The position numbers and the translations under genes are program-made. From Cloacibacillus evryensis DSM 19522 (GTDB lineage: Bacteria > Synergistota > Synergistia > Synergistales > Synergistaceae), in NCBI RefSeq assembly GCF_000585335.1, contig NZ_KK073872.1, positions 3,091,283 through 3,155,282 on the forward strand: 64,000 nt of DNA, written 5' to 3'. Below, piece after piece: positions 1 to 64,000 of the stretch; positions within the stretch are counted from its first letter, which is position 1, and each line of letters opens with the position of its first letter. The notes under the pieces were generated by a model. That model had not been told where the DNA came from and searched no databases. It saw nothing but the letters and a program-made list of their open reading frames with translations.

Positions 1-52
1 TCCGCGGCCCTTTAAGCTGGTGCGATGGGCTTCCGTGGTTTGCCCGGTAAGG

Positions 53-1105
53 CTACTTTTTCTTCGAATTGGCGCTGAGTTCTTTGACCATCATGTCGAC
101 TACCTGATTCCCGGCGATCTTGCGGATGCTGTCCCACTGCGGCTTGACGGAGGCGCGGAACTGACCGAAGGCCTTGTTGTCATATTCGATCAGAGTCATG
201 CCGCGTTTGAGGAGCTCCTTCTTCGATTTATCGGCGAGCTGCGGCATCGAGTTGCCGATCTCCGTCCTCGCCTTTTTCACGGCAAGCTCCAGAGCCTCGC
301 GGTATTCCTTCGGCAGTGAGTCATAGAACTTCTTGTTCATCACTATGTGCATGATATAGAGGTTGTGGTGCGTGGCGCAAAGGTACTTCTGTACCTCGTT
401 GAAATTGTTGGAGAGAACGATGTCATAGGGGTTTTCCTGCGCCTCGACGAGCTTCTGCTGCAGCGAAAGGTAGAGTTCGCCTATCGTAATCGGCGTAGGG
501 GCCGTTCCCATCGCCTTCCAGCCGACGACGAAATTGTTGGAGGGCAGGGTCCTGATCTTCATACCTTTGAAGTCCGCGGGGCCGTTGAGCTTTCTGTTCG
601 ACGTCGTCTCGCGGAAGGTCGCCCCCTGCATGTAGCCAAGAAGCTGGAAACCGGCCTTGTTGTATTTCTCCTGGAGGAACTTGTTCATCGGTCCGGCGTT
701 CAGCGTCTTATCGATCGTATTCTTGTCATAGGTGGAGAACATGAAGAGCATGTCGAAGACCGAGACTTCGGGTATGAAGTCCACCATCGAGTAGACCTGC
801 TCCGAGCTGATATTGACGCTGCCGTCCTGGAGCTGCTGCGCCGTCTCCTGCGCGGTGCCGAGCTGTGCCGCCGGCATCACCTCGATCGTCAGCTTGCCGC
901 CGGTCTCGGCTTCCGCGTATTTCTTGATAAGCTCCGCCATCAGGGCGTTCGCCTCGCTCTTGGGCGAGGTGTGCGGATAGAGCAGCGTCATCGGCTTGAG
1001 CTTCGCGTATTTCGCGGGATCGGCCGTCGCCGTTGAGAAAGAGGCCAGGACCATCGCCGCCGTCGCCAATATCATTGAAAGATAGAACATTTTTCCGTGC
1101 TTCAT
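53..1105 (-). CDS. TRAP transporter solute-binding protein, DctP family
   Basis: Periplasmic binding protein of a tripartite ATP-independent transporter, 350 aa, the usual family length. Residues 1-28 form a signal peptide (basic MKHGK, hydrophobic core, cut after ATA). The family's ligand-carboxylate arginine sits in GMKIRTLPSNN near residue 186, followed by the usual helix with QQKLVEAQENP. It is the third gene of a leftward operon after an isomerase and an SDR; DctQ and DctM partners would lie beyond the left edge. The ligand is probably a carboxylate such as a sugar acid or hydroxy acid, inferred from the neighbours. Confidence 0.9.
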   Translation of the reverse strand: MKHGKMFYLSMILATAAMVLASFSTATADPAKYAKLKPMTLLYPHTSPKSEANALMAELIKKYAEAETGGKLTIEVMPAAQLGTAQETAQQLQDGSVNISSEQVYSMVDFIPEVSVFDMLFMFSTYDKNTIDKTLNAGPMNKFLQEKYNKAGFQLLGYMQGATFRETTSNRKLNGPADFKGMKIRTLPSNNFVVGWKAMGTAPTPITIGELYLSLQQKLVEAQENPYDIVLSNNFNEVQKYLCATHHNLYIMHIVMNKKFYDSLPKEYREALELAVKKARTEIGNSMPQLADKSKKELLKRGMTLIEYDNKAFGQFRASVKPQWDSIRKIAGNQVVDMMVKELSANSKKK

Positions 1106-1160
1106 ATTATGTATCCTCCTGTTTTTTGAGATTAATAAAGAAAACGATTCACTGTTAAAG

Positions 1161-1931
1161 CTAACGGATAAGCCATCCCCCGGTAATAAGAGTCGTCTCG
1201 CCCGTTATATACGAGGATTTGTCCGACGCGCAGAAGACGAAGAAATCCGCCACCTCTTCGGGCGTGCCGAAACGTTTCGCGGGAATATCGTTGAGATTGC
1301 GTTTGTTGTAATATTCGTTGTTAGCCCCCGACATAGCGGTGGCGATCCTCCCGGGAGCGGCGGCGTTGACCGTGACGTTATATTCCGCAAGCTCGTAGGC
1401 CATCGAGCGTGTCAGCGATATTATTCCCGCTTTCGAGGCGGAATAGCAGGCCGCCGCGGGACCGTGTTCGCTGCCGGTAAGCCCTACGATAGAGGACATA
1501 TTGATTATTTTGCCGTATCTCTGCTCGATCATGTAACGGCTGACGAGCCGCGATACGTAGAACACGGAGTTAAGATTGACCTCCATGACTTCGCGCCATG
1601 TGTCGATCTCCAATTCGTAAAATGGGATTTTAAAACCGCCCGGTTTTTTCGGCGAGATCCCCGCAATATTTGCCAGAATATCGATCCTGCCAAGCAGTTC
1701 TGCCGATTGTTTTACAGCCGTCTCTACCTCGTCCGGCTTTGAAACGTCGCAGCGGATCGGATATGCCTTCACTCCCAGGGTTTCCGCCTCGGCGGCGACG
1801 GCGGCGTTCTTTTCGTCATTGCGGCCGTATATGACGACGTCCGCGCCCTCTTTTGCGTAGGCGAGGGTTATGGCTCTGCCGATTCCAGCGTTTCCGCCGC
1901 TTACGATCGCTTTTTTACCTTCAAGAATCAT
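1161..1931 (-). CDS. Short-chain dehydrogenase/reductase (SDR)
   Basis: NAD(P)-dependent oxidoreductase of the classical SDR family, 256 aa. The cofactor motif SGGNAGIG is at residues 11-18, NIAG near residue 88, and the catalytic Ser and YSASK near 146-167. The C-terminal TGGWLI resembles family ends that close the active site. It lies 32 bp downstream of the TIM-barrel isomerase and 55 bp upstream of the TRAP binding protein, so it probably oxidises or reduces a sugar acid or hydroxy acid imported by that transporter. The exact substrate cannot be read from sequence. Confidence 0.9.
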   Translation of the reverse strand: MILEGKKAIVSGGNAGIGRAITLAYAKEGADVVIYGRNDEKNAAVAAEAETLGVKAYPIRCDVSKPDEVETAVKQSAELLGRIDILANIAGISPKKPGGFKIPFYELEIDTWREVMEVNLNSVFYVSRLVSRYMIEQRYGKIINMSSIVGLTGSEHGPAAACYSASKAGIISLTRSMAYELAEYNVTVNAAAPGRIATAMSGANNEYYNKRNLNDIPAKRFGTPEEVADFFVFCASDKSSYITGETTLITGGWLIR

Positions 1932-1963
1932 TATTTTTTCACCTCCCGTTTTTTAAACAGATT

Positions 1964-2788
1964 TTATTCTGTTCCGTGCGCCTTGAAATATTCTTTCGCC
2001 GATTCCAGCGTGCGGCGCGCGTGCTCCACGGCTCCGATCCGGCGCACTCTCTCGACATGCGGCATCTCCACGCATAGGAGCACGTCGTCGTCGAGGTTCT
2101 TAACTATTCCGGCAATATCTATCGCGCCCTCTCCGGGATAGAGCCGTTCCGCCCTGCCAGTATGGACGAGGCTCTCCTTATCCGCCGGTATCTCTTCGCC
2201 GGCGTCACAAATATGGACGGTCCGGAACAGCTTTTTCGGAGTGCTCTTCAGCTCATCCAGCGTCACGCGCGACCGGTAAAAGTGCAGCGTGTCGAGAAGG
2301 ATGAGGGCGTTGCCCCTCTTCACCGTATCCAAAAGCTCTCTGGCGCTTTGAAGGTCCTTGACCTCCGCCCAGGTGACGAATTCAAGATTTACGCAGATGC
2401 CGTACTTAGCGGCAAGGTCGCAAAGTTCAGCGAACTTTTCCGTATAGAACGCCTTGTCGGGCGTCCAGATGTTCGTTATCACATTCTTCACGCCGAGCTT
2501 CGCGGCTGCCTCAAGGTGAGGTTCGTACTTCCTGACATCCGCCGTATTCGCGTCGATCTTGGCCAGTTCGATATCGTTGATCTTCATCCCCGTGTCTTTG
2601 AGCGCCTGCTCCGTCAATTTGAAGAGCTCGCTGTCGTTGGCAATATCGTGGTTCACCTCCCCGGGAAGCCCCTGGCTGATGGTGCGCAGGCTTACATAAT
2701 CGTAGCCGATGAGATGCGTATTATAGATCATCTCCGCCGGAGTCCACGGCAGCCACGTCAGGTGGGCTATGGAATACTTTCTCGTCAT
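1964..2788 (-). CDS. Sugar phosphate isomerase/epimerase family TIM-barrel protein
   Basis: Xylose-isomerase-like TIM barrel (AP endonuclease 2 superfamily), 274 aa. Probable metal ligands are visible in order: Glu in LEFVTWAE, Asp in LLDTLHF, His in HICD and Glu in CVEMPH. Such proteins isomerise, epimerise or dehydrate sugar and polyol derivatives. It is first gene of the leftward operon with the SDR and TRAP gene, with a good GGAGG site before ATG. A near-identical architecture occurs in the gene at 5185, so the two are paralogs in one locus. A promoter and a TTCCG-N5-CGGAA operator lie upstream. Confidence 0.85.
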   Translation of the reverse strand: MTRKYSIAHLTWLPWTPAEMIYNTHLIGYDYVSLRTISQGLPGEVNHDIANDSELFKLTEQALKDTGMKINDIELAKIDANTADVRKYEPHLEAAAKLGVKNVITNIWTPDKAFYTEKFAELCDLAAKYGICVNLEFVTWAEVKDLQSARELLDTVKRGNALILLDTLHFYRSRVTLDELKSTPKKLFRTVHICDAGEEIPADKESLVHTGRAERLYPGEGAIDIAGIVKNLDDDVLLCVEMPHVERVRRIGAVEHARRTLESAKEYFKAHGTE

Positions 2789-2881
2789 TTCAGTTCCTCC
2801 TTAGAAACGCTTTTTGGCAAATTGTTTCGCTTATGCCGTCGTTACCGCATTGATCTTTGGTTCTAATAGCAATACAAACCT

Positions 2882-2896
2882 TTCCGCAAAACGGAA
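2882..2896. promoter_or_regulatory. Inverted-repeat operator TTCCG-N5-CGGAA (copy 1)
   Basis: Perfect 5-5-5 inverted repeat TTCCGCAAAACGGAA in the leader of the isomerase gene, 30 nt downstream of the predicted -10. The same motif recurs at 6142 and, with one mismatch, at 6038. The nearby GntR regulator is the likely binder (inference). Confidence 0.6.
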
Positions 2897-2925
2897 TTTA
2901 AAATCAAACATTGGAATTTGAGTAT

Positions 2926-2954
2926 AAGATAAATGGTGGGCATAGCGTTGTCAA
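2926..2954 (-). promoter_or_regulatory. Sigma-70-type promoter of the isomerase-SDR-TRAP operon
   Basis: On the minus strand TTGACA (2949-2954), 17-bp spacer, then TATCTT (2926-2931). A TATACT lies 5 bp further on. It points at the gene starting at 2788. Confidence 0.5.
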
Positions 2955-3095
2955 GGCGTCGGACTTTAAAAAATTCTTCCGGCGGTAAAAAAAACAAAAC
3001 AACTCTTTGTATTTTTTTACGTTCATTGTTTTATAAAAAATACCAATAAACATTGAACTATCTTTATATTGAACGTGAAACGTCCCATATAAAGA

Positions 3096-3135
3096 CATCG
3101 GGCCGCGGAAATTCTGCCTCTTCCGCGGCCCGATG
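3096..3135 (-). terminator. Strong hairpin downstream of the GntR gene
   Basis: A perfect 15-bp stem (CATCGGGCCGCGGAA with its complement) around a 10-nt loop, followed on the minus strand by TCTTTAT. It lies 21 bp past the stop of the GntR gene and separates it from the next operon. Bases 1-10 of the window (TCCGCGGCCC) repeat part of one arm, so a related hairpin may follow the TRAP gene. Confidence 0.65.
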
Positions 3136-3156
3136 CGTTCTTTCAGCCTGTTCTTT

Positions 3157-3822
3157 CTATATTTCGTTATGGTAAGTCTCAACGATTTGCCGGCAATGCC
3201 TGTTGATGCACTCAAGAGCCTTTTCCAGGTCGGCCCGCCAGAAAGCCTCTATCAATATACGGTGCTCCTCCATAATATCATCCGGAGAGCGGCGTTTCCG
3301 CACGGACTGCACTACGAGCCGCGTCATATCGTCACATATCATGCCCCAGAGAGGGCACAGCTTCGTAACACCGAGGAATTCAATGATAGAGGTGTGGAAC
3401 TGCATATCTTTTTTCATAAATTCGACGGGATTGTCTTTCACCTTTTCCATCTCGTCCGCGATGGACACAAGCTGGCCGGCGAGCACCTGCGGGCGCTTGG
3501 TGGTGATTATCTTTCTCACGATGAACGGCTCGATCATCTCGCGCAGCAGGAAGAGCTGATACTCGTCGTCGGAATTGACCTCGGAGACGACGATCCCCCT
3601 ATGCTCGCGCCACAACACCCAGCCCTCCTGCGAAAGGCGTTTCAGCGCGTCGCGTATCGGGGTGCGGCTGACCCCCATTTCGGCGGCAAGCGCCCTGTCC
3701 ATCAGCTGATTGCCGGGAGCCAGCTCGCCGTCGATTATCTTCTTTTTTATCGCTTCGTAGACGTAATTGGAAAGACTCTCCGATTTCTTCTTAGAAGCAT
3801 CCGTACCATCCTGCTTGTACAA
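3157..3822 (-). CDS. GntR family transcriptional regulator, FCD domain
   Basis: FadR-subfamily repressor or activator, 221 aa. Winged helix at about residues 18-80 with SRTPIRDALKRL, then an all-helical FCD ligand domain to the end. The start is TTG at 3822, chosen because AGGGGG lies 7 nt before it and no ATG fits. It sits between two halves of the locus it probably controls (isomerase operon at 1964 and isomerase/HMG-CoA-lyase genes at 5185-7208). The repeated TTCCG-N5-CGGAA motif is the best candidate for its operator; the ligand is probably a carboxylate. Confidence 0.88.
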   Translation of the reverse strand: MYKQDGTDASKKKSESLSNYVYEAIKKKIIDGELAPGNQLMDRALAAEMGVSRTPIRDALKRLSQEGWVLWREHRGIVVSEVNSDDEYQLFLLREMIEPFIVRKIITTKRPQVLAGQLVSIADEMEKVKDNPVEFMKKDMQFHTSIIEFLGVTKLCPLWGMICDDMTRLVVQSVRKRRSPDDIMEEHRILIEAFWRADLEKALECINRHCRQIVETYHNEI

Positions 3823-3897
3823 AGGATTCGCCCCCTGTGTTTTTGTTTTGAGCCAAAGACACTTTCCTTTAAAGCCGGCCTTTTTTACTTAAACAGC

Positions 3898-3923
3898 GTG
3901 TTGTATTAAATATTATACAACAC
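3898..3923. promoter_or_regulatory. 26-bp palindrome between the GntR and MFS genes
   Basis: Arms GTGTTGTAT and ATACAACAC (9 bp, perfect) enclose the 8-bp spacer TAAATATT. GTTGTAT/ATACAAC half-sites resemble known operators of FCD-type GntR proteins. It lies 76 bp upstream of the GntR start and just after the MFS stop, so autoregulation is plausible; a role as MFS terminator is the alternative. Confidence 0.45.
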
Positions 3924-3933
3924 GGCCAGCCCT

Positions 3934-5163
3934 TCACGCGGATTTAAACGAATTTACCTTCGTTATCAGCCAGAAGGCCCAGCCCTGCAGGAGGACGATC
4001 AGGAAAAAGCCGGAGAGGAAGCCGAGATTGGTGTAGCCGCCGGCCGGGGCTTTGAAGAGGTCGAGGCATACCCCCGTGCCCCACTGAAAGATTATCACCA
4101 TGAGATAGAGAAACATGTTTATAACGCCGATAGTGCCGCCGTTCTGGCTCAGCGGCACCAGGCTGCGCACCGCGCTGCCCATGAAGACATAGCCGCAGCC
4201 GTTGAAGAAGCCGATCAGGAATCCCGCCGCCCCGAAGAGCGCTGCGGAGCCGGAAAAGAGAGACAGCAAAAGCCACAGCAGCCAGCTCGCCTGAGTCAGC
4301 AGGCAGACGGTGAAGAAACTCCGTTTCTCATTGCGGCAGCACCTGACGAGCCAGCCGCCGAAGGCAGGGCCGGCCACCATGCCGAAACTTATCCAGGTCG
4401 CGCAGAGGTAGGCCGTGCCGAGCGGCATTCCAGCGGCGGTCTGGAGCCAGGCGACCGCCCACAGCCCCTGCAGCGCGGCGGCGGCCGCCGCCGATACGCC
4501 CCAGGTGTACATCACGACGCGCAGGGGGAATTTTTTCCAGATATTTTTAGAGACGGTCCACAGCTCACTGAATACGGCGGCTGGGTCCACCGAGCCGTCG
4601 GCCGGCCTTGTCAGCGGGTCGTCCTTTCTGAAACAGAGCAGCGCCGCGCCGAGCGCCAGCGCAAAGAGGCCGAGCACGCAAAAAACGCCGCGCGAACCGA
4701 TCAGCTTCATGGCGAAGCCAAGCGGCGCGACGGCGATTATCGTCCCGGAATGGCCGACGACCATCGAGAGGCCGACGTATCCTCCGTAGTCTTTCTGCGG
4801 AAAACTCACGGCGCAGTATGTGAGTATCCCCGTGAAGGCGCTTGAAAGGCCAAGGCCGCAGAGGGCGCGCCCCAGCCCGATGGCGGCGGCGGTGCCGGAA
4901 AACATCATTATGAAGGAGCCGCAGGCGGCGACAAGCAGCGCCGTACCGCAGCAGCGAAACGCCCCGCGCCTGTCGATAAGCACTCCCCAGAGGCCGAAAC
5001 TCAAACCGTAAGTGTAGAAGAAGAGGCTTGAGAGGAAGCCGATGGTGGAGGCTGAGAGCCCCAGAGATTCACCGAGCGGAGGAAGCACCACCACCCCGGA
5101 TATCCGCATCAGGTTGCTCAGCATGAAGCCAAGCAGCAGTATGACAAAAAAGAGACGCTTCAT
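3934..5163 (-). CDS. Major facilitator superfamily transporter
   Basis: MFS carrier of 409 aa with about twelve hydrophobic segments and no signal peptide. The first loop carries GVLIDRRGAFR, a form of the MFS motif A (GxLxDRxGRR). It belongs to the general organic-acid and sugar carrier part of the family. It follows the isomerase gene at 5185 by 21 bp and is probably co-transcribed with it, which suggests uptake of the same substrate class handled by the TRAP system. The substrate itself is not identifiable. Confidence 0.85.
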   Translation of the reverse strand: MKRLFFVILLLGFMLSNLMRISGVVVLPPLGESLGLSASTIGFLSSLFFYTYGLSFGLWGVLIDRRGAFRCCGTALLVAACGSFIMMFSGTAAAIGLGRALCGLGLSSAFTGILTYCAVSFPQKDYGGYVGLSMVVGHSGTIIAVAPLGFAMKLIGSRGVFCVLGLFALALGAALLCFRKDDPLTRPADGSVDPAAVFSELWTVSKNIWKKFPLRVVMYTWGVSAAAAAALQGLWAVAWLQTAAGMPLGTAYLCATWISFGMVAGPAFGGWLVRCCRNEKRSFFTVCLLTQASWLLWLLLSLFSGSAALFGAAGFLIGFFNGCGYVFMGSAVRSLVPLSQNGGTIGVINMFLYLMVIIFQWGTGVCLDLFKAPAGGYTNLGFLSGFFLIVLLQGWAFWLITKVNSFKSA

Positions 5164-5184
5164 CCGCGCGGCCTCAGGCGCCCT

Positions 5185-6012
5185 CTATTCGGCGCCGTTG
5201 TTCTTCAAATATTCCTTCGCCGTCTCAAGGCAGCGGCGGGCATGTTCCGTGTAGCCGTACTTTTCAACGCGCGCGAGGTGCGGCAGTTCGATGGAGAGCA
5301 CCGTGTCGGGACGCAGCGCCTTCACCATATCGGCGATGTTGATCGCGCCCTCGCCGACATAATAGCGGGCGTCGCGTCCCGTGTAGATGAGCGCCTCCTT
5401 ATCGTCGCGCGCGGGGATCTCCGCCGGGCCGTCGCAGATATGGGCCATGTCGAAGAGCTCCTTCGGGCAGGCGGCGAGTTCTTCGACGGAGACCTTCGAG
5501 CGCCAGGTGTGGAGCGTGTCCACCATCAGGCGCGCGTTCGGGCGCTTCACCGTATTGAGAAGCTCAAGCGCGCCGCCGAGGTTCCATACACCGGCCCAGG
5601 TTACGAATTCAAGGTTCACCGTCAGCCCGTACTGCGCCGCGAGGTCGCAGAGCGCGGCGAATTGCGCCGTGTAATATTCCTTGTCGTCGGTCCAGACGCT
5701 GCTGATCACGCCCTTCGCGCCAAGCGAGGCTCCAGATTCAAAGGCCGCCTCGTAGCTCTTGACGTCGACGCCGGCGACGACGCGCGCGAGCTCTATGTCA
5801 TGTATCGCGATCCCGGTCTCGCCGAGCGCCTCTTTGAGCGCCTTATAGCGCTCGCCCCCGAGAGGGATGCTGAAATCCCTTTCGCCCTTGACCCCCATAT
5901 TGATGTTGCGGATGCTGATGTAATCATATCCGATGAGCGCGGCGTTATAGGCCATCTCCACGGGAGACCAGCCGAGGACGGTGAGATGAGCGAGAGAATA
6001 CTTATGTGCCAT
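5185..6012 (-). CDS. Sugar phosphate isomerase/epimerase family TIM-barrel protein (paralog)
   Basis: TIM-barrel isomerase of 275 aa, colinear with the protein at 1964: shared opening KYSLAHLT, metal-ligand segments LEFVTWAG, MVDTLHTW, HICDGPAEIP and IELPH, and the ending HARRCLETAKEYLKNNGAE. ATG at 6012 is used because AGGAGG lies 7 nt before it; an upstream in-frame ATG at 6063 lacks such a site. Divergent from the HMG-CoA-lyase gene; the shared interval holds two operators. It probably works on a related intermediate of the same pathway. Confidence 0.87.
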   Translation of the reverse strand: MAHKYSLAHLTVLGWSPVEMAYNAALIGYDYISIRNINMGVKGERDFSIPLGGERYKALKEALGETGIAIHDIELARVVAGVDVKSYEAAFESGASLGAKGVISSVWTDDKEYYTAQFAALCDLAAQYGLTVNLEFVTWAGVWNLGGALELLNTVKRPNARLMVDTLHTWRSKVSVEELAACPKELFDMAHICDGPAEIPARDDKEALIYTGRDARYYVGEGAINIADMVKALRPDTVLSIELPHLARVEKYGYTEHARRCLETAKEYLKNNGAE

Positions 6013-6037
6013 GATTTTTCCTCCTACAATATTTAAA

Positions 6038-6052
6038 TTTCGCATAACGGAA
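6038..6052. promoter_or_regulatory. Inverted-repeat operator (copy 2, one mismatch)
   Basis: TTTCGCATAACGGAA matches TTCCG-N5-CGGAA at 9 of 10 arm positions. It is 29 nt downstream of the predicted -10 of the leftward promoter, the same spacing as copy 1 has to its promoter. Confidence 0.55.
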
Positions 6053-6080
6053 AATATTACCATTTATCAGGAACAGCTAC

Positions 6081-6109
6081 ACAATAATAATTCTTCAGCC
6101 TTTTGTCAA
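6081..6109 (-). promoter_or_regulatory. Promoter of the isomerase-MFS operon
   Basis: Minus strand TTGACA (6104-6109), 17-bp spacer, TATTGT (6081-6086). The -35 is consensus; the -10 matches 4 of 6. Confidence 0.45.
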
Positions 6110-6141
6110 GCCATTTTCTGATTTCAAAGAGAAATATTGTT

Positions 6142-6156
6142 TTCCGGTATACGGAA
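6142..6156. promoter_or_regulatory. Inverted-repeat operator TTCCG-N5-CGGAA (copy 3)
   Basis: Perfect repeat TTCCGGTATACGGAA, ending 11 bp before the -35 of the rightward promoter. From this position it could serve activation of the HMG-CoA-lyase gene or repression of the leftward one. Confidence 0.6.
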
Positions 6157-6167
6157 TTAAATACTAC

Positions 6168-6196
6168 TTGACAGAATATAATTAGAGGAGTAAAGT
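6168..6196 (+). promoter_or_regulatory. Promoter of the HMG-CoA-lyase gene
   Basis: TTGACA (6168-6173), 17-bp spacer, TAAAGT (6191-6196), 73 bp before the start codon. Confidence 0.5.
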
Positions 6197-6269
6197 TGGG
6201 GCATCAGATGAAATCAACGTAAGGGCAATAAATATATATTTCTATTCTGAAGATAGGAGTGTTATAAAA

Positions 6270-7208
6270 ATGTCAATGAACTGGCCGGAAAAGGTAATAT
6301 TCTGCGAGGTGGGGCCGCGCGACGGGCTGCAAAACGAAAAAACGATGCTCTCCGTAGATCAGAAGGTCGCGCTAATCGAGGGCACTGCCGGCGCCGGCGT
6401 ACCGATCATCGAGGTCGGCTCCTTCGTCCACCCGAAGGCCGTGCCGCAGATGGCAGACACCGACGAAGTGGCGCGGAGGATACGTCATCTTCCGGGAGTC
6501 GAATACCGCTGCCTCGTCGCGAATAAAAAGGGCGTGGAGCGCGCGCTCGCCGCGGGCATCACAAAGGTAAAGCTCACCCTCTCGGCCAGCGAATCCCACG
6601 CGCGGGCAAACCTCAAAAAATCGATCGCCGAGCTGCTCGACGGCTTCAAAGAATGCGTCGCTTTCGCGCACGAAAACGGCGCGGAGGTATCGGGCGCGAT
6701 CTCCACGGCCTTCGGCTGCCCATTCGAGGGGAAAATATCCCCGCTGAAGCTCGTCGAGATCACGGAAAAATTTCAGGAGCTTGGCATCACGGAGCTTTCA
6801 ATGTCGGACACCACCGGCATGGCCAACCCGCGCCAGGTCTACGACACCGCGTCGTTCATGCGCGGGAAGTTCCCCGAGGTACGCTGGTTCCTTCATTTCC
6901 ACAACACGCGCGGCATGGCGCTCGCCAATATGGTTGCGGGGCTCAATGCCGGGATCGTCCGTTACGACGCCTCGCTCGCGGGCCTCGGCGGCTGTCCCTT
7001 CGCCCCCGGAGCCTCCGGCAACGTCGCCTCGGAAGATATGCTCCACATGCTCTCCGAAATGGGCATCAAGACCGGCATCGACCTCGATAAGATGATCGCC
7101 CTTGCCAGGCAGCTTCAGCAGTGGGTCGGCCACTGCACTGACAGCTCCGTGCTGCGCGCCGGCAAAAACTCCGATCTCATCAGCCTCTCGGCGACGAAAA
7201 AGCAGTAA
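6270..7208 (+). CDS. Hydroxymethylglutaryl-CoA lyase family aldolase
   Basis: DRE-TIM metallolyase, 312 aa. It has GPRDGLQN at residues 15-22 (catalytic Arg and Asp), the metal-binding H-x-H in HFHNTRG near 212-218, and GLGGCPFAPGASGN near 244-257 with the catalytic loop Cys and metal-binding Asn. Family members cleave 3-hydroxy-3-methylglutaryl-CoA to acetoacetate and acetyl-CoA, or related 3-hydroxyacyl substrates. No CoA ligase or CoA transferase is nearby. It stands alone on the plus strand, facing the isomerase gene, so it may serve as the aldolytic step of the sugar-acid locus. Start chosen for AGGAG 10 nt upstream. Confidence 0.87.
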   Translation: MSMNWPEKVIFCEVGPRDGLQNEKTMLSVDQKVALIEGTAGAGVPIIEVGSFVHPKAVPQMADTDEVARRIRHLPGVEYRCLVANKKGVERALAAGITKVKLTLSASESHARANLKKSIAELLDGFKECVAFAHENGAEVSGAISTAFGCPFEGKISPLKLVEITEKFQELGITELSMSDTTGMANPRQVYDTASFMRGKFPEVRWFLHFHNTRGMALANMVAGLNAGIVRYDASLAGLGGCPFAPGASGNVASEDMLHMLSEMGIKTGIDLDKMIALARQLQQWVGHCTDSSVLRAGKNSDLISLSATKKQ

Positions 7209-7276
7209 CGTCTCCGCAAAAAAGCCAACCACGAGGAAATAGAAGCATATTTCCGTTTTCAAAAAACCCCTCCCCT

Positions 7277-7317
7277 ATAAAAAGAGCCGCCCCCGTGCCG
7301 GGAGCGGCTCTTTTTAT
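7277..7317. terminator. Bidirectional terminator between convergent genes
   Basis: A perfect 14-bp stem ATAAAAAGAGCCGC paired with its complement, with an A-run on one side and a T-run on the other. It serves both the lyase gene and the converging lipoprotein gene. Confidence 0.9.
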
Positions 7318-7331
7318 TTAAAACGTCCGGC

Positions 7332-9698
7332 TTACAGCGTGTCGAGAGGGTAGTGGTCCTTGTCGCCGCCGGTCGGCTGTCCCGCCGCGCCGTCTACCGT
7401 GACTTTCTCGGTGCAGTTTGTCACCGTTGAATTGTTGTAGACATAACCGGCTATCGTGCCGACGATAGCTCCGCCGCTGATGCTGCCTTTGGCGTCGCAG
7501 CCCTCCACCTCAAAGGCTGTCGGCTCGGGGCAAAATTCTTCGTATTTGGCAAGGTAGAAACCGCCGCCGACGATCATGCCGATGCGCTTCGAGCCTGCCG
7601 TCACCGCGACGGTCACGTTATCCGTCTTACAGCCGCTGATCTGGGTCTTCGCTCCCGAAGTGGTGCCCGCATAACCGACCAGGCCGCTTATCAGCGCCGA
7701 CGTGGGAGACTCCACGACGACCTTGACGTCCTTCGCGCTGCAGCCCTTCACGTATTTGCTGCTCATCGCGCAGCCCGCAAGCGCGCCAATGCCGGCTGTG
7801 GCGTTGCCCTTGGCCGTCACCGAGCCGCCTGTGGCGTGACAGTCGACGAAGTTGCAAACTTCACCGCCGCCGACGATAAGGCCCGCGCCCTGTCCCATTC
7901 CCTGCGCGATGTCGCCTTCCATTACGACGTTGGCCTGCGCGTAACAGTCTTTCAGCAGCACTGGCCCCGCGACTCCGCCGGCGATACCGCCGACCATCGC
8001 GGCGGCGTTCATCTTATTGCTGCCCGTGAGAGTGACTTTCTCGATGCGGACGTCGGCGCTTTCCGGCGCGTGGGCATAGCCGACGACGCCGGCGACGCAC
8101 ATAAGCCCGTTGACCTTCGCGTCTTCAACGGTGAGATTCTTCACCGCCGCGCCGTCGCCCGTCATGCAGCCGAAGAGCCCCGTGCCCATTGCCTGCGGCG
8201 CGTTGACGGTAATGCCGGAGACGGTATGGTCATCGCCGTCAAAGACGCCTGTGAACGCGGCTTCCGGCTGCGGGTCCTCTTCCGTGCCCTCGACCGGCTT
8301 AAAGCTGCCGATCGGCTGCCAGTTCCTGTATCCAGCGCCCGAAAGGTTGACGTCGTTCATCAGGACATAATGGCCGCCCAGGTTGTTGCGGACACAGTTA
8401 AGCTGATCCGCCGTCTTTATCTGCCACGGCTCGGCCTCGGTGCCGCGGCCGCCCGCGGTAAATTCAAACGAGGCGAGCGGAGTGTTCTTGTCGTCGCCGC
8501 CGATGATCTGCTGCCCCGCCGCGCCGTTTACCGTGACGTTCGCGGTGCAGTCTTTCACCGTTGAATTGTTGTAGACATAGCCGGCCACCGTGCCGACTAC
8601 GCGGCCGCCCTCGATGCTGCCGTCCGCTTTGCAGTCCGTGACGTTAAAGGCGTTGGGCACGGGGAAATATGCGACGTAAAGCGGGCAGTAGAAACCGCCG
8701 CCTACGATCATGCCTATGCGGCTCGCGCCGTCCGAGACACGGATCGTCACATTTTTCGTCGTGCAGCCGCTGATCTCGGTCGGCGTTACGTCGGGAGCTC
8801 CGGCGTGGCCGAGGAGGCCGCCGATCATACTGGAGGTGGCGTCGTTTACGGTAACGGTGACGTCGCTGACAGAGCAGTTTTTCACATAGCCGCTCTCCTG
8901 CGCGCAGCCCGCGAACCCGCCGATGCTCATAGTCGCGCGGCCGTTCGCCGTCACGGAACCGCCGACGGCATGGCTGTCTTCAATGTTGCAGCCTTCGCCG
9001 CCGCCGACCACGATGCCGACGCCCTGACCCGTTCCCCGCATGCCGTCGCCGTTCAGCACGACGTCCGCCCGCGCGGTGCAGCCCTTCACCAGTACCGGTC
9101 CGCCGACCGCGCCGGCGAGGCCGCCGGTGAGCGATGTGCCGGAGACTTTGTTGTCCCCCGAAAGCACGACGGATTCGATGCGGACATCGGCGCTTTCCGG
9201 CGCGTGGGCATAGCCGACCACCGCGCCCGTTCCGGCGCCGCCGTTTATTTCCGCGTTCACGACGGTGAGGTTTTTAATGATGGCTCCGTCCCCCGTCATG
9301 CATCCGAAGAGCCCAGTGCCCATACCCGGCTGCGCGGAGGCGACTTTCACATTGGATATGCTGTGGCCGCCGCCGTCGAATGTGCCGGTAAATGCCGCCT
9401 CGGGCGCCGGCGTTTCATCGTCTTCTTCGGAGATAGCCTTAAAGTTTCCGATGGGCTGCCAGTCCTCATATCCAGACAGGTCCAGGTCCTTTGTCAGCGC
9501 AAAATGTCCGCCCAGATGGCTGCGGACGGCCTCAAGCTGTTTCGCCGTCTCGATCCGCCACGGATTTTCCGCCGTACCGGCGCCGCCGGCAAATTCCGAC
9601 GAACCGGACGAACCGCCGCCGCAGCCCCCCGAAACGAATACTGCCATAGCCAGCATCAGAAGCATAGAAAGCAGACAAAAATTCTTACGGTTCTTCAC
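7332..9698 (-). CDS. Large secreted lipoprotein with two tandem modules
   Basis: Predicted cell-surface protein of 788 aa with no recognised enzymatic motif. The start is GTG at 9698, with GGAGGG 7 nt before it; translation from there gives a signal peptide (KNRKNF, hydrophobic core) ending in SGGC and a Gly/Ser linker, suggesting lipidation, though the residue at -3 is unusual for a lipobox. Two modules of about 363 aa follow, each opening with a GTxxxPWxIxTAxQL segment and ending in GYVYNNSTV. Within them, Gly-rich strands of the type GLFGCMTGDG and VVGYAHAPESADVRI suggest a right-handed beta-helix with GLUG-like repeats. Such folds serve adhesion or glycan binding. The upstream operator is shared with the AraC gene at 9802. 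Confidence 0.8.
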   Translation of the reverse strand: MKNRKNFCLLSMLLMLAMAVFVSGGCGGGSSGSSEFAGGAGTAENPWRIETAKQLEAVRSHLGGHFALTKDLDLSGYEDWQPIGNFKAISEEDDETPAPEAAFTGTFDGGGHSISNVKVASAQPGMGTGLFGCMTGDGAIIKNLTVVNAEINGGAGTGAVVGYAHAPESADVRIESVVLSGDNKVSGTSLTGGLAGAVGGPVLVKGCTARADVVLNGDGMRGTGQGVGIVVGGGEGCNIEDSHAVGGSVTANGRATMSIGGFAGCAQESGYVKNCSVSDVTVTVNDATSSMIGGLLGHAGAPDVTPTEISGCTTKNVTIRVSDGASRIGMIVGGGFYCPLYVAYFPVPNAFNVTDCKADGSIEGGRVVGTVAGYVYNNSTVKDCTANVTVNGAAGQQIIGGDDKNTPLASFEFTAGGRGTEAEPWQIKTADQLNCVRNNLGGHYVLMNDVNLSGAGYRNWQPIGSFKPVEGTEEDPQPEAAFTGVFDGDDHTVSGITVNAPQAMGTGLFGCMTGDGAAVKNLTVEDAKVNGLMCVAGVVGYAHAPESADVRIEKVTLTGSNKMNAAAMVGGIAGGVAGPVLLKDCYAQANVVMEGDIAQGMGQGAGLIVGGGEVCNFVDCHATGGSVTAKGNATAGIGALAGCAMSSKYVKGCSAKDVKVVVESPTSALISGLVGYAGTTSGAKTQISGCKTDNVTVAVTAGSKRIGMIVGGGFYLAKYEEFCPEPTAFEVEGCDAKGSISGGAIVGTIAGYVYNNSTVTNCTEKVTVDGAAGQPTGGDKDHYPLDTL
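7365..8453 (-). repeat. Second lipoprotein module (C-terminal copy)
   Basis: Encodes the second module of the lipoprotein, colinear with 8493-9587. Shared blocks include AHAPESADVRIE, GTGLFGCMTGDGA, SRIGMIVGGGFY/KRIGMIVGGGFY and GYVYNNSTV. The copies have diverged, so this is an old intragenic duplication. Confidence 0.85.
8493..9587 (-). repeat. First lipoprotein module (N-terminal copy)
   Basis: Encodes the first module, from GGAGTAENPW to the NGAAGQ segment. It aligns end to end with 7365-8453. Confidence 0.85.
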
Positions 9699-9725
9699 CG
9701 TGTATCCCTCCTTCACAAATTTTAA

Positions 9726-9741
9726 GTTAGCTATAACTAAC
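9726..9741. promoter_or_regulatory. 16-bp palindromic operator upstream of the lipoprotein gene
   Basis: GTTAGCTATAACTAAC, a near-perfect palindrome (GTTAG/CTAAC arms) 28 bp before the GTG start. It matches the site at 10867 in 14 of 16 positions. Confidence 0.65.
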
Positions 9742-9801
9742 CAAACGCCGCCTATTCTATAAAGGAATTTATGAAATGGCAACGCCTGAACAGTCCGGCA
9801 T

Positions 9802-10845
9802 CTATCCGTTCGGACATTTTTTCCGGTATTCCATCGGAGAGACCCCGTAAAATTTATGAAAGGCAGAGGTAAACTTGTTCGGATTTTCGTACCCTATTTT
9901 TGCGGCGATATCGGCGACCGTGAAACCTTCCTCCTTCAGCAGATCCCGCGCCGCCTGCAGGCGGCAGGCGCGCAGAAAAGCATAAGGCGACGTGCCGCAG
10001 ACCTCTCTGAAGGCCCTCTTCATCACCGTTTGTGATATCCCAAAGCGCCTGGACAACTCGGCTATCGTGTGGTGCATACCGATATTTCCGGCGATGAAGT
10101 CTCTGACGCCGATCATCAGCCGTTCATGCCGCCGGTCCGTGTATTTCACCGCGGCGGGCCGTCCGCGCTCCTCAAGGTCGCTCAGGAAAAGCAGCAGTTC
10201 GACGACCTTCACCTTCATATAGCCCTCTTTCCTTTCTTCCCTGACGGAATAGAGGCCGGAAAAAATATGCTCAACGGACGCCTCGCCCCGCATGATAAAA
10301 CCGCGGCCCCCGCCGCGTGCCAGCGCTTCGATTTTTTCCAGATCGACGAACAGCAGCTTCAGGTCGCGCTTCAAATCCGCGGGCAGCGCGCCCGGCTCTA
10401 TAATGACGGATATCCCGCAATAGCGCTTGGAGGGGAAAGAGAAAACCGTCCCGTGTGCCGGCGGCGGACAGACAAGCAGATCCCCCGGCCCCAGGCAGCA
10501 GCGGCTCCGGTTTTCAAAACAACGCTCACACCGCCCCGACAGGCAATGGCTTATCTCGATCGCCGCCCCGCGTGCGCGGCCGCGCGGAGCGACGCAGCCT
10601 CCCATGCTGATGTCGTTATAGGCCAGCTCACAGCCGGGGAAGACACGGTACAAGAAGATATCGCCCTCGCCGCTCCCGTTCCCGAGGTGCAGGGCCGAGC
10701 GGTCTCCCGCATCCGCCATGCCCGGAGGCGGATCTCCGCGGGCGGCGATACTCTGAAATGCGGCCCCGGGATTAAATGGAGGCCGCTCCGGCTTATTAGT
10801 CCCCTCTGCCGACATTACCGCAGACAGTCTGTATATACCTTCCAT
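9802..10845 (-). CDS. AraC family transcriptional regulator with cysteine-rich sensor region
   Basis: Regulator of 347 aa. The C-terminal 100 residues form the two AraC helix-turn-helix motifs (TIAELSRRFGIS and VADIAAKIGYENPNKF, ending GVSPMEYRKKC). The N-terminal part is a cupin-like sensor carrying a Cys cluster (SGRCERCF, SRCCLGPG, LLVCPPP) that could bind metal or respond to redox; this is inference. ATG follows AAGGAGG by 6 nt. The gene is 19 bp beyond the palindrome-proximal end of the intergenic region next to the lipoprotein gene and reads in the same direction. A 16-bp operator before it matches that of the lipoprotein gene, so it probably regulates both. Confidence 0.87.
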   Translation of the reverse strand: MEGIYRLSAVMSAEGTNKPERPPFNPGAAFQSIAARGDPPPGMADAGDRSALHLGNGSGEGDIFLYRVFPGCELAYNDISMGGCVAPRGRARGAAIEISHCLSGRCERCFENRSRCCLGPGDLLVCPPPAHGTVFSFPSKRYCGISVIIEPGALPADLKRDLKLLFVDLEKIEALARGGGRGFIMRGEASVEHIFSGLYSVREERKEGYMKVKVVELLLFLSDLEERGRPAAVKYTDRRHERLMIGVRDFIAGNIGMHHTIAELSRRFGISQTVMKRAFREVCGTSPYAFLRACRLQAARDLLKEEGFTVADIAAKIGYENPNKFTSAFHKFYGVSPMEYRKKCPNG

Positions 10846-10866
10846 GACGCACCTCCTTATTATATA

Positions 10867-10882
10867 GTTAACTATATCTAAC
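10867..10882. promoter_or_regulatory. 16-bp palindromic operator upstream of the AraC gene
   Basis: GTTAACTATATCTAAC, 22 bp before the AraC start; consensus with the site at 9726 is GTTArCTATAwCTAAC. Both sit in a similar position relative to the start codon. Confidence 0.65.
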
Positions 10883-11066
10883 TACAAATAATTATATTAC
10901 ACTTCCTCATGTCTGCCAAATAGAGACGCGCATAATAAAGACGCCACGGCTTTGTTTTCCCGCGGCAAATACCGGTGATTTTGCCTTTTCCTTACAAAAA
11001 CCTCTGTCTGTGAGTTATCATGATAAAATAGTTTCAGGATATTCTATACGTTCGGGAGGAATAGAT

Positions 11067-12290
11067 ATGACGGAACCCTTTTCATTTAAATACCAGCTCA
11101 GCACGATGGCAAAGGAGAGGCTCGACCCCTCGGAGATAGGCGTCATGATAAAGCTCAGCATCGAGCATAAAGCCATTTCGCTCACAGCCGGCGAACCGTC
11201 GGCGGATATATATCCCATCGACGATCTCAAAAAGGCCTTCGCCCCGATCTTTGACGATCCGTCGCTGCTCGCCTACGCGAAAGAGGACTTCGGCCTGATG
11301 GAGCTGCGCGAGTGGATAACCCGCCGCATGAGGGCCGACGGCATGGCCCCCGACTGGGTGACGAGCAGGAACATCCTGCTGACCAACGGCGCTGGCGAGG
11401 CGATCGAGCTGGTCGCGGAGACGCTGATCGACCCAGGCTGCACGGTGCTCGTCGAAGCGCCGACCTTTACGGAGACGCTGCTCACCTTCCGCAAACAGGG
11501 CGCGAACTGTGTCGGCGTGCCCTCCGACGACGACGGCATCATCCCAGAAGAGTTTGAACGGCTGCTTAAATCGCGCAGCGTGCGTTTCCTCTATACGATA
11601 CCTAACTTCCAAAACCCCAGCGGCCGCACCTCGCCGCTTGAGCGCCGCAAAGAGATCCTCGCCATCGCCGCGAAGTACGACGTCCCGATCTTCGAGGACG
11701 ACCCCTACCACTACCTGAGCTACGACGAAGAGGCTCCCGCGACATACCTGGGCCTCGCCGGCGACGACCGGCGCGTGCTGCACAGCAACAGCTTCTCCAA
11801 ACTGGTCGCGCCGGGGATGCGCTGCGGCTGGCTCGTCGTGCCGGACGCGATCATCCCGCACCTCAACGCCTTCCGCATCAGCGCCGGCCTCACGCGTCCC
11901 GCGATCCTGCAGCTCGGGCTCTTCAACTACCTGAATAACGCGGACTTCGGCGAGCGCGTCGGCTTCCTGCGCGACACCTACCGCGTGCGCCGCGACGGCA
12001 TGGTAAAGGCGATAGAGAAGCACCTCAAACCGCTGGGGATAAAGACGAACTACCCCAAGGGCGGCTTCTTCCTCTGGGGAGAGGCGCGGGGCGTCGACGA
12101 CATGACAGCCTTCGCGCGCTTCGCGGTGGAAAAGAAGAAGGTCGGCATCATCCCGGGGAGCGCCTTCTACACGATCGACGAAGCGAAAAACGGACACGAC
12201 GCCTTCCGCATCTCCTTCGCAAAGGTCGACCCCGAAACGGCGGAAGAGGGGATCAAACGGCTCGCCGAGGCTTTCAGGGAGTACAAATAA
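11067..12290 (+). CDS. PLP-dependent aminotransferase, class I/II (MocR/LysN-like)
   Basis: Fold-type I aminotransferase, 407 aa. The Schiff-base lysine is in SNSFSKLVAPGMRCGW, with the PLP-phosphate and ring contacts in TNGAGEAIELV, PNFQNPSGRT and EDDPYHYLSY. The pattern fits 2-aminoadipate or aromatic/branched aminotransferases of the LysN type, which transfer amino groups to 2-oxoglutarate. ATG at 11067 is preferred because GGGAGGA lies 7 nt before it; an ATG at 11010 has no such site. It is a single-gene unit closed by a terminator. Confidence 0.9.
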   Translation: MTEPFSFKYQLSTMAKERLDPSEIGVMIKLSIEHKAISLTAGEPSADIYPIDDLKKAFAPIFDDPSLLAYAKEDFGLMELREWITRRMRADGMAPDWVTSRNILLTNGAGEAIELVAETLIDPGCTVLVEAPTFTETLLTFRKQGANCVGVPSDDDGIIPEEFERLLKSRSVRFLYTIPNFQNPSGRTSPLERRKEILAIAAKYDVPIFEDDPYHYLSYDEEAPATYLGLAGDDRRVLHSNSFSKLVAPGMRCGWLVVPDAIIPHLNAFRISAGLTRPAILQLGLFNYLNNADFGERVGFLRDTYRVRRDGMVKAIEKHLKPLGIKTNYPKGGFFLWGEARGVDDMTAFARFAVEKKKVGIIPGSAFYTIDEAKNGHDAFRISFAKVDPETAEEGIKRLAEAFREYK

Positions 12291-12328
12291 TTATTATCGT
12301 CATCGATATATCCTAAGAAATACTCCAT

Positions 12329-12359
12329 GGGGTACAGCAAGCGCGTACCCCTTTTTATT
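12329..12359 (+). terminator. Rho-independent terminator of the aminotransferase gene
   Basis: Stem GGGGTAC/GTACCCC with a 9-nt loop and a TTTTTATT tail, 38 bp past the stop. Confidence 0.85.
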
Positions 12360-12429
12360 GTATTAACGTTTTGAAATAAAAGCAAAAAGCCAGCTTTACC
12401 GCAGAAATTAGTCGTTTGTAGATATTTTA

Positions 12430-12458
12430 TTGTTACTTTCGTTATGAAAGTGTATAAT
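12430..12458 (+). promoter_or_regulatory. Promoter with embedded operator, GntR gene
   Basis: TTGTTA (12430-12435), 17-bp spacer, TATAAT (12453-12458). The spacer holds a perfect inverted repeat ACTTTC-GTTAT-GAAAGT (12435-12451), a position typical of autorepression. Confidence 0.6.
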
Positions 12459-12502
12459 ATCACAATATTAAGTGACATCAATTCGTTAGGAGCTAGCATG
12501 TA

Positions 12503-13219
12503 ATGCCGATAAAAACTACCGCTCAAGACGCTGCTTTAGAGCAAATAATGGAGCTGATACAGCGTAAAGAAATTTTTCCCGGCGCCAGGCTGTTTGAGAC
12601 AGACCTCGAAAAGTCGCTGGGCATGAGCAGAACTCCGATAAGAGGGGCTTTGGACCAGCTGGTAGTGGACGGAATCCTTGAAAAAAAACAGAATCAAAGG
12701 GGATATTTTTTCCCTAAACTAACACTTTCCGATCTATATGAGGCATACATATTCAGAGAGCGCCTTGAAGTGACCTCGGTCAGCCTTGCCTGCCTCAACT
12801 GGAATCATCAGGCTGGTAAAAAAATATATGATGCGATCAGGACAGAAAACGAAAAAAATGAGACCCAAATATGTGACACATATAAAGACCTCAGTGACGG
12901 TTTTCACGTAACCTTGGCCGCTTCTTCCGGCAACGAATACCTCGTGAGGGCGCTTAAACAAGTCTATTTACGTATATGTATGTATGAACTATTCTATGGT
13001 ATCAGTCTCTATCGCGTGGATAGAGATCAGGACCGCCACAAAGATTCAAACGATCAAATGATCCTTCAGCACGAGGATATCGTCGTAAGTATTGCACAAC
13101 GTGATATGGCGGCGGCAGTAAAAAAGATGGTGCGCCATCTTAGGCACGCTCCCGCGGCAAGCGAACATGTCATGTCTTTTTTTAAATGGAAAGAATATGA
13201 AAAAATATTCCCTAACTGA
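12503..13219 (+). CDS. GntR family transcriptional regulator, FCD domain
   Basis: FadR-subfamily regulator, 238 aa. The winged helix lies at residues 10-75 with KSLGMSRTPIRGALDQL, followed by an FCD domain. AGGAG lies 10 nt before the ATG. It precedes the opine-dehydrogenase operon in the same direction but is cut off from it by its own terminator, and is the obvious local regulator of that operon. Base composition is more AT-rich than the aminotransferase to the left. Confidence 0.87.
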   Translation: MPIKTTAQDAALEQIMELIQRKEIFPGARLFETDLEKSLGMSRTPIRGALDQLVVDGILEKKQNQRGYFFPKLTLSDLYEAYIFRERLEVTSVSLACLNWNHQAGKKIYDAIRTENEKNETQICDTYKDLSDGFHVTLAASSGNEYLVRALKQVYLRICMYELFYGISLYRVDRDQDRHKDSNDQMILQHEDIVVSIAQRDMAAAVKKMVRHLRHAPAASEHVMSFFKWKEYEKIFPN

Positions 13220-13248
13220 GATAACATAAAATTATATTAAAAAATAGA

Positions 13249-13290
13249 AGCGAAAAGCCTTGACGTGATCTTTAAGGTTTTTCGCTTTTG
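13249..13290 (+). terminator. Terminator of the GntR gene
   Basis: A 13-bp stem AGCGAAAAGCCTT/AAGGTTTTTCGCT with one mismatch, followed by TTTTG. Confidence 0.8.
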
Positions 13291-13403
13291 TTATAATCGG
13301 CTTAAACAATGAGTCCTATTACCGTCCATACCTTCCTAAATATAAATCTATATATTTAATTTTATAAAAAATATATTCTAATTCTATAACACTTCAAAAC
13401 CTA

Positions 13404-13431
13404 TTGACACATTTCCAGAGACGGCTATAAT
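13404..13431 (+). promoter_or_regulatory. Promoter of the opine-dehydrogenase operon
   Basis: Consensus TTGACA (13404-13409), 16-bp spacer, consensus TATAAT (13426-13431). The rest of the 13220-13520 gap holds only the GntR terminator and an AT-rich leader. Confidence 0.75.
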
Positions 13432-13441
13432 TGAATCCAAT

Positions 13442-13455
13442 AAACGTATACGTTT
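13442..13455. promoter_or_regulatory. Perfect 14-bp palindrome AAACGTATACGTTT
   Basis: Lies about 11 bp after the -10, around the expected transcription start. GTATAC-centred palindromes are typical of FCD-type GntR operators, so repression by the product of 12503-13219 is likely. Confidence 0.6.
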
Positions 13456-13520
13456 TTCGTACTCAATTAAATTTACCCATGATATATTGCTTCACCATTT
13501 AATGCAGAGGAAGTGGTGTT

Positions 13521-14615
13521 ATGGATATCGCTGTATTCGGAGCTGGCAACGGTGCTCACGCGCTTGCCGGAGACCTTGCCTTACATGGGCATAACGTCCG
13601 GCTGTGGGAAAATCCGTCGTTCAGCGACAATATAAAACATTTGGAACGCAGCGGCGGCAAGTTGACGCTTACCGGAGCAGCATCAGGCGAGGCCAAACTT
13701 TCGCTGGTAACGACAGAGGCCGCCGCCGCGCTTGACGGAGCGGAAGCGGTATTTGTCCTGATGCCTTCATACGGGCAGGAATCAGCCTTCGATTACATGG
13801 CGCCTCACCTCAAAGATGGGCAGGCCGTGCTTGTAATGCCCGGTAATTTTGGCGCGATCTCTCTCTATCTAAGAATGAAGGCGCGTGGCCTGGAAAACCA
13901 GATACTTATCGGCGAAAGCGACACGATCCCATATGCCGCACGTCTGGACAAGAACAAAAGCTGCAACATCTTCGGAGTAAAGGGCAGCGTCTGGGCTTCC
14001 GCAGTCCCGGCGAGCGCGACGGACAGGCTTTTACAGAAAATTGAGGGGATATTGCCGGTCAAGCTCCTTCCCCTCCCCAGCGCGCTCGCTGTCGCGCTCG
14101 CCAACACCAATATGATCATCCACTGCCCCACCATGATCATGAACGCCGGCCGCATCGAGACCGGAGAACGTTTTCGTTTCTACAACGACGGGATGAGTGC
14201 GTCAGTGTGTTCCGTGATGGAAAAAATGGACGAGGAACGCTTAGCTGTCGGTAAAGCTTGGGGGTATAATCTTGTAACCGAGTTTGAAGACGCTTTGGCA
14301 AATTACGACCTGGATTCAACCCAGTACCGCAACCTTCACGAAATATTCAGCCTGCACCCTGTATATAGCAAGATGGGAGCCGATTCCCCGCAGTCCGTAA
14401 CACACAGGTATATTACGGAGGATGTCCCGTATCTCCTGGTACCGCTCTCGGAGATGGGTAAGATGGTCAAAGTTCCAACGCCGACCATTGATGCGATAAT
14501 ACATCTCGCCAGCATCATAAACAAAACTAACTATCCGGCCTATGGCCGGGGCTTAAAAGCAATGGGATTCAAAAATATAGCTTTTGAAAATATCAAAGAT
14601 ATTGTACACGGATAA
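13521..14615 (+). CDS. NAD/NADP octopine/nopaline (opine) dehydrogenase family protein
   Basis: Opine dehydrogenase family, 364 aa. An N-terminal Rossmann domain opens with FGAGNGAHALAGDLALHGH (GxGxxxxA type), and the C-terminal helical opine domain begins around residue 180 with ANTNMIIHCPTMIMNAGRIE, containing the His that is catalytic in octopine dehydrogenase. Members link or split an amino acid and a 2-oxo acid, as in octopine to arginine and pyruvate. The downstream carrier, cyclodeaminase-family enzyme and RidA suggest a catabolic direction here, but that is inference. A strong promoter and GntR-like operator lie upstream. Confidence 0.87.
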   Translation: MDIAVFGAGNGAHALAGDLALHGHNVRLWENPSFSDNIKHLERSGGKLTLTGAASGEAKLSLVTTEAAAALDGAEAVFVLMPSYGQESAFDYMAPHLKDGQAVLVMPGNFGAISLYLRMKARGLENQILIGESDTIPYAARLDKNKSCNIFGVKGSVWASAVPASATDRLLQKIEGILPVKLLPLPSALAVALANTNMIIHCPTMIMNAGRIETGERFRFYNDGMSASVCSVMEKMDEERLAVGKAWGYNLVTEFEDALANYDLDSTQYRNLHEIFSLHPVYSKMGADSPQSVTHRYITEDVPYLLVPLSEMGKMVKVPTPTIDAIIHLASIINKTNYPAYGRGLKAMGFKNIAFENIKDIVHG

Positions 14616-14641
14616 AAAATAAACGGAGGTGGCAAAAGCAT

Positions 14642-16030
14642 ATGTCAGAGATAAAAAAACGGAAAAACCTTAGTACGGCTGCACTTTTATTGATAGTAAT
14701 AGTAATTTGCGCGGCACTTACGTATGTAATACCGGCAGGGCAGTTTGACCGTGTCAAAGATGCAGCTTCCGGCAGAACTGTCGTAGCCGCTGGAACATTT
14801 AAGTACATTGAGAACAGCCCTGTAGGTTTGAAAACGCTGCTGTCATCAGTCTTTGAGGGAATACTTAAGGCTTCCGAGATAATTTCGTTCGTACTTTGCA
14901 TAGGCGGCGCAATGGCTCTGGTGGTCAAATCCGGCGCAATCAACGCGGCGCTGGCAAGCGTGATTGTAAAGTATAAGGATAAAACCTATTTCCTAATCCC
15001 GGTAATAATGGTCGCTTTTGCACTGGCAGGCGCAACTTTCGGCATGGCGGAAGAAACTCTGCCGTTTTTGGCGGTCCTCATCGCGGCAGCAACGGCAATG
15101 GGATATGACAGGCTTGTTGGGGTATGCTTCGTTACAATAGGAGTTTATGCCGGTTATTCGGCAGGGCCGTTAAATCCATTTTCCATAGGTATCGCCCATA
15201 AGATCGCTGAATTGCAGATGTTTTCAGGGATGGGTCTTCGTACGATCTTGTGCCTAGGCGGTACCATTATCGCGGTACATCATACAATGAGATATGCGGC
15301 AAAGGTAAAAAAGACGCCGTCGGCAAGCCTTGTTGCCGATATCCCATTCAATGTTTCAAACATCAAAATAGACCTTGATTACAAGGGACTGACACGCTCT
15401 GATAGATTGATACTACTCGCGCTTTTCGCGGCCCTTGGCGGACTCATTTTTGGTGTACTCAAGTACGAATGGTACCTGCAGGAGATAAGCGCCCTTTTCA
15501 TGGCTCTTGCTATTTTCGTTGGTGTCGTAATGTATAAAACAGACATAAATAAATTCGCGGAGGAGTTTATAGACGGGGCGAAAGAGCTTGCTCCAGCGGC
15601 AATGCTTGTGGGGCTTTCAAGAGCGGTGCTCGTCATTATGGAACAGGGAATGATCATGGATACGATTATATATGCGCTGTCACTGCCATTGATACACCTG
15701 CATAGCGTCGTAGCGGCATGGGGAATGTTCTTCGCTCAGGGCGTCATCAACTTCTTTATCCCTTCGTCAAGCGGACAGGCTGTCGTTGTCATGCCCATTA
15801 TGGCACCGCTCGCGGATCTTGTGGGGGTATCGCGCCAAATAGCGTGTCAAGCCTATCAGGCGGGCGATGGGTATTGGAATATGATCACGCCAACTCATCC
15901 AGTCCTTATGGCATCCCTTGGCATCGCGGGGATCCCGTTTGCGCGGTGGTTCAAATTTGCGTTGCCGCTGGTAATCAAATGGACGATATGGACAATGGTT
16001 GTGCTCGCCATAGGCGTATATGTCTGGTAA
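14642..16030 (+). CDS. YfcC/DcuC-family membrane transporter
   Basis: Integral membrane carrier of 462 aa with about twelve hydrophobic segments; the opening AALTYVIPAGQFDR and the loop GVYAGYSAGPLNPFSIGIAHKIAEL are typical of the YfcC group. Homologs are annotated as C4-dicarboxylate or basic-amino-acid antiporters. GGAGGT precedes the ATG. It is 26 bp downstream of the opine dehydrogenase and 61 bp upstream of the cyclodeaminase-like gene, so it probably imports the opine or exchanges product for substrate. Confidence 0.85.
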   Translation: MSEIKKRKNLSTAALLLIVIVICAALTYVIPAGQFDRVKDAASGRTVVAAGTFKYIENSPVGLKTLLSSVFEGILKASEIISFVLCIGGAMALVVKSGAINAALASVIVKYKDKTYFLIPVIMVAFALAGATFGMAEETLPFLAVLIAAATAMGYDRLVGVCFVTIGVYAGYSAGPLNPFSIGIAHKIAELQMFSGMGLRTILCLGGTIIAVHHTMRYAAKVKKTPSASLVADIPFNVSNIKIDLDYKGLTRSDRLILLALFAALGGLIFGVLKYEWYLQEISALFMALAIFVGVVMYKTDINKFAEEFIDGAKELAPAAMLVGLSRAVLVIMEQGMIMDTIIYALSLPLIHLHSVVAAWGMFFAQGVINFFIPSSSGQAVVVMPIMAPLADLVGVSRQIACQAYQAGDGYWNMITPTHPVLMASLGIAGIPFARWFKFALPLVIKWTIWTMVVLAIGVYVW

Positions 16031-16091
16031 GCGACACGAGAACTGATTTTTAAGCAACATAAATACACAATACAACAGGAGGAAATATACT

Positions 16092-17111
16092 ATGCCTTGC
16101 AAATTGATCAACGCCGATACCGTACAGGAACTGCTCACCATGAAGGATACCGTCGACGCATGCGAGATCGCTTTTCGCGATTGGGGAAACAACGAGGTCA
16201 TATGTCCGACGAAGGTGACTTTGGAATTGGGAGAGGATGCCGAGTGGCCTCCCTATAAAAACGGGCTCAATGGAATGCCGGCGTATATACACAGCATGAA
16301 GAGCGCGGGGATAAAGTGCGTCGGCGGTTCCTTGAACAATCCATCGTGGGGCCTTCCTTACATAATCGCGCTGATATCGCTTTTCGATCCCGAGACCGGA
16401 GTATTTCGCTGCGTGATGGACGGAGAGCAGATCACAAATTACCGCACGGGCGCGCAGGCTGCCGTCGCAGCCAAATACATGACGGACAAGAAGAAGATAC
16501 GCCTGGGAATTTTCGGAACCGGCGCTCAGGGACGTACGCAGCTGATGGCGTTTGCTGAAGTTTTTGAGATAGAGGAAGCCATAGTGTACGACATCAGCAA
16601 CGAAGCGGTGCAAAAATATATCGCCGAGATGGCGCCGAAAACGAATATAAAAATCACCGCGGCGGACTCGCCCGAAAAAGTATTCGCGGGGACGGATATC
16701 ATCGTCTCGGTGACGCACGCCAGGAACAAGTTTATCAAAAATGACTGGTTCAAGGCCGGACAAATCATCTTCCCGATGGGGTCGTTTACTGAATGCGAAG
16801 ACGAACTGCTGCTCTCCGCAAACAGGGTTTTCGTCGATTCGATAGGACAGACCCTTCACAGAGGCGCGCTGAAAAATATCGTCGATACCGGCAAATTTAA
16901 CAGAGAAATGATAACCGCCACGATCGGCGAACTGGTGGCAGGCAAGGTCGACGGGCACATCAAAGAGGGCGAAAAAATCGTCTGCGTACCCATCGGCACC
17001 GGCGCGATGGACGTAGCAGTAGCGACAAAGGTCTACGAAAAAGCGAAAGCTCTCGGACTCGGAAGTTCCTTTGTATTTAATGATGACACCGAGGTTGAGC
17101 CCAAGCGCTAA
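16092..17111 (+). CDS. Ornithine cyclodeaminase/mu-crystallin family protein (copy 1)
   Basis: NAD(P)-binding protein of 339 aa. It shows GEQITNYRTGAQAAVAAKYM (the substrate and cofactor stretch of the family) at about 115-135, then the Rossmann motif GIFGTGAQGR at 139-148. Family members deaminate ornithine to proline, or act as imine or alanine dehydrogenases. The operon position behind an opine dehydrogenase suggests action on the released amino acid or on an imine intermediate. AGGAGG precedes the start. Two further paralogs are at 19417 and 27661, each in a different operon. Confidence 0.88.
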   Translation: MPCKLINADTVQELLTMKDTVDACEIAFRDWGNNEVICPTKVTLELGEDAEWPPYKNGLNGMPAYIHSMKSAGIKCVGGSLNNPSWGLPYIIALISLFDPETGVFRCVMDGEQITNYRTGAQAAVAAKYMTDKKKIRLGIFGTGAQGRTQLMAFAEVFEIEEAIVYDISNEAVQKYIAEMAPKTNIKITAADSPEKVFAGTDIIVSVTHARNKFIKNDWFKAGQIIFPMGSFTECEDELLLSANRVFVDSIGQTLHRGALKNIVDTGKFNREMITATIGELVAGKVDGHIKEGEKIVCVPIGTGAMDVAVATKVYEKAKALGLGSSFVFNDDTEVEPKR

Positions 17112-17128
17112 ATATCCACTGTCCGAAC

Positions 17129-17164
17129 GGTGGCCGGGAATGCGAAGAAACACTTCCGGCCACC
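17129..17164 (+). other. Intercistronic hairpin between the cyclodeaminase and RidA genes
   Basis: Stem of 11 bp (GGTGGCCGGGA paired with TTCCGGCCACC, one G-T pair) without a T-run. It more likely sets mRNA stability or partial termination than full termination. Confidence 0.6.
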
Positions 17165-17256
17165 ATTCAAAGGCTTATAACAATAACAGACCGCTAACAA
17201 AATCTCTCTGTAGGAATATGGCAAAAAATGGAACTTTCCATTTAGGAGGAAATCGG

Positions 17257-17643
17257 ATGACCCGCAAAGTGGTAAATTGCGATAAAGTACCGCCGGCGAT
17301 CGGATCTTACAGTCAGGGCGTATGGGCCGGGAATTTATTATTTTTGACCGGCGTGTGCGGCGCGGATGCCGGAAGCGGTGAAATTCTCGGCCACGGCGAT
17401 ATCCGCGTTGAGACAAAAGCGGCCATGGAAACGGCAAAAGCTATGCTTGCGTCGGAAGGGCTTACTTTCGATAACGTCGTGAACGCACGAATTTATATCA
17501 CAAGCTTTGACGACTTTAAAAAAATAGACGAAGTATATAGAAGTTACTTTACAGCGCCCTACCCTGCAAGGGCGACCGTTGAAACGGCGAAACTTGCCGA
17601 CGGCGCGCATGTGGAGATAGTTTTTGTCGCGTATAAGGAATAA
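17257..17643 (+). CDS. RidA family (YjgF/YER057c/UK114) protein
   Basis: Enamine/imine deaminase of 128 aa, the standard Rid length. The family arginine is in YPARATVETAKLADGAHVEI with Glu in the last motif; the opening PPAIGSYSQGVWAGN is also canonical. RidA hydrolyses reactive 2-aminoacrylate-type imines to oxo acids. The start at 17257 is fixed by TTAGGAGG 7-8 nt before it, against a longer reading frame from 17071 overlapping the upstream gene. Its place after opine dehydrogenase and cyclodeaminase suggests it clears imine intermediates. Confidence 0.92.
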   Translation: MTRKVVNCDKVPPAIGSYSQGVWAGNLLFLTGVCGADAGSGEILGHGDIRVETKAAMETAKAMLASEGLTFDNVVNARIYITSFDDFKKIDEVYRSYFTAPYPARATVETAKLADGAHVEIVFVAYKE

Positions 17644-17670
17644 TATAAACCTGCCGCGCCGCGGCTTACG

Positions 17671-17725
17671 CTTGAGGTTTCGCCTCCGCCTCACAGTTAA
17701 CGGAGGCTGAAGGCAAAACCTCAAG
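17671..17725. terminator. Long hairpin after the RidA gene
   Basis: CTTGAGGTTT-x-GCCTCCG pairs with CGGAGGC and AAAACCTCAAG across an internal bulge. There is no clear T-run, but it lies between two convergent genes and could end transcripts from either side. Confidence 0.5.
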
Positions 17726-17740
17726 TCGCTAAATCTGCCT

Positions 17741-18073
17741 TTAAAATATCCTGTCGCCGTCCGCGACCTTTTCAGTCAACCGGAGCAGGACCACGCCCTG
17801 CGCCGATTCGGAGCCGAGGATGCGGACTTCGCTCTTTACCGAGCCGATGCGCATCGGTTCAAGGTTGACGCAGCAGACGACCTGCTTGCCGACCAGTTCC
17901 TCCGGCGTATAGAGCGCGGTGATCTGTGCGGACGAAGTCTTTACGCCAAGCTCGCCGCCGAAGTTTATTTTCAGCTTATAGGCGGGAGTTCTGGCCTTTT
18001 TGTTGATCTCAGCCTCGATGACCGTGCCAACGCGCATCTCTACTTTGTCGAAATCTTCCACCGTGATCATCAT
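17741..18073 (-). CDS. csaA: CsaA-type tRNA-binding domain protein
   Basis: Single OB-fold tRNA-binding domain, 110 aa. The sequence VEMRVGTVIEAE, ARTPAYKLKINFG, KTSSAQITALYTPEELVGKQVV and SEVRILG follows the CsaA pattern, a homodimeric protein related to the C-terminal domain of methionyl-tRNA synthetase and described as a secretion-related chaperone. Length matches CsaA closely. GGGGGA lies just before the tandem ATG codons. It appears monocistronic. Confidence 0.9.
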   Translation of the reverse strand: MMITVEDFDKVEMRVGTVIEAEINKKARTPAYKLKINFGGELGVKTSSAQITALYTPEELVGKQVVCCVNLEPMRIGSVKSEVRILGSESAQGVVLLRLTEKVADGDRIF

Positions 18074-18323
18074 TATCTTCCCCCAAAGCTAAAATTCAGA
18101 GAGATCCATCTTCCCAACCGCCAAGGTGAGAAACTGCGTACCGGCGCGGAGCGCAGCCGCGTCTGATCAAAAAGGCGCTCTTGACTGCCGGCTTTATGCG
18201 CTTCGGCAGTTGAAGTATACAATAAAGCCGGCCCCTTTTCCATGAATGCCCCGACGTACCGGCCATGCCTGACGGCTGCGGCGACAGGGCAAAAATGCCT
18301 GATGCTCGGCGGCATAACAAAAG
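18074..18323. other. Intergenic stretch without a supported feature
   Basis: Contains short minus-strand reading frames with no family resemblance or ribosome site. The csaA promoter should lie here but no convincing -35/-10 pair was seen. Confidence 0.4.
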
Positions 18324-18360
18324 AAAAGACGGGAACGACATATGCCGCTCCCATCTTTTT
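18324..18360 (-). terminator. Terminator of the YeiH-family gene
   Basis: Near-palindrome AAAGACGGGAACG/CGCTCCCATCTTTT around CATATG, with A/T tails on both sides; 43 bp past the stop on the minus strand. Confidence 0.7.
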
Positions 18361-18402
18361 TGCAACAGTACGCTCTTAAATTGATGCCGGCGCGCGGAGG
18401 CG

Positions 18403-19359
18403 CTATATTCCTAAATTCGGCATCAGGCCGTTTTTCACCGCCAGCAGCGTAAGCACGGAAATTATCAGCCAGAGCAGGACCGCCATGACGAGCGGTTTCG
18501 CGCCGATCTTTTTCAGCGCGGGGCGGCTCAGTCCGCCGCCTATGAGGAAGAGCGTTCCCGTCATCAGGTGTTTCCCCGCGAGCGCGCCGTAATTGCAGAG
18601 CGTTTCGAGTGAGGGGAAGAGCATGCGTATGGCGGCAGCGGCCAGGAACCCCACAAGGAACCATTGAAAGGCGGCTTTGCTTTGTGTACGGTTCAGCTTG
18701 GCTCCGGCGATCGAAAGGGGAAGTATCCAGAGCGCACGCGTCAATTTTACCGTCGCGGCGATCGCGAGCGCCTGCGCGCCGTAGATCGAGGCCGCGCCGA
18801 CGACGCTGCTGGTATCGTGTATGGCAAGCGCCGACCAGAAGCCGAATTGCTGCTGCGAAAGCCCCAGTAAATGTCCGAGCGGCGGGAATATAAGCAGCGC
18901 GATGCCGTTCAGAAGAAAGACGACGGCCATCGCCACTCCGGTAGCAGTCTGATTCGCGCCGATGGCCGGCGACATCGCGGCGATGGCGCTCCCTCCGCAG
19001 ATCGCGGTACCGGAGCTTATGAGCGTGCAAAGGTCGCGTTCTACTTTGAACGCGCGCCCGAGGAACGCCCCGATGGCAAGCACGGCGCTGATCGATATCA
19101 TCGTGACCCATATCGAAGTCAGCCCCACTCGCAGCACGACGTCCAGCTGCATGCCAAAGCCGAGCAGTATTACCGCGAGCTGCAGCAGCTTTTTTGAGAC
19201 GGCCCCCGTCTCTTTCATGACGGGATTGCCGACCGTCAGGGCGATGAACGCGCCAGCCGCGAGGCCGATGGCGGGGTTGGGCGTAAGAACGGAGAGCGCC
19301 AGCGCCGCGCAGAACCATACATATTTGTTGCCGTTTATTCTTTCCAAAATATCTTTCAT
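18403..19359 (-). CDS. YeiH/UPF0324 family membrane protein (putative sulfate exporter)
   Basis: Integral membrane protein of 318 aa with about ten hydrophobic segments. Family signatures are LLQLAVILLGFGMQL, SSGTAICGGSAIAA and ALAIHDTSSVVGAA. Members are annotated as putative sulfate or organosulfonate exporters without firm biochemical proof. It is 57 bp downstream of the cyclodeaminase gene at 19417 and may be part of that leftward operon, but a role there is not evident. Confidence 0.87.
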   Translation of the reverse strand: MKDILERINGNKYVWFCAALALSVLTPNPAIGLAAGAFIALTVGNPVMKETGAVSKKLLQLAVILLGFGMQLDVVLRVGLTSIWVTMISISAVLAIGAFLGRAFKVERDLCTLISSGTAICGGSAIAAMSPAIGANQTATGVAMAVVFLLNGIALLIFPPLGHLLGLSQQQFGFWSALAIHDTSSVVGAASIYGAQALAIAATVKLTRALWILPLSIAGAKLNRTQSKAAFQWFLVGFLAAAAIRMLFPSLETLCNYGALAGKHLMTGTLFLIGGGLSRPALKKIGAKPLVMAVLLWLIISVLTLLAVKNGLMPNLGI

Positions 19360-19416
19360 AGCTATACCGTCCTCCCCTTTCTTATGCCCGCAAAACCCCG
19401 CCGTGGCCGATGTTTT

Positions 19417-20412
19417 CTAACGATAGAAAAGCTTTGTGCCGATATTGTTGGCAACGGCCTTCTTGTAATATAACCGGCCGAGCGCGATGTCGTTTATCGA
19501 AAGTCCGCGGTGCCAGAAGAGGATGCGCTCGTCGTCATTCTCGCGTCCCGTCTTTTTGCCGGCCACGATCTCGCTCAGTTCGGCGTAAAGCGTCTTTTCC
19601 GTCAGCTTGCCGGCCCTCACATGCGGGCTCAAGCTGCCGAGTTTTCCGCCCTCTTTGCACTGTCCCCAGTCATCGACGACGATCTTGTCCATAACGTCGG
19701 TCAGTGTGATCTCGTTTGCGCATATCGTTCCGTAGGGGACGACGAAGTCTCCGGGCTTGACCCATTCTGTTTTGAGAAGCGGGGCCGGCTCGATCAGGCG
19801 CGTGGCTTCGATCATTATGTCGGCGCCTTTCAGGCATTCCTCGCTGTCTTTGGCGATCACTATTTTTTTGTGCAGACGGGCTTCGAGAGCCTGCGCAAAG
19901 GCCTCCATCGACTCGCGTCTTCTGCTGTTTATCCGGATCTCTTCAAAATCATAGAGATGGTCCAGCAGCACCACATTCCAGAAGGCCGTTCCGCGGCAGC
20001 CGAGGTGCCCGAGCACGCGGTTCGATTTTTTCGCGAGATACTTGGCGCCCACCGCCGTAAGCGCGCCGGTGCGGATCGAGGTTATCGCCGTGGCGTCCAT
20101 GATCGCGTACGGAGCTCCGTTCTCGGGGTCGTAGAGGCTGAGCAGCGACATCTCGGAGGGCAGGTCTTTCTTGTAGTTGTAGACATAGTCGCCTACCACC
20201 TTGACGCCCGCGACATGCTCCGGCTCGATGTAGCCGCGCAGTACGTTGAAGTGTCCGTTATATTCGGGATTGGGATGGATGTGGACGCGCGGCTCTACCA
20301 TCGCCTGCCCCGTCCCCTGAGCCCGCAGGCTCTCTTCGACGGCCTCCAATATTTCGTCATTGGTGATGCCGAGCTGGTCTATGTCTTTTGCGTTTAGATA
20401 TAGTATGTCCAT
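19417..20412 (-). CDS. Ornithine cyclodeaminase/mu-crystallin family protein (copy 2)
   Basis: Family member of 331 aa. The sequence DATAITSIRTGALTAVGAKYL carries the substrate-binding Arg and is followed by a Rossmann-like GHLGCRGTAFWN, a variant of the GxGxQ motif. It diverges clearly from copies 1 and 3 (for example longer central loops), so a different substrate is likely. It lies in a leftward operon after the NhaC antiporter, racemase and ammonia-lyase, suggesting a step in amino-acid catabolism such as imine reduction or deamination. Confidence 0.86.
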   Translation of the reverse strand: MDILYLNAKDIDQLGITNDEILEAVEESLRAQGTGQAMVEPRVHIHPNPEYNGHFNVLRGYIEPEHVAGVKVVGDYVYNYKKDLPSEMSLLSLYDPENGAPYAIMDATAITSIRTGALTAVGAKYLAKKSNRVLGHLGCRGTAFWNVVLLDHLYDFEEIRINSRRRESMEAFAQALEARLHKKIVIAKDSEECLKGADIMIEATRLIEPAPLLKTEWVKPGDFVVPYGTICANEITLTDVMDKIVVDDWGQCKEGGKLGSLSPHVRAGKLTEKTLYAELSEIVAGKKTGRENDDERILFWHRGLSINDIALGRLYYKKAVANNIGTKLFYR

Positions 20413-20482
20413 AATAATACCCCTTTCATTTCATTGGCACAGATCGCTGTGCCGCATTCAGGTTTTTTGTAAACCTTCTGTT

Positions 20483-21937
20483 CTACCCCACAACCACAGG
20501 GTTGCTGGCGGCAGCTTCTTCCTGCGCAATCTTTTCCATTTCCTCGGGAGAGAGCTTGGCGATACTGAAGCCGGTAAAGCCGAATATCATTGATATGATC
20601 GGGCTGATCATGCTGAAGAAGCAATATGGGATGTACATCATAGGATCGACCCCAAACGTGCCGGAAAGGAATGCCGCGTCGGTGGAATAGGGAACCAGCG
20701 GAGCGGCCACCGTGCCCGCGTCCTCGCAGCAGCGCGACAGGTTCTTGGGCGCCAGGCCGCGTTGGCGATATATATCCTTATACATCCTGCCGGGCAGCGC
20801 GATGGCGCACTTCTGCACACCGGAGGCGAAATTGATGAACAGCGAGGTAAGGAGCGTGGAGAAGATCAATTTTCCGTCTGTATCGGCAAATTTTATGATA
20901 CGCTCAATGACCACGTTCACAACTCCGATGCGCTCGATCACGCCGTTGAAGGAGAGGGCCAGCAGCCCCAGCGCCGTCGTGCCCAACATGGAATTGATAC
21001 CGCCTCCGCTCAGAAGCTTATCCACCTCGGCGACGCCTGTATTCACCGTCACGCCCAGATGCGAAGCGCGGATGATATCCGCCATGCCCGCGCCCTGGAA
21101 GAGCGCCGCGCAGACGGCTCCAAGGATAGCGCCCACCATCAGCCCGGGCAGAGCGGGCACCTTTCTAATCACCAACATGATGACGACGGCAGGGGGGAGG
21201 AACATCAACAAGGAGACTTTGAACGATCCTGATATCGCGTTGCGCAGGATGCTGATTTTATCGTAATCCAGCTCAGTTCCGGCAAATTTAAGTCCTAGCA
21301 CGCCATATATAGCCATCGCGATCAGTATGCTGGGAATAGTCGTATACATCATGTGTCTTACATGGTCAAACAGAGTAGCTCCCGAGACCGCCGGCGCAAG
21401 ATTGGTCGTATCGGAGAGCGGGGAAAGCTTATCGCCGAAGTAGGAACCGGAGATAAGCGCGCCCACTATCAGGCCGTCGGGGATGCCCAAACCCCGGCCG
21501 ACGCCGAGTAAAGCCACACCGACCGTTCCCAGCGTCCCCCATGAGCTTCCGGTGAACAAGGAGACCACGCCGCAGATAGCGCAGGCCGTGACCAGAAAAA
21601 TCTTCGGCGAGAGCAGCTCAAGTCCGTAATAGATCATCGTGGGCACAACTCCGCCCAGCGTCCATGTGCCGATGATGATACCGACTACCAGCAGCATGAG
21701 GATAGACGCCATCGCCGACGCGATAGAGTCGATAATGCCCGCCTCGATTTCCGCCCACGAAAATCCTTTCAGCATACCGATCGTGGAAGCGACCACGATG
21801 GAGGCCACCAGCGGGATATGCGGTTTCCCTCCGAATAGGAGTATCGTGCTCAGCATGGATACGATAAGGAAAGCAAATACTATAAAAGCATCTGCTAAAG
21901 TGATCTTTCGGGATTTTTTATCTTTCACTTCATGCAC
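20483..21937 (-). CDS. Na+/H+ antiporter, NhaC family
   Basis: Membrane antiporter of about 484 aa with eleven or twelve hydrophobic segments. Family hallmarks are GTLGTVGVALLGVG, GSYFGDKLSPLSDTTNLAPAVSG and DAGTVAAPLVPYSTDA. NhaC proteins next to amino-acid enzymes often act as amino-acid or carboxylate exchangers (MleN-like). The start is taken as GTG at 21937, with AGGAG 6 nt before it; GTG at 21928 is nearly as good. It follows the racemase and ammonia-lyase genes in the same direction and probably feeds their substrate. Confidence 0.87.
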   Translation of the reverse strand: MHEVKDKKSRKITLADAFIVFAFLIVSMLSTILLFGGKPHIPLVASIVVASTIGMLKGFSWAEIEAGIIDSIASAMASILMLLVVGIIIGTWTLGGVVPTMIYYGLELLSPKIFLVTACAICGVVSLFTGSSWGTLGTVGVALLGVGRGLGIPDGLIVGALISGSYFGDKLSPLSDTTNLAPAVSGATLFDHVRHMMYTTIPSILIAMAIYGVLGLKFAGTELDYDKISILRNAISGSFKVSLLMFLPPAVVIMLVIRKVPALPGLMVGAILGAVCAALFQGAGMADIIRASHLGVTVNTGVAEVDKLLSGGGINSMLGTTALGLLALSFNGVIERIGVVNVVIERIIKFADTDGKLIFSTLLTSLFINFASGVQKCAIALPGRMYKDIYRQRGLAPKNLSRCCEDAGTVAAPLVPYSTDAAFLSGTFGVDPMMYIPYCFFSMISPIISMIFGFTGFSIAKLSPEEMEKIAQEEAAASNPVVVG

Positions 21938-22028
21938 CTCTTTCTCCTGCCATCTTTTACAGTTCACACCACATCCAAAGCCGCGACATTTTCTGATGAG
22001 CGGCCCCACCTTGTTTTTTTACCGGGTT

Positions 22029-23159
22029 TTACGACAAAAAGACGCGCTCGACCCGGTTGCTGATTATGCTGCTCAAGAAAACTATCGATTCTCCGCAGAA
22101 TTTGCGCCAGTCATAGACCGTGAGCTCGTCGTCCCCGTCTTTGCCGAGCAGAGTGACTTCATTGTTGAGAGCGACGTTCGTGACTCCGTCTATTTCCAGC
22201 CAGGTCTGATCCATGGATGTGGCGAGGAAGCGGCACCTCTTGCCGTTGACTAAGGCGAACCCTCCGCCCATGAGCATCGGGCGGTAATAACCGTCGCCGA
22301 AGCCCACGGATATGGTCGCCACCCGAATCGGCTCTTTAGCGATAAAGTACCGGTTATAGCCAATGGACTCTCCGGGCTGCAAGGTCCTGAGCTGCGTAAC
22401 GAAACAGCGCCAGGTCACTGCCGGTTCGACGCCAAGAGCGTTTTTAGGCTTTTCATTGTTGTCGTAACCAAAGAGCAGGTTCCCGGGACGGACGGCGGTG
22501 CCGTATGCCTCTGAAAACCATACGGCGGCGCAGCCGTTGCAGGCGTGTATGTAATCCAGCTCCACGCCGCAGGCCTTTATTTCCCCGATTGCCTGTTTGA
22601 AAAGCTCGAATTGTCCTAAAGTAAGGCTGTGATCCTCGATATGGCTCGCCGCAAAGTGAGTAAAGGCGCCGCGCACTTTGATATGCGTCTTTGTTTTTAT
22701 ATATCTGACAAAGTTTGTGAGTTCTTCCCCTGGCTTAACGCCGATACGATTCAATCCCGTATTGATTTTTATCTGGATCTCGGCGATTTTTCCCTGTTTC
22801 TCCGCTTCACGGTCCAGCAGGTCGACGTATTCGCGCTCAAAGGCGGTGGTTTGTATTGAATAGGCTACAGCGGCGGGTATATTGTTGAAGGGAGCCCCGC
22901 CGAGCACCAGCAATTCGCAGCTGATCCCCGCTTCGCGGAGCTCCGCGGCTTCGCGCACATGCGCGACGCCAATCATTTTAGAACCCAATGTACCGGCATA
23001 AAACTTAGCCAACCCAACTCCGCCGAGCCCGTAGGCGTTTCCCTTTAATATGGGGATAACCTCAACGCCTGATCCTACGCACGCGCGAATCTTCTCAAAA
23101 TTACTTTTTAATTTGTTAAGATCCACCGCCATGTATGAGTTATATACATCAGGGCTCAT
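22029..23159 (-). CDS. Alanine racemase family PLP enzyme
   Basis: Fold-type III racemase, 376 aa. The PLP lysine is in PILKGNAYGLG near residue 39, the opposing catalytic tyrosine in GESIGYNRYF near 265, with SVGFGDGYYRP and SMDQTWLEI as further Alr signatures. The N-terminal domain is the TIM barrel, the C-terminal a beta domain. Context between an ammonia-lyase and a transporter argues for catabolic amino-acid racemisation rather than cell-wall alanine supply. The substrate could be broader than alanine; sequence alone does not decide this. Confidence 0.86.
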   Translation of the reverse strand: MSPDVYNSYMAVDLNKLKSNFEKIRACVGSGVEVIPILKGNAYGLGGVGLAKFYAGTLGSKMIGVAHVREAAELREAGISCELLVLGGAPFNNIPAAVAYSIQTTAFEREYVDLLDREAEKQGKIAEIQIKINTGLNRIGVKPGEELTNFVRYIKTKTHIKVRGAFTHFAASHIEDHSLTLGQFELFKQAIGEIKACGVELDYIHACNGCAAVWFSEAYGTAVRPGNLLFGYDNNEKPKNALGVEPAVTWRCFVTQLRTLQPGESIGYNRYFIAKEPIRVATISVGFGDGYYRPMLMGGGFALVNGKRCRFLATSMDQTWLEIDGVTNVALNNEVTLLGKDGDDELTVYDWRKFCGESIVFLSSIISNRVERVFLS

Positions 23160-23183
23160 TGTGATATTCTCAAAGCCTACAGT

Positions 23184-24797
23184 TTACAGCTCGCACCCCA
23201 GAGCCTGTTCCACCGCTTTAAGGATGGCGCCTTCCTGTGTCAGGCGGATGGCGGGGACAGACTGCCTCTGCATATAGATGTCGTCCATTTCGTAGGGGAT
23301 GGCGTCGGTGAGAACCTTGTAGGCGGCCTTCGTTCCTTCACCCAGTTCAAATTCTCCCAGGTCTTTCTGCGTCACCCACACGCCCCTCGCGCCGACGAGG
23401 AATTCAATGCCGAGGATTTTATAGAGATTGTCGATTATTTGCTTCGTCTTGCGGCAGGCCCAGGGCGCCATGCTTACGTGATCTTCCTGGTTTGACTTGG
23501 TGGGGATTGAATCCGCACTGGCGGGGAAGCAGAGCGTCTTGTTCTCGGAAGCGAGCGCGGCGGCGGCGCAGGTGATGACCGGGTAGCCGCAGTTGAGTCC
23601 GTGCGGTTCGCCGCTGAGCATGGGCGGCAGGCCATAGCTCAAGGTCGGGTCGCAGATGGAGAAGCTGCGGCGCTCCGAAATATTTCCGATTTCAGCCAGC
23701 GACATAGCCAGTATATCCATCGCGAACGCCACCGGTTCCCCGTGGAAGTTGCCGCCGCTCAGGAATTCCAGCTTTCCGTCTTTGCCCCAGAATACCAGCG
23801 GATTGTCGGTGGCGGCGTTGATCTCGCGCTCAAGCGTCTGCTTGGCGTATTCAAGATTGTCGCGGCACGCTCCGTGAACCTGCGGCACGCAGCGCAGGGA
23901 ATAGAGGTCCTGGACTCTGGCCTGATAGACGGGGTGCATGATGTCGTTCTTCAAATGTACCTTGCGGCATTCATCGGTCGCGCGCGTCGTGCCGCGAACC
24001 AGACGCCTGATATTGGCCGCCGTCTTTTTCTGCCCTTCCTGCTTGCGGACGTCCTGTATGCGGGGGTCGAAGGCGGCCTGTTCGCCGCGCATGGCCTCAA
24101 GGCTCAGCGCGCAGGCGATCTCGGACTGCTTGATAAGCTGCTCGGCGTCAAAACAATTCAGCGCGGCCATTCCGGTGAAAATCGTCGTGCCGTTGATCAG
24201 CGCCAAAGCGTCCTTCGCTTTCAGCTGGAAGGCAACGGGGGTAATACCGGCCTTCTCCAAAGCCTCCGGCGCGGAAAGCCGTTCGCCATTATAGTACGCC
24301 TCCGCTCCTTCATAACCCATCAGCACGGCAACCATGTGCGACAGCGGCCCCAAATCACCGCAAGCGCCGACGGAACCCTGGCATGGGATAACGGGATGTA
24401 CTCTCTTATTAAGCATCTCAACAAGGCGGTCAAGCGTTTTCATTCGCAGGCCGGAAACGCCCTGGCACAGCGCATTGATGCGCACCAGCATACCGGCGCG
24501 CACGACTTCCTCCGGCAAAGGGTCGCCCACACACGCAGCGTGAGAAAAAATGGCGCGCTTCTGGAACTCGTCATTCTCCTCCATAGAAATGGTGAAGTCT
24601 TTCAGCTTACCGAGCCCCGTGTTAAATCCGTAGGTCGGGGGAGCGTCCTCCGTGATCCAATGTTCCTCTATATACTCGCGCACACGGTTGATTTCATCTC
24701 TGCTCTCCTGTGCGATCTCCACTTGGGCATTCTCCCTGGCGACTTTGACTAGATCCTTAATGGTAAGATTGTGTCCGTTCAATACTATGCGTTCCAT
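23184..24797 (-). CDS. Histidine/aromatic ammonia-lyase family with Ala-Cys-Gly cofactor triad
   Basis: MIO-type ammonia-lyase of 537 aa. Active-site elements of histidine ammonia-lyase are present: TYGFNTGLGKL, FSHAACVGDPL, ALINGTT, QDLYSLRCVPQVHG and NQEDHVSM. The MIO triad, normally Ala-Ser-Gly, reads Ala-Cys-Gly in GSVGACGDLGPLSHM (codon TGC at about 24354). For Pseudomonas putida HutH a Ser-to-Cys change at this position was reported to keep activity, so the enzyme is probably functional. It would release ammonia from histidine or a related amino acid. First gene of a leftward operon, divergent from LysR. Urocanase and other hut genes are absent nearby. Confidence 0.88.
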   Translation of the reverse strand: MERIVLNGHNLTIKDLVKVARENAQVEIAQESRDEINRVREYIEEHWITEDAPPTYGFNTGLGKLKDFTISMEENDEFQKRAIFSHAACVGDPLPEEVVRAGMLVRINALCQGVSGLRMKTLDRLVEMLNKRVHPVIPCQGSVGACGDLGPLSHMVAVLMGYEGAEAYYNGERLSAPEALEKAGITPVAFQLKAKDALALINGTTIFTGMAALNCFDAEQLIKQSEIACALSLEAMRGEQAAFDPRIQDVRKQEGQKKTAANIRRLVRGTTRATDECRKVHLKNDIMHPVYQARVQDLYSLRCVPQVHGACRDNLEYAKQTLEREINAATDNPLVFWGKDGKLEFLSGGNFHGEPVAFAMDILAMSLAEIGNISERRSFSICDPTLSYGLPPMLSGEPHGLNCGYPVITCAAAALASENKTLCFPASADSIPTKSNQEDHVSMAPWACRKTKQIIDNLYKILGIEFLVGARGVWVTQKDLGEFELGEGTKAAYKVLTDAIPYEMDDIYMQRQSVPAIRLTQEGAILKAVEQALGCEL

Positions 24798-25024
24798 GAG
24801 CAGCCTCCATAATTATTGATAATATAGGTCAATCTCTTTTTGCTTGTACCGATTGGGGATATGCGCATCTCCTTGTGACAAGGCAAATATACGCCATTGA
24901 CTCTGACATGTAAAATTGTAAAATATATATGTACCATTGGTAAAATACTATAGATGCTGTGATTTTAATTTTTTAATAAAAAGCTATCGGTAAGTCAATA
25001 TATTTTAAGACAGGGGCGAGCCTG

Positions 25025-25900
25025 ATGACGATAAGGGATATGGAAATACTGGTCGAGGTAGCAAGATGCCTGAACATGACCGAGGCTTCCAAGAACCTTT
25101 ATATTTCACAGTCCACGGTGAGCCAGGTCATCGCCGGGATAGAAAGGGAATACAACATCAGGCTCTTCGAGCGTATAAACAAAAGGATCATCCTCACCGA
25201 ACAGGGCAAGATCGCGGTCAGCCATTCAAAAAAGGTCCTCGATGCGTATAACGAGATGGAGATCGCGGTGCGCTTTGCGGGCGAGGAAGTGATAAGGGTC
25301 GGCAGCGACCTCATCACCTCCAGCAGTATACTGAACGATATTTGGGTGAGATACCATCGGGTATGTCCCAAGGTAAAGACGCGTATGGTGATCGAAGACG
25401 GCCATCTGCTGAAAAACAGACTTCTGGACTACGACCTGGACTTCGTACTGCTCGAATACCGCCTGCCGCACGGCGATCTTGTCAATCAAAAGATCGGGGA
25501 GGATTCTTATGTTTTGATCTGCAATCAGGAGAACGAATTTGCCGCCAGGGATTCCGTCTCGCTGACGGAATTATCCGGCGCAAACCTCATCATGAGAGAG
25601 CAGGGAAACCCCACCCGGGACCTTTTCGACAATACGGCCCGGCGTTATCACTACGATATAACCGTCGCGGATACTTACAGCAATATCGACGTTATAAAAG
25701 CAGAGGTCGTAAAGGGCGGATGCGTTTCGATCATGGCGAAAAAACTGGTGACGAACGAGCTTGCCCTGGGCAGGCTGCACAGCTGCGAGATCAGCGACTT
25801 CAAAGAAAAAAGAGAGTTTTACGTTATCTATAACAACCGCCTGAAACTGACGCCGAATTTCAAGTCGTTCATAGAAAACTGCGGCTGCTGGCCCGAATAG
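25025..25900 (+). CDS. LysR family transcriptional regulator
   Basis: LysR-type regulator, 291 aa: winged helix at residues 1-60 (MTEASKNLYISQSTVSQVIAGIE) and a two-lobed effector domain. It is transcribed divergently from the ammonia-lyase operon across a 227-bp AT-rich gap, the usual arrangement for control of the opposite genes and of itself. The gap contains AT-rich T-N11-A style sequence but no clearly assignable LysR box. Confidence 0.9.
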   Translation: MTIRDMEILVEVARCLNMTEASKNLYISQSTVSQVIAGIEREYNIRLFERINKRIILTEQGKIAVSHSKKVLDAYNEMEIAVRFAGEEVIRVGSDLITSSSILNDIWVRYHRVCPKVKTRMVIEDGHLLKNRLLDYDLDFVLLEYRLPHGDLVNQKIGEDSYVLICNQENEFAARDSVSLTELSGANLIMREQGNPTRDLFDNTARRYHYDITVADTYSNIDVIKAEVVKGGCVSIMAKKLVTNELALGRLHSCEISDFKEKREFYVIYNNRLKLTPNFKSFIENCGCWPE

Positions 25901-25905
25901 AAACA

Positions 25906-25956
25906 GGCGCGGCGCGCGGAAGCTGTCTGCGCCGCGCCAGCCTCTTCCTTTTACTT
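25906..25956 (+). terminator. Terminator between the LysR and serine dehydratase genes
   Basis: Perfect 10-bp stem GGCGCGGCGC/GCGCCGCGCC followed by CTTCCTTTTACTTTT. Confidence 0.75.
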
Positions 25957-27525
25957 TTAACGGTCTTTCAGCTTCTCCAACAGCTTCAGCGCCGCCGGGC
26001 TCTTGCCGAGGCCGCCGAAGGTGCAGCGCAGCTCAAGCGGCAGTTTGAGGCCGACGTCGTACATCGCGGCGATCGTTTCGTCGAGCGGTATGACTTTGTC
26101 ATAGCCCGCGAGCGCCATGTTCGCCGAGGCGACGGCGTTTGAGCCGCCCATGACGTTCTTGCCGAGGCAGGGGACCTCGACGCGGTTCGCCACCGGGTCG
26201 CAGGCGAGGCCGGTGATATTCTGCAAAGCCATCGAGGCGGCGTCGACGCACTGCTCCGCGCTGCCGCCCATCAGCTGCACCAGCCCGGCCGCCGCCATGC
26301 CGGAGCCGGCGCCGCACTCCACCTGGCAGCCGCCGACCTCGGCGGCGAAGGTCGCCCCTTCGGCGATGAAGATGCCGATCAGCCCCGCGGCGAGCATCGC
26401 GCGCGTGATCTCCTCTTTCGGCTTGCCGAGCGCGAGGCCCGCGCCAAGCAGCGTCCCAGGCAGACAGCCGCAGGAACCGGCGGTGGGAGCGGCGACGATG
26501 ACGCCCATCGCGCTCTTCGTCTCCATGATCGCGGTGATCGATTTAATGACATTGTTGAGGATGTCGCAGGGGATGAGAGCCCCCCTTTCCCGCGCAGCCT
26601 CTATCAAGCGGGCCTGCGGCCCGAGTATCCGGTCAGCGTACTCCGTGCCGGCCAGACCCTCTTTTAGAGATCCTTCCATTATCGAGACCAGCATGCGCAT
26701 CTTATCCAGGGCCTCGTCTTTAGAGGTGCCTCCGCGCGCCGCCTCATATTCGGCGGCAAGCTCCCACATCGGCATATTTCCGCCTTCGCTGAAGGCGAGC
26801 ATATCCCGCGCGGACGAGAAGGGGACGGAACAATTCGCGCGCGAGAGCGTCGGCAGCATCGGCTTGACGAACACGAAGTCAAGCGCGCCCTGTACTGCCG
26901 CGGCTGCGCGCAGCGCCTCAATGTCCGGGGCTTTTGAATATTTCAGCAAGAGCAGCGAACCGTTCCCGCCCTCCACGACCTGCGCGAAATCCGGAGCGGA
27001 ACCGGCGACAAGCGGCGAATCCTTCATCGCCGCCGCGCCGCCGCGGGGAAATTTCACCAGCGCCTCGCAGAAGTCGCCGCATATCGAAACGGGGAAGCCG
27101 TCATAGTTTCTCATCTCGATCATGCCGCCGCCGACCGAGACGCCCTCCCACAGGTGACGCTCGCCGCCGCGCCCCCATACCTCGATCCGGTAGTTGTTCG
27201 GATGCTCCGCGCCGTAGTCGAGTATACGGAATTCGATCTCGACGCCGGCCTCGCGCGCTAGCCGCGCGTAACGGTCGACATCCGGTTCCGTTATCTCCTT
27301 GCCGAGCATGCCGCAGACAAAGCCCATATCGGTGCCGTGGCCGTCGTGCGAAGCGGCGAGCGAGCCGTTCACGTCAAAGTCGACGACGGCGCGCAGCGGA
27401 TCACCGCCGACCGACTGCCGCACGACGGCGGCGATCCGCGCCGCGCCCGCGACATGTGAGCTGGACGGCCCGCGCATCACGGGCCCGATGACGTCGTTGA
27501 AGATACTGGCTGGCATTTTATCCAT
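25957..27525 (-). CDS. L-serine ammonia-lyase, iron-sulfur type, fused beta-alpha form
   Basis: Single-chain L-serine dehydratase, 522 aa from ATG 27525 (GGGAG upstream; a frame extension to 27582 lacks a site). The N-terminal beta domain starts SIFNDVIGPVMRGPSSSHVAGA; the C-terminal alpha domain has APTAGSCGCLPGTL and GLACDPVANRVEVPCLGKN, with cysteines placed as for the [4Fe-4S] cluster. It converts serine to pyruvate and ammonia. It is followed upstream by the cyclodeaminase gene at 27661 in the same direction, so both may be one unit. Confidence 0.92.
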   Translation of the reverse strand: MDKMPASIFNDVIGPVMRGPSSSHVAGAARIAAVVRQSVGGDPLRAVVDFDVNGSLAASHDGHGTDMGFVCGMLGKEITEPDVDRYARLAREAGVEIEFRILDYGAEHPNNYRIEVWGRGGERHLWEGVSVGGGMIEMRNYDGFPVSICGDFCEALVKFPRGGAAAMKDSPLVAGSAPDFAQVVEGGNGSLLLLKYSKAPDIEALRAAAAVQGALDFVFVKPMLPTLSRANCSVPFSSARDMLAFSEGGNMPMWELAAEYEAARGGTSKDEALDKMRMLVSIMEGSLKEGLAGTEYADRILGPQARLIEAARERGALIPCDILNNVIKSITAIMETKSAMGVIVAAPTAGSCGCLPGTLLGAGLALGKPKEEITRAMLAAGLIGIFIAEGATFAAEVGGCQVECGAGSGMAAAGLVQLMGGSAEQCVDAASMALQNITGLACDPVANRVEVPCLGKNVMGGSNAVASANMALAGYDKVIPLDETIAAMYDVGLKLPLELRCTFGGLGKSPAALKLLEKLKDR

Positions 27526-27660
27526 GATTACATCAGCTCCCGCAGGGTTTTTTATTTTTTTCAGTATAATATTCCCGGCCAAGCCAGCCGGACATTTCGC
27601 TGTTGAGCCGCGCCCGCCGCGAACAAAGCCGCGGGATACCTTTAGCGCGAGCCAGCTTGT

Positions 27661-28641
27661 TTATAGTATAGTTCCAACTCCGGCTTTAACCGCCTTTTCA
27701 TAGACCCTGTGCGCGATCACGATGTCAAGCGTCGCAAACCCCACCGTCTTCATCAGCGTTATCTCATCCCTGCCGCCGCGTCCGGCCGCGCGGCCCAGCA
27801 GCAGATCGCCAAGTTCTCCCGTGATCATATCCTCCGAAAAACGCCCCTCCGCCATCGGAATGAGAAACTCCCCCGCCTCACTCATGACCGCTTCACGGTT
27901 GTCGATAAAGATCTTATCCGCGCGCCTCACGATATATTCGTCAAGCTCACGTTTGTGCGGCATGAAAGTTCCTACGGCGTTTATATGCGCGCCGGCCTTC
28001 ACGCGGCGGCCGTCAAAAACGGGCTGCGGGCTGGTCGTCACCGTGGTGATGATGTCCGCCCCCGACACCGCCGCCTCCGGGCTTTCGGCGGCGACAAGCT
28101 TCGTGCCGAATTTCGCGGCGGTCTCCGCCGTGCGTTTAATAAAATCAACTACTTTATCGGGCGCCATATCAAAGACACGCACCTCTTTAAGCGGCCTTGC
28201 CGTCAACACCGCCTCCAACTGCGAGGAGGCCTGTCCGCCGGTACCGAACAGCGCGCCGACCTCGGCCATTTCATTGGCTAAAAGTTCCGTGGCAAGGCCG
28301 GAGACGGCTCCCGTACGCATGCGCGTCAGCTCGGTACCGTCAAGCAGCGCGTTGACCACGCCGGTTTCGGGGTCGGCGAGCAGCACCGTCGCCGATACGG
28401 CGGGCATCCCCTTTTTATGATTCCCGGCATACGTCGAGACTATCTTGATCCCCGCCTGAGGATATTTTTTTATGTGGGCCGGCATAAATGAGGTGATGCA
28501 GCCCTCGGCTATCGCAAAATTCGTCCTCACCGGAACATCGGCCAACCCCTCTCCCTGGATCATAAAGGCCTCGCGGTCCGACTCGATGGCCTCCCTCATT
28601 GAAAAAACCTTTCTTATCTCCGCGGCGTTCAGGTATAACAT
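27661..28641 (-). CDS. Ornithine cyclodeaminase/mu-crystallin family protein (copy 3)
   Basis: Family member of 326 aa, with GTELTRMRTGAVSGLATELL and the cofactor loop GALFGTGGQASSQLEAVL. The C-terminus VGFATLDIVIAHRVYEKA is standard. It is divergent from a GntR gene and precedes the serine dehydratase gene, so it may act in amino-acid breakdown as an alanine or imine dehydrogenase, or as a cyclodeaminase. Sequence does not fix the substrate. Confidence 0.88.
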   Translation of the reverse strand: MLYLNAAEIRKVFSMREAIESDREAFMIQGEGLADVPVRTNFAIAEGCITSFMPAHIKKYPQAGIKIVSTYAGNHKKGMPAVSATVLLADPETGVVNALLDGTELTRMRTGAVSGLATELLANEMAEVGALFGTGGQASSQLEAVLTARPLKEVRVFDMAPDKVVDFIKRTAETAAKFGTKLVAAESPEAAVSGADIITTVTTSPQPVFDGRRVKAGAHINAVGTFMPHKRELDEYIVRRADKIFIDNREAVMSEAGEFLIPMAEGRFSEDMITGELGDLLLGRAAGRGGRDEITLMKTVGFATLDIVIAHRVYEKAVKAGVGTIL

Positions 28642-28670
28642 ACGATTCGACCTTTCTATTTTTAACTTAT

Positions 28671-28680
28671 CAGATATCTG
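28671..28680. promoter_or_regulatory. Palindrome CAGATATCTG in the divergent GntR/cyclodeaminase region
   Basis: Perfect 10-bp palindrome 30 bp upstream of the cyclodeaminase start. A possible operator for the adjacent GntR protein; short enough to occur by chance. Confidence 0.3.
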
Positions 28681-28828
28681 CTAATAATCATTATACTCAC
28701 GCAATAAATTACTTTTGTCAAGCGCTACCTTCATCGGCGCGTATAATTTATAATAAATGCAGTCTCGATATTAGATGTGATAGTACGCCGCTGTTGATTG
28801 AGTAAATTTTGTCGAGAGGTGATCGGTG

Positions 28829-29545
28829 ATGGAACTGAGAAGGGAAAATACGCTCTCTCAACTCGTTTTGGACAGCATACAAAACTCGATCAGGGATGGG
28901 GAGTTCAAGCCGGGAGAACTGCTCCCGTCCGAGCGCGAGATGGCGGAGCGGTACGGCGTGGGAAAGTCTAGCATACGAGAGGCGATAAAGATGCTGCAGG
29001 TGCTCGGTGTCGTTGAGTCGGCGCAGGGAAAGGGCACCTATCTGAAAGAATCCATCGGCCCGCAGATACTGCGTCCGCTGCTTCTGGACATGATGCTCCA
29101 GCGGTCAAGCGCAGAGGAGCTTTATGAGCTCCGGCTGATGTTTGAACAGGCCTACATGCCGCTCGCCGCCGCCAAGGCCACGGAGGATAAAAAGGCAGCG
29201 GCGCGGCGCGCGCTCGACGAATACCGGGAGCTTCAGCTGTCCCACAAGTCGGAGGCGGGAGAAGCGGACAGGGCTTTCCACAGCATAATGCTCGAAGCGA
29301 CGGGCAACCAGTTCATAATCAAGATGGGCAAGCTGATAATGGAGCTCTGCCGTTCTTACATCAGCAAGAGCAGCGAGGTGCTCGACAACACGGTGATGGA
29401 AAACCATGAAAAATTGCTGCGGATATTCTGCACCGGCGACACCGAAGGATTGGAAGAGGCTGTGAAAAAATCACTGCTCGTCTTCCGGCATACGCTGGAC
29501 GCGGAGATCGACGGCGGCGGGACGGACGCTTCGGTCAAGCCGTAG
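28829..29545 (+). CDS. GntR family transcriptional regulator, FadR/FCD type
   Basis: Regulator of 238 aa. Winged helix at residues 10-75 (LLPSEREMAERYGVGKSSIREAIKML, then QGKGTYL), FCD domain after. ATG at 28829 follows an in-frame GTG at 28826; GAGAGGT serves either. It is divergent from the cyclodeaminase and serine dehydratase genes and presumably controls them. Confidence 0.88.
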   Translation: MELRRENTLSQLVLDSIQNSIRDGEFKPGELLPSEREMAERYGVGKSSIREAIKMLQVLGVVESAQGKGTYLKESIGPQILRPLLLDMMLQRSSAEELYELRLMFEQAYMPLAAAKATEDKKAAARRALDEYRELQLSHKSEAGEADRAFHSIMLEATGNQFIIKMGKLIMELCRSYISKSSEVLDNTVMENHEKLLRIFCTGDTEGLEEAVKKSLLVFRHTLDAEIDGGGTDASVKP

Positions 29546-29575
29546 TCTCCTGAAAGAAGAACCGTCCGCGCGCCT

Positions 29576-29914
29576 TCACCGGCTGCGGAGGACTTCCAGG
29601 TTGTGGCGATATTCCGGGACCGCTTCCCAGACGGCGGTCCCAAGGTCGCAGGGAAAATCGGGGCAGAAGCCGCAGTGCGGAATGTGGCTGCTAAGCGCGC
29701 AGGCGCGGATGGCGCATTCGGCGCAGCTGACGCTCTTTTCTCCGGGCTCGAGGCATCCGGTACAGCGCAGGCGCGACGGAAGGATGAAGGAACCGCGTCC
29801 CTCGCTCTCCTGCGCGGCGGCGATCTTAGCCAGCGCAGCGTTGTCGCGCCTGGCGGTGGCCCGCCTCGCTTCGCAGGCGTCGCAGTCGATGCCGCAGCAG
29901 CCCATGTTCGCCAT
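29576..29914 (-). CDS. DUF3795 cysteine-rich protein
   Basis: Small protein of 112 aa with paired cysteines: CCGIDCDAC at residues 6-14, CTGC near 51, CAECAIRAC near 64-72 and CGFCPDFPC near 80-88. This is the DUF3795 pattern, thought to bind zinc or iron-sulfur; its role is unknown. It starts directly after the B3/B4-domain gene stop, and the two are probably translated together. Confidence 0.82.
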   Translation of the reverse strand: MANMGCCGIDCDACEARRATARRDNAALAKIAAAQESEGRGSFILPSRLRCTGCLEPGEKSVSCAECAIRACALSSHIPHCGFCPDFPCDLGTAVWEAVPEYRHNLEVLRSR

Positions 29915-30634
29915 TTATTCTATCTCCGCCGCCGGCGAGGCGGCACGGACGACGCCGCTCGCGCGCACCTGGCAGCCGATGGCCTCAAGTTCCCCCGCCA
30001 GCGCGGCAAGGCCGTCCTCAACGGAACGCCACTCCGTTTCAAAGGCGCAGTCCACCAGGAAGAGCGCCTCCCGTGTATTTTCGTCCACGCAGGCGTCGCG
30101 CGTGTCACGGTAATTCCAGAGCCAGCAGCAGACCTTCTCGCCGTCGGCGTAAACTATCTGCGGCGGCGCGCAATCGACGACGCTGTCACCCGCGCCGAGC
30201 GGATAGAATTTTTCTCCCTCGCGGGCGTAACGCAGCACCATGTCGCCGCGCAGCTTCGTCATATCATGCGCCCCCATTGGGAGCAGGTTCAGCGCGGAGA
30301 CGCAGTCATAACAGTCGACCACATCAGAAACGCTCCAGATGTCACCTTTAAAGATGCGGCGCAGCAGCGCCTCGAGCGAACAGCGGTACTTGCTCGGTTT
30401 GACTCCCATCTTTGAATAGGTCTCGCGCCAGCGGCGCACGTCCGGATGGAGCGTCAGCGTATCGGCGGATATCCCCATGTCGTTGAGGTTTGCCTCAAGC
30501 TTTTTTTTCATCTCCGCTATGCGAACATTGCGGCCCCCGGCCGCCCCTGCCCCGTCCGCTATGCGCGCGCGAAGCCAGCCGATCTTCGCGTCGGGAAAAT
30601 CCTGCGTGATTTTTTTATCGATAGAAAGTTTCAT
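29915..30634 (-). CDS. B3/B4 tRNA-binding domain protein
   Basis: Stand-alone protein of 239 aa resembling the B3/B4 editing-type domain of phenylalanyl-tRNA synthetase beta chain. The family segments WRETYSKMGVKPSKYRCSLE and SVSDVVDCYDCVSALNLLPMGAHD are clear. Such proteins may edit or bind mischarged tRNA, which is unproven. The start overlaps the stop of the Gx-transporter gene by 20 bp, so expression is coupled. Confidence 0.85.
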   Translation of the reverse strand: MKLSIDKKITQDFPDAKIGWLRARIADGAGAAGGRNVRIAEMKKKLEANLNDMGISADTLTLHPDVRRWRETYSKMGVKPSKYRCSLEALLRRIFKGDIWSVSDVVDCYDCVSALNLLPMGAHDMTKLRGDMVLRYAREGEKFYPLGAGDSVVDCAPPQIVYADGEKVCCWLWNYRDTRDACVDENTREALFLVDCAFETEWRSVEDGLAALAGELEAIGCQVRASGVVRAASPAAEIE

Positions 30635-31130
30635 TCTTTTCTCCTCCGATCCTTCGGCATACGGCGTCCGCGAGCCAGCCTACGGCCCAGCCGGCGACAG
30701 CGCCGACGGCGAAGAGCGGCAATATGTAAAGCGCCACCCTCGCGTCTCCCACTATATATGATACCACGGCGACCTGCCCCGCGTTAAAGGCCCAGGCCCC
30801 CGCCACGCTTATCCACGGCAGGGAAAAGTCCGCGCGGAATTTTTTGTACAGCAGCGCCATCACGGCGACCGCGGGAAGCGCGCCCCCCAGGCTGCAAAGG
30901 AACGAGAATATGTTTCCCGTCACGAGCCAGGCGAGCGCCACGCGCAGCAGCGTTACGGCAAAGGCCTCTTTCGTTCCCAGCAAAACGAGCGCCGCGAGAG
31001 CGAAGACGTTCGCCGCGCCGAGCTTTATCCCGGGCAGCGGCATCGGCAGCATCCCCTCGGCGACGTTCACGACGAGCGCGCAGGCTGTGAAAAGCCCTGT
31101 CAGCACTATCCTGCGGGTATCCATTGCCAT
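30615..31130 (-). CDS. Gx transporter family membrane protein (heptaprenyl diphosphate synthase component I-like)
   Basis: Membrane protein of 171 aa with five or six hydrophobic segments, starting RRIVLTGLFTACALVVNVAEGMLP and containing PGIKLGAANVFALAALV, the family signature. The start ATG overlaps the stop of the NusG-II gene by one base (TGATG). This protein commonly accompanies NusG-II and ApbE genes in loci linked to flavin- or quinone-based redox at the membrane; the transported compound is unknown. Confidence 0.82.
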   Translation of the reverse strand: MAMDTRRIVLTGLFTACALVVNVAEGMLPMPLPGIKLGAANVFALAALVLLGTKEAFAVTLLRVALAWLVTGNIFSFLCSLGGALPAVAVMALLYKKFRADFSLPWISVAGAWAFNAGQVAVVSYIVGDARVALYILPLFAVGAVAGWAVGWLADAVCRRIGGEKNETFYR

Positions 31131-31591
31131 CACCAGCTCACCCCGTCCACACCGCCGCCCGCGCCCTTGATCCTCACCACAAGGCGGTGCGGCAGACAGA
31201 CGGCCCCGCCCCCGGCGTGCGATATCCATCCCCGGCGCACACAGGCTCCGTCAGGGCAGTCGGCGGAGACGACGGCGATACGCCCCCTCTCGACCCGTAT
31301 TATGTTGAAGCCATGCGCAGCTCCCCCGCCTTGACGGACTTCGGTAATTTCATTGGGGGGCAAGCCTGCGGATGCGTCTGCCGCGCGCGCAGCCCCCTTC
31401 GATTCCACCCTGATCTCGCGCGGCGGCCCCGTCAGCGCCAGCGTTTCTATCACCATGCCGTCGCGCACGATCTCGGCTTCGAGCGGCTTCTTCTCATCAT
31501 ACCGGCGCTGCTGCTGGATCAGCGCGCCCGCTATCAGCAGCGCCGCGCCGGCCATCGTGACAATAGCCATCCAGCGGTCGCCGCGCCTCAT
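31130..31591 (-). CDS. NusG domain II-containing membrane-anchored protein
   Basis: Protein of 153 aa: an N-terminal membrane anchor (residues 8-28) then an extracytoplasmic NusG-II domain with the family cysteines in SADCPDGACVRRGWIS and GAVCLPHRLVVRI. ATG at 31591 is chosen for AGGGGG 6 nt before it. It is middle gene of an ApbE, NusG-II, Gx-transporter set, consistent with a surface redox or flavinylation module, which is inference from association. Confidence 0.85.
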   Translation of the reverse strand: MRRGDRWMAIVTMAGAALLIAGALIQQQRRYDEKKPLEAEIVRDGMVIETLALTGPPREIRVESKGAARAADASAGLPPNEITEVRQGGGAAHGFNIIRVERGRIAVVSADCPDGACVRRGWISHAGGGAVCLPHRLVVRIKGAGGGVDGVSW

Positions 31592-31658
31592 GCGCCGCCC
31601 CCTGTTCGCGCAAGCGAACATGCAAAATTTCCTTCGGGGGCAAGCATGCGGGTGCGCT

Positions 31659-32726
31659 TCATCTTGTGCCGCCCCCTATTACCTCGACGGTGAATTTTTT
31701 ATCCGTCAGTTCAAATATCTCCCTCGCCGCGGGCGTGACCAGCACTTTGTCCCCGGAGGCGAGGACGAGGACCGCCGCCAGGTCGGTGTTTTTTTCAAGG
31801 AATTTCTCCGCCCGGGCGCGTCCCATGACGAAGAGCGCCGTGCAGAGCGCGTCGGCGCGCGTAGAATCCGCGTCGATTATCGATACGGAATCGAAGTCCG
31901 ATTTTGCGGGATACCCTGTGGCGGGGTCAAATATATGATGGTACCGTACGCCGTCCCTTTCAAAAAAACGTTCGTAGGGACCGGAGGTGACGACGGAGCC
32001 GTCCGAGACATTCACGACTCCGAAATACTCGCCGCGCTGCTTGTGCGGGTGCTGAAGCCCCAGCCGCCACGGACGCCCGTCGGGGGATGAGCCGATAAGG
32101 GCGAGGTTGCCGCCCAGGTCTATTATCGCCCCTCTCACTCCGTCAGAAACGAGCCTCTCCTTCAGGATATCCGCAACGCGTCCTTTAGCGATCGCGCCAA
32201 GGTCAAGCCACAGGCCGTCCGGTGCTTTGACATAGCTTTCTCCGTCCTCTTCCCTGACCTTCACGTTTTTATAGCCGCCGCCGCGCAGCACCGCCCTGAC
32301 CTCGGACTCATCGGGCACGCGCGCGGCGGAAGTACCGATCCCCCAGAGGCGCACGACACGGCCGATGGCGGGGTCAAAAGCGCCGTCAGTTTCCGCCGCG
32401 ATGGCAAGCGACCGTTTTATAAGATCCGCCGTCTCGGGGCCGACCTTCACCCATTCGCCGCCGGCGCGGTTGACGCGCGAGATGTCCGAGGAGGCGATGT
32501 TAGCGGAAAATAGGGCCTCAAGGCGGACGATCTCCGCGTCCGCCGCGGCGAGTTCCTTTTCGAGAAACTTTTTATCATCACCGACGAGCCGCAGCCGCAC
32601 ATATGTGCCGAGGCGAAAATTCTCGCCGGCCGCCTCCCGCGGACTCTCCGCGCCGCCGCCGGCGAACAGATAGAACAGGCCGGCCGCCAGCAGCAGGACC
32701 GCCGCGAAGATACATCCCCTTTTCAT
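31659..32726 (-). CDS. apbE: FAD:protein FMN transferase (ApbE family)
   Basis: Flavinyltransferase of 355 aa with an N-terminal membrane anchor or signal segment (residues 1-24). Catalytic and FAD-binding motifs: GAIAKGRVADIL, AIIDLGGNLALIGSS, GSVVTSGPYERFF, HHIFDPATGYPA and DSTRADALCTALFVMG. It attaches FMN covalently to Ser/Thr of target proteins outside the membrane. No RNF or NQR target lies in the window. It is the first gene of the leftward redox-type operon that runs to DUF3795. Confidence 0.93.
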   Translation of the reverse strand: MKRGCIFAAVLLLAAGLFYLFAGGGAESPREAAGENFRLGTYVRLRLVGDDKKFLEKELAAADAEIVRLEALFSANIASSDISRVNRAGGEWVKVGPETADLIKRSLAIAAETDGAFDPAIGRVVRLWGIGTSAARVPDESEVRAVLRGGGYKNVKVREEDGESYVKAPDGLWLDLGAIAKGRVADILKERLVSDGVRGAIIDLGGNLALIGSSPDGRPWRLGLQHPHKQRGEYFGVVNVSDGSVVTSGPYERFFERDGVRYHHIFDPATGYPAKSDFDSVSIIDADSTRADALCTALFVMGRARAEKFLEKNTDLAAVLVLASGDKVLVTPAAREIFELTDKKFTVEVIGGGTR

Positions 32727-32781
32727 GACCCCACCTCCAGTTCTCTATTCATTAAAATCACAGCCGCCACTAATTATATTA

Positions 32782-32827
32782 CAACAAACGGCCGCGGGGC
32801 GGCTCCGTCGTGGAACCGCCCCGCGGC
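32782..32827 (-). terminator. Terminator of the secreted two-repeat protein gene
   Basis: 16-bp stem (GCCGCGGGGCGGCTCC arm, one mismatch) with GTTTGTTGT after it on the minus strand. Confidence 0.8.
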
Positions 32828-32863
32828 TTTAAAGAATCTATATTGAACGTATGGGAAGAAGAT

Positions 32864-33631
32864 TTATCGCCGTTCCATCTTCCATCCGTTACGGGCGACA
32901 AAATCGCCTGTGAGGGTCAGCTTTTCCCCGTCAAACGCAACGCCTTCGACCGTGAGCCTGTAGGAACCGCCTTTAGCGAGGCCGGATATCCCCAGCTTAA
33001 GCCCGTCCTTTTCCCTCTCTATCACGGAGACCGGATACTCCTTGCCCTTCGTGTCCCTGACCGTCACTTTTTCGGAGCCGCTCCAGGCGATGCGCGGCTT
33101 ACTGCCGTCAACTCCCTGAAATTCCACCTCAAGCCTCCCGCCGCGTTTGAACTCCATCTCTTCGATACGGAGACCGCCGCCTTTGCGCGCGCCGTCCGCG
33201 CCGGACACCTGAATGCCCCCTACGGTGACATAGGGATCACGCTGCCCAGCCGAACGAAATTCTGCCTTCCAGTCCGGCGTCGCCTTGAACCAGCTTGAGA
33301 GCGAGACTTTTTTCTTGCCGGCGAAGCTGAGGCCGCTGAGTTTGAATGAATAGCGCTCCCCATCCTTCACCTTTGGAAGAAATATATCCAGCGAATCTCC
33401 GTCACGCGGGCGCAGCCCCGCCTCCACGAGCATCCCCGCGGAATCGCGGACCTCGACCTTCTCCGACTTCGTCCATACCAGATCGTCCCCGCGTACGGAA
33501 TCGTCGGCCAGTTCGACATATACCAGCCCAAAATTCGCGTACATCACCTCTTCGACATAGGGCTGCGCAAAGGCCGCTCCCGCTGACAAGAGGATAAAGG
33601 CGGACAAACATACTGCCATTATTTTCTTCAT
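32864..33631 (-). CDS. Secreted protein with two related beta-rich repeats, function unknown
   Basis: No family recognised. 255 aa with a clear signal peptide cut after AGAAFA (residue 22). ATG at 33631 is supported by AAGGA 8 nt upstream; the reading frame continues to 33778 without support. Two halves repeat: LVWTKSEKVEVRDSAG...LSGLSFAGKKKVSLS near residues 55-115 and IAWSGSEKVTVRDTKG...VEGVAFDGEKLTLTG near 175-245, suggesting duplicated Ig-like domains. It is probably periplasmic and monocistronic, closed by a strong terminator. Confidence 0.75.
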   Translation of the reverse strand: MKKIMAVCLSAFILLSAGAAFAQPYVEEVMYANFGLVYVELADDSVRGDDLVWTKSEKVEVRDSAGMLVEAGLRPRDGDSLDIFLPKVKDGERYSFKLSGLSFAGKKKVSLSSWFKATPDWKAEFRSAGQRDPYVTVGGIQVSGADGARKGGGLRIEEMEFKRGGRLEVEFQGVDGSKPRIAWSGSEKVTVRDTKGKEYPVSVIEREKDGLKLGISGLAKGGSYRLTVEGVAFDGEKLTLTGDFVARNGWKMERR

Positions 33632-33775
33632 CAAAGACATCCTTTCCAAGATACTTTCTTCCGTCTTGCTGCCGTAAATGATAACAACCCACCCGCGCCC
33701 TCGCGTAGTGGAAATGCCTGAGAATGAAAGAAGCAATTTGTACGAATAAGGAATAATGTTACGGGCAGGCGCCGC

Positions 33776-33807
33776 CAAAGAAAAAAGCGGGAGGACAACC
33801 CTCCCGC
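33776..33807 (-). terminator. Terminator of the CorC/HlyC gene
   Basis: Stem GCGGGAGG/CCTCCCGC followed by TTTTTTCTTT on the minus strand. Confidence 0.85.
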
Positions 33808-33839
33808 CCCGCTGATATTCCGGCTTTGTCAGCCCCTGG

Positions 33840-35126
33840 TCACTCGGATATCCCCTCGTCGGGATTGCCGACGAACTTCATCTTCGCCTCGAGTATGCGG
33901 TGGTTCTGCACCTCAAGCACCTTTATCTCCCAGGGGCCGTAACCGACCGTCTGCCCCTTCGAGGGGAAGTTGCCCGTTATCTCAAGGATCATGCCGGCGA
34001 GCGTGTCCACGTCCTCAAAGACCGTGTCGAACGGGTAGTTGAGCGCCTCGGCGAGGTCCTCCAGGTTGACCTGCCCCTGCACTATATAGGCGTTCTCCCC
34101 GGCGGACATTATCTCCGGCGTCTCCTTGTCATATTCGTCCTGTATGTCGCCGACGATCTCCTCTATGAGGTCCTCTAGCGTAACGAGCCCCGCCGTGCCG
34201 CCATATTCGTCGACGACTATCGCAAGGTGCTTGCGCGACTTTTTCATGATGTCCAGCGTCTCGTCTGTCTTCATCGTCTCGGGGACGTAAAGCGGCTTGC
34301 GCATCAGCTTTTCGATCGAGATCTGTTTGTCGCCGTGCGAAAGGGGGCCGAGAAGGTCCTTCGCGTAGAGGATGCCGACGATGTCGTCGATATCCTCCTT
34401 ATAGACGGGAATGCGCGAATGCCCGCTTTCAAGGAAGATCTTGACCGCCTCCGCGACGCTGTCCTTTTCGTCGATCGCGTACATATCCGTGCGGGGAGCC
34501 ATCACTTCCGAGACTCTCGTATCCTCAAAGGCGATGACGCCGTGTATCATCTTGCGCTCGTCCTCTTCAAGCGCTCCCGCCGCGCTGCCCTCGCTCACGA
34601 TGTGATCTATCTCCTCACGCGAGATAAGGGCGCTGTAGGAGACGAGATCCATGCCTATAAGCTTGCCGATCAGTTTAAGAATGATCTGCAAAAAGGCCAT
34701 CACCGGCGTCAGTATAAAATTGAAGGCGCGCAGAAAGGGGAGGCAGATCAAAAGAACGCCCTCTTTCTTGGCTATCGCCACGTTTTTAGGAAGTATTTCG
34801 CAGAAAATAACTATGAGCACAGTCATGATAGCAACTGCGACCGCGGGGCCGGCCGCGCCGAAGAGAGAGATAGCCACCGATGTGGCCACGGCGCTCGCCC
34901 CGATGTTTACGAGGTTGTTTCCGATGAGAGTTACGTTGATTGCCTTTGCTATGTTGTCTGCGAGCCAGAGAAAACCCTTTTTGCGATGCGGGTAATCGTC
35001 GGCCAGTGCTAACAGTTTTCCTTTGCCTGCTGCCGTAATCGAGGTCTCGGTCATCGAGAAATACATTGAGAACCCCATCAGTACGACGAGCAGGATAATA
35101 CTGCCTGCTATGTCAGAACTCAACAA
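33840..35126 (-). CDS. Hemolysin/CNNM family membrane protein (DUF21-CBS-CorC_HlyC)
   Basis: 428 aa: DUF21 membrane domain with about four segments (residues 5-180), a CBS pair (MAPRTDMYAID and PETMKTDETLDIM regions, 200-335) and the C-terminal CorC/HlyC domain. Members are implicated in divalent cation (Mg or Co) transport or homeostasis. The start is TTG at 35126, 7 nt after AGGAGG; no ATG is usable. Appears monocistronic. Confidence 0.9.
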   Translation of the reverse strand: MLSSDIAGSIILLVVLMGFSMYFSMTETSITAAGKGKLLALADDYPHRKKGFLWLADNIAKAINVTLIGNNLVNIGASAVATSVAISLFGAAGPAVAVAIMTVLIVIFCEILPKNVAIAKKEGVLLICLPFLRAFNFILTPVMAFLQIILKLIGKLIGMDLVSYSALISREEIDHIVSEGSAAGALEEDERKMIHGVIAFEDTRVSEVMAPRTDMYAIDEKDSVAEAVKIFLESGHSRIPVYKEDIDDIVGILYAKDLLGPLSHGDKQISIEKLMRKPLYVPETMKTDETLDIMKKSRKHLAIVVDEYGGTAGLVTLEDLIEEIVGDIQDEYDKETPEIMSAGENAYIVQGQVNLEDLAEALNYPFDTVFEDVDTLAGMILEITGNFPSKGQTVGYGPWEIKVLEVQNHRILEAKMKFVGNPDEGISE

Positions 35127-35491
35127 ATATCATCCTCCTGATATTACAACGCCCGTTTTGGGCGATATAGGTTAGCATATCATATTATAGTTAAGTTAGC
35201 ACTAATTCCGTCATCATATTTAACGCAAACACGGTAAATCGGCGTTTATAAAAATCGGCGCGAATAAGCACCGTATGCGTCATAAGCCGGCCCCTGAGTG
35301 TCCTGCGGTAAACGCATCCGCATGCTGCGGCAATTTGGATAATTTGAAAGAGTTCCCCGCCATTGGCGGGGAACGTTGCCTTGCAATCGCCGTATTAATA
35401 TACGGCTCCGGTTCCAGAGCCCAAAGTTATTTAGCAACTCGCACTTCTAAACGCCGATTTACGCGATGGGGAGGGAACGGTAAACGCCGAT
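35127..35491. other. Hairpin-rich intergenic region with 15-bp inverted repeats
   Basis: No gene is supported. GTAAATCGGCGTTTA (35234-35248) and its exact complement (35448-35462) bound about 229 bp; a third copy in the second orientation is at 35481-35495, running into the hisF stop. Inside are a perfect 10-bp hairpin GTTCCCCGCC-att-GGCGGGGAAC (35352-35374) and the palindrome CCGTATTAATATACGG (35390-35405). The first hairpin may end the his transcript. The whole resembles a small non-autonomous repeat element. Confidence 0.6.
35352..35374 (-). terminator. Probable his-operon terminator hairpin
   Basis: Perfect 10-bp GC-rich stem with a 3-nt loop, followed on the minus strand by CTCTTTCAAATT. 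The T-run is weak. Confidence 0.45.
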
Positions 35492-36325
35492 TTACGCTTC
35501 GCCGCAGATTCCGAAAAATCCAACTTCCTCCTGCGACATTTCGTAGGGCGCGCGCCGCCCCTCCGCGTTCTTTCTTACGGGGATGCCGCGTCCGGCCAGG
35601 TATTCTTTCAGCGCGGGGATCGGTATTTCGTTGAAGTGGAAAAGCGAGGCCGCCAGTACCGCGTCGGCGCGGCCGCGCGTCAGGGCGTCGTAAAAATGCG
35701 AATATCCGCCGGCGCCGCCGGAGGCGATGACGGGGATGTTCACCGATCCGCTGATAAGCTCCGTCAGCTCGAGGTCATAGCCCGCCTTTGTGCCGTCGCG
35801 GTCCATGCTCGTCAGCAGTATCTCGCCCGCGCCGAGCCGCTCGGCCTCAACAGCCCAGCAGAAGGCGTCCATGTGCTCGGGGCGTCTTCCTCCCGCCGTA
35901 TAGACCTCCCAGTAGCCGTCGCCTTTGCGTTTCGCGTCTATCGCGACAACCACGCACTGGCTGCCAAAAACTTTGGCCGCCTCGCTGATGAGGGCGGGAT
36001 TTTTTACCGCCGCTGAATTCAGCGAGACTTTATCGGCCCCGGCGCGCAGTATTTCGCGGATGTCGCCGACGCTCCGAATCCCGCCGCCGACGGTGATCGG
36101 CACGAAGACTTCGGCGGTGACGCGGCGCACAAGGTCGACTACGGTCTTACGGTCGTCGCTGGTGGCGGTGATGTCAAGGAAGACGATCTCGTCGGCCCCA
36201 GCCTTTTCATAGGCCTTCGCGCATTCCACGGGGTCGCCCGCGTCGCGCAGTCCGACAAAGTTCACTCCCTTGACGACTCTTCCCTCTTTTATATCAAGGC
36301 ATGGTATTATTCTCTTCGCAAACAT
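35492..36325 (-). CDS. hisF: Imidazole glycerol phosphate synthase cyclase subunit
   Basis: TIM-barrel cyclase of 277 aa with [19 protein letters not shown] at the start (catalytic Asp), [11 protein letters not shown] and the second catalytic Asp in [15 protein letters not shown]. With HisH it forms IGP and AICAR from PRFAR. It has about 20 extra C-terminal residues ([18 protein letters not shown]) compared with the usual 253 or so, whose role is unclear. Last gene of the leftward operon. Confidence 0.96.
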
Positions 36326-36331
36326 TTTCGT

Positions 36332-36949
36332 TTATTCTCCCTTCGCTATTTCTATAAAATTTTTCAATATCACAAGCCCGGCCGCCCCGCTCTTTTCAGG
36401 ATGGAACTGGCAGCCAAAGATGTTCCCCCGCTCGACTGCGGCGTCGAATATGAGGCCGTATTCCGAAATGGCGCTCACGTCGGCGCGCTCGGCGGCTTTT
36501 ACATAGAATGAGTGTACGAAGTACATGTATGAACCTTTGGGCAGCCCGTCAAGCAGACGGTTTTCTTTGAGTGGCATGACGGAGTTCCAGCCCATGTGGG
36601 GTATCTTGAGCCCCATCTCCGCGGGAAAGCGGGGCACGCGCCCCGGCAGGATGCCGAGCCCCTTCGCCCCGGGGCTCTCCTCGCCCGCCTCAAAGAGCAG
36701 CTGCATACCGAGGCAGATCCCCAGCAGGGGCCGGCCTCCGTTCGCCGCCTCTATGACCGCCTCTTTTATCCCGCGGCGTTCAAGCTCCGCCATCGCGGTG
36801 CCGAATTCGCCGACGCCGGGCAGTATCACCGCGTCGGCGAGCAATATCTCTTTCGCCGTGGAGGCGCGCATGTTCGCAGCACCGAGGTGGTCGAGGGCGT
36901 TTTTAACGCTTTTCAGGTTTCCGGCTCCGTAGTCTATCACCGCGATCAT
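36332..36949 (-). CDS. hisH: Imidazole glycerol phosphate synthase glutamine amidotransferase subunit
   Basis: Class I glutamine amidotransferase of 205 aa. Nucleophile Cys in LLGICLGMQLLF, catalytic His and Glu in CQFHPEKSG near the end. It supplies ammonia to HisF. The start shares one base with the hisIE stop, so the two are translationally coupled; hisF follows after 6 bp. Confidence 0.96.
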   Translation of the reverse strand: MIAVIDYGAGNLKSVKNALDHLGAANMRASTAKEILLADAVILPGVGEFGTAMAELERRGIKEAVIEAANGGRPLLGICLGMQLLFEAGEESPGAKGLGILPGRVPRFPAEMGLKIPHMGWNSVMPLKENRLLDGLPKGSYMYFVHSFYVKAAERADVSAISEYGLIFDAAVERGNIFGCQFHPEKSGAAGLVILKNFIEIAKGE

Positions 36950-37584
36950 TATTTCTTCGCCCCCTTGTGGCGCGAGGCGAGCTCGCGAAGCACTTCGTCA
37001 AAGGGCACGCCGGCCGCGATACATGCCGTAAGCAGGTGGTAGAGCAGATCGGCCGCCTCGTAGCGAAAACCATCGCGGTCGCCGGTCGCGCAGGCAAGCG
37101 CCGTTTCAACGCCCTCCTCGCCGACCTTCTGGGCTACGCGCGAAAGCCCGGACCGCAGGAGCCGCGCCGTGTAGCTCTCTTTCGGATCGTCGTCCTTCCT
37201 GACGTTCAGGTATCGCCAGAGACGGCCGAGGAAGGTGGCCTCCGTCGAATCCGCCTCTCCGCAGAGGCTGCGGTAAAAACAACTGCGCTCGCCCGTGTGG
37301 CAGGCCGGGCCCAGCGGCTCGACGATCGCCAGCAGCGTATCCCCGTCGCAGTCGACACGCAGCTCGCGCAGGCACATCCGGCTGCCGCTCGTTTCGCCCT
37401 TGTGCCAAAGTTCGCCGCGAGAGCGGCTCCAGAAGACCATCTCTTCGCACCGCGCCGTCTCCGCGAGCGCCTCGGCGTTCGCCCAGGCGGTCATAAGCAC
37501 TTCGGCGGTGACGGCGTCCTGAACGACTACGGGAACAAGTCCCTTTTCGTCAAATTTTATCAATGAAAGGTCTATATTCATCAT
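36949..37584 (-). CDS. hisI: Bifunctional phosphoribosyl-AMP cyclohydrolase / phosphoribosyl-ATP pyrophosphatase
   Basis: HisIE fusion of 211 aa. HisI part (1-115): SRGELWHKGETSG, the DCDGD metal site and PACHTGERSCF. HisE part (120-205): EEGVETALACATGDRDGFRYEAADLLYHLL, the MazG-like Mg site. It performs steps two and three of histidine synthesis. Overlaps hisH by one base. Confidence 0.95.
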   Translation of the reverse strand: MMNIDLSLIKFDEKGLVPVVVQDAVTAEVLMTAWANAEALAETARCEEMVFWSRSRGELWHKGETSGSRMCLRELRVDCDGDTLLAIVEPLGPACHTGERSCFYRSLCGEADSTEATFLGRLWRYLNVRKDDDPKESYTARLLRSGLSRVAQKVGEEGVETALACATGDRDGFRYEAADLLYHLLTACIAAGVPFDEVLRELASRHKGAKK

Positions 37585-37605
37585 TTATCTTTTCCTCTTT
37601 TTCAT

Positions 37606-38322
37606 CTATTCAGAGCAGGCATCCAGGGCCTCTGCGAGCGTTATGCCGCCTTCGTACAAGCTTTTTCCGACCACGGCCGCGTCAACGCCGGCCGCGGCGA
37701 GCGCGCGGATGTCGTGCAGGTCCGTCACGCCGCCGGCGGCGGCGATAAAACGGCCCCGGGCCGCGAGCGATCCGTATACGGAGGCGTCCGTTCCGGACAT
37801 CATTCCGTCACGCTCCGTCTGGGTCACGAGAAACGACGAGAAGCCCATCGCGAAAAGCTTGTCCACCGCCTCGGCGGCGCTGAATTCCGTGGCGGCAAGC
37901 CATCCCGAGTGCACTACTTTGCCGTTTTTTATATCTACCGCCGCCATTATCTTGTCTCCGAAGCGGGCGCTGAGTTCCGAGGCGCGCCCCAAATCCTTGA
38001 ATATGAGGCTTCCCGCCATCACGCGCCCGGCGCCGGCGGATACCGCCCGCGCCACCGCTTCGGCGCTGCGCAGGCCGCCGCCGTACTGGACGAAGAGTCC
38101 GAGGGAGGCTATCGCGGAGAGCTCTTTCAGATGTTTCGGCTCCCCCGTCCGCGCCCCTTCTAGGTCTACGACGTGGATGCGCGGGCAGCCGGCGTCACGG
38201 AAGCTTTTCGCCGCGTCGAGGGGCGAGAGCTCATAGACGCGGCGGCGCGAGTAGTCGCCCTGCGTGAGGCGGACAACTTTGCCTTCGTATAGATCCACCG
38301 CGGGAAATATCTTCACAGCCAC
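37606..38322 (-). CDS. hisA: ProFAR isomerase
   Basis: TIM-barrel isomerase of 238 aa, paralogous to HisF: IFPAVDLYEGKVVRLTQGDY with the catalytic Asp, YGGGLRS phosphate loop, and the second Asp in VTQTERDGMMSGTD. Converts ProFAR to PRFAR. The start overlaps the hisB stop by 10 bp. Confidence 0.95.
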   Translation of the reverse strand: MAVKIFPAVDLYEGKVVRLTQGDYSRRRVYELSPLDAAKSFRDAGCPRIHVVDLEGARTGEPKHLKELSAIASLGLFVQYGGGLRSAEAVARAVSAGAGRVMAGSLIFKDLGRASELSARFGDKIMAAVDIKNGKVVHSGWLAATEFSAAEAVDKLFAMGFSSFLVTQTERDGMMSGTDASVYGSLAARGRFIAAAGGVTDLHDIRALAAAGVDAAVVGKSLYEGGITLAEALDACSE

Positions 38323-38882
38323 AGCCCCTTCGTGCTGGGAGCGGTCTGCGCGGGAGCGAGCGCCTCTTTAAGCGCCAGCCCCACGCCTTTGAAGGCCGCC
38401 TCGGCCGCGTGGTGTGAGTTGTCTGTCTCAAGCAGGGCGATGTGGAGGGTCAGCCCCGCCTCGCGCGCAAAACCCGCGAAGAATTCGGGGACCAGCTCCA
38501 TATCGAAATCGCCGCACTTCTGGGAGGGAAACTCCCCCTTCCACCAGAGGCCGCCCCTGCCGCTGAAATCAAGCGCCACGCGCGCGAGCGAGCCGTCCAT
38601 CGGCAGCAGCGCGGAGCCGTAGCGGCGTATCGGCGCGGCGGCCGCTATCTTGCGCAGCGCCTGTCCCAGAGCGATGCCGGCATCCTCCGCGAGGTGGTGG
38701 CTGTCGACCTCGACATCACCGCGGGCTTTTATTACAAGGCCCAGGGCCGTGCGGTGACAGAGCAGGTCCAGCATGTGCGAAAGAAAGCCGCAGTTTATAT
38801 CGATCGAGCGTTCGCGGCTCTCATCGCTCAGCGTCAGTTCTATCTGTGTCTCCTTGGTATTGCGTATTATCTCCGCTATCAT
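38313..38882 (-). CDS. hisB: Imidazoleglycerol-phosphate dehydratase
   Basis: Monofunctional dehydratase of 189 aa with the metal-binding histidine motifs FLSHMLDLLCHRT, DSHHLAEDAGIALGQAL and, in the second repeat, NSHHAAEAAFKGVGLALKEAL. ATG at 38882 overlaps the hisG stop (TGATG). There is no fused phosphatase, so histidinol-phosphate hydrolysis needs another protein, perhaps the HAD enzyme at 40918. Confidence 0.95.
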   Translation of the reverse strand: MIAEIIRNTKETQIELTLSDESRERSIDINCGFLSHMLDLLCHRTALGLVIKARGDVEVDSHHLAEDAGIALGQALRKIAAAAPIRRYGSALLPMDGSLARVALDFSGRGGLWWKGEFPSQKCGDFDMELVPEFFAGFAREAGLTLHIALLETDNSHHAAEAAFKGVGLALKEALAPAQTAPSTKGLWL

Positions 38883-39520
38883 CAGGCCGCCCTCACCGCC
38901 GAGTCTATCGCCTCCACCACGCCGAAGAGCGAGCCCCACCGCAGCTGTACGGATGAGATGCCGGCGACGAGGCGCAGCGAGACGGGCATCGTCTCCTTGA
39001 TCACGCGCAGGCCGTTGGCCTTCAGCGTGCCGCCCGTCTGCACGACGTCGAAGATGCAGTCGGCAAGGCCCAGCGCCGGCGCGAGTTCCACCGAGCCGTT
39101 CAGCTTCAGCAGCTTTATCTGAACGCCCCATTCCGCGAAGGTCTTTTCGGCAAGGCGCGTGTATTTCGTCGCCACCTTAAGCCCCATGAGCCCGGAGACA
39201 TGGCCGCCGAATTTTTCCGCCATCTCCTCCGGGCCGGCGACCGCCATCACGCAGCGGCCCCTGCCGGTATCGAGAAGTTCGGTGAGCTCGATGCCGGCCT
39301 CCTCTATCACGTCGCTGCCGGCGAGCGCCAGATCCGCCGCGCCGTAGTACACCATCGCGGGGACGTCGGAGGGCTTTGACAGCAGATAACGGAAACTGGT
39401 CTCCTCTATCACGAGGTTGCGCCCAGCGTCCTTTAATTTCGCGGTAGGCAGTCCCGCCCGCTCCAGAATATCCACGCAGCTGTCGAGCGAACGGCCCGTG
39501 GGAAGTGCGAATGTCAGCAT
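38882..39520 (-). CDS. hisG: ATP phosphoribosyltransferase, short form
   Basis: Catalytic subunit of the first histidine enzyme, 212 aa. Short-form HisG lacks the C-terminal regulatory domain and needs HisZ, encoded immediately upstream with a 7-bp overlap. Family segments: FALPTGRSLDSCV, ELTELLDTGRGRCVMAV and the PRPP loop GLADCIFDVVQTGGTLKANGL. Confidence 0.95.
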   Translation of the reverse strand: MLTFALPTGRSLDSCVDILERAGLPTAKLKDAGRNLVIEETSFRYLLSKPSDVPAMVYYGAADLALAGSDVIEEAGIELTELLDTGRGRCVMAVAGPEEMAEKFGGHVSGLMGLKVATKYTRLAEKTFAEWGVQIKLLKLNGSVELAPALGLADCIFDVVQTGGTLKANGLRVIKETMPVSLRLVAGISSVQLRWGSLFGVVEAIDSAVRAA

Positions 39521-40719
39521 GAGAGTACCTCCGATTCAAACTCGTTCAACGAGATCTCGCGGCCGCCGGGGAGCAGCGTCACCCGCCTGCCGCCTAAGTC
39601 TATCCACCACTTGTAGCCGCGCAGGGAGGCGGTCGAGAGGGACTCTTTCCTGTCTTTCGTCCAGCTCAGCTCAAAGGCGATGTTTTTCTTTGAAAGCGCG
39701 TCGGCGTAACGCAGCGCCTCCGCGTTGGCGCAGGAGCCGCCCCAGAGCATCATCAGCGGCGCGGGGGCGGGGGAGGCGCAGTGCGCGGCAAGCTCCTTAA
39801 GATTGAGGGCGAAGCCCGCGGCCTGTCCCTCTATCCCCTCTTTCGCGAGCAGCCCGTCGTAGCGCCCGCCGCCTCCGAGCAGAACGCCGTCGACAGACGA
39901 ATAGGCGTTATATATGGGGCCGCTGTAGTATCCGAGGTCGCGCACGAAGCTCAGGTCGACACGCAGCCGCTCCGCATAGCCGAGCTTGCAGAGGCTGTCG
40001 CAGAGACGCTTGAGCGGCATCAGCACCGATGGATCTTCAAACAATCCCATCGCTTCGCCGATCACCGAAACGTCGCCCTTTAACGACGGCAGCCGCCGGA
40101 GCAGCAGCGTCTTATCTTCCGGAAGCGCGAGCCCGTCGAGCAGCATATTGTATTTCGTATAGGCCCGTTCCTGTAAAGCCTCTATCAGTTTCCCCGCGCG
40201 GCTCTCCGGCAGGCCGCCGAATATCCCCGCGAGGACGGAGACGTCGCCGAGCACCAGCGCCGACCGCTCGATGCTGAGCAGGTCGAGCGTGCGCAGCAGC
40301 AGCACCGCCGTCTCCGCGTCGGCCCCCGTATCCTCCCAGCCGATCAGCTCCACGCCGACCTGATTCTCCTCAAGGTTATCCTTTGGCGGCTGCGGCACGG
40401 AAAAGATACGGTCGGCATACGAAAGGCGCAGCGGCCTCTCGCTGCATGTGTGGTGGCTGCCCAGATAGGCGACCGCCGTAAGCGTCAGGTCGCCGCGCAG
40501 CACGCAGGGCTCGCCGAGCGGCGACATCAGGGGAATGAGGCGGCGCGCGCGCGCCGGAGCGATCTTGCTCCAGACGTCCTCCACAAGCTGGAACTCAGCG
40601 GGGCTGAACGGATGGTATCCGTAAAGGGAAAATAGATGCATCGCCGCGCCTCTGCAATATTCCATATTGGCCGCGATCGCTCCGCCAATGTTGCTGCACC
40701 CCTTCGGATTCCTGTTCAT
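39514..40719 (-). CDS. hisZ: ATP phosphoribosyltransferase regulatory subunit
   Basis: HisRS-like regulatory subunit of about 401 aa. It has class II synthetase motif remnants (VLRGDLTLTAVAYLG, LSYADRIF) and GGGGRYDGLL, but not tRNA-synthetase function as judged by pairing with short HisG. ATG at 40719 has AAGGA 8 nt before it; ATG at 40728 has the same sequence abutting it and is less likely. First gene of the leftward his operon. Confidence 0.9.
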   Translation of the reverse strand: MNRNPKGCSNIGGAIAANMEYCRGAAMHLFSLYGYHPFSPAEFQLVEDVWSKIAPARARRLIPLMSPLGEPCVLRGDLTLTAVAYLGSHHTCSERPLRLSYADRIFSVPQPPKDNLEENQVGVELIGWEDTGADAETAVLLLRTLDLLSIERSALVLGDVSVLAGIFGGLPESRAGKLIEALQERAYTKYNMLLDGLALPEDKTLLLRRLPSLKGDVSVIGEAMGLFEDPSVLMPLKRLCDSLCKLGYAERLRVDLSFVRDLGYYSGPIYNAYSSVDGVLLGGGGRYDGLLAKEGIEGQAAGFALNLKELAAHCASPAPAPLMMLWGGSCANAEALRYADALSKKNIAFELSWTKDRKESLSTASLRGYKWWIDLGGRRVTLLPGGREISLNEFESEVLSC

Positions 40720-40742
40720 CGTCTTCATCCTTTCACTGTTCC

Positions 40743-40774
40743 AGCTATCATTTTACTTAGCTAAAGTGATAGCT
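40743..40774. promoter_or_regulatory. Hairpin in the hisZ leader
   Basis: AGCTATCA and TGATAGCT (8-bp perfect arms) enclose TTTTACTTAGCTAAAG, itself partly palindromic (ACTTAGCTAAAGT). It is 24 bp upstream of hisZ. No run of His codons was found, so an operator or mRNA structure is more likely than classical attenuation. Confidence 0.4.
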
Positions 40775-40917
40775 TGATAATTTCGTAAGCGGGATATATA
40801 ATAGCACTCGTTTGCCGCTTTTGCAAATGTGAAACACAATAAGTCCGGCAAAAACATATAATATTGAGTCATGCCCCCCGAAGGGAGGCTGACAAGAGAC
40901 TGAAGGAGCCGGTAGAA

Positions 40918-41724
40918 ATGGAGACAAATTTTAAAGCGGACGCCCTGATATTTGATATCGACGGAGTGCTGCTCGACGTGGCCCGGTCGTTTCCAGAGGT
41001 GATACGGCAGGCGGTCTTCGGCGGCTGGGAGAAATTCTGCGGCGGCATATCCGACACGCCCGGCTACAACGCGGGACATGAACGCGTATTGAAGCGTCAC
41101 GGCGCTTTCAACGACGACTATGACATCGCCTGGACGCTACTTTCAATGGCCGCGGCGAGCGGCGAGAAACTTCTCTCAAAGGCGCTTCCCTCCCCCGAAA
41201 GGCTCTATTCGGAATTGGAGGACTGCCGCGCGCCGTCCCACGAATGGGCGGCGGCGCGATACGGCGCCCTCGTCCCGCGCCGCGATGTGCGGGAACTATG
41301 CGCCGAACTCTACGGCGGCAAAGGATACGGCCTGCATCTGCTCGAAAAGCCGATGATAAAGATGCACTGGAAGGAGCTGGGGCTGCCCGCAGCGATATAT
41401 TCTGGGCGCAACGATCTCGAATGGGAGCTGGGCAAGGAGAGTCTCGGGTGGGAAGATTTTCCCGACGAGCTGATAATAAATTCCGACAGCGGCATCACCA
41501 AACCGTCGCCGGAGGGACTTGAGATACTTTGCCGCCGCCTCGGCGCCGCTTCGCCGGTATTCTTCGGAGACACGGCGAGCGACATGCAGGCGCAGGCGGC
41601 CTTCGGCAGGGGACGCTTCGCGGCGGTAGGTCACTTGCTGCCGGAGGCCGAGTTCCGCTATGACACTACGGAGGAGGCCGTGCGCGCGTCTGTCGCGGCG
41701 GGCCTCCTCACAGACGCCCGGTAA
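40918..41724 (+). CDS. HAD superfamily hydrolase, candidate histidinol-phosphatase
   Basis: HAD subfamily IA hydrolase of 268 aa. Motif I FDIDGVLLD (nucleophile and acid Asp), motif II YSGRND, Lys in SGITKPSPEG, motif IV FFGDTASDMQ. It resembles the TIGR01548-type clade, which is associated with histidine biosynthesis. It is 15 bp upstream of hisC and divergent from the his operon, and no other histidinol-phosphatase (HisJ/HisK or HisB-N) is seen here. ATG 40918 follows AAGGAG by 9 nt. The assignment as histidinol-phosphatase is inference. Confidence 0.82.
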   Translation: METNFKADALIFDIDGVLLDVARSFPEVIRQAVFGGWEKFCGGISDTPGYNAGHERVLKRHGAFNDDYDIAWTLLSMAAASGEKLLSKALPSPERLYSELEDCRAPSHEWAAARYGALVPRRDVRELCAELYGGKGYGLHLLEKPMIKMHWKELGLPAAIYSGRNDLEWELGKESLGWEDFPDELIINSDSGITKPSPEGLEILCRRLGAASPVFFGDTASDMQAQAAFGRGRFAAVGHLLPEAEFRYDTTEEAVRASVAAGLLTDAR

Positions 41725-41739
41725 AGGAGAAAACAGATC

Positions 41740-42837
41740 ATGCAGGAGACAGAAGAACTCTTCCGTTCCATGGCCCGTCCGGCGATATGGGGGATCGAGC
41801 CATACGACGCCTCGACCATAGAAGAGCCGAAGATCCGGCTTTCGGCCAACGAAAACAACGAGGGGCTCCCGCCCTCGGTCCTTGCGGCGATGCGGAGGGC
41901 GCTCGCCGGGGGCAACCGCTATCCCGACAGCAGGAATACGGCGCTGCGTGAAAAGCTCGCCGCCTGTTTTTCTCTGAGGCCGGAGCAGATAATGACCTCC
42001 AACGGCCTCGACGGCCTCTTCACGATGCTCGGCCGCGCCTTCCTCGCCCCCGGAGACGAGGTGATCTGCGGAGAATGCACCTTCGGCGTCTACGCCGATA
42101 CCGCGCTCATCGCCGGCGCTTCGGTGAAAAAAATCCCGCTCGGCGAGGGATACGGACAGATACCGGCTGATTTCGCCGCCGCCGTAGGCCCCGCGACAAA
42201 GATGCTCTTCTTCTGCAACCCCAATAATCCAACCGGCACGCTGGCTGATGCCGCCTCCCTGCGCAAGATGCTGGAAGATATACCGCCGAGGGTCGCCGTG
42301 ATCCTCGACGAGGCCTACTTTGACTTCACGGGAGAGGACGGCTCGGAGTCGTTCAAACTCCTTGAAGAGTTCCCCAATCTCATTATCTGCCGCACCTTTT
42401 CAAAGCTCTTCGCCCTCGCGGGGCTGCGTGTCGGCTGGGCGGCGGCCCATCCGGGACTGCTCGACTACCTCTACCGGGTGCGCGAGCCTTACTGCGTCAC
42501 CTCTGTGGCCGAAGCCGGCGCCATCGCGGCGCTTGACGAAAAAGAACATCTCGGGAAGACATGCGCGGCGGTCGCCGCGGAACGCGGCAAACTCTGCGCC
42601 GCGCTGCGCCGCTGCGGGGTGGGATACATCCCCTCGCGGACAAATTTCGTGCTGATATTTCCGCGGGAAAGATACGACGGCCTCGCCGCGGCATTCGCCC
42701 AAAAGGGTATCGCCGTGCGCGGCCTCTCGCTGCGCAAAGAACGCGTCATGCGCATCTCCGTAGGATTGCCGGAAGAAAACCGGCAGGTCGCGGGAGCCAT
42801 CGAGGAAATTTTCGAAATAAGTCAAACTAAGGTATAA
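41740..42837 (+). CDS. hisC: Histidinol-phosphate aminotransferase
   Basis: Class II PLP aminotransferase of 365 aa. Family elements: KIRLSANENNEGLPP, SNGLDGLF, FCNPNNPTG, LDEAYFDF, and the PLP lysine in CRTFSKLFALAGLRVGW. Converts imidazole acetol phosphate and glutamate to histidinol phosphate. hisD is not in the window. The last 69 coding bases are duplicated at 50604-50672. Confidence 0.93.
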   Translation: MQETEELFRSMARPAIWGIEPYDASTIEEPKIRLSANENNEGLPPSVLAAMRRALAGGNRYPDSRNTALREKLAACFSLRPEQIMTSNGLDGLFTMLGRAFLAPGDEVICGECTFGVYADTALIAGASVKKIPLGEGYGQIPADFAAAVGPATKMLFFCNPNNPTGTLADAASLRKMLEDIPPRVAVILDEAYFDFTGEDGSESFKLLEEFPNLIICRTFSKLFALAGLRVGWAAAHPGLLDYLYRVREPYCVTSVAEAGAIAALDEKEHLGKTCAAVAAERGKLCAALRRCGVGYIPSRTNFVLIFPRERYDGLAAAFAQKGIAVRGLSLRKERVMRISVGLPEENRQVAGAIEEIFEISQTKV

Positions 42838-42845
42838 ACAATAAG

Positions 42846-42877
42846 TACCCCCGGGAGACAACCGTCGCCCGGGGGTA
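42846..42877. terminator. GC hairpin between hisC and the proline-racemase gene
   Basis: TACCCCCGGG paired with its exact complement around a 12-nt loop, in the gap between two convergent genes. The T-run is missing. Confidence 0.55.
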
Positions 42878-42902
42878 TGGCGAAGTGACGCTCATATCTC
42901 AA

Positions 42903-43907
42903 TCAGTTCAACAAAAATCCCGGCAGCAGCTGGTCTCGACTTTGTTCTATAAGCCAGCTAAATCCGGTGATATTGGCCTCGCCATTCACATAGGGGATAA
43001 TGGCGTCAAACCCGCCAACCTTGGTCTTCTCGGTGTAATGGCTATTAAAAACCGTGCCTATTATGCTTTCGTGTTTAAAAATTTCATTGACTTTAAGCTT
43101 TTCCTGTGCCGCTAAGAGAGCCATCTTTGCAGACGTTCCGGTTCCGCACGGGGAACGGTCCACATTTGACGCGCCAAATACTACGCAGTTCTTTGCATTT
43201 TCACCTTCTCTATGAGCGCCAAATTCCACCAACAAGATCTTATTATTTTGCGGAATCAACGGGTGCTGAACTTTAATTTGTCTGTTCGCCTCTTCAAGTA
43301 TCTCCATCCCCAGTCTGCTCATAGCCTCTGCTTCGGACGGAACTACCTCGAAACCTAAATCTTCCGCCTCAATAATAGCGAAGAAACTGCCGCCAAAGCA
43401 GATATCAACCTTAACCTTTCGAGCAAGCGACGGTATATAAAGAGAGCGGCCGGCAGCATAAACAAAGGCGGGGACATTGCGCAGGGTGGCCCCGACAGCC
43501 TCTCCATCTTTGACGTCCACAGATATCGTTACCAAGCCGGCGGGCGTATCGAGAACAACCTCCGTAACAGGTTCCTTTACTGGCACCATCTTCAAATTTA
43601 CCATTGCGGAAGCTAGGCCAATGGAACCATGCCCGCACATTGACACACTCCCCCCTGTATCGCAAAACACAACCCCTGTATCAGCCTCCTCCACTGTAGG
43701 GAGCACCATAACCGCCCCAAACATATTAGCGTGGCCACGGGGCTCCATCATGATAAAACGCCGGAAGTCGTTGTGGTTTTCTCGGAAATCGTTCCACTTA
43801 TCCGCCATGCTGTGCCCTTTGAGCACCGGAGCACCGCCGATCACAATACGTGTCGGTTCGCCGCAAGTATGGGAATCAACAACGGCCACCAGCTTTCCTA
43901 TCTTCAT
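42903..43907 (-). CDS. Proline racemase / 4-hydroxyproline 2-epimerase family protein (copy A)
   Basis: Cofactor-independent racemase of 334 aa. Both catalytic cysteines are present: SVSMCGHGSIGLA near residue 90 and VDRSPCGTGTSAK near 252, which separates it from the dehydratase branch with Thr in place of one Cys. It also shows SHTCGEPTRIV. It should interconvert L- and D-proline or epimerise hydroxyproline. Divergent from the GrdE-like gene, with which it shares a 262-bp AT-rich control region. Paralog at 47739. Confidence 0.9.
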   Translation of the reverse strand: MKIGKLVAVVDSHTCGEPTRIVIGGAPVLKGHSMADKWNDFRENHNDFRRFIMMEPRGHANMFGAVMVLPTVEEADTGVVFCDTGGSVSMCGHGSIGLASAMVNLKMVPVKEPVTEVVLDTPAGLVTISVDVKDGEAVGATLRNVPAFVYAAGRSLYIPSLARKVKVDICFGGSFFAIIEAEDLGFEVVPSEAEAMSRLGMEILEEANRQIKVQHPLIPQNNKILLVEFGAHREGENAKNCVVFGASNVDRSPCGTGTSAKMALLAAQEKLKVNEIFKHESIIGTVFNSHYTEKTKVGGFDAIIPYVNGEANITGFSWLIEQSRDQLLPGFLLN

Positions 43908-44112
43908 TTTATTTCACCTCTCATGAATATTGATACCTCTCATAAAAAGCCAACGGTCCTTTGTTAGAAACCATGTTATTTTTAAGCTGATATAATGTAT
44001 TGAATTATTTTGCTGTATTTTTCTATTTCATTTTAGCCACAAAAAACTAACAGCAAAATTATTCAAGATTATCTAAAAAAATTACCTTATCATTCTTTCA
44101 TAATCTTTAATA

Positions 44113-44134
44113 TGTGTCGTAACGGCCAGACACA
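44113..44134. promoter_or_regulatory. Inverted repeat TGTGTC-N10-GACACA upstream of the GrdE-like gene
   Basis: Perfect 6-bp arms 36 bp before the TTG start, in the shared control region. A candidate site for the cassette's AraC regulator, although AraC sites are more often direct repeats. Confidence 0.35.
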
Positions 44135-44169
44135 GATCTACAGCGATCATAACCAAAGGAGGGAATGTT

Positions 44170-45477
44170 TTGAGACTTGATTTTAAGACCCTCAATATTA
44201 AGGGACTCGAGTGGGGCAAAAAAACGACGGTAATCAACAACGTCTTGTACATTAACCCCATAGAGGCTGTCGTAGCCTGCGGGACTCACCCCTATATTGA
44301 GAATATTACCCTTCACATCGCGCGTCCTGGCGAAAGCATCCGCATCATGCCAGTGAAAGATGTGATCGAACCCCGGTGTAAGACCGGCGAAGAGGGAGCT
44401 ATGTTCCCCGGATTTGTCGGAGAACTTAAGCAAGCTGGTATTGGCGGAACGCTGGCTCTTAAAGGTACGGCTGTTGTTGTAACGGAAAGCAACGACACCA
44501 ACGCTGTTTGCCGTACCGGCGGGTTTATTGATATGACCGGTCCAGCCGCCGAATACTGCCCTTTCTCCGTTTTGTATAACGTCGTGATGAACATACGGGT
44601 AAACGAGGAAGCGCAAGAAAACGACACACGGGTTGTAGATGACGCCTGTAAACTAGCCGGCCTCCGCCTCGCCGTCTATCTCGCCGAACATTGTAGAGAC
44701 ATTAAGCCCGATGAGGCAACAGTTTTCGAGACACCAGAAACGGATCCGTCACTGCCAGGCGTAGTATATGTGATGCAGATGCTGGCGCAGAACCCGCTTA
44801 TAAAAGACTTCTATATTTATGGACAACTTGCTGGGGCAACCATGATACCGACGATACTTCACCCCAACGAGATTTTAGACGGCGCGCTTGTCTCTTTTGT
44901 TGGATCGCACAATACTGTATGTTCGGATAAACAGTATATGTACGAAATACAAAACGCGCCAGTGATCGAAGAATTCTACAGGCTTCACGGCAAAGACGTG
45001 CGTTTTCTCGGCGTTATCGCGCATAACGAAGTCCTGACGTTGCCCGGCAAAATCCGCAACTCTCTTTTTACGACAAAACTCGCGAAGATGCTTGGAGCCG
45101 ACGGAGCGGTACTTGTCACGGAAGGACATGGAAACCCCGATGAGGACATCATGCTGAACGTGAAAAACCTTGAGAATGCCGGGATCAAAACGGTCATCGT
45201 TTCCGATGAGCTCGGAGGCAGGGACGGCAAGAGCCCAGGGTTGGCAGATTGGGTCAAAGAGTGTGACGCAATGGTAAGTGTGGGAAACACCCATGAATTA
45301 TTGGCTATCCCACAAAAAATGGATACCTTCATCGGCAACGAAGCTAGCTCGGAGATACTTCATGTGTCGATAGACCATCAGCCAGAAGAGCCCGATTACT
45401 TCTATACGGAGATGATTCACGTTACCGGTTCGTGCGCTCAGGCCGGGCTTTGCAGTCTCTCAGCCAAATGGATGTAA
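44170..45477 (+). CDS. GrdE-like component B alpha/beta proprotein (glycine/sarcosine/betaine reductase family)
   Basis: 435 aa, aligned throughout with the GrdE/G/I proprotein family: ARPGESIRIMPVKDVIEPR at 51-69, GGFIDMTGPAAEYCPFS at 117-133. Such proteins are cleaved to give a new N-terminal pyruvoyl group that binds the substrate amine as a Schiff base. C251 in SHNTVCSDKQYMYEIQ is in the right place for that cleavage (GrdE uses a Cys near residue 242). The start is TTG, 7 nt after AGGAGG. Directly followed by the GrdB-like gene (15 bp). Substrate unknown; components A and C are not in the window. Confidence 0.87.
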   Translation: MRLDFKTLNIKGLEWGKKTTVINNVLYINPIEAVVACGTHPYIENITLHIARPGESIRIMPVKDVIEPRCKTGEEGAMFPGFVGELKQAGIGGTLALKGTAVVVTESNDTNAVCRTGGFIDMTGPAAEYCPFSVLYNVVMNIRVNEEAQENDTRVVDDACKLAGLRLAVYLAEHCRDIKPDEATVFETPETDPSLPGVVYVMQMLAQNPLIKDFYIYGQLAGATMIPTILHPNEILDGALVSFVGSHNTVCSDKQYMYEIQNAPVIEEFYRLHGKDVRFLGVIAHNEVLTLPGKIRNSLFTTKLAKMLGADGAVLVTEGHGNPDEDIMLNVKNLENAGIKTVIVSDELGGRDGKSPGLADWVKECDAMVSVGNTHELLAIPQKMDTFIGNEASSEILHVSIDHQPEEPDYFYTEMIHVTGSCAQAGLCSLSAKWM

Positions 45478-45492
45478 GGAGGTGTCTATACA

Positions 45493-46779
45493 ATGACATA
45501 TAAAATACTACATTATATAAATCAGTTCTTCGCCGGCGTCGGCGGGGAGGAGACGGCAGACTACGAGCCAGAGATTAAAAAAGGCGCAGTTGGCCCGGGA
45601 CTACAGATCAATAATCTCTTTCAAGGCGAGGCGGAGGTGGTGGCCACCTTCATCTGCGGAGACAACCATTTTGCCACCCATACCGGACAAGTCTTGGAGA
45701 AGTTTGACGCCGTTCTTGAAGAATACCGGCCGGACATCATCATCGCCGGGCCCTCGTTTTATGCAGGACGCTACGGTCTTGCCTGCGGGAACATCATCAA
45801 AGAGGCGGCCAAGGTCCTAAGCATCCCCGGCGTTGCCGGCATGAACGTCGAAAGCCCCGCCGTGGAGATGTTCCGCAGCAACGTCTTCATCATAAAGACA
45901 GGCGATTCCGCGCGTGACATGAAAAACGCTTTGGAGAAAATGGTGCGTTTGGCTGAAAAGCTTCTCCACAAAGAACCGATAAGCGGCGCCGATGAAAATG
46001 GCTATTTCCATAGAGGTTTCAGAAAAAATTTCCGTTTAGAGAAATGCGGCGGCAAGCGTGCCGTAGAAATGCTTCTCCGCAAAATATCCGGCAGGGAATT
46101 CGCCTCCGAGTATATACAGCCAATCCCAGAGAAGGTAGAGGCCGCTCCTCACGTCAAAGATATGAGTAAAGCCACCGTCGCGTTGCTCACGACCGGCGGG
46201 ATGGTCCCAGCGGGAAACCCCGACCACATAGAGGGCTCCGCGGCGACAAAATTTGGTGTATACTCAATGAAAGGGCTTGATGCTCTTGAAAAAGGCAAGG
46301 TCGTCTCCGTTCACGGGGGATATGATACTAGCTTTGCTTATGAAAATCCCAATAGAATCGTACCGCTTGATATTTTGAGAGGCCTGGAAAAAAATGGAAA
46401 AATCGGCAAAGTCCACGATTTTTTCTACAGCACCTCCGGCACAGGAGCTTCCCTGCTAAATGGCGAAGCTTTTGGGCGAGCAATCGCGGAAATGCTGAAT
46501 AAGGCGGGAGTCGACGCTGCAATCATGGTCTCAACTTGAGGATCCTGCACACGTTGCGGAGCAGCGATCACCAAGGAAGTCGAACGTTCGGGAATCCCCT
46601 GCGCGCATATTACGGCTATCGACCCGATAGCGCACACATTTGGAAGCAACAGGATCATACACGGCGACGCCATCCCCCACCCTCTCGCACCCCCCGATGC
46701 AAACCCCAAGGCCGAATATGAGGCACGTAAAACAACTGTTATGAAAGCTCTCCATTCATTGCTTGAGGAGGCTAAATAG
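45493..46779 (+). CDS. GrdB-like component B gamma subunit, selenoprotein (UGA = Sec349)
   Basis: Selenoprotein of 428 aa. The frame appears to stop at TGA 46537-46539, but continues as U-GSCTRCGAAITKEVERSG to TAG at 46779, the hallmark GrdB/F/H sequence around the active selenocysteine (STUG-x-CTRCG). N-terminal HYINQFFAGVGGEE and the HGGYDTSFAYENPNRIVPLD block are also GrdB-like. The Sec attacks the substrate C-N bond held by the pyruvoyl partner and passes a carboxymethyl-type group to selenoprotein A. The length equals GrdB. The substrate is probably proline-related, judging from the two adjacent racemases; this is inference. Confidence 0.9.
46540..46575 (+). promoter_or_regulatory. Candidate bacterial SECIS hairpin after the Sec codon
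   Basis: CGTTGC-gga-GCAGCG (46552-46566, one G-T pair) forms a small stem-loop starting 12 nt after the UGA, flanked by GAT/ATC that may extend it. Position and size fit a bacterial SECIS read by SelB. Confidence 0.5.
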
Positions 46780-46792
46780 GCGGCCGATAAGC

Positions 46793-46840
46793 GCATTTAG
46801 GTTCTGTGGTATTATTACGGGACCTAAATGCTCATTGTTA
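46793..46840 (+). terminator. Hairpin after the GrdB-like gene
   Basis: Perfect 10-bp stem GCATTTAGGT/ACCTAAATGC, then TCATTGTTATTT. It separates the reductase genes from the AraC gene; the T-run is weak, so read-through is possible. Confidence 0.6.
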
Positions 46841-46873
46841 TTTCACGGAAATTCAATGTATGGAGGGATATAG

Positions 46874-47725
46874 ATGGCTGGGAAACGTTCCGTCCAATTA
46901 AAAAAAATCGTTAAACGTTACTGGAAATCGCGCCTTAGTGACGAGATGCGTTTCCTGGCTGCGATGTCTGCAGATGACTTACAGATATCAAGTATTCCCA
47001 AACCTCATTTTCATAATACCTTTACGATGAGCGCTCTGGAAGATGGGAGCCTGCCGATTTCATTCCATGGAGGCACCGTAATCCTGCACCCCGGAGAAAT
47101 GTTGATCATCGGCCATAACATACCCCATATGGTCGACTTGGCCCATATCAACGACGCTTGTTACTACAGGACGGCAACGATAAACGAGAGTCTCCTCGAC
47201 TATTCTGTTCTCGCAAAGATAAAAGAGGCAGAAAACACTATCTCAAAGATATCAGATAAAAGCCTTTGGGAAAAGTTTGTTCGTGAGCAGAGAAACATTG
47301 AAAGCGGCGATACAGACAAAATCAACACCATGAGATCACTTTCCGAGACGATGCTCTCCGAAATATCCAAGAATGTTCTGCTGCGTTTTCAGGTAACATC
47401 GCCATATATAAGGCGAATAATGAAATACATGGAAGATAATTATATGGTTGCACTTAGCCTGGAAGACCTAGCGAAAGAGGTAAACTTGAGCCCCTTTCAT
47501 TTTACTCGATTATTTAAACAAGAAGTGGGGATGTCTCCTCACGCCTACGTCACACAGCTTCGTGTAAACAGGGCACAGGACTTGATACTGCGTGGTGAAT
47601 CGCTGTTAGGAATCGCCTACGAACTGGGGTTTGCGGACCAGAGTCATTTCTCAAGAACCTTTTTAAAACTCACCGGCGTATCGCCGGTAAGGTTTAATAC
47701 GACATCCAAAACAGATGTTATATAG
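46874..47725 (+). CDS. AraC family transcriptional regulator with cupin sensor domain
   Basis: 283 aa. The N-terminal cupin-like domain has HFHNTFTMSALEDG and LHPGEMLIIGHNIPHMVDL; the C-terminal DNA-binding part has SLEDLAKEVNLSPFHFTRLFKQEVGMSPHAY and AYELGFADQSHFSRTF. It lies inside the reductase cassette, so it should sense the substrate and activate the cassette. It precedes the second racemase gene by 13 bp and is probably co-transcribed with it. Confidence 0.9.
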   Translation: MAGKRSVQLKKIVKRYWKSRLSDEMRFLAAMSADDLQISSIPKPHFHNTFTMSALEDGSLPISFHGGTVILHPGEMLIIGHNIPHMVDLAHINDACYYRTATINESLLDYSVLAKIKEAENTISKISDKSLWEKFVREQRNIESGDTDKINTMRSLSETMLSEISKNVLLRFQVTSPYIRRIMKYMEDNYMVALSLEDLAKEVNLSPFHFTRLFKQEVGMSPHAYVTQLRVNRAQDLILRGESLLGIAYELGFADQSHFSRTFLKLTGVSPVRFNTTSKTDVI

Positions 47726-47738
47726 GGAGGTATAAATT

Positions 47739-48749
47739 ATGAACGCAAAACGTATGGCGGCAATTGTAGACACACATACCAGCGGCGCTCCTACAAGAAT
47801 AATTATTGGAGGCGGCCCGCTTCTCAAAGGAGAAACTTTTGCCGACCACTGGCTGGATTTTAAAGAAAACCATGACGATTTTCGCCGTTTTGTAATGTGG
47901 GAACCACACGGACATGACAACATGTTCGGCGCTCTTTTGACGCGCCCTGTAAATCCGGAAGCACATTACGGGATCGTTTTTATGGACAGCGACAGCAGCG
48001 TTTCCATGTGCGGACACGGCTCAATAGGAGTCTCACGTACATTAATAGACTTAGGGATGATCGAGAAAAAAGAACCCTATACAGAGGTAGTACTAGAAGC
48101 TCCGGCTGGGCTGGTAAAAGTCAAAGTCGAGGTAAGAAACGGCGTCGTCGGGGACGTAATTCTGCGAAACGTTCCTTGCTTCGTACAGATGAAGGATGTT
48201 GGGATAACTCTTCCATCTACTGGTCAAAAGATCAAGCTTGATATCGCCTTTGGTGGAAATTATACGGCGATGGTCCCCGCAGATCAGTTCGGCTTCAATA
48301 TCGACCCCAATGAGATAAAGGAGATGATCCCGTTAGGGATAGAGATCCGAGACGCGGTCAACGATCAGATAAAATTCCAACATCCGACCAATCCGGCACT
48401 GAATAAAATAATTCTCACAGAATTCACTTTGGACGCTCCCCAAGGAGAGGCGAAACGCAATTTGGTCACTTGGGCCGCGGGGCAGCTCGCCCGCTCCGCC
48501 TGCGGTACAGGGACAAGCGCGCGTCTGGCCTGCCTGGCAGACAGGCGGCAGCTCGCCCCCGGCGTATGGTTCGACCACGCGGGCGTCACAGGCAGTATTT
48601 TCAACGGTTCATATGAACCCGGCCCAAAGGTCGGCGAATTTAATACCATTATCCCTTACATAAAGGGGCGCTCCTATGTAACCGGTTTCAACTGGCTCAT
48701 CCAGCAGGAAGGCGATGAGTTAGCGGACGGATTCCTTATCAAGAGATAA
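47739..48749 (+). CDS. Proline racemase / hydroxyproline epimerase family protein (copy B)
   Basis: 336 aa; cysteines in SVSMCGHGSIGVS and LARSACGTGTSAR as in copy A. About half of the residues agree with copy A over the length, for example IIPYIKGRSYVTGFNWLIQQ. The VDTHTSGAPTRII opening differs at a position near the active site (usual HTGGEPTR), which may alter specificity. Two copies in one cassette suggest action on two stereoisomers or two related substrates. Confidence 0.88.
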   Translation: MNAKRMAAIVDTHTSGAPTRIIIGGGPLLKGETFADHWLDFKENHDDFRRFVMWEPHGHDNMFGALLTRPVNPEAHYGIVFMDSDSSVSMCGHGSIGVSRTLIDLGMIEKKEPYTEVVLEAPAGLVKVKVEVRNGVVGDVILRNVPCFVQMKDVGITLPSTGQKIKLDIAFGGNYTAMVPADQFGFNIDPNEIKEMIPLGIEIRDAVNDQIKFQHPTNPALNKIILTEFTLDAPQGEAKRNLVTWAAGQLARSACGTGTSARLACLADRRQLAPGVWFDHAGVTGSIFNGSYEPGPKVGEFNTIIPYIKGRSYVTGFNWLIQQEGDELADGFLIKR

Positions 48750-48861
48750 CGAATCTATTTCAGCAAAATTTTATAAAACAGATCATATGTCTCTACGGAG
48801 ATGTACTGTTGGTTTGTTGCTTTTTGAAATAGAAACAAAAAACCAGAAGGGAAGTGATTTT

Positions 48862-50493
48862 ATGAATTATTTGGTAGTTAAAAATCTCGATATTATGGTG
48901 ATCGTTATATACTTTATAGCGGTTATCGGCAATGGCATCTACTGGAGCAGGAAGGCAAAGCAAAGCAACGATTTTCTGCTGGGTGGCAAATCCTTCGGCA
49001 TATTCTCCACTCTCTGTACTCAGGGCGCGACAATGAAAGGCTCTGGGGCTCTGATGGGGTACAGTGCGGGAGCCTACGTCAGCGGGACTGGAGTTCTCAT
49101 TTCCAGCCAATGTTACAGCCTCGGCGCATGGGGAGCCATACTTTCCGGAATTGCACGGAAACTTAAAAAATGTTCCAATATCATAGACATACGCAGCTCA
49201 GGCGATCTTTTTCTCAGAAGGTTCGACAGTCCCCTGCTAAAAAAACTATCGGGACTTGGCGGCGCGTGGCTGGCGCTGTCAATAATGAGTGGAAATATGG
49301 CGGCGGTCGGACTGCTCATACATCTGCTATTTAACAAATACGGGCTAACCTTTGAGGCTTCACTCATTATCGGCATGACAGTTACAATCATCTACACAAC
49401 TCTCGGCGGCCTAGTCTCTGTTGTTCACAACGACGTGCTGCAATGGCTGATCATGACGCCGCTAATCTTCATTGTCGTTCCGGCGATGCTAATAATATAC
49501 GGCGGGGCGACACCGACGGCGATCCATGCCGCGCTGAATGCGGAACAATATTTCTCCTTGAGACCTAACATCTGGTGGCTGGGTTATCTTTTAAGCGGTG
49601 TATTGGCGGCCTGCTGCGACGTAAACCATCTTACAAGATTTATCACCGCCAAAGATGAGAAGACCGCCGTCAAAGGAAGCATGCTTGGCTTCACCTTCTG
49701 CACTCTGCTTGCCGGGCTAGTGATCTTCTTCGGCCTTACTGCGGCGATGCTCATCGAACCATCCGTTGTCGCTTCAAATAAAGACGGCGTGATCCTCGCC
49801 CTTATTTCTAGGATACTGCCAGCAGGCCTCGTCGGCCTCTTTATCGCGGCAACTCTCGCCATGACCATCTCTACGATCGACTCAAACCTCAATACCTCCG
49901 TCCTTTGCATAATGGTCGACATTCTTGAACCCTCGCTGCCCAAGGAAACAACGGAAAAACAGAAACTTTTCTATTGCCGCGTAATCAACTTTATCATCGC
50001 CGGACTCTCAATATTCTTCGTACTTAAAGTCAAGGGGATCGTGGCAATAATGGGAATGGGGTTCAACGTCTACTCTTCGGCGTTCTTTGTTCCGCTTATG
50101 TCCTGCATGTTCTGGAAAAAGGCTACGAGAAACGGCTGCCTTAGCGGGATCGTCTCCGGAGGTCTTATGGCAATCATCGCCATTAACATGAAACTGCCGT
50201 TACCCGTCGTGTTGGGCGTAGCTGTCTCGCTGGTATTGACAATTTTAGTCTCCTTGGTCACCTGCAAAGGCAATGCAAAGAGAGGCCTGCTACCGGGGTT
50301 CAGCGACAGCGGGCAAAAGATCGACCGTCAAGTATTTATAGCTTGTATGCTCGGAGCCTCCGGTTCACTGATTTTTTCTATCGGCGTGGGGATGTGGATA
50401 AACTGGATTTGTATTTTTATTGGCACGGCGGCAATGTATTTCTGCGTACGTATTCTCGATAGAGCGTTTTCAGAGTATCAGCTAAGCGCCTAG
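48862..50493 (+). CDS. Sodium:solute symporter (SSS) family protein
   Basis: Na+-coupled transporter of 543 aa with about thirteen hydrophobic segments. SSS traits are the opening YWSRKAKQSNDFLLGGKS, the loop SGDLFLRRFDSP and ATLAMTISTIDSNLNTSV. ATG 48862 is chosen for GAAGGGAAG upstream; the frame opens earlier at 48787 without a site. Relatives carry proline, betaine or pantothenate. As the last gene of the cassette it is the likely importer of the reductase substrate. Confidence 0.87.
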   Translation: MNYLVVKNLDIMVIVIYFIAVIGNGIYWSRKAKQSNDFLLGGKSFGIFSTLCTQGATMKGSGALMGYSAGAYVSGTGVLISSQCYSLGAWGAILSGIARKLKKCSNIIDIRSSGDLFLRRFDSPLLKKLSGLGGAWLALSIMSGNMAAVGLLIHLLFNKYGLTFEASLIIGMTVTIIYTTLGGLVSVVHNDVLQWLIMTPLIFIVVPAMLIIYGGATPTAIHAALNAEQYFSLRPNIWWLGYLLSGVLAACCDVNHLTRFITAKDEKTAVKGSMLGFTFCTLLAGLVIFFGLTAAMLIEPSVVASNKDGVILALISRILPAGLVGLFIAATLAMTISTIDSNLNTSVLCIMVDILEPSLPKETTEKQKLFYCRVINFIIAGLSIFFVLKVKGIVAIMGMGFNVYSSAFFVPLMSCMFWKKATRNGCLSGIVSGGLMAIIAINMKLPLPVVLGVAVSLVLTILVSLVTCKGNAKRGLLPGFSDSGQKIDRQVFIACMLGASGSLIFSIGVGMWINWICIFIGTAAMYFCVRILDRAFSEYQLSA

Positions 50494-50542
50494 AAGAAAA
50501 ACCAAAAAGGTTTGTCCATTAGCCTGTATCATGCTTCGGAAG

Positions 50543-50576
50543 AGGCCCTGCCGAGGTAAATGGTACGGGCCTTTCT
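50543..50576 (+). terminator. Terminator of the symporter gene
   Basis: AGGCCC/GGGCCT stem with an 18-nt loop and TTCTT tail. Confidence 0.6.
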
Positions 50577-50603
50577 TGATGCGACAGTAAAAACAGGCCA
50601 TAG

Positions 50604-50681
50604 CGCATCTCCGCAGGATCACCGGAAGAAAACCGGCAGATCGCGGGAGCCTTCGGGGAAATTTTCGAAATAGAATCATAG
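50604..50681 (+). pseudogene. Remnant of a hisC 3' end
   Basis: Bases 50604-50672 match the hisC end (42751-42819) at 63 of 69 positions. The translation RISAGSPEENRQIAGAFGEI mirrors RISVGLPEENRQVAGAIEEI of HisC and ends in-frame at TAG 50681. A TAG at 50601-50603 directly precedes it and there is no start or ribosome site, so it is not expressed as a gene. It probably marks the old end of hisC, displaced by insertion of the cassette at 42.9-50.5 kb, or a remnant of a duplicated hisC. Confidence 0.85.
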
Positions 50682-50711
50682 CGGGAAAAATAACGCCCGG
50701 GAGGGACGAAA

Positions 50712-51056
50712 ATGGAAGATTTTATATATTCCTATAAAAAGATGTTCGCCAACTACTTCGTTTTTGAGGGCAGGACCTCGCGGACGGATTACTGGCGGGC
50801 GGCGGCGGTCAATATCGTCATCGGCCTCGCCCTCCTGCTGCTGAGGCACTTTCTACCGGCTTTCGGCCTCATAAGCTATCTCTACGGCCTCGCCGCCGCC
50901 GTACCGGTCCCCGCGCTAACGGCGCGCCGCCTGCACGACGCCGATAAGAGCGGCTGGTGGACGCCGACCGCCTTCTTTCCGGCGCTCAACATCGCGCTGG
51001 TCGCCTATTGCTGTCTGGCGGAGGCAAGCCGCGGCCGGAACAGATTCGGATATTAA
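50712..51056 (+). CDS. DUF805 family small membrane protein
   Basis: 114 aa with three or four hydrophobic segments. The family pattern is clear: YKKMFANYFVFEGRTSRTDYWRA at the start, then PALTARRLHDADKSGWW. Function unknown (inner membrane). GGGAGGG lies before the ATG. It stands alone, directly after the hisC remnant, and returns to the GC-rich composition of the his region. Confidence 0.85.
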   Translation: MEDFIYSYKKMFANYFVFEGRTSRTDYWRAAAVNIVIGLALLLLRHFLPAFGLISYLYGLAAAVPVPALTARRLHDADKSGWWTPTAFFPALNIALVAYCCLAEASRGRNRFGY

Positions 51057-51079
51057 AAAACTGCGGCCTCCGATTACCA

Positions 51080-51229
51080 CTAACGGTACAGTCAAAGACG
51101 ATATACATAAAGAACGCGATCGGCAAGTTATATGAGCAGATCTCGGACAAGCTTGGTATAGAGCCGCTTCATACATACAGTATGAGGGTAGAACTGGGAA
51201 GAGCGCTTCATAATAAAATTGCGCGGTAA
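51080..51229 (+). other. Possible gene remnant after DUF805
   Basis: An open stretch coding for SKTIYIKNAIGKLYEQISDKLG and ending HNKIAR before TAA. It reads like protein sequence but has no start of its own; the frame opens inside the DUF805 gene. Probably the tail of a decayed gene. Unrecognised. Confidence 0.3.
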
Positions 51230-51260
51230 TCTGCGCACTACGCTGAATTACACTTGGTAA

Positions 51261-51304
51261 AGAGAGCTTAACCCTTGGTATTAGCGGGGCAAGCTCCCTT
51301 TTTT
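51261..51304 (+). terminator. Terminator after DUF805/remnant
   Basis: AGAGAGCTT/AAGCTCCCT (one mismatch) followed by TTTTTT. Confidence 0.7.
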
Positions 51305-51348
51305 ACCCATTTTCATGACAAAGTCAGGAGGGACCATCGTCTGCCATG

Positions 51349-51394
51349 ACAAAAACCCTTCGTAAGATGGACTGCTCAGCCTTCCTACGGAGGG
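51349..51394 (-). terminator. Terminator of the saccharopine-dehydrogenase-like operon
   Basis: On the minus strand CCCTCCGTA pairs with TACGAAGGG, then TTTTTGT. The 51057-51408 interval otherwise holds the possible remnant and the plus-strand terminator. Confidence 0.7.
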
Positions 51395-51408
51395 CGTCTT
51401 TTATATAC

Positions 51409-52560
51409 TTACCGTATATTTTTTATTATATTTACACTTTCGATATAATTGATACCGCGCCTTTTTTGTTCGTCTATTACGAAATTATAGAGTTTATCCG
51501 ACGCCGCCAGCTTTTCCGGAGCTATCACACCCTTTTCTTTTATCAGGCCGGAAGTCACCGCATGCGCAAATATCGAACAGGTGAGCCCGGTACAGCGCCC
51601 CATCGAATTATTCCATGACGCCTCGTCAAACCGGTCATAGAGATCCCACGTGTATGTAACGTAATCACGGCCCTTATACCCTTCGACGACTATTTTCATG
51701 ATCGTCAAATCTCGGTCGCCTGCTTCAGGGTCCATCTTCCACATGGGAAAAAGGAGGTCGCAGGCAACATCACGCGGCCTGAGCATGTTTCCCCCTAGAA
51801 GCCTCTTTTCCTCGTCAAAGAGCCCCATCGTACGCAGAAGCCGCATCTGCTCAACATGCCCTGGCCATCTCATGGTACGTTCCTGCATGTTCCTCGCCTT
51901 TATGTTCTTCATAAGAGAACGGAGCCCGTCGGTAATGAAGGTCTCAAGGGTACCGACTTTGGGAAATTCCTCAATATCCAGATCACCCATCGCCTCTATT
52001 ACCACCGGCTTGAAATCGCTGATGTAGCGGGCTGGCCGTGTATATTCCTCTATAACGTCGGTCGCAGACCATGTAATCTGATAGTTGAACGGAGGAATTT
52101 TCTTTTCGGGAATGCCGCCGACGCATATTACCGCCTTCTCCACTTCGTCGAGCAGAGCGGCCCCGCGCCCCACGAGAAAATTCGACATGCCGGGCGCGAC
52201 ACCGATATCCGGCACCACAGTAACGCCATTTTCCTTTGCCAGTCCGTCAAGCTCCTCAAAATCCTCCGGCATGAACGATATATCGCAAAAATTTTTCCCA
52301 GACTTTATCACGGCTTCCATCATCGCGTTCCCAAAGCGCCCAGGGACCCCCGCGGTAACTATATCAGCGCCCTTCAATATACCTGAAAGTTTTTGGGCGT
52401 CGGTACATGAACAGACGGCCGTTTTCACAGTGGGGTTTTTTGCCTTTATTCTCTCGAGCACGCTTTCGTTTAGATCCACCACGGTAACGTCAAAATCATT
52501 GCTCATATCGCCAGCGATGATATTCCCCACAAGCCCTCCGCCGATTTGTACTGCCTTCAT
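51409..52560 (-). CDS. Saccharopine dehydrogenase family protein (copy 1)
   Basis: 383 aa with an N-terminal Rossmann fold (IGGGLVGNIIAGDM; Asp after strand 2 in VTVVDLNE suggests NAD) and the C-terminal saccharopine-dehydrogenase domain (GIPEKKIPPFNYQITWSA, YTRPARYI). Members oxidise or form secondary amines such as saccharopine or carboxyspermidine. It forms a pair with the paralog at 52592 and shares an operon with an NhaC transporter, hinting at catabolism of lysine or a related opine-type amine. Confidence 0.86.
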   Translation of the reverse strand: MKAVQIGGGLVGNIIAGDMSNDFDVTVVDLNESVLERIKAKNPTVKTAVCSCTDAQKLSGILKGADIVTAGVPGRFGNAMMEAVIKSGKNFCDISFMPEDFEELDGLAKENGVTVVPDIGVAPGMSNFLVGRGAALLDEVEKAVICVGGIPEKKIPPFNYQITWSATDVIEEYTRPARYISDFKPVVIEAMGDLDIEEFPKVGTLETFITDGLRSLMKNIKARNMQERTMRWPGHVEQMRLLRTMGLFDEEKRLLGGNMLRPRDVACDLLFPMWKMDPEAGDRDLTIMKIVVEGYKGRDYVTYTWDLYDRFDEASWNNSMGRCTGLTCSIFAHAVTSGLIKEKGVIAPEKLAASDKLYNFVIDEQKRRGINYIESVNIIKNIR

Positions 52561-52591
52561 AGATAACGCCTCCTGTCGGTGATGTTTTTTA

Positions 52592-53755
52592 TTACAATTC
52601 CACTATTTCCTGATGTATCTTAACGTTTCTCTTCTTTAACTCGTTTATAAATATTTCTACGGCCTTGCCGTTTTTCCCGACCATCTCCGGAGGGTTGACT
52701 CCTGGGTTGTTAAGAATACCTTCGGCGATCAATTTTCCCACAATGACACACGGAAAGCCGGTCGTTCTGGACATGGACGGGTAGAATGTTTTCATGTCTT
52801 TTTCATCATACAGGCTGAACTGATACTGCAGACGCCGGCCGTCTTTTCTGCCCGTAACTTCGATATAATAAAACGTAAATTCGTTTTCATCTTTTTTAAG
52901 TTCCATTTTCGGGTAGGCAAGCCCGGCAAACACATCTCTTGGCCGCACGCTCATTCCGTTGATATTTACCGGCGTCAAATCAAATAAGCCTATTTCACGA
53001 AGGAATTCCATCCGCGCCGCGGTACCTGGATATCTTAGGGTATACTCCGTTACGTTGGGGCTGGGGATCGTATCGAGAAGCGTTCTAGAACCGTCTGTGA
53101 AGAATCCTTCCATTTGCGGAAGTTTCAACCCGGGTATCTTGAAATCAATAGTTTTACAACCGGAAAGCGCCGGCACGCTGACAATTTTACCCTCTTTTTT
53201 TATCCTTGCTGGCCGCACGTATTCTTCCACAAGGTCATCGAGAGAAAAGACAAGTTTATAATTGAATGGCTCTTGAGGAGAAAGCGGCAATCCTGTAACA
53301 TAATAGGTGACATCTTCCACCTCATCCAGCTGATCACAGGCATATCCTATCAAAACGCTTGAAGATCCTGGAGCGACGCCTACGTCTTCAAAGGCGGTGA
53401 CTCCGCATTTTTTCGCCTCGGCATCCCAGTCGCGATAGTCTTCTCCCATAAATGAAATATCGGACATATTGACGCCTGCCTTTATCACGGCACCGACCAT
53501 CTGGTAGCCAAGAGCGCCGGGAACCGCGCCTATCACAAGATCCTGCCCCCTGACTGCCTCCGTTATCGATACTGGAGAGGCAAAATCGACTTCGCTTTTT
53601 CCCGTGATCTTCCCTTTCGATCTCTTGATAGTTTCTTCAAGTTTCTCTTTCCTCACATCACAAACTGTTACGTCATAGCTCTCGTCCGCCGCCATATCAA
53701 GCGCCATCACAGAACCTACGAGCCCATTGCCAAGTACAGTAACTTTTTTCTTCAT
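52592..53755 (-). CDS. Saccharopine dehydrogenase family protein (copy 2)
   Basis: 387 aa, same architecture as copy 1: GNGLVGSVMALDM, DVTVCDVRKEKLEE, NMSDISFMGEDY, DVGVAPGSSSVLIGY, GLPLSPQEPFNYKLVFS and EEYVRPARI. The Cys/Asp after strand 2 differ slightly, so cofactor or substrate preference may differ. It is 31 bp upstream of copy 1; the two may act in series or as a heteromer. Confidence 0.86.
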   Translation of the reverse strand: MKKKVTVLGNGLVGSVMALDMAADESYDVTVCDVRKEKLEETIKRSKGKITGKSEVDFASPVSITEAVRGQDLVIGAVPGALGYQMVGAVIKAGVNMSDISFMGEDYRDWDAEAKKCGVTAFEDVGVAPGSSSVLIGYACDQLDEVEDVTYYVTGLPLSPQEPFNYKLVFSLDDLVEEYVRPARIKKEGKIVSVPALSGCKTIDFKIPGLKLPQMEGFFTDGSRTLLDTIPSPNVTEYTLRYPGTAARMEFLREIGLFDLTPVNINGMSVRPRDVFAGLAYPKMELKKDENEFTFYYIEVTGRKDGRRLQYQFSLYDEKDMKTFYPSMSRTTGFPCVIVGKLIAEGILNNPGVNPPEMVGKNGKAVEIFINELKKRNVKIHQEIVEL

Positions 53756-53799
53756 TGCAAAATTCCTCCTCTTTCAATCGGTTCATAAAGAAATGTTTT

Positions 53800-55239
53800 T
53801 TACTGTTCTTTCTTTACATGAAACACAAAAACACCCATATATCCAAACACCACCGCAACCAACGGATTTACCCAGTTCAGGACAGCATAGGGAGCGTATG
53901 AGAATGCCGCCGTGCCCAGAGTGGCCGACATATAAGCTCCGCATGTCGTCCATGGTATGAGCGGGGAAGAAAGTGTGCCGGCATCCTCAAGCGTTCTCGA
54001 CAGCATGTGTGGGGCCAGTCCGGCTCTCTCATAGGCCGGTTTCATCAGACGCCCGGGCAGCACTATTGCTATATATTGGTCCCCTACGAAAAGGTTCACT
54101 CCTATACACGACACTACAGTGGCAGCAATAAGATTCCCGGGTCTTGAGAGGACCCTGGCGGAGGCGTTCAGAATAACGTTCAGGTACCCGACAGCTTCAA
54201 GTATCCCTCCAAACCCTATGGCTATCCAGCTTAACGAGATAGTCCACATCATTCCCTGCAATCCGCCGCGTGTCAGAAGAGTGTTGACCATTTCCGCAAT
54301 TTGATCGCCAAAGACATCCGCCGATACCGTCCCCGTATATCCATACTGCGCCGCGCTAATAATATTCGCAAAACTTTCGCCCTGAATAAACATTCCGCAC
54401 AATGCGCCAGCAACTATCCCAAGCATCATTCCAGGAATGGCAGGAACCTTCAAAAGGGTAGAGACTATAACGATAACTGGCGGCAGCAACAGGAATGGGC
54501 TGATCAGCTGTACGGACGCAAGCGCTTTTCTTATCTCAAAGACTCTCGTGGGGTCATAATTTCCCGAAATATTGATCGAAAGAGTAATCACGATAAAAAT
54601 CATTAACGTTATCGCGTAACTGGTACCAGTCGTATAGAGCATTGATTTAATATGATCGTACAGCTTTGCGCCGGATACCGCCGGCGCCAAATTCGTCGTA
54701 TCCGAGAGAGGGCTCATTTTATCGCCGAAATACGCCCCGGATATCACCGCCCCTGCCGTCATACCCGGAGATATTCCCAGCCCCGCCCCCACTCCCATCA
54801 ACGCAACGCCGATACTGGCGGCGGTCCCCCAAGAAGACCCAGTAGCCAGCGAGACGATGCTGCAGATCAACAGAGAAACTATCAGGAATGTTTTAGGCGT
54901 TAAAATGGCAAGTCCGTAGTCAATCATAGTGGTAATCACGCCCGACGTCATCCAAACGCCGATCATGATCCCCACCATCATCAGGATAAAAAAGGCGGAC
55001 GTCGCCGCGTTGACAGCCGATACATATCCATCCTCCAAGACCTGCCATTTATTCCCCAGGCGCAGTCCCAGAACAATCACGATGAGAATACAAACGAATA
55101 AAGGGATATGAGCGTCCAGTTTCAATTTCACAACACAAAACATCACGATCGCCGCTACGGCGGCAATTATGGCAATTGACTCAAAGAGGCCTGGCCGCCT
55201 GCCGTGAGGGCTGTTTTTTTCAGAAAGATGATTCAACAA
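53800..55239 (-). CDS. Na+/H+ antiporter, NhaC family (copy 2)
   Basis: 479 aa; about eleven hydrophobic segments; SSWGTAASIGVALMGVG, GAYFGDKMSPLSDTTNLAPAVSGA and DAGTLSSPLIPWTTCGAY are NhaC landmarks shared with the gene at 20483. The start is TTG at 55239, 6 nt after GGAGG; the frame runs on to 55269 without support. First gene of the leftward operon with the two saccharopine-dehydrogenase-like genes, probably exchanging their substrate or product. Confidence 0.87.
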   Translation of the reverse strand: MLNHLSEKNSPHGRRPGLFESIAIIAAVAAIVMFCVVKLKLDAHIPLFVCILIVIVLGLRLGNKWQVLEDGYVSAVNAATSAFFILMMVGIMIGVWMTSGVITTMIDYGLAILTPKTFLIVSLLICSIVSLATGSSWGTAASIGVALMGVGAGLGISPGMTAGAVISGAYFGDKMSPLSDTTNLAPAVSGAKLYDHIKSMLYTTGTSYAITLMIFIVITLSINISGNYDPTRVFEIRKALASVQLISPFLLLPPVIVIVSTLLKVPAIPGMMLGIVAGALCGMFIQGESFANIISAAQYGYTGTVSADVFGDQIAEMVNTLLTRGGLQGMMWTISLSWIAIGFGGILEAVGYLNVILNASARVLSRPGNLIAATVVSCIGVNLFVGDQYIAIVLPGRLMKPAYERAGLAPHMLSRTLEDAGTLSSPLIPWTTCGAYMSATLGTAAFSYAPYAVLNWVNPLVAVVFGYMGVFVFHVKKEQ

Positions 55240-55547
55240 TATACACCTCCAATTAAATGGTTTTTTCAAATAAAATATAAAAATGTTTTTATTAAGTGAT
55301 AAAATTATATAGTTTTGTATGAATTATTTACATATTTTTTAACCCCTATTGCACACATTAAAAAGAATATATTGTCTGTTATAATCATATAAAAAGAACA
55401 TTGCCCTGTATATACACTATAAATTTTTGAAACCTGCGACAATCGGGTATAATATCTTACATCAATGAACGATTAACGATATATTCTTTACACGGAGAAG
55501 GGTTGCAGGCCTAATATGTAAGACTAAATAAAAGGTGGTGAGATACC
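55240..55547. other. AT-rich divergent control region, NhaC / Lrp
   Basis: No gene. A possible rightward promoter is TTGAAA (55427-55432), 15-bp spacer, TATAAT (55448-55453). Another TATAAT-like box lies near 55380. The Lrp-type protein probably binds here. Confidence 0.4.
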
Positions 55548-56036
55548 TTGGGACGCGGCAAAATTATTAATCTGGATAAAATCGGATGGGAAATTTTAAA
55601 TGAGTTACAAAAAAATCCACGGATATCTTACCGGGAGATTGGCAGAAAGGTCAATTTATCCTGTTCCTCTGTTCTGGAGCGTATTCGGAGAATGGAGGAA
55701 GACGGCATCATACAGGATTATCAGGTCGTCCTAGATACGCAAAAGGTAGGATATATGATACAGGCGATCATAAAAATCAAGATCTATTCTTTAAATGACG
55801 AAGATATCCTTCTAAAAAAGCTTCGCTCAAATATTTATGTCCGGCAACTTTGGGTCACAACAGGCGACAGCGATTTTATAATGGAAGCCGTTTTTCCAGT
55901 TATGAAGGACATGAATGATTTCCTTGTGATACTGGGCAAGCACGGGCGGACATTTTCATCTGTAGTCATAAACAAACCAATTTTCAACAAACGCCTATAC
56001 TCCTTAAATAGTCAGGAAAACAGAATAAACGATTAA
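55548..56036 (+). CDS. Lrp/AsnC family transcriptional regulator
   Basis: 162 aa: N-terminal helix-turn-helix (DKIGWEILNELQKNPRISYREIGRKVNLS, SSVLERIRRMEEDGII) and C-terminal RAM/ACT-like effector domain. The start is TTG at 55548 after AAAGGTGG. Divergent from the NhaC-saccharopine-dehydrogenase operon, which it presumably controls in response to an amino acid. Confidence 0.9.
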   Translation: MGRGKIINLDKIGWEILNELQKNPRISYREIGRKVNLSCSSVLERIRRMEEDGIIQDYQVVLDTQKVGYMIQAIIKIKIYSLNDEDILLKKLRSNIYVRQLWVTTGDSDFIMEAVFPVMKDMNDFLVILGKHGRTFSSVVINKPIFNKRLYSLNSQENRIND

Positions 56037-56068
56037 AAATATGATTTGCAGCAGCGTACCTACCAACA

Positions 56069-56632
56069 TCATATCTCCCGCACCACGCGGCAAGGGCTGC
56101 CGTAGGCGACGCTTCCGGCGGGGATGTCGCGCGTTACGAGACTGCCCGCGCCGACGACGCATCCGTCGCCGATGGAGACGCCGGGCAGGATGATCGTGCC
56201 GCCGCCTATCCAGACGTGCGCGCCGATCGTTACCGGCGCGGTACAGGTGACGGGGAATTCAAAACCGTCGACAATATGCTTTTCCTCCCAACGCGCTTCC
56301 GGCGTCATTGGATGAAAGGCAGTATATATCTTCACATCGGGGGCGATCAGTGTGTAGTCACCTATCGTTATCCTGTCGTCGTCAAGGAAGGTGCAGTTCA
56401 TATTGATAAAGCAGTTTTCGCCGAGAAAGATATTTCCTCCGACATTGGCATAAAAGGGCGAACGGACGCAGAGCCACTCCCCGCGGCCTCCGAGAAGCTG
56501 CGTGAGCAGGGTATTTCGCCGCTCTTTTTCACCGTTCGGCGTTCCGTTGAGTTCCAGCAGCAGTTCCGAGCAACGGCATATCCGCGCCACCAGTGGATCT
56601 CCTCCATAATTTCCCGCGCTGTTTTCACCCAT
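56069..56632 (-). CDS. Maltose/galactoside O-acetyltransferase-like hexapeptide acyltransferase
   Basis: 187 aa left-handed beta-helix acyltransferase. Catalytic His in YTAFHPMTPEAR, hexapeptide repeats VTIGAHVWIGGGTIILPGVSIGDGCVVGAGS and the ending VAYGSPCRVVREI. Acetyl-CoA donor is expected; acceptor sugar unknown. ATG 56632 follows GGGGG by 8 nt. GC-rich, unlike the gene to its right. Confidence 0.88.
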   Translation of the reverse strand: MGENSAGNYGGDPLVARICRCSELLLELNGTPNGEKERRNTLLTQLLGGRGEWLCVRSPFYANVGGNIFLGENCFINMNCTFLDDDRITIGDYTLIAPDVKIYTAFHPMTPEARWEEKHIVDGFEFPVTCTAPVTIGAHVWIGGGTIILPGVSIGDGCVVGAGSLVTRDIPAGSVAYGSPCRVVREI

Positions 56633-56912
56633 CGTCAATTCCCCCGCTCATGATGCTGCCTTGCCGCCCACACGCGGCGGAGCGGCATACTCGCTCATTT
56701 TACCCCGTGTTCTGTTCAAATTCATCACTACCCATCGACAGGACATCGTATTGTGTATCCTTATTTTGCATCGTTATTTTGTGTGGAAAGGCATATGGGA
56801 AAACAGGCATCCATCAATATAAACAGTGTGATGCTATACTACGCTAAAAAGCAAATTTCATGCCTGCGTTAAGGACAACCGAACATGCGATGCTATGCAT
56901 CTCTATATTGCG
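56633..56912. other. Intergenic stretch without a supported feature
   Basis: Composition falls from GC-rich to AT-rich across this interval, marking the edge of the helicase insertion. No terminator with a T-run, gene or repeat was seen. Confidence 0.4.
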
Positions 56913-58892
56913 TTACAAATTTTTTATACCAACCTCTTTCAAATAATTATATGTTCCATCATAAAATTCTCTTTTGCGGGAAATATCGGTATCACTACCT
57001 AATGGGATAAATATAGCCATACCTTGCCGTGCCCGAGTGAGAAGTACGCGATAGGCGTTTTTAAGGTATAGGCGTTTTTCTTCAGAGATTACATTATTCC
57101 AGCGATTACCTACAAAATTATTGCGACTCCATTGTTCATTGGAAAAACGGAAGTCCGCACCCCAAGCAACAACGGAATAATCCAATTCTAGGCCTTGTAT
57201 ATCAAATTCTGTAACGACATCTTCAAGAGCATAACTAGAACGCACATCATCTTTTCCATTTAGGAACCAGTTAGCAACGTCAATGTCGTTCTTTACGAAA
57301 AGACCTTCTGCCTTCAGTCTAAGAGCGCCACTACTTGCAAGTAGGCCGTATCTGGTAGTACCTTGAGAATGTTCTCGTACCCATTCTTTGGCTTTTTTTA
57401 GATCTCTGGTGATTACAATAGGATAGTTATTCTTTATTCGCTGATATAACTGTTGTGCTCCTTTGGTATTTACATCAAGAACTGCTTTCACAAACGCTGC
57501 TAGTTCCGGCGTTCTGAAGGAACGTACTGAAGTAGATAGATGCATTTTGTCTCTTTTATAAACTTGAAGTTTGGAGATCATACTTTCCCACCTCCGACCA
57601 CGGCGATATTCATCATCGTTTAGTTGAGGTGTGACATATATATCCCAATTTGAAAAGGAACGTCGTAGAGAGTCAAACCATTCAGGAAGGCCAGCTTCTC
57701 CCGTGTTTATCTCCTGTCCTCCGCCAACGAGACAAATGATAACTGCCCAGTCTTTGTGGCGATCCATCGTGCTGATTAAAAACTCCGGCTCGCTGTATGG
57801 AAATTCCATAATATCTTTTTTTGTGGACATGAATTTTTTAATCATATCATGAGTCCAAGCACGCTGTGCTTCGTCAAAGATAACGACATGCTCGGGCGGA
57901 ATATTCTCATTTTCCACAAAGGAATCCCGATATTTATGAATAATCTGTATGAAAGCAACTGTTTCGCGCAGTGCTGTTGCTTTAGATATTTGGTTGTTTT
58001 GTTGTGCTTTTTGTACGACCTCATCGCGTGCCAGAGCTTCTTGAAGCACTGTTACAAGAGGATAGTTGCCCGACAGAAAAACTGCACGTTCTCCGGTTTC
58101 CGCATTTGAACGTTCAATAGCAATATTTAAACCTACCAAAGTCTTTCCTGCACCTGGTACTCCCGTCACAAAGCATATTGATTTTCTTTTTTCTTTTTTA
58201 CTGTAGTCAATTATCTTATTAATTTCGTCAGTAGTAACTGTCAGGTTTTCTGCGCCAGCATCACTTCTTGTAATGTCATGCACGTTGTGCCCTTGGTACA
58301 ATGCTTGGGCTGCTTCAACAATCGTTGGTGTAGGGTAATAGGCCGAAGTTTCCCATTTGTTATAGTCAAAATCTGGTTCATCATTATAATGTGACGTTAC
58401 AGCATGAATCGCGTTAGCAATATTACTCGCATTACAGCAAATTGGTTCAAGAATACGTTCATGTTCACAAATAACACAAGGCATTGCGCTAGCTTCCGTA
58501 GGAATCATAATCGGAACCAGCAATTTATCAAGGCTTTCTTTATGAAAATTACGAAGGTCCAATGCATAATCACATACTTGGTCGGAGGTTGACTGCCGAT
58601 AGTTTGCGTCACCACACTTGAATTCCATGAGAAAGACAATGTTTTGATAGAGTAAAACAGCATCGACACGTTTACCCATTCTGGGAATGGTGTATTCAAA
58701 AATGATCTTGCCACCATAAAAATCCCGTAGTTGCCCTTTTAAAATTTTAATTTCACTTTTCCAAGAATTGCTTTGTAATGGTGGCGTTTCGGCAGAAGAA
58801 TTATTAGAATTTATGGCTCCAAATATTCCAACCTCAGACCGACAAAGAAAGTCTTGAATCGATGCTGAATAGTAGGCTCTTTGATTCCTAAT
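56913..58892 (-). CDS. Schlafen-type DNA/RNA helicase (DUF2075) with N-terminal nuclease-like region; start codon unclear
   Basis: P-loop helicase with FVTGVPGAGKTLVG (Walker A), VVIFDEAQRAW (Walker B), SVRSFRTPE and a C-terminal RVLLTRARQGMAIFIP motif. The N-terminal part has IPRMGKRVDAVLL followed by FLMEFKCG, a D-(x)n-E-x-K pattern of PD-(D/E)XK nucleases. The first ATG (58679) would cut into this domain; in-frame coding (RNQRAYYSASIQDFL...) continues to ATT at 58892, just after TGA AGG ATC. Either ATT/ATC starts translation or an ATG was lost. Strongly AT-rich against its neighbours, so recently acquired. A stand-alone antiviral role is plausible but unproven. Confidence 0.75.
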   Translation of the reverse strand: MRNQRAYYSASIQDFLCRSEVGIFGAINSNNSSAETPPLQSNSWKSEIKILKGQLRDFYGGKIIFEYTIPRMGKRVDAVLLYQNIVFLMEFKCGDANYRQSTSDQVCDYALDLRNFHKESLDKLLVPIMIPTEASAMPCVICEHERILEPICCNASNIANAIHAVTSHYNDEPDFDYNKWETSAYYPTPTIVEAAQALYQGHNVHDITRSDAGAENLTVTTDEINKIIDYSKKEKRKSICFVTGVPGAGKTLVGLNIAIERSNAETGERAVFLSGNYPLVTVLQEALARDEVVQKAQQNNQISKATALRETVAFIQIIHKYRDSFVENENIPPEHVVIFDEAQRAWTHDMIKKFMSTKKDIMEFPYSEPEFLISTMDRHKDWAVIICLVGGGQEINTGEAGLPEWFDSLRRSFSNWDIYVTPQLNDDEYRRGRRWESMISKLQVYKRDKMHLSTSVRSFRTPELAAFVKAVLDVNTKGAQQLYQRIKNNYPIVITRDLKKAKEWVREHSQGTTRYGLLASSGALRLKAEGLFVKNDIDVANWFLNGKDDVRSSYALEDVVTEFDIQGLELDYSVVAWGADFRFSNEQWSRNNFVGNRWNNVISEEKRLYLKNAYRVLLTRARQGMAIFIPLGSDTDISRKREFYDGTYNYLKEVGIKNL

Positions 58893-58952
58893 GATCCTTC
58901 ACTCCCTAACAAAGTAATGAAGTTATATTGTAAATCCAATGACGTAGATCAT

Positions 58953-58986
58953 AAAGGGCCACTTCTTAGAAGAGGCGGCCCTCTTT
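58953..58986 (-). terminator. Terminator of ilvD
   Basis: AAAGGGCC and GGCCCTCTTT arms around TCTTCTAAGAAGT-like loop; on the minus strand it ends CCCTTTAT, 19 bp past the stop. Confidence 0.6.
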
Positions 58987-59004
58987 AATATATTTACCAA
59001 ATTT

Positions 59005-60681
59005 TTACTGCTTCTTCAGCACGCCGCCCTCTACTCCCGAGGTGGCGAAGGCGCGGTAGCGGTTGAGGAAGGGGCTGTCGACCTCCTGGACGTGGGGGAC
59101 GAATTTCCGACGGCGCTCTGCGAGCACCTCTTCCGCGACGTTTAAGTCGAGGCGTTTTTCCGGGATGTTGATCGATATTTCGTCGCCCTCTTCAACGAGG
59201 CCGATGGGGCCGCCGACCGCCGCTTCGGGCGAGACGTGGCCGATCGCCGCGCCGCGCGTCGCGCCGGAGAAGCGTCCGTCGGTGATGAGCGCGACGGTGC
59301 CGCCCTTGCCCTGGCCCATGATCGCCGAGGTGGGGCCGAGCATTTCGCGCATCCCGGGGCCGCCTTTCGGACCCTCGTAGCGGATGACGACGACGTCGCC
59401 GTCGTTGATCTTGTTGGCCATTATCGCGGCGCTCGCCTCTTCTTCACAGTCAAAAACGCGCGCCGGTCCGGTGTGTACGAGCATCTCCGGGGCTACGGCC
59501 GCCTGTTTGACGATAGCGCCGAGCGGCGCGAGGGTGCCCTTCATGAAGGCGAGCCCCCCCTCTTTATGGTGCGGATCTTCCAGCGGGCGGATGACTTCCG
59601 CGTCTGTGACCTTTGCGCCGGCGACGTTTTCCGCCGTCGTCGCACCGGTCACCGTTATCGTTTCGCCGTCTATGAGGCCGGCCGCAAGCAGCTGCGCCAT
59701 CAGGGCCTGCACGCCGCCCGCGCGCCAGAGGTCTTCGATATGATGCGCGCCTCCGGGGCTCATCGAGCAGAGATGCGGCACCTTCGCGCCGACTTCGTTG
59801 AAGATATCCAGCGGCAGTTCAAGCCCCGCCGCCCAGGCGATCGCCGGCAGGTGGAGCGAGGTGTTGGTCGAGCCGCCGAGCGCGAGGTCCACCGCAACGG
59901 CGTTTTTGAAGGCCTCTATCGTGAGAATGTCGCGCGGACGGATATTTTTTTCGACAAGGTTCATTATCGCGCGCCCCGCGTCTTTTGCAAGGCGGATGCG
60001 TCCCGCGTGCACGGCTGGGATCGTCCCGTTGCCGGGCAGGCCGAGGCCGAGCGCCTCCATCATGCAGTTCATCGTGTTGGCGGTGAACATGCCGGAGCAG
60101 GAGCCGCAGCCGGGACAGGCGTTGTCTTCGATATCCTGGAGCGCCGCGTCGTCGATCTTTCCCGCGCCGCGCTGTCCGACGCCCTCGAATACGCTGTTCA
60201 GGTCAAGAGTGCGTCCCTTGTGCTGTCCCGCCATCATCGGGCCGCCGGAGATGACGAGCGCCGGCAGATTCAGCTCCGCCGCCGCCATCGCCATGCCGGG
60301 GATGATCTTGTCGCAGTTTGGCACGAGTACAAGTCCGTCAAGCGCGTGGGCGCGGGTCATGATCTCGACCGAGTCCATGATGAGCTCGCGGCTCGGCAGC
60401 GAGAATTTCATTCCTTCGTGGTTCATTGCGATGCCGTCGCAGACGCCGATGACGGGAAATTCTATCGGCAGGCCTCCCGCGGCGTAGATGCCGGCTTTGA
60501 CGGCCTCCGTTATCGTGCGCAGATGCACATGGCCGGGGATGATCGCGTTATAGGCGTTCGCCACGCCGATCCATGGGCGCTCTATCTCCCAGTCCGTGTA
60601 GCCCGCGGCCTTCAGCAGCGAACGGTGGGGGCTGCGAAGGTATCCTTTTTTCGCTTTATCGCTGTTCAATTCACTGTTCAC
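59005..60681 (-). CDS. ilvD: Dihydroxy-acid dehydratase
   Basis: 558 aa iron-sulfur dehydratase of branched-chain amino-acid synthesis. Signatures: [54 protein letters not shown] and the C-terminal [11 protein letters not shown]. The start is GTG at 60681, 3 bp after the ilvB stop; the AGGA before it is very close, so translation is probably coupled. Last gene of the leftward ilv operon. Confidence 0.96.
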
Positions 60682-60684
60682 TTC

Positions 60685-62367
60685 CTATCCTGTGACCATA
60701 TTGTCTAACGAGTTTCCGGGGTATACCATCGGCACGACGAGGGCTCCCTGCGGTATCCTGACGTCGACCAGCGCGGGGCCCGGTTCGGCGAGCGCCTTTT
60801 CCAGCGTCTGGCGCAGCTCTTCGGGACGCGAGGCGGAGTAGCCCGGGACTCCCATCGCCTCCGCGATCTTCACAAAGTCGGGCGTACGGTTGTATATCGT
60901 GTTCGAGTAACGGTGGTCGTAGAAGAACTGCTGCCACTGCCGCACGTTTCCCAGGCAGGCGTTGTTGAGCAGGATCACCTTGACGGGAATGTCGTAACGG
61001 GCGCAGGTATCAAGTTCCTGTATGTTCATCATCAGGCTGCCGTCGCCCGCGATGCAGCAGACCGTCTGTCCCGGACAGGCGTATGCCGCCCCCATCGCCG
61101 CGGGGAAACCGAAGCCCATCGTGCCGAGGCCGCCGGAGCTGAGGAAGCGGCGCGGGGCCTCCACGCGGAAATGCTGCGCGGCCCACATCTGGTTCTGCCC
61201 GACTTCGGTCGTCAAGACGGCTTCGCCTTTCGTAAGGTCGTGAAGCGTCTCCAGTACCTGCCAGGGCGCGATCTCACCGCTGTACTCGTGGCGCGGCATC
61301 GGTTCCTTCTCACGGACCTCGGATAGGTGTCTGTTCCATTCGCCGTGGTCGGCGATCTTTTTCTTCATCGCGTCGGCAAGCGCCTCAAGGACGCGGGCGG
61401 CATCGCCGACAAGGTAGACGTCGGTCTCTATCGCCTTGTCTATCTCCGCCGCGTCGAGGTCGATATGGATTATCTTCGCGTCGGCGGCGAAGCGCTGGCG
61501 GTTTCCCGTCGTACGGTCGCTGAAGCGCGAGCCGATGGCTATGATGACGTCCGCGCCCATCAGCGCGCGGTTCGCGACAGGATGACCGTGCATTCCCGCC
61601 ATGCCGAGCGCAAGCCCGCTCGGGTGAGACTCCGGAAAGGCGCCCTTGCCAAGCAGCGTCGTCGTGACGGGGATCTCATATTTGAGCGCGAAATCTATGA
61701 GCAGCTCGGAGGCCCCGGAACGGATCACTCCGCCGCCGGCGAAGATCACCGGGCGTTCGGCGTGCTCTATGAGCGATACCGCCGCTTCAAGCTGCGACAC
61801 GTCGTAGAGGTTTTCCGGATGATAACCCAGGAAGTCAAGCTCGGTCGAATATTTATAATCCCCCATGCCCTTCTGGACATCGGCCGGCACGTCGACCAGA
61901 ACGGGGCCGGGACGCCCCGTAGAGGCGATGTAAAAGGCCTTGTGTATCGTAGACTGCACCTGGTCGGGGGTACGCACCTGGAAACTGTGTTTGACAAGCG
62001 GGAGACTCGCGCCGATAATATCCGCCTCCTGAAAGGCGTCCGTGCCGATCATCGTCGTCGCCACCTGTCCGGTGATCGCCACCATCGGCGCCGAGTCAAG
62101 GTTTGCCGTGGCGATTCCCGTTACAAGATTCGTGGCGCCGGGGCCCGAGGTTGCAATGCAGACTCCCGGCCTGCCGCTCGTGCGGGCGTAGCCGTCCGCC
62201 GCGTGCGAAGCCGCCTGTTCGTGGCGCATCAGTATGTGGTTTAGTTTTGAATCATAAAGAGCGTCATAGAGATGGATGACCGTACCGCCCGGCAGCCCGA
62301 AGACGGTGCTTACCCCTTCGTCTTCCAGCGCCTTGACGACCATCTGAGCCCCGTTCATTTTCGCCAT
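60685..62367 (-). CDS. ilvB: Acetolactate synthase large subunit
   Basis: 560 aa ThDP enzyme. Catalytic Glu in LMRHEQAASHAADGYAR, FAD-region segments FQEADIIGAS and GMAGMHG, and the ThDP-Mg motif GDGSLMMNIQEL with NNACLGNV. Makes acetolactate from pyruvate with the small subunit encoded at the right edge. AAAGGAG lies upstream of the ATG. Confidence 0.95.
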   Translation of the reverse strand: MAKMNGAQMVVKALEDEGVSTVFGLPGGTVIHLYDALYDSKLNHILMRHEQAASHAADGYARTSGRPGVCIATSGPGATNLVTGIATANLDSAPMVAITGQVATTMIGTDAFQEADIIGASLPLVKHSFQVRTPDQVQSTIHKAFYIASTGRPGPVLVDVPADVQKGMGDYKYSTELDFLGYHPENLYDVSQLEAAVSLIEHAERPVIFAGGGVIRSGASELLIDFALKYEIPVTTTLLGKGAFPESHPSGLALGMAGMHGHPVANRALMGADVIIAIGSRFSDRTTGNRQRFAADAKIIHIDLDAAEIDKAIETDVYLVGDAARVLEALADAMKKKIADHGEWNRHLSEVREKEPMPRHEYSGEIAPWQVLETLHDLTKGEAVLTTEVGQNQMWAAQHFRVEAPRRFLSSGGLGTMGFGFPAAMGAAYACPGQTVCCIAGDGSLMMNIQELDTCARYDIPVKVILLNNACLGNVRQWQQFFYDHRYSNTIYNRTPDFVKIAEAMGVPGYSASRPEELRQTLEKALAEPGPALVDVRIPQGALVVPMVYPGNSLDNMVTG

Positions 62368-62401
62368 GTAAAATGCTCCTTTTTGCTTTTTTGTTTTTCT
62401 T

Positions 62402-62426
62402 TTTCCGTTACGTATGTGAACGGAAA
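62402..62426. other. Small hairpin in the ilvB leader
   Basis: TTTCCGTT/AACGGAAA, 8-bp perfect stem with a 9-nt loop, 35 bp before ilvB. On the minus strand it is followed by an A-rich run, not T, so it is not a terminator. Confidence 0.45.
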
Positions 62427-62429
62427 TTT

Positions 62430-62543
62430 TAGGATTAGATGGGCCAACTCCTAAGTAACTTGGCTTTGCGCCCCCGGAGCCGCACTAATGGTGCGGCGAG
62501 GACGGCGCAAGGCCAAGTTGCGACGGAGATGGCCCATATAAGC

Positions 62544-62546
<3 letters not shown>
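62430..62546. repeat. 117-nt imperfect palindrome between ilvC and ilvB
   Basis: Nested arms: TAGG-x-TTA-x-ATGGGCC with its complement outside, then AACTTGGC/GCCAAGTT, TTTGCGCC/GGCGCAAG and the tip GCCGCAC-taatg-GTGCGGC. The outer right arm starts at the ilvC stop codon. It looks like a dispersed palindromic element or a large regulatory RNA structure within the ilv mRNA. Confidence 0.8.
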
Positions 62547-63569
<1,023 letters not shown>

Positions 63570-63661
63570 TTAATTAGAATTTTATGTATATCGCTATAAG
63601 TGGGTCCGCGGATCGATAAACCGCGCCGACGAACTTAGTAGTTTCTCTGATAATACCGCCG

Positions 63662-64000
63662 CTAATTTTCAAAACCGGTGCGCGCGAGCGCCACCTGTCC
63701 CGAACCGGCCGTTTCGAGGATGCCGTACGGTTTGAGCGCCGCCATGCAGGCCTCCACCTTGCCGCGGTCGCCCGTGACCTCGAGCGTGATCGCGTCCGAG
63801 CCGAGGTCCACCACGCGGCAGCGGAAGATCTCCGCCGTCTGCAGGATGTGGGGCCGGCGTTCGACCGGAGCCATGACCTTGACGAGCGAGAGCCAGCGTT
63901 CGACGAAAGGCCCCTCCTTGGTGAGATTCTGCACCTCGATGACCTCGATCAGCTTCATCAGTTGTTTGCGTATCTGGTCATATACCCCCTCTTCGCCCTC
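63662..64000 (-). CDS. ilvN: Acetolactate synthase small subunit (5' end beyond window)
   Basis: C-terminal part of IlvN/IlvH. The frame stays open to the right edge; codons before the internal ATG at 63958 read VYDQIRKQL, matching the family sequence ahead of KLIEVIEV. The C-terminal ACT-like domain shows KEGPFVERWLSLVKV and LEVTGDRGKVEACMAALKPYGILETA. It activates IlvB and confers valine feedback. First visible gene of the leftward ilv operon. Confidence 0.9.
   Translation of the reverse strand, partial: EGEEGVYDQIRKQLMKLIEVIEVQNLTKEGPFVERWLSLVKVMAPVERRPHILQTAEIFRCRVVDLGSDAITLEVTGDRGKVEACMAALKPYGILETAGSGQVALARTGFEN

Follow-up and report, generated by a model that had tools for sequence, protein, structure and literature searches.

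Component B of glycine-reductase-type systems decides which small molecules anaerobes of the gut and rumen use as electron acceptors, by cleavage of C–N or C–F bonds, and the locus described here raises the question of what is reduced by a component B encoded among proline-racemase-family genes. To our knowledge, the substrates of characterised component B enzymes are glycine, sarcosine, betaine and fluoroacetate, with D-proline being reduced through PrdAB. The cassette was analysed in a window of 64,000 nucleotides, the whole stretch of DNA studied, from the gut bacterium Cloacibacillus evryensis DSM 19522. Judged from sequence, the cassette's distinct phylogenetic branch and a pair of unusual active sites suggest reduction of a proline-like compound outside the recorded substrates of such enzymes.

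A conserved cassette for component B

Six genes occupy exactly positions 42903 to 50493: two of the proline racemase family, a GrdE-like gene, a GrdB-like gene, an AraC regulator and an SSS symporter, with Pfam matches to Gly_reductase (415 bits), GRDB (462 bits), Pro_racemase (342 and 325 bits), HTH_18 and SSF. The GrdE-like alpha subunit of component B (44170 to 45477, forward strand, 435 aa, PF09338) is followed by the GrdB-like selenoprotein, its beta subunit (45493 to 46779, forward strand, PF07355), which has 428 aa when read through UGA and passes the NCBIfam subfamily TIGR01918 (498 bits, cut-off 65). The in-frame TGA (46537 to 46539, forward strand) is read as selenocysteine at residue 349, the 79 residues downstream being conserved in all members of the clade that we call X, and the UxxCxxC motif containing it, STUGSCTRCGA, is kept in eight of eight. 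A possible bacterial SECIS hairpin (46535 to 46575, forward strand) has a minimum free energy of −16.3 kcal/mol and a z-score of −2.1, which is modest by itself. With a GrdE-type alpha subunit adjacent to a GrdB-type selenoprotein beta subunit, the cassette encodes component B (GrdE and GrdB) of a glycine-reductase-type system. Genes for component A, component C and the selenocysteine machinery were looked for as well, and grdA (single copy), grdC, grdD, selA and selB are present in the genome. GrdA and the GrdC/GrdD pair each turned up there once, GrdC and GrdD being 48% and 45% identical to the E. gilvus proteins.

A second Cloacibacillus genome carries these six genes in identical order and orientation. 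Since this order is kept at protein identities of 85–94%, and since dN/dS is 0.03–0.07 across all six genes, indicating strong purifying selection, the cassette is not a chance arrangement. The GrdE/GrdB-like pair, two racemase-family genes, importer and regulator named in the initial annotation are hence borne out by gene calls, Pfam and the second genome. The genes at 51409 to 56036 (saccharopine-dehydrogenase-like, antiporter, Lrp) were considered as further members and ruled out, as they are not beside the cassette in the second genome. A search of viral contigs found no relative of the cassette.

The divergent intergenic region (43908 to 44169) is presumed to be the common control region of racemase gene 1 and the reductase operon. 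Six X cassettes clearly carry an upstream motif, CATTTTTTTACAAGA; in the window it is weakly recognisable, with 84 of 500 shuffles as good, and it was not counted as evidence for the window cassette. Every complete X cassette has an orthologue or homologue of the AraC-family regulator (46874 to 47725, forward strand; 38–86% identity) and a homologue of the SSS-family sodium:solute symporter (48787 to 50493, forward strand; 43–91%). The latter is PutP-like, yet its 112 bits fall far under the PutP cut-off of 515; its conservation begins at about residue 26, so that the real start is probably at 48862.

A separate clade and two altered active sites

In the GrdE tree as in the GrdB tree, the cassette subunits belong to a supported separate clade, X (GrdB 100/100; GrdE 98/99 to 100/100), which lies outside the reference glycine, sarcosine and betaine enzymes, as the initial annotation had anticipated. 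The references were the sarcosine enzyme of P. acidaminophilum, the betaine-type enzymes of A. noterae and E. gilvus and the glycine-type enzymes of A. noterae and Photobacterium; the final GrdE tree was built without row L029 and without the very long FarE row, and support for X was retained. The cassette subunits fell below every NCBIfam subtype cut-off, namely glycine TIGR01917 (445 of 602 bits, the clade lying outside the glycine clades), sarcosine GrdG (334 of 780) and GrdF (522 of 800) and betaine GrdH (460 of 775), from both of which the clade is separate, fluoroacetate FarE (164 of 675), and D-proline reductase PrdA (23 of 700) and PrdB (89 of 300). A sequence search of solved structures matched none for GrdE/GrdB.

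Five other Synergistota loci (L039, L045, L046, L047 and L048) carry the core of reductase, AraC and SSS with racemases absent nearby. These uncharacterised cassettes share with the window the order GrdE-GrdB-AraC-SSS, subunits at 61–68% identity and a three-residue insertion in GrdE ahead of the processing site, but they differ in lacking racemases nearby and in keeping the pyruvoyl cysteine, C248. A further contig, L053, encodes a racemase-type reductase (GrdE 79% identical, Asn248) directly downstream of grdC and grdD, which ties this reductase type to component C. It belongs to a Caldisericia bin in which no racemases were found; as an X gene occurs in this one among 54 genomes of the phylum, and as the grdC of the contig is 85% identical to that of the window organism, L053 is probably a misplaced Synergistota contig.

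In the window, codon AAT (44911 to 44913, forward strand) encodes Asn248, which in the alignment falls on the pyruvoyl-forming Cys242 of GrdE, where the pyruvoyl group has been demonstrated in C. difficile (PMC9908766). All three members of the racemase-type branch have Asn248 and all five racemase-less X members have Cys; Cys is also present in all glycine and sarcosine references, while betaine GrdI has Phe and FarE has no Cys. The racemase-bearing form of the cassette is derived, its Asn248 replacing the pyruvoyl-forming Cys. The GrdE of this branch would consequently stay unprocessed, and its description as a proprotein in the initial annotation is doubtful, the position of the cleaved cysteine being Asn248. 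At residue 251 the window GrdE has Cys and that of L053 has Ser, so that processing may occur there instead of at 248, although the corresponding position of betaine GrdI is likewise Cys or Ser. The purpose of the GrdE pyruvoyl group is still treated as unsettled (PMC9908766), and a pair of paralogues in a single genome, differing in the presence of the cysteine and of racemases, constitutes a natural experiment on it.

The second altered site is found in one of the racemases. Gene 1 (42903 to 43907, reverse strand, 334 aa, Pro_racemase), divergent from grdE, has the canonical active site of the proline type, with Phe at sites 1 and 5, Leu at site 4, Cys91 and D250-R-S-P-Cys254, and both the MCGH and DRSPCG motifs of proline racemase. 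It scores below the curated proline racemase equivalog cut-off (374 of 556 bits) and shares about 70% identity with another, family-wide racemase of this genome. Gene 2 (47739 to 48749, forward strand, 336 aa, Pro_racemase), 13 bases after araC, retains the catalytic Cys91 and Cys255 and the MCGH motif, with ARSACG instead of DRSPCG (Asp to Ala251, Pro to Ala254), Trp245 at site 5 and EPHGH against EPRGH. The replacement of this Asp by Ala occurs, among 29 racemase loci, in this cassette only, and the dN/dS of gene 2, 0.030, is the lowest within the cassette. The DRSPCG motif contacts the carboxylate or the ring nitrogen (PMC4364671); since the carboxylate is held by C130, G131, H132, C300, G301 and T302 (PMC6224121), Asp296 is left for the nitrogen, partly by elimination. 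The designation of both genes as proline racemases consequently fits gene 1, with its canonical site, better than gene 2. That both prepare the substrate, as had been proposed, is called into question by the racemase-less sister cassettes, from which the reductase module has no general need of them, and by the atypical gene 2.

Candidate substrates

Our preferred reading, to which we assign a probability of roughly 40%, is that this component B acts on a proline-type substrate, probably one without N-H such as proline betaine or N-methylproline, together with the common GrdA and GrdC/GrdD. A proline-type substrate is likely because of the racemases, and the joint loss of the GrdE cysteine and the racemase 2 Asp suggests a derivative without N-H. 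We infer substrate, order of steps and product as follows. The symporter would import the substrate and AraC would sense it; racemase 2 would equilibrate the L and D forms of a proline derivative without N-H (proline betaine, i.e. stachydrine, or N-methylproline), and racemase 1 would handle proline itself. The selenocysteine of GrdB would attack the bound substrate at its alpha carbon and expel the nitrogen, and the resulting carboxyalkyl selenoether would be handed to the common selenoprotein GrdA, whereupon GrdC/GrdD would yield an acyl phosphate or the selenoether would be reduced off. A Schiff base between substrate and GrdE is not expected in the racemase-bearing branch, because the pyruvoyl-forming cysteine is gone, and the situation would resemble that in betaine and fluoroacetate reductases. 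For this conserved branch the chemistry predicted is a GrdE free of pyruvoyl and a substrate without N-H. The substrates first proposed were a D-proline derivative, hydroxyproline and proline betaine. D-proline and hydroxyproline, as secondary amines reduced via a pyruvoyl Schiff base, are disfavoured by the loss of the pyruvoyl cysteine, and an N-methylated or quaternary compound such as proline betaine fits better.

In the literature read, no member of the proline racemase family is documented to racemize an N,N-dimethyl amino acid, and a search on reductive cleavage of proline betaine returned demethylation only. The resemblance of racemase 1 to an ordinary proline racemase points to plain proline and counts against an N-methylated substrate. 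GrdA and GrdC are known to carry two-carbon units, and we know of no precedent for their carrying a C5 carboxyalkyl group from an opened ring; this, too, speaks against the preferred reading, as does the finding of a single GrdA and a single GrdC/GrdD pair in the genome. We regard as improbable the more specific proposal that the ring of an N-methylated proline is opened reductively with conservation of energy, in which a pyruvoyl-free GrdE/GrdB and the Asp-less racemase would deliver a C5 selenoether to GrdA for conversion by GrdC/GrdD to an acyl phosphate. If true, this would be the first component B with a non-acetyl product.

It is rather unlikely, but deserves the closest consideration among the alternatives, that the GrdE/GrdB pair is a reductase of D-proline (or cis-4-hydroxy-D-proline), the racemases supplying D-proline for ring opening to 5-aminovalerate. 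Two racemases, one with a full proline-type active site, and a PutP-like importer would suit it, and the role would be vacant in a genome without PrdA: a search for D-proline reductase found none, the best match to the PrdA model (45 of 700 bits) being the genome's glycine-type GrdE. In Cloacibacillus porcorum a proline-specific protein B has been listed beside a proline racemase, with putP in the cluster map (PMC10838667, 2023), and growth on serine, threonine and proline exceeded that on serine or threonine alone, a weak hint; proline alone, however, gave no growth (PMC3709534). Against it also stand the origin of the PrdA pyruvoyl group from a cysteine (residue 421 in C. difficile; PMC9908766), where the GrdE here has an aligned Asn, the absence of the DRSPCG Asp from racemase 2, and the presence of the reductase module without a racemase in five other loci. 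A D-proline derivative came first among the substrates suggested in the initial annotation, and proline is the published label of what is probably the same cluster. The C. porcorum cluster is probably a cassette of the window type, named from its racemase neighbourhood alone. The literature search found no assay of it. The earlier statement that no characterised enzyme of this composition was known is qualified by this mention in print.

An N-carboxymethyl, glycine-type substrate yielding acetyl phosphate, with the racemases acting on the leaving group or on something unrelated, is unlikely. Acetyl phosphate is the product of the characterised component B enzymes that work with GrdA and GrdC, and the single-copy common GrdA and GrdC/GrdD, the position of the L053 reductase behind grdCD and the existence of sister cassettes that lack racemases but have a homologous importer and regulator all agree with such a substrate. 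We know of no natural N-carboxymethyl compound of proline, however, and unrelated racemases are hard to explain when, in both genomes examined, racemase 2 lies inside the operon and racemase 1 on the common promoter region. That this is an ordinary component B for glycine, sarcosine or betaine lying near racemases by chance is very improbable, as even its highest subtype scores, those to the sarcosine models, are far under the cut-offs, the organism's glycine-type enzymes outscore it on the same models and both subunit trees exclude it.

Relation to known systems

Sarcosine reductase component B of Peptoclostridium acidaminophilum (GrdG/GrdF) shares with the window the fold family, the UxxCxxC motif and the gene order alpha then beta, but it is 39–46% identical, has Cys242 and is placed alongside the glycine enzymes by both trees. 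The proline racemase/4-hydroxyproline epimerase family PF05544 shares the two catalytic cysteines with both cassette genes, the best solved match being AsProR (7pb3), whereas gene 2 differs by Ala for the Asp and Pro of DRSPCG; the bifunctional archaeal TlProR has Trp at site 5, as gene 2 does. D-proline reductase (PrdA/PrdB with the PrdF racemase) is likewise a selenoprotein reductase accompanied by a proline racemase, but PrdA retains its pyruvoyl cysteine and the genome has no prd genes. Betaine reductase (GrdI/GrdH) lacks the pyruvoyl cysteine and has a Cys three residues later, like the window, but forms a separate clade with a BCCT transporter and no racemase. Fluoroacetate reductase (FarE/FarB) of Cloacibacillus, which is also encoded elsewhere in this genome, is likewise a divergent component B without the pyruvoyl cysteine, differing in its neighbours, in the partial absence of UxxCxxC and in its score with the FarE model (890 bits there, 164 in the window).

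Composition and conservation of the cassette

The six genes of the cassette all lie at 42903-50493, as placed by the initial annotation, in agreement with domain models. Proline-racemase-family gene 1 (42903-43907) lies on the minus strand, followed on the plus strand by a GrdE-like gene (44170-45477), a GrdB-like gene with an in-frame TGA at 46537-46539 (45493-46779), AraC (46874-47725), racemase-family gene 2 (47739-48749) and an SSS symporter (48787-50493). Since the 79 residues past the grdB TGA are kept in all relatives, this codon is taken to be read through; a hairpin lies 3′ of it (z -2.1). The two saccharopine-dehydrogenase-like genes, NhaC/ArcD-like antiporter and Lrp regulator at 51409-56036 look like a separate amino-acid locus, and were rejected as part of the cassette because they do not adjoin it in G137, a second genome of the genus.

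G137 carries the entire cassette in unchanged order, with protein identities of 85-94%. Between the two genomes dN/dS is 0.030-0.068 across all cassette genes, lowest in racemase 2, and all are therefore considered functional. A GrdE search of 188 Synergistota genomes yielded seven members of at least 61% identity in five genomes, the next match being at 46%, and GrdE-GrdB-AraC-SSS was the constant core of each neighbourhood read. The window's genome (one contig of 3.49 Mb, Synergistota) and G137 hold two copies each, one with racemases and one without, and the remaining three genomes only the racemase-less form. A further locus, L053, came from a scan of about 85,000 species genomes; its GrdE is 79% identical. 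The order on L053 is grdC (end), grdD, GrdE, GrdB, its grdC being 85% and its grdD 70% identical to the counterparts in the window's genome, and this direct precedence of grdC-grdD ties the window-type component B to component C. The 5-kb L053 contig (JAQVSG010000085.1) is assigned to Caldisericia but bears Synergistota-type grdC-grdD-grdE-grdB, and probably derives from a Synergistota relative, misbinned or transferred. About 90-150 bases before the grdE starts of L053 and of five racemase-less loci (L039, L045, L046, L047 and L048) lies a CATTTTTTTACAAGA-like element that is conserved and may serve as an AraC site; it is only weakly present upstream of the window's grdE.

A separate component B clade and its partners

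The phylogeny of both subunits, proposed as a check in the initial annotation, places the window's pair and its relatives in a supported group of their own, clade X (GrdB tree 100/100; GrdE tree 98/99, or 100/100 without one misread row and FarE of fluoroacetate reductase). Sarcosine was represented by P. acidaminophilum grdG/grdF, betaine by grdI/grdH-type genes from A. noterae and E. gilvus, and the glycine type by genes from A. noterae and Photobacterium, unannotated references being labelled by similarity and neighbours. In agreement with the trees, the window's component B passes the general NCBIfam subfamily TIGR01918 and falls below every subtype cut-off. GrdB residue 301 is Asn in all three racemase-type proteins, the window's included, and Glu in the racemase-less members as well as in those references of the glycine, sarcosine and betaine types that were compared.

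Of the partners that the initial annotation would have sought in the genome, those found are one grdA with its UGA, adjoining GrdC and GrdD homologues, SelA and SelB. A PrdA-model search for D-proline reductase found none (top match 45 bits versus 700). The genome holds five racemase-family genes, eight places matched by the GRDB search and a FarE-model match of 890 bits (cut-off 675); C. porcorum is reported to have a far operon along with eight grdB genes (PMC10838667). A further unassigned component B at L042:8055-10655 (G000:C1:2648054-2650654), which both trees place as the sister of betaine GrdI/GrdH, is without the pyruvoyl cysteine (QGGLYG) and adjoins TRAP/TAXI transporter-like genes. 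Close to the far operon, a second GrdB-like gene (L043:7766-8476; G000:C1:1306764-1307474) lacks its N-terminal half and has Cys for Sec (STCGTSTRCGA).

Altered sites in GrdE and racemase 2

C. difficile GrdE carries a cysteine-derived pyruvoyl group on the peptide beginning at residue 242 (PMC9908766), and in A. noterae and locus L049 this position is Cys242 of GNCVSACDK. Clade X was aligned by anchoring on the DK that follows. The five racemase-less members read HCTVC(S/A)DK, with Cys248 at the pyruvoyl position, whereas the racemase-type GrdE of the window and of G137 reads HNTVCSDK and that of L053 HNTVSSDK. Among the sites fixed differently between the two groups, 248 is the sole one at which glycine and sarcosine references all have Cys, like the racemase-less form, and betaine references all differ. 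In betaine GrdI this site is occupied by Phe, with Cys or Ser three positions on, comparable to Cys251 of the window; FarE and GrdI are without processing cysteines and are not proproteins (PMC10838667). With Asn in place of Cys248, the pyruvoyl group has most likely been lost in the racemase-bearing branch, processing at residue 251 being a conceivable alternative.

Racemase 1 has every proline racemase mark (PMC1964878, PMC4364671) and is about 70% identical to a racemase elsewhere in the genome with relatives across the family. Racemase 2 still has Phe at site 1 and the two catalytic cysteines, but DRSPCG is replaced by ARSACG and site 5 is Trp, a combination confined to this gene and its orthologue among 29 aligned racemase loci of the phylum. 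Its closest relatives (57-59% identity) retain the Asp and, in the neighbourhoods read, adjoin an FAD amino-acid dehydrogenase-like gene. This Asp is part of DRSPCG, which as a motif is said to bind carboxylate or ring nitrogen (PMC4364671); since the residues given as touching the carboxylate in the trypanosome enzyme (PMC6224121) leave the Asp out, it probably serves the substrate nitrogen.

Proposed substrate and relation to known systems

The independent losses of GrdE Cys248 and racemase 2 Asp251, at nitrogen-facing places, suggest a substrate nitrogen without hydrogen, which would make proline betaine or N-methylproline the first candidates. The main rival is D-proline, and an N-carboxymethyl substrate yielding acetyl phosphate ranks third. 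Proline betaine has a known anaerobic fate in MtpB demethylation by Eubacterium limosum (PMC12155760); no paper was found describing a GrdB-type enzyme that acts on it. The evidence backs the cassette, its conservation, the clade, the residue changes and the presence of partner components. Beyond these, SSS would bring in the substrate and AraC would sense it, the L and D forms would be equilibrated, and Sec may attack the alpha carbon before hand-over to GrdA and GrdC/GrdD.

Leong et al. named a C. porcorum component B for 'proline' by its nearness to a proline racemase, in a cluster whose map includes putP (PMC10838667). This is probably the same cluster, and the existence of the cassette is therefore not new. 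What is new, next to that description, is the absence of a true D-proline reductase, the link to grdCD, the atypical racemase 2, the lost pyruvoyl cysteine and the separate clade with its two forms.
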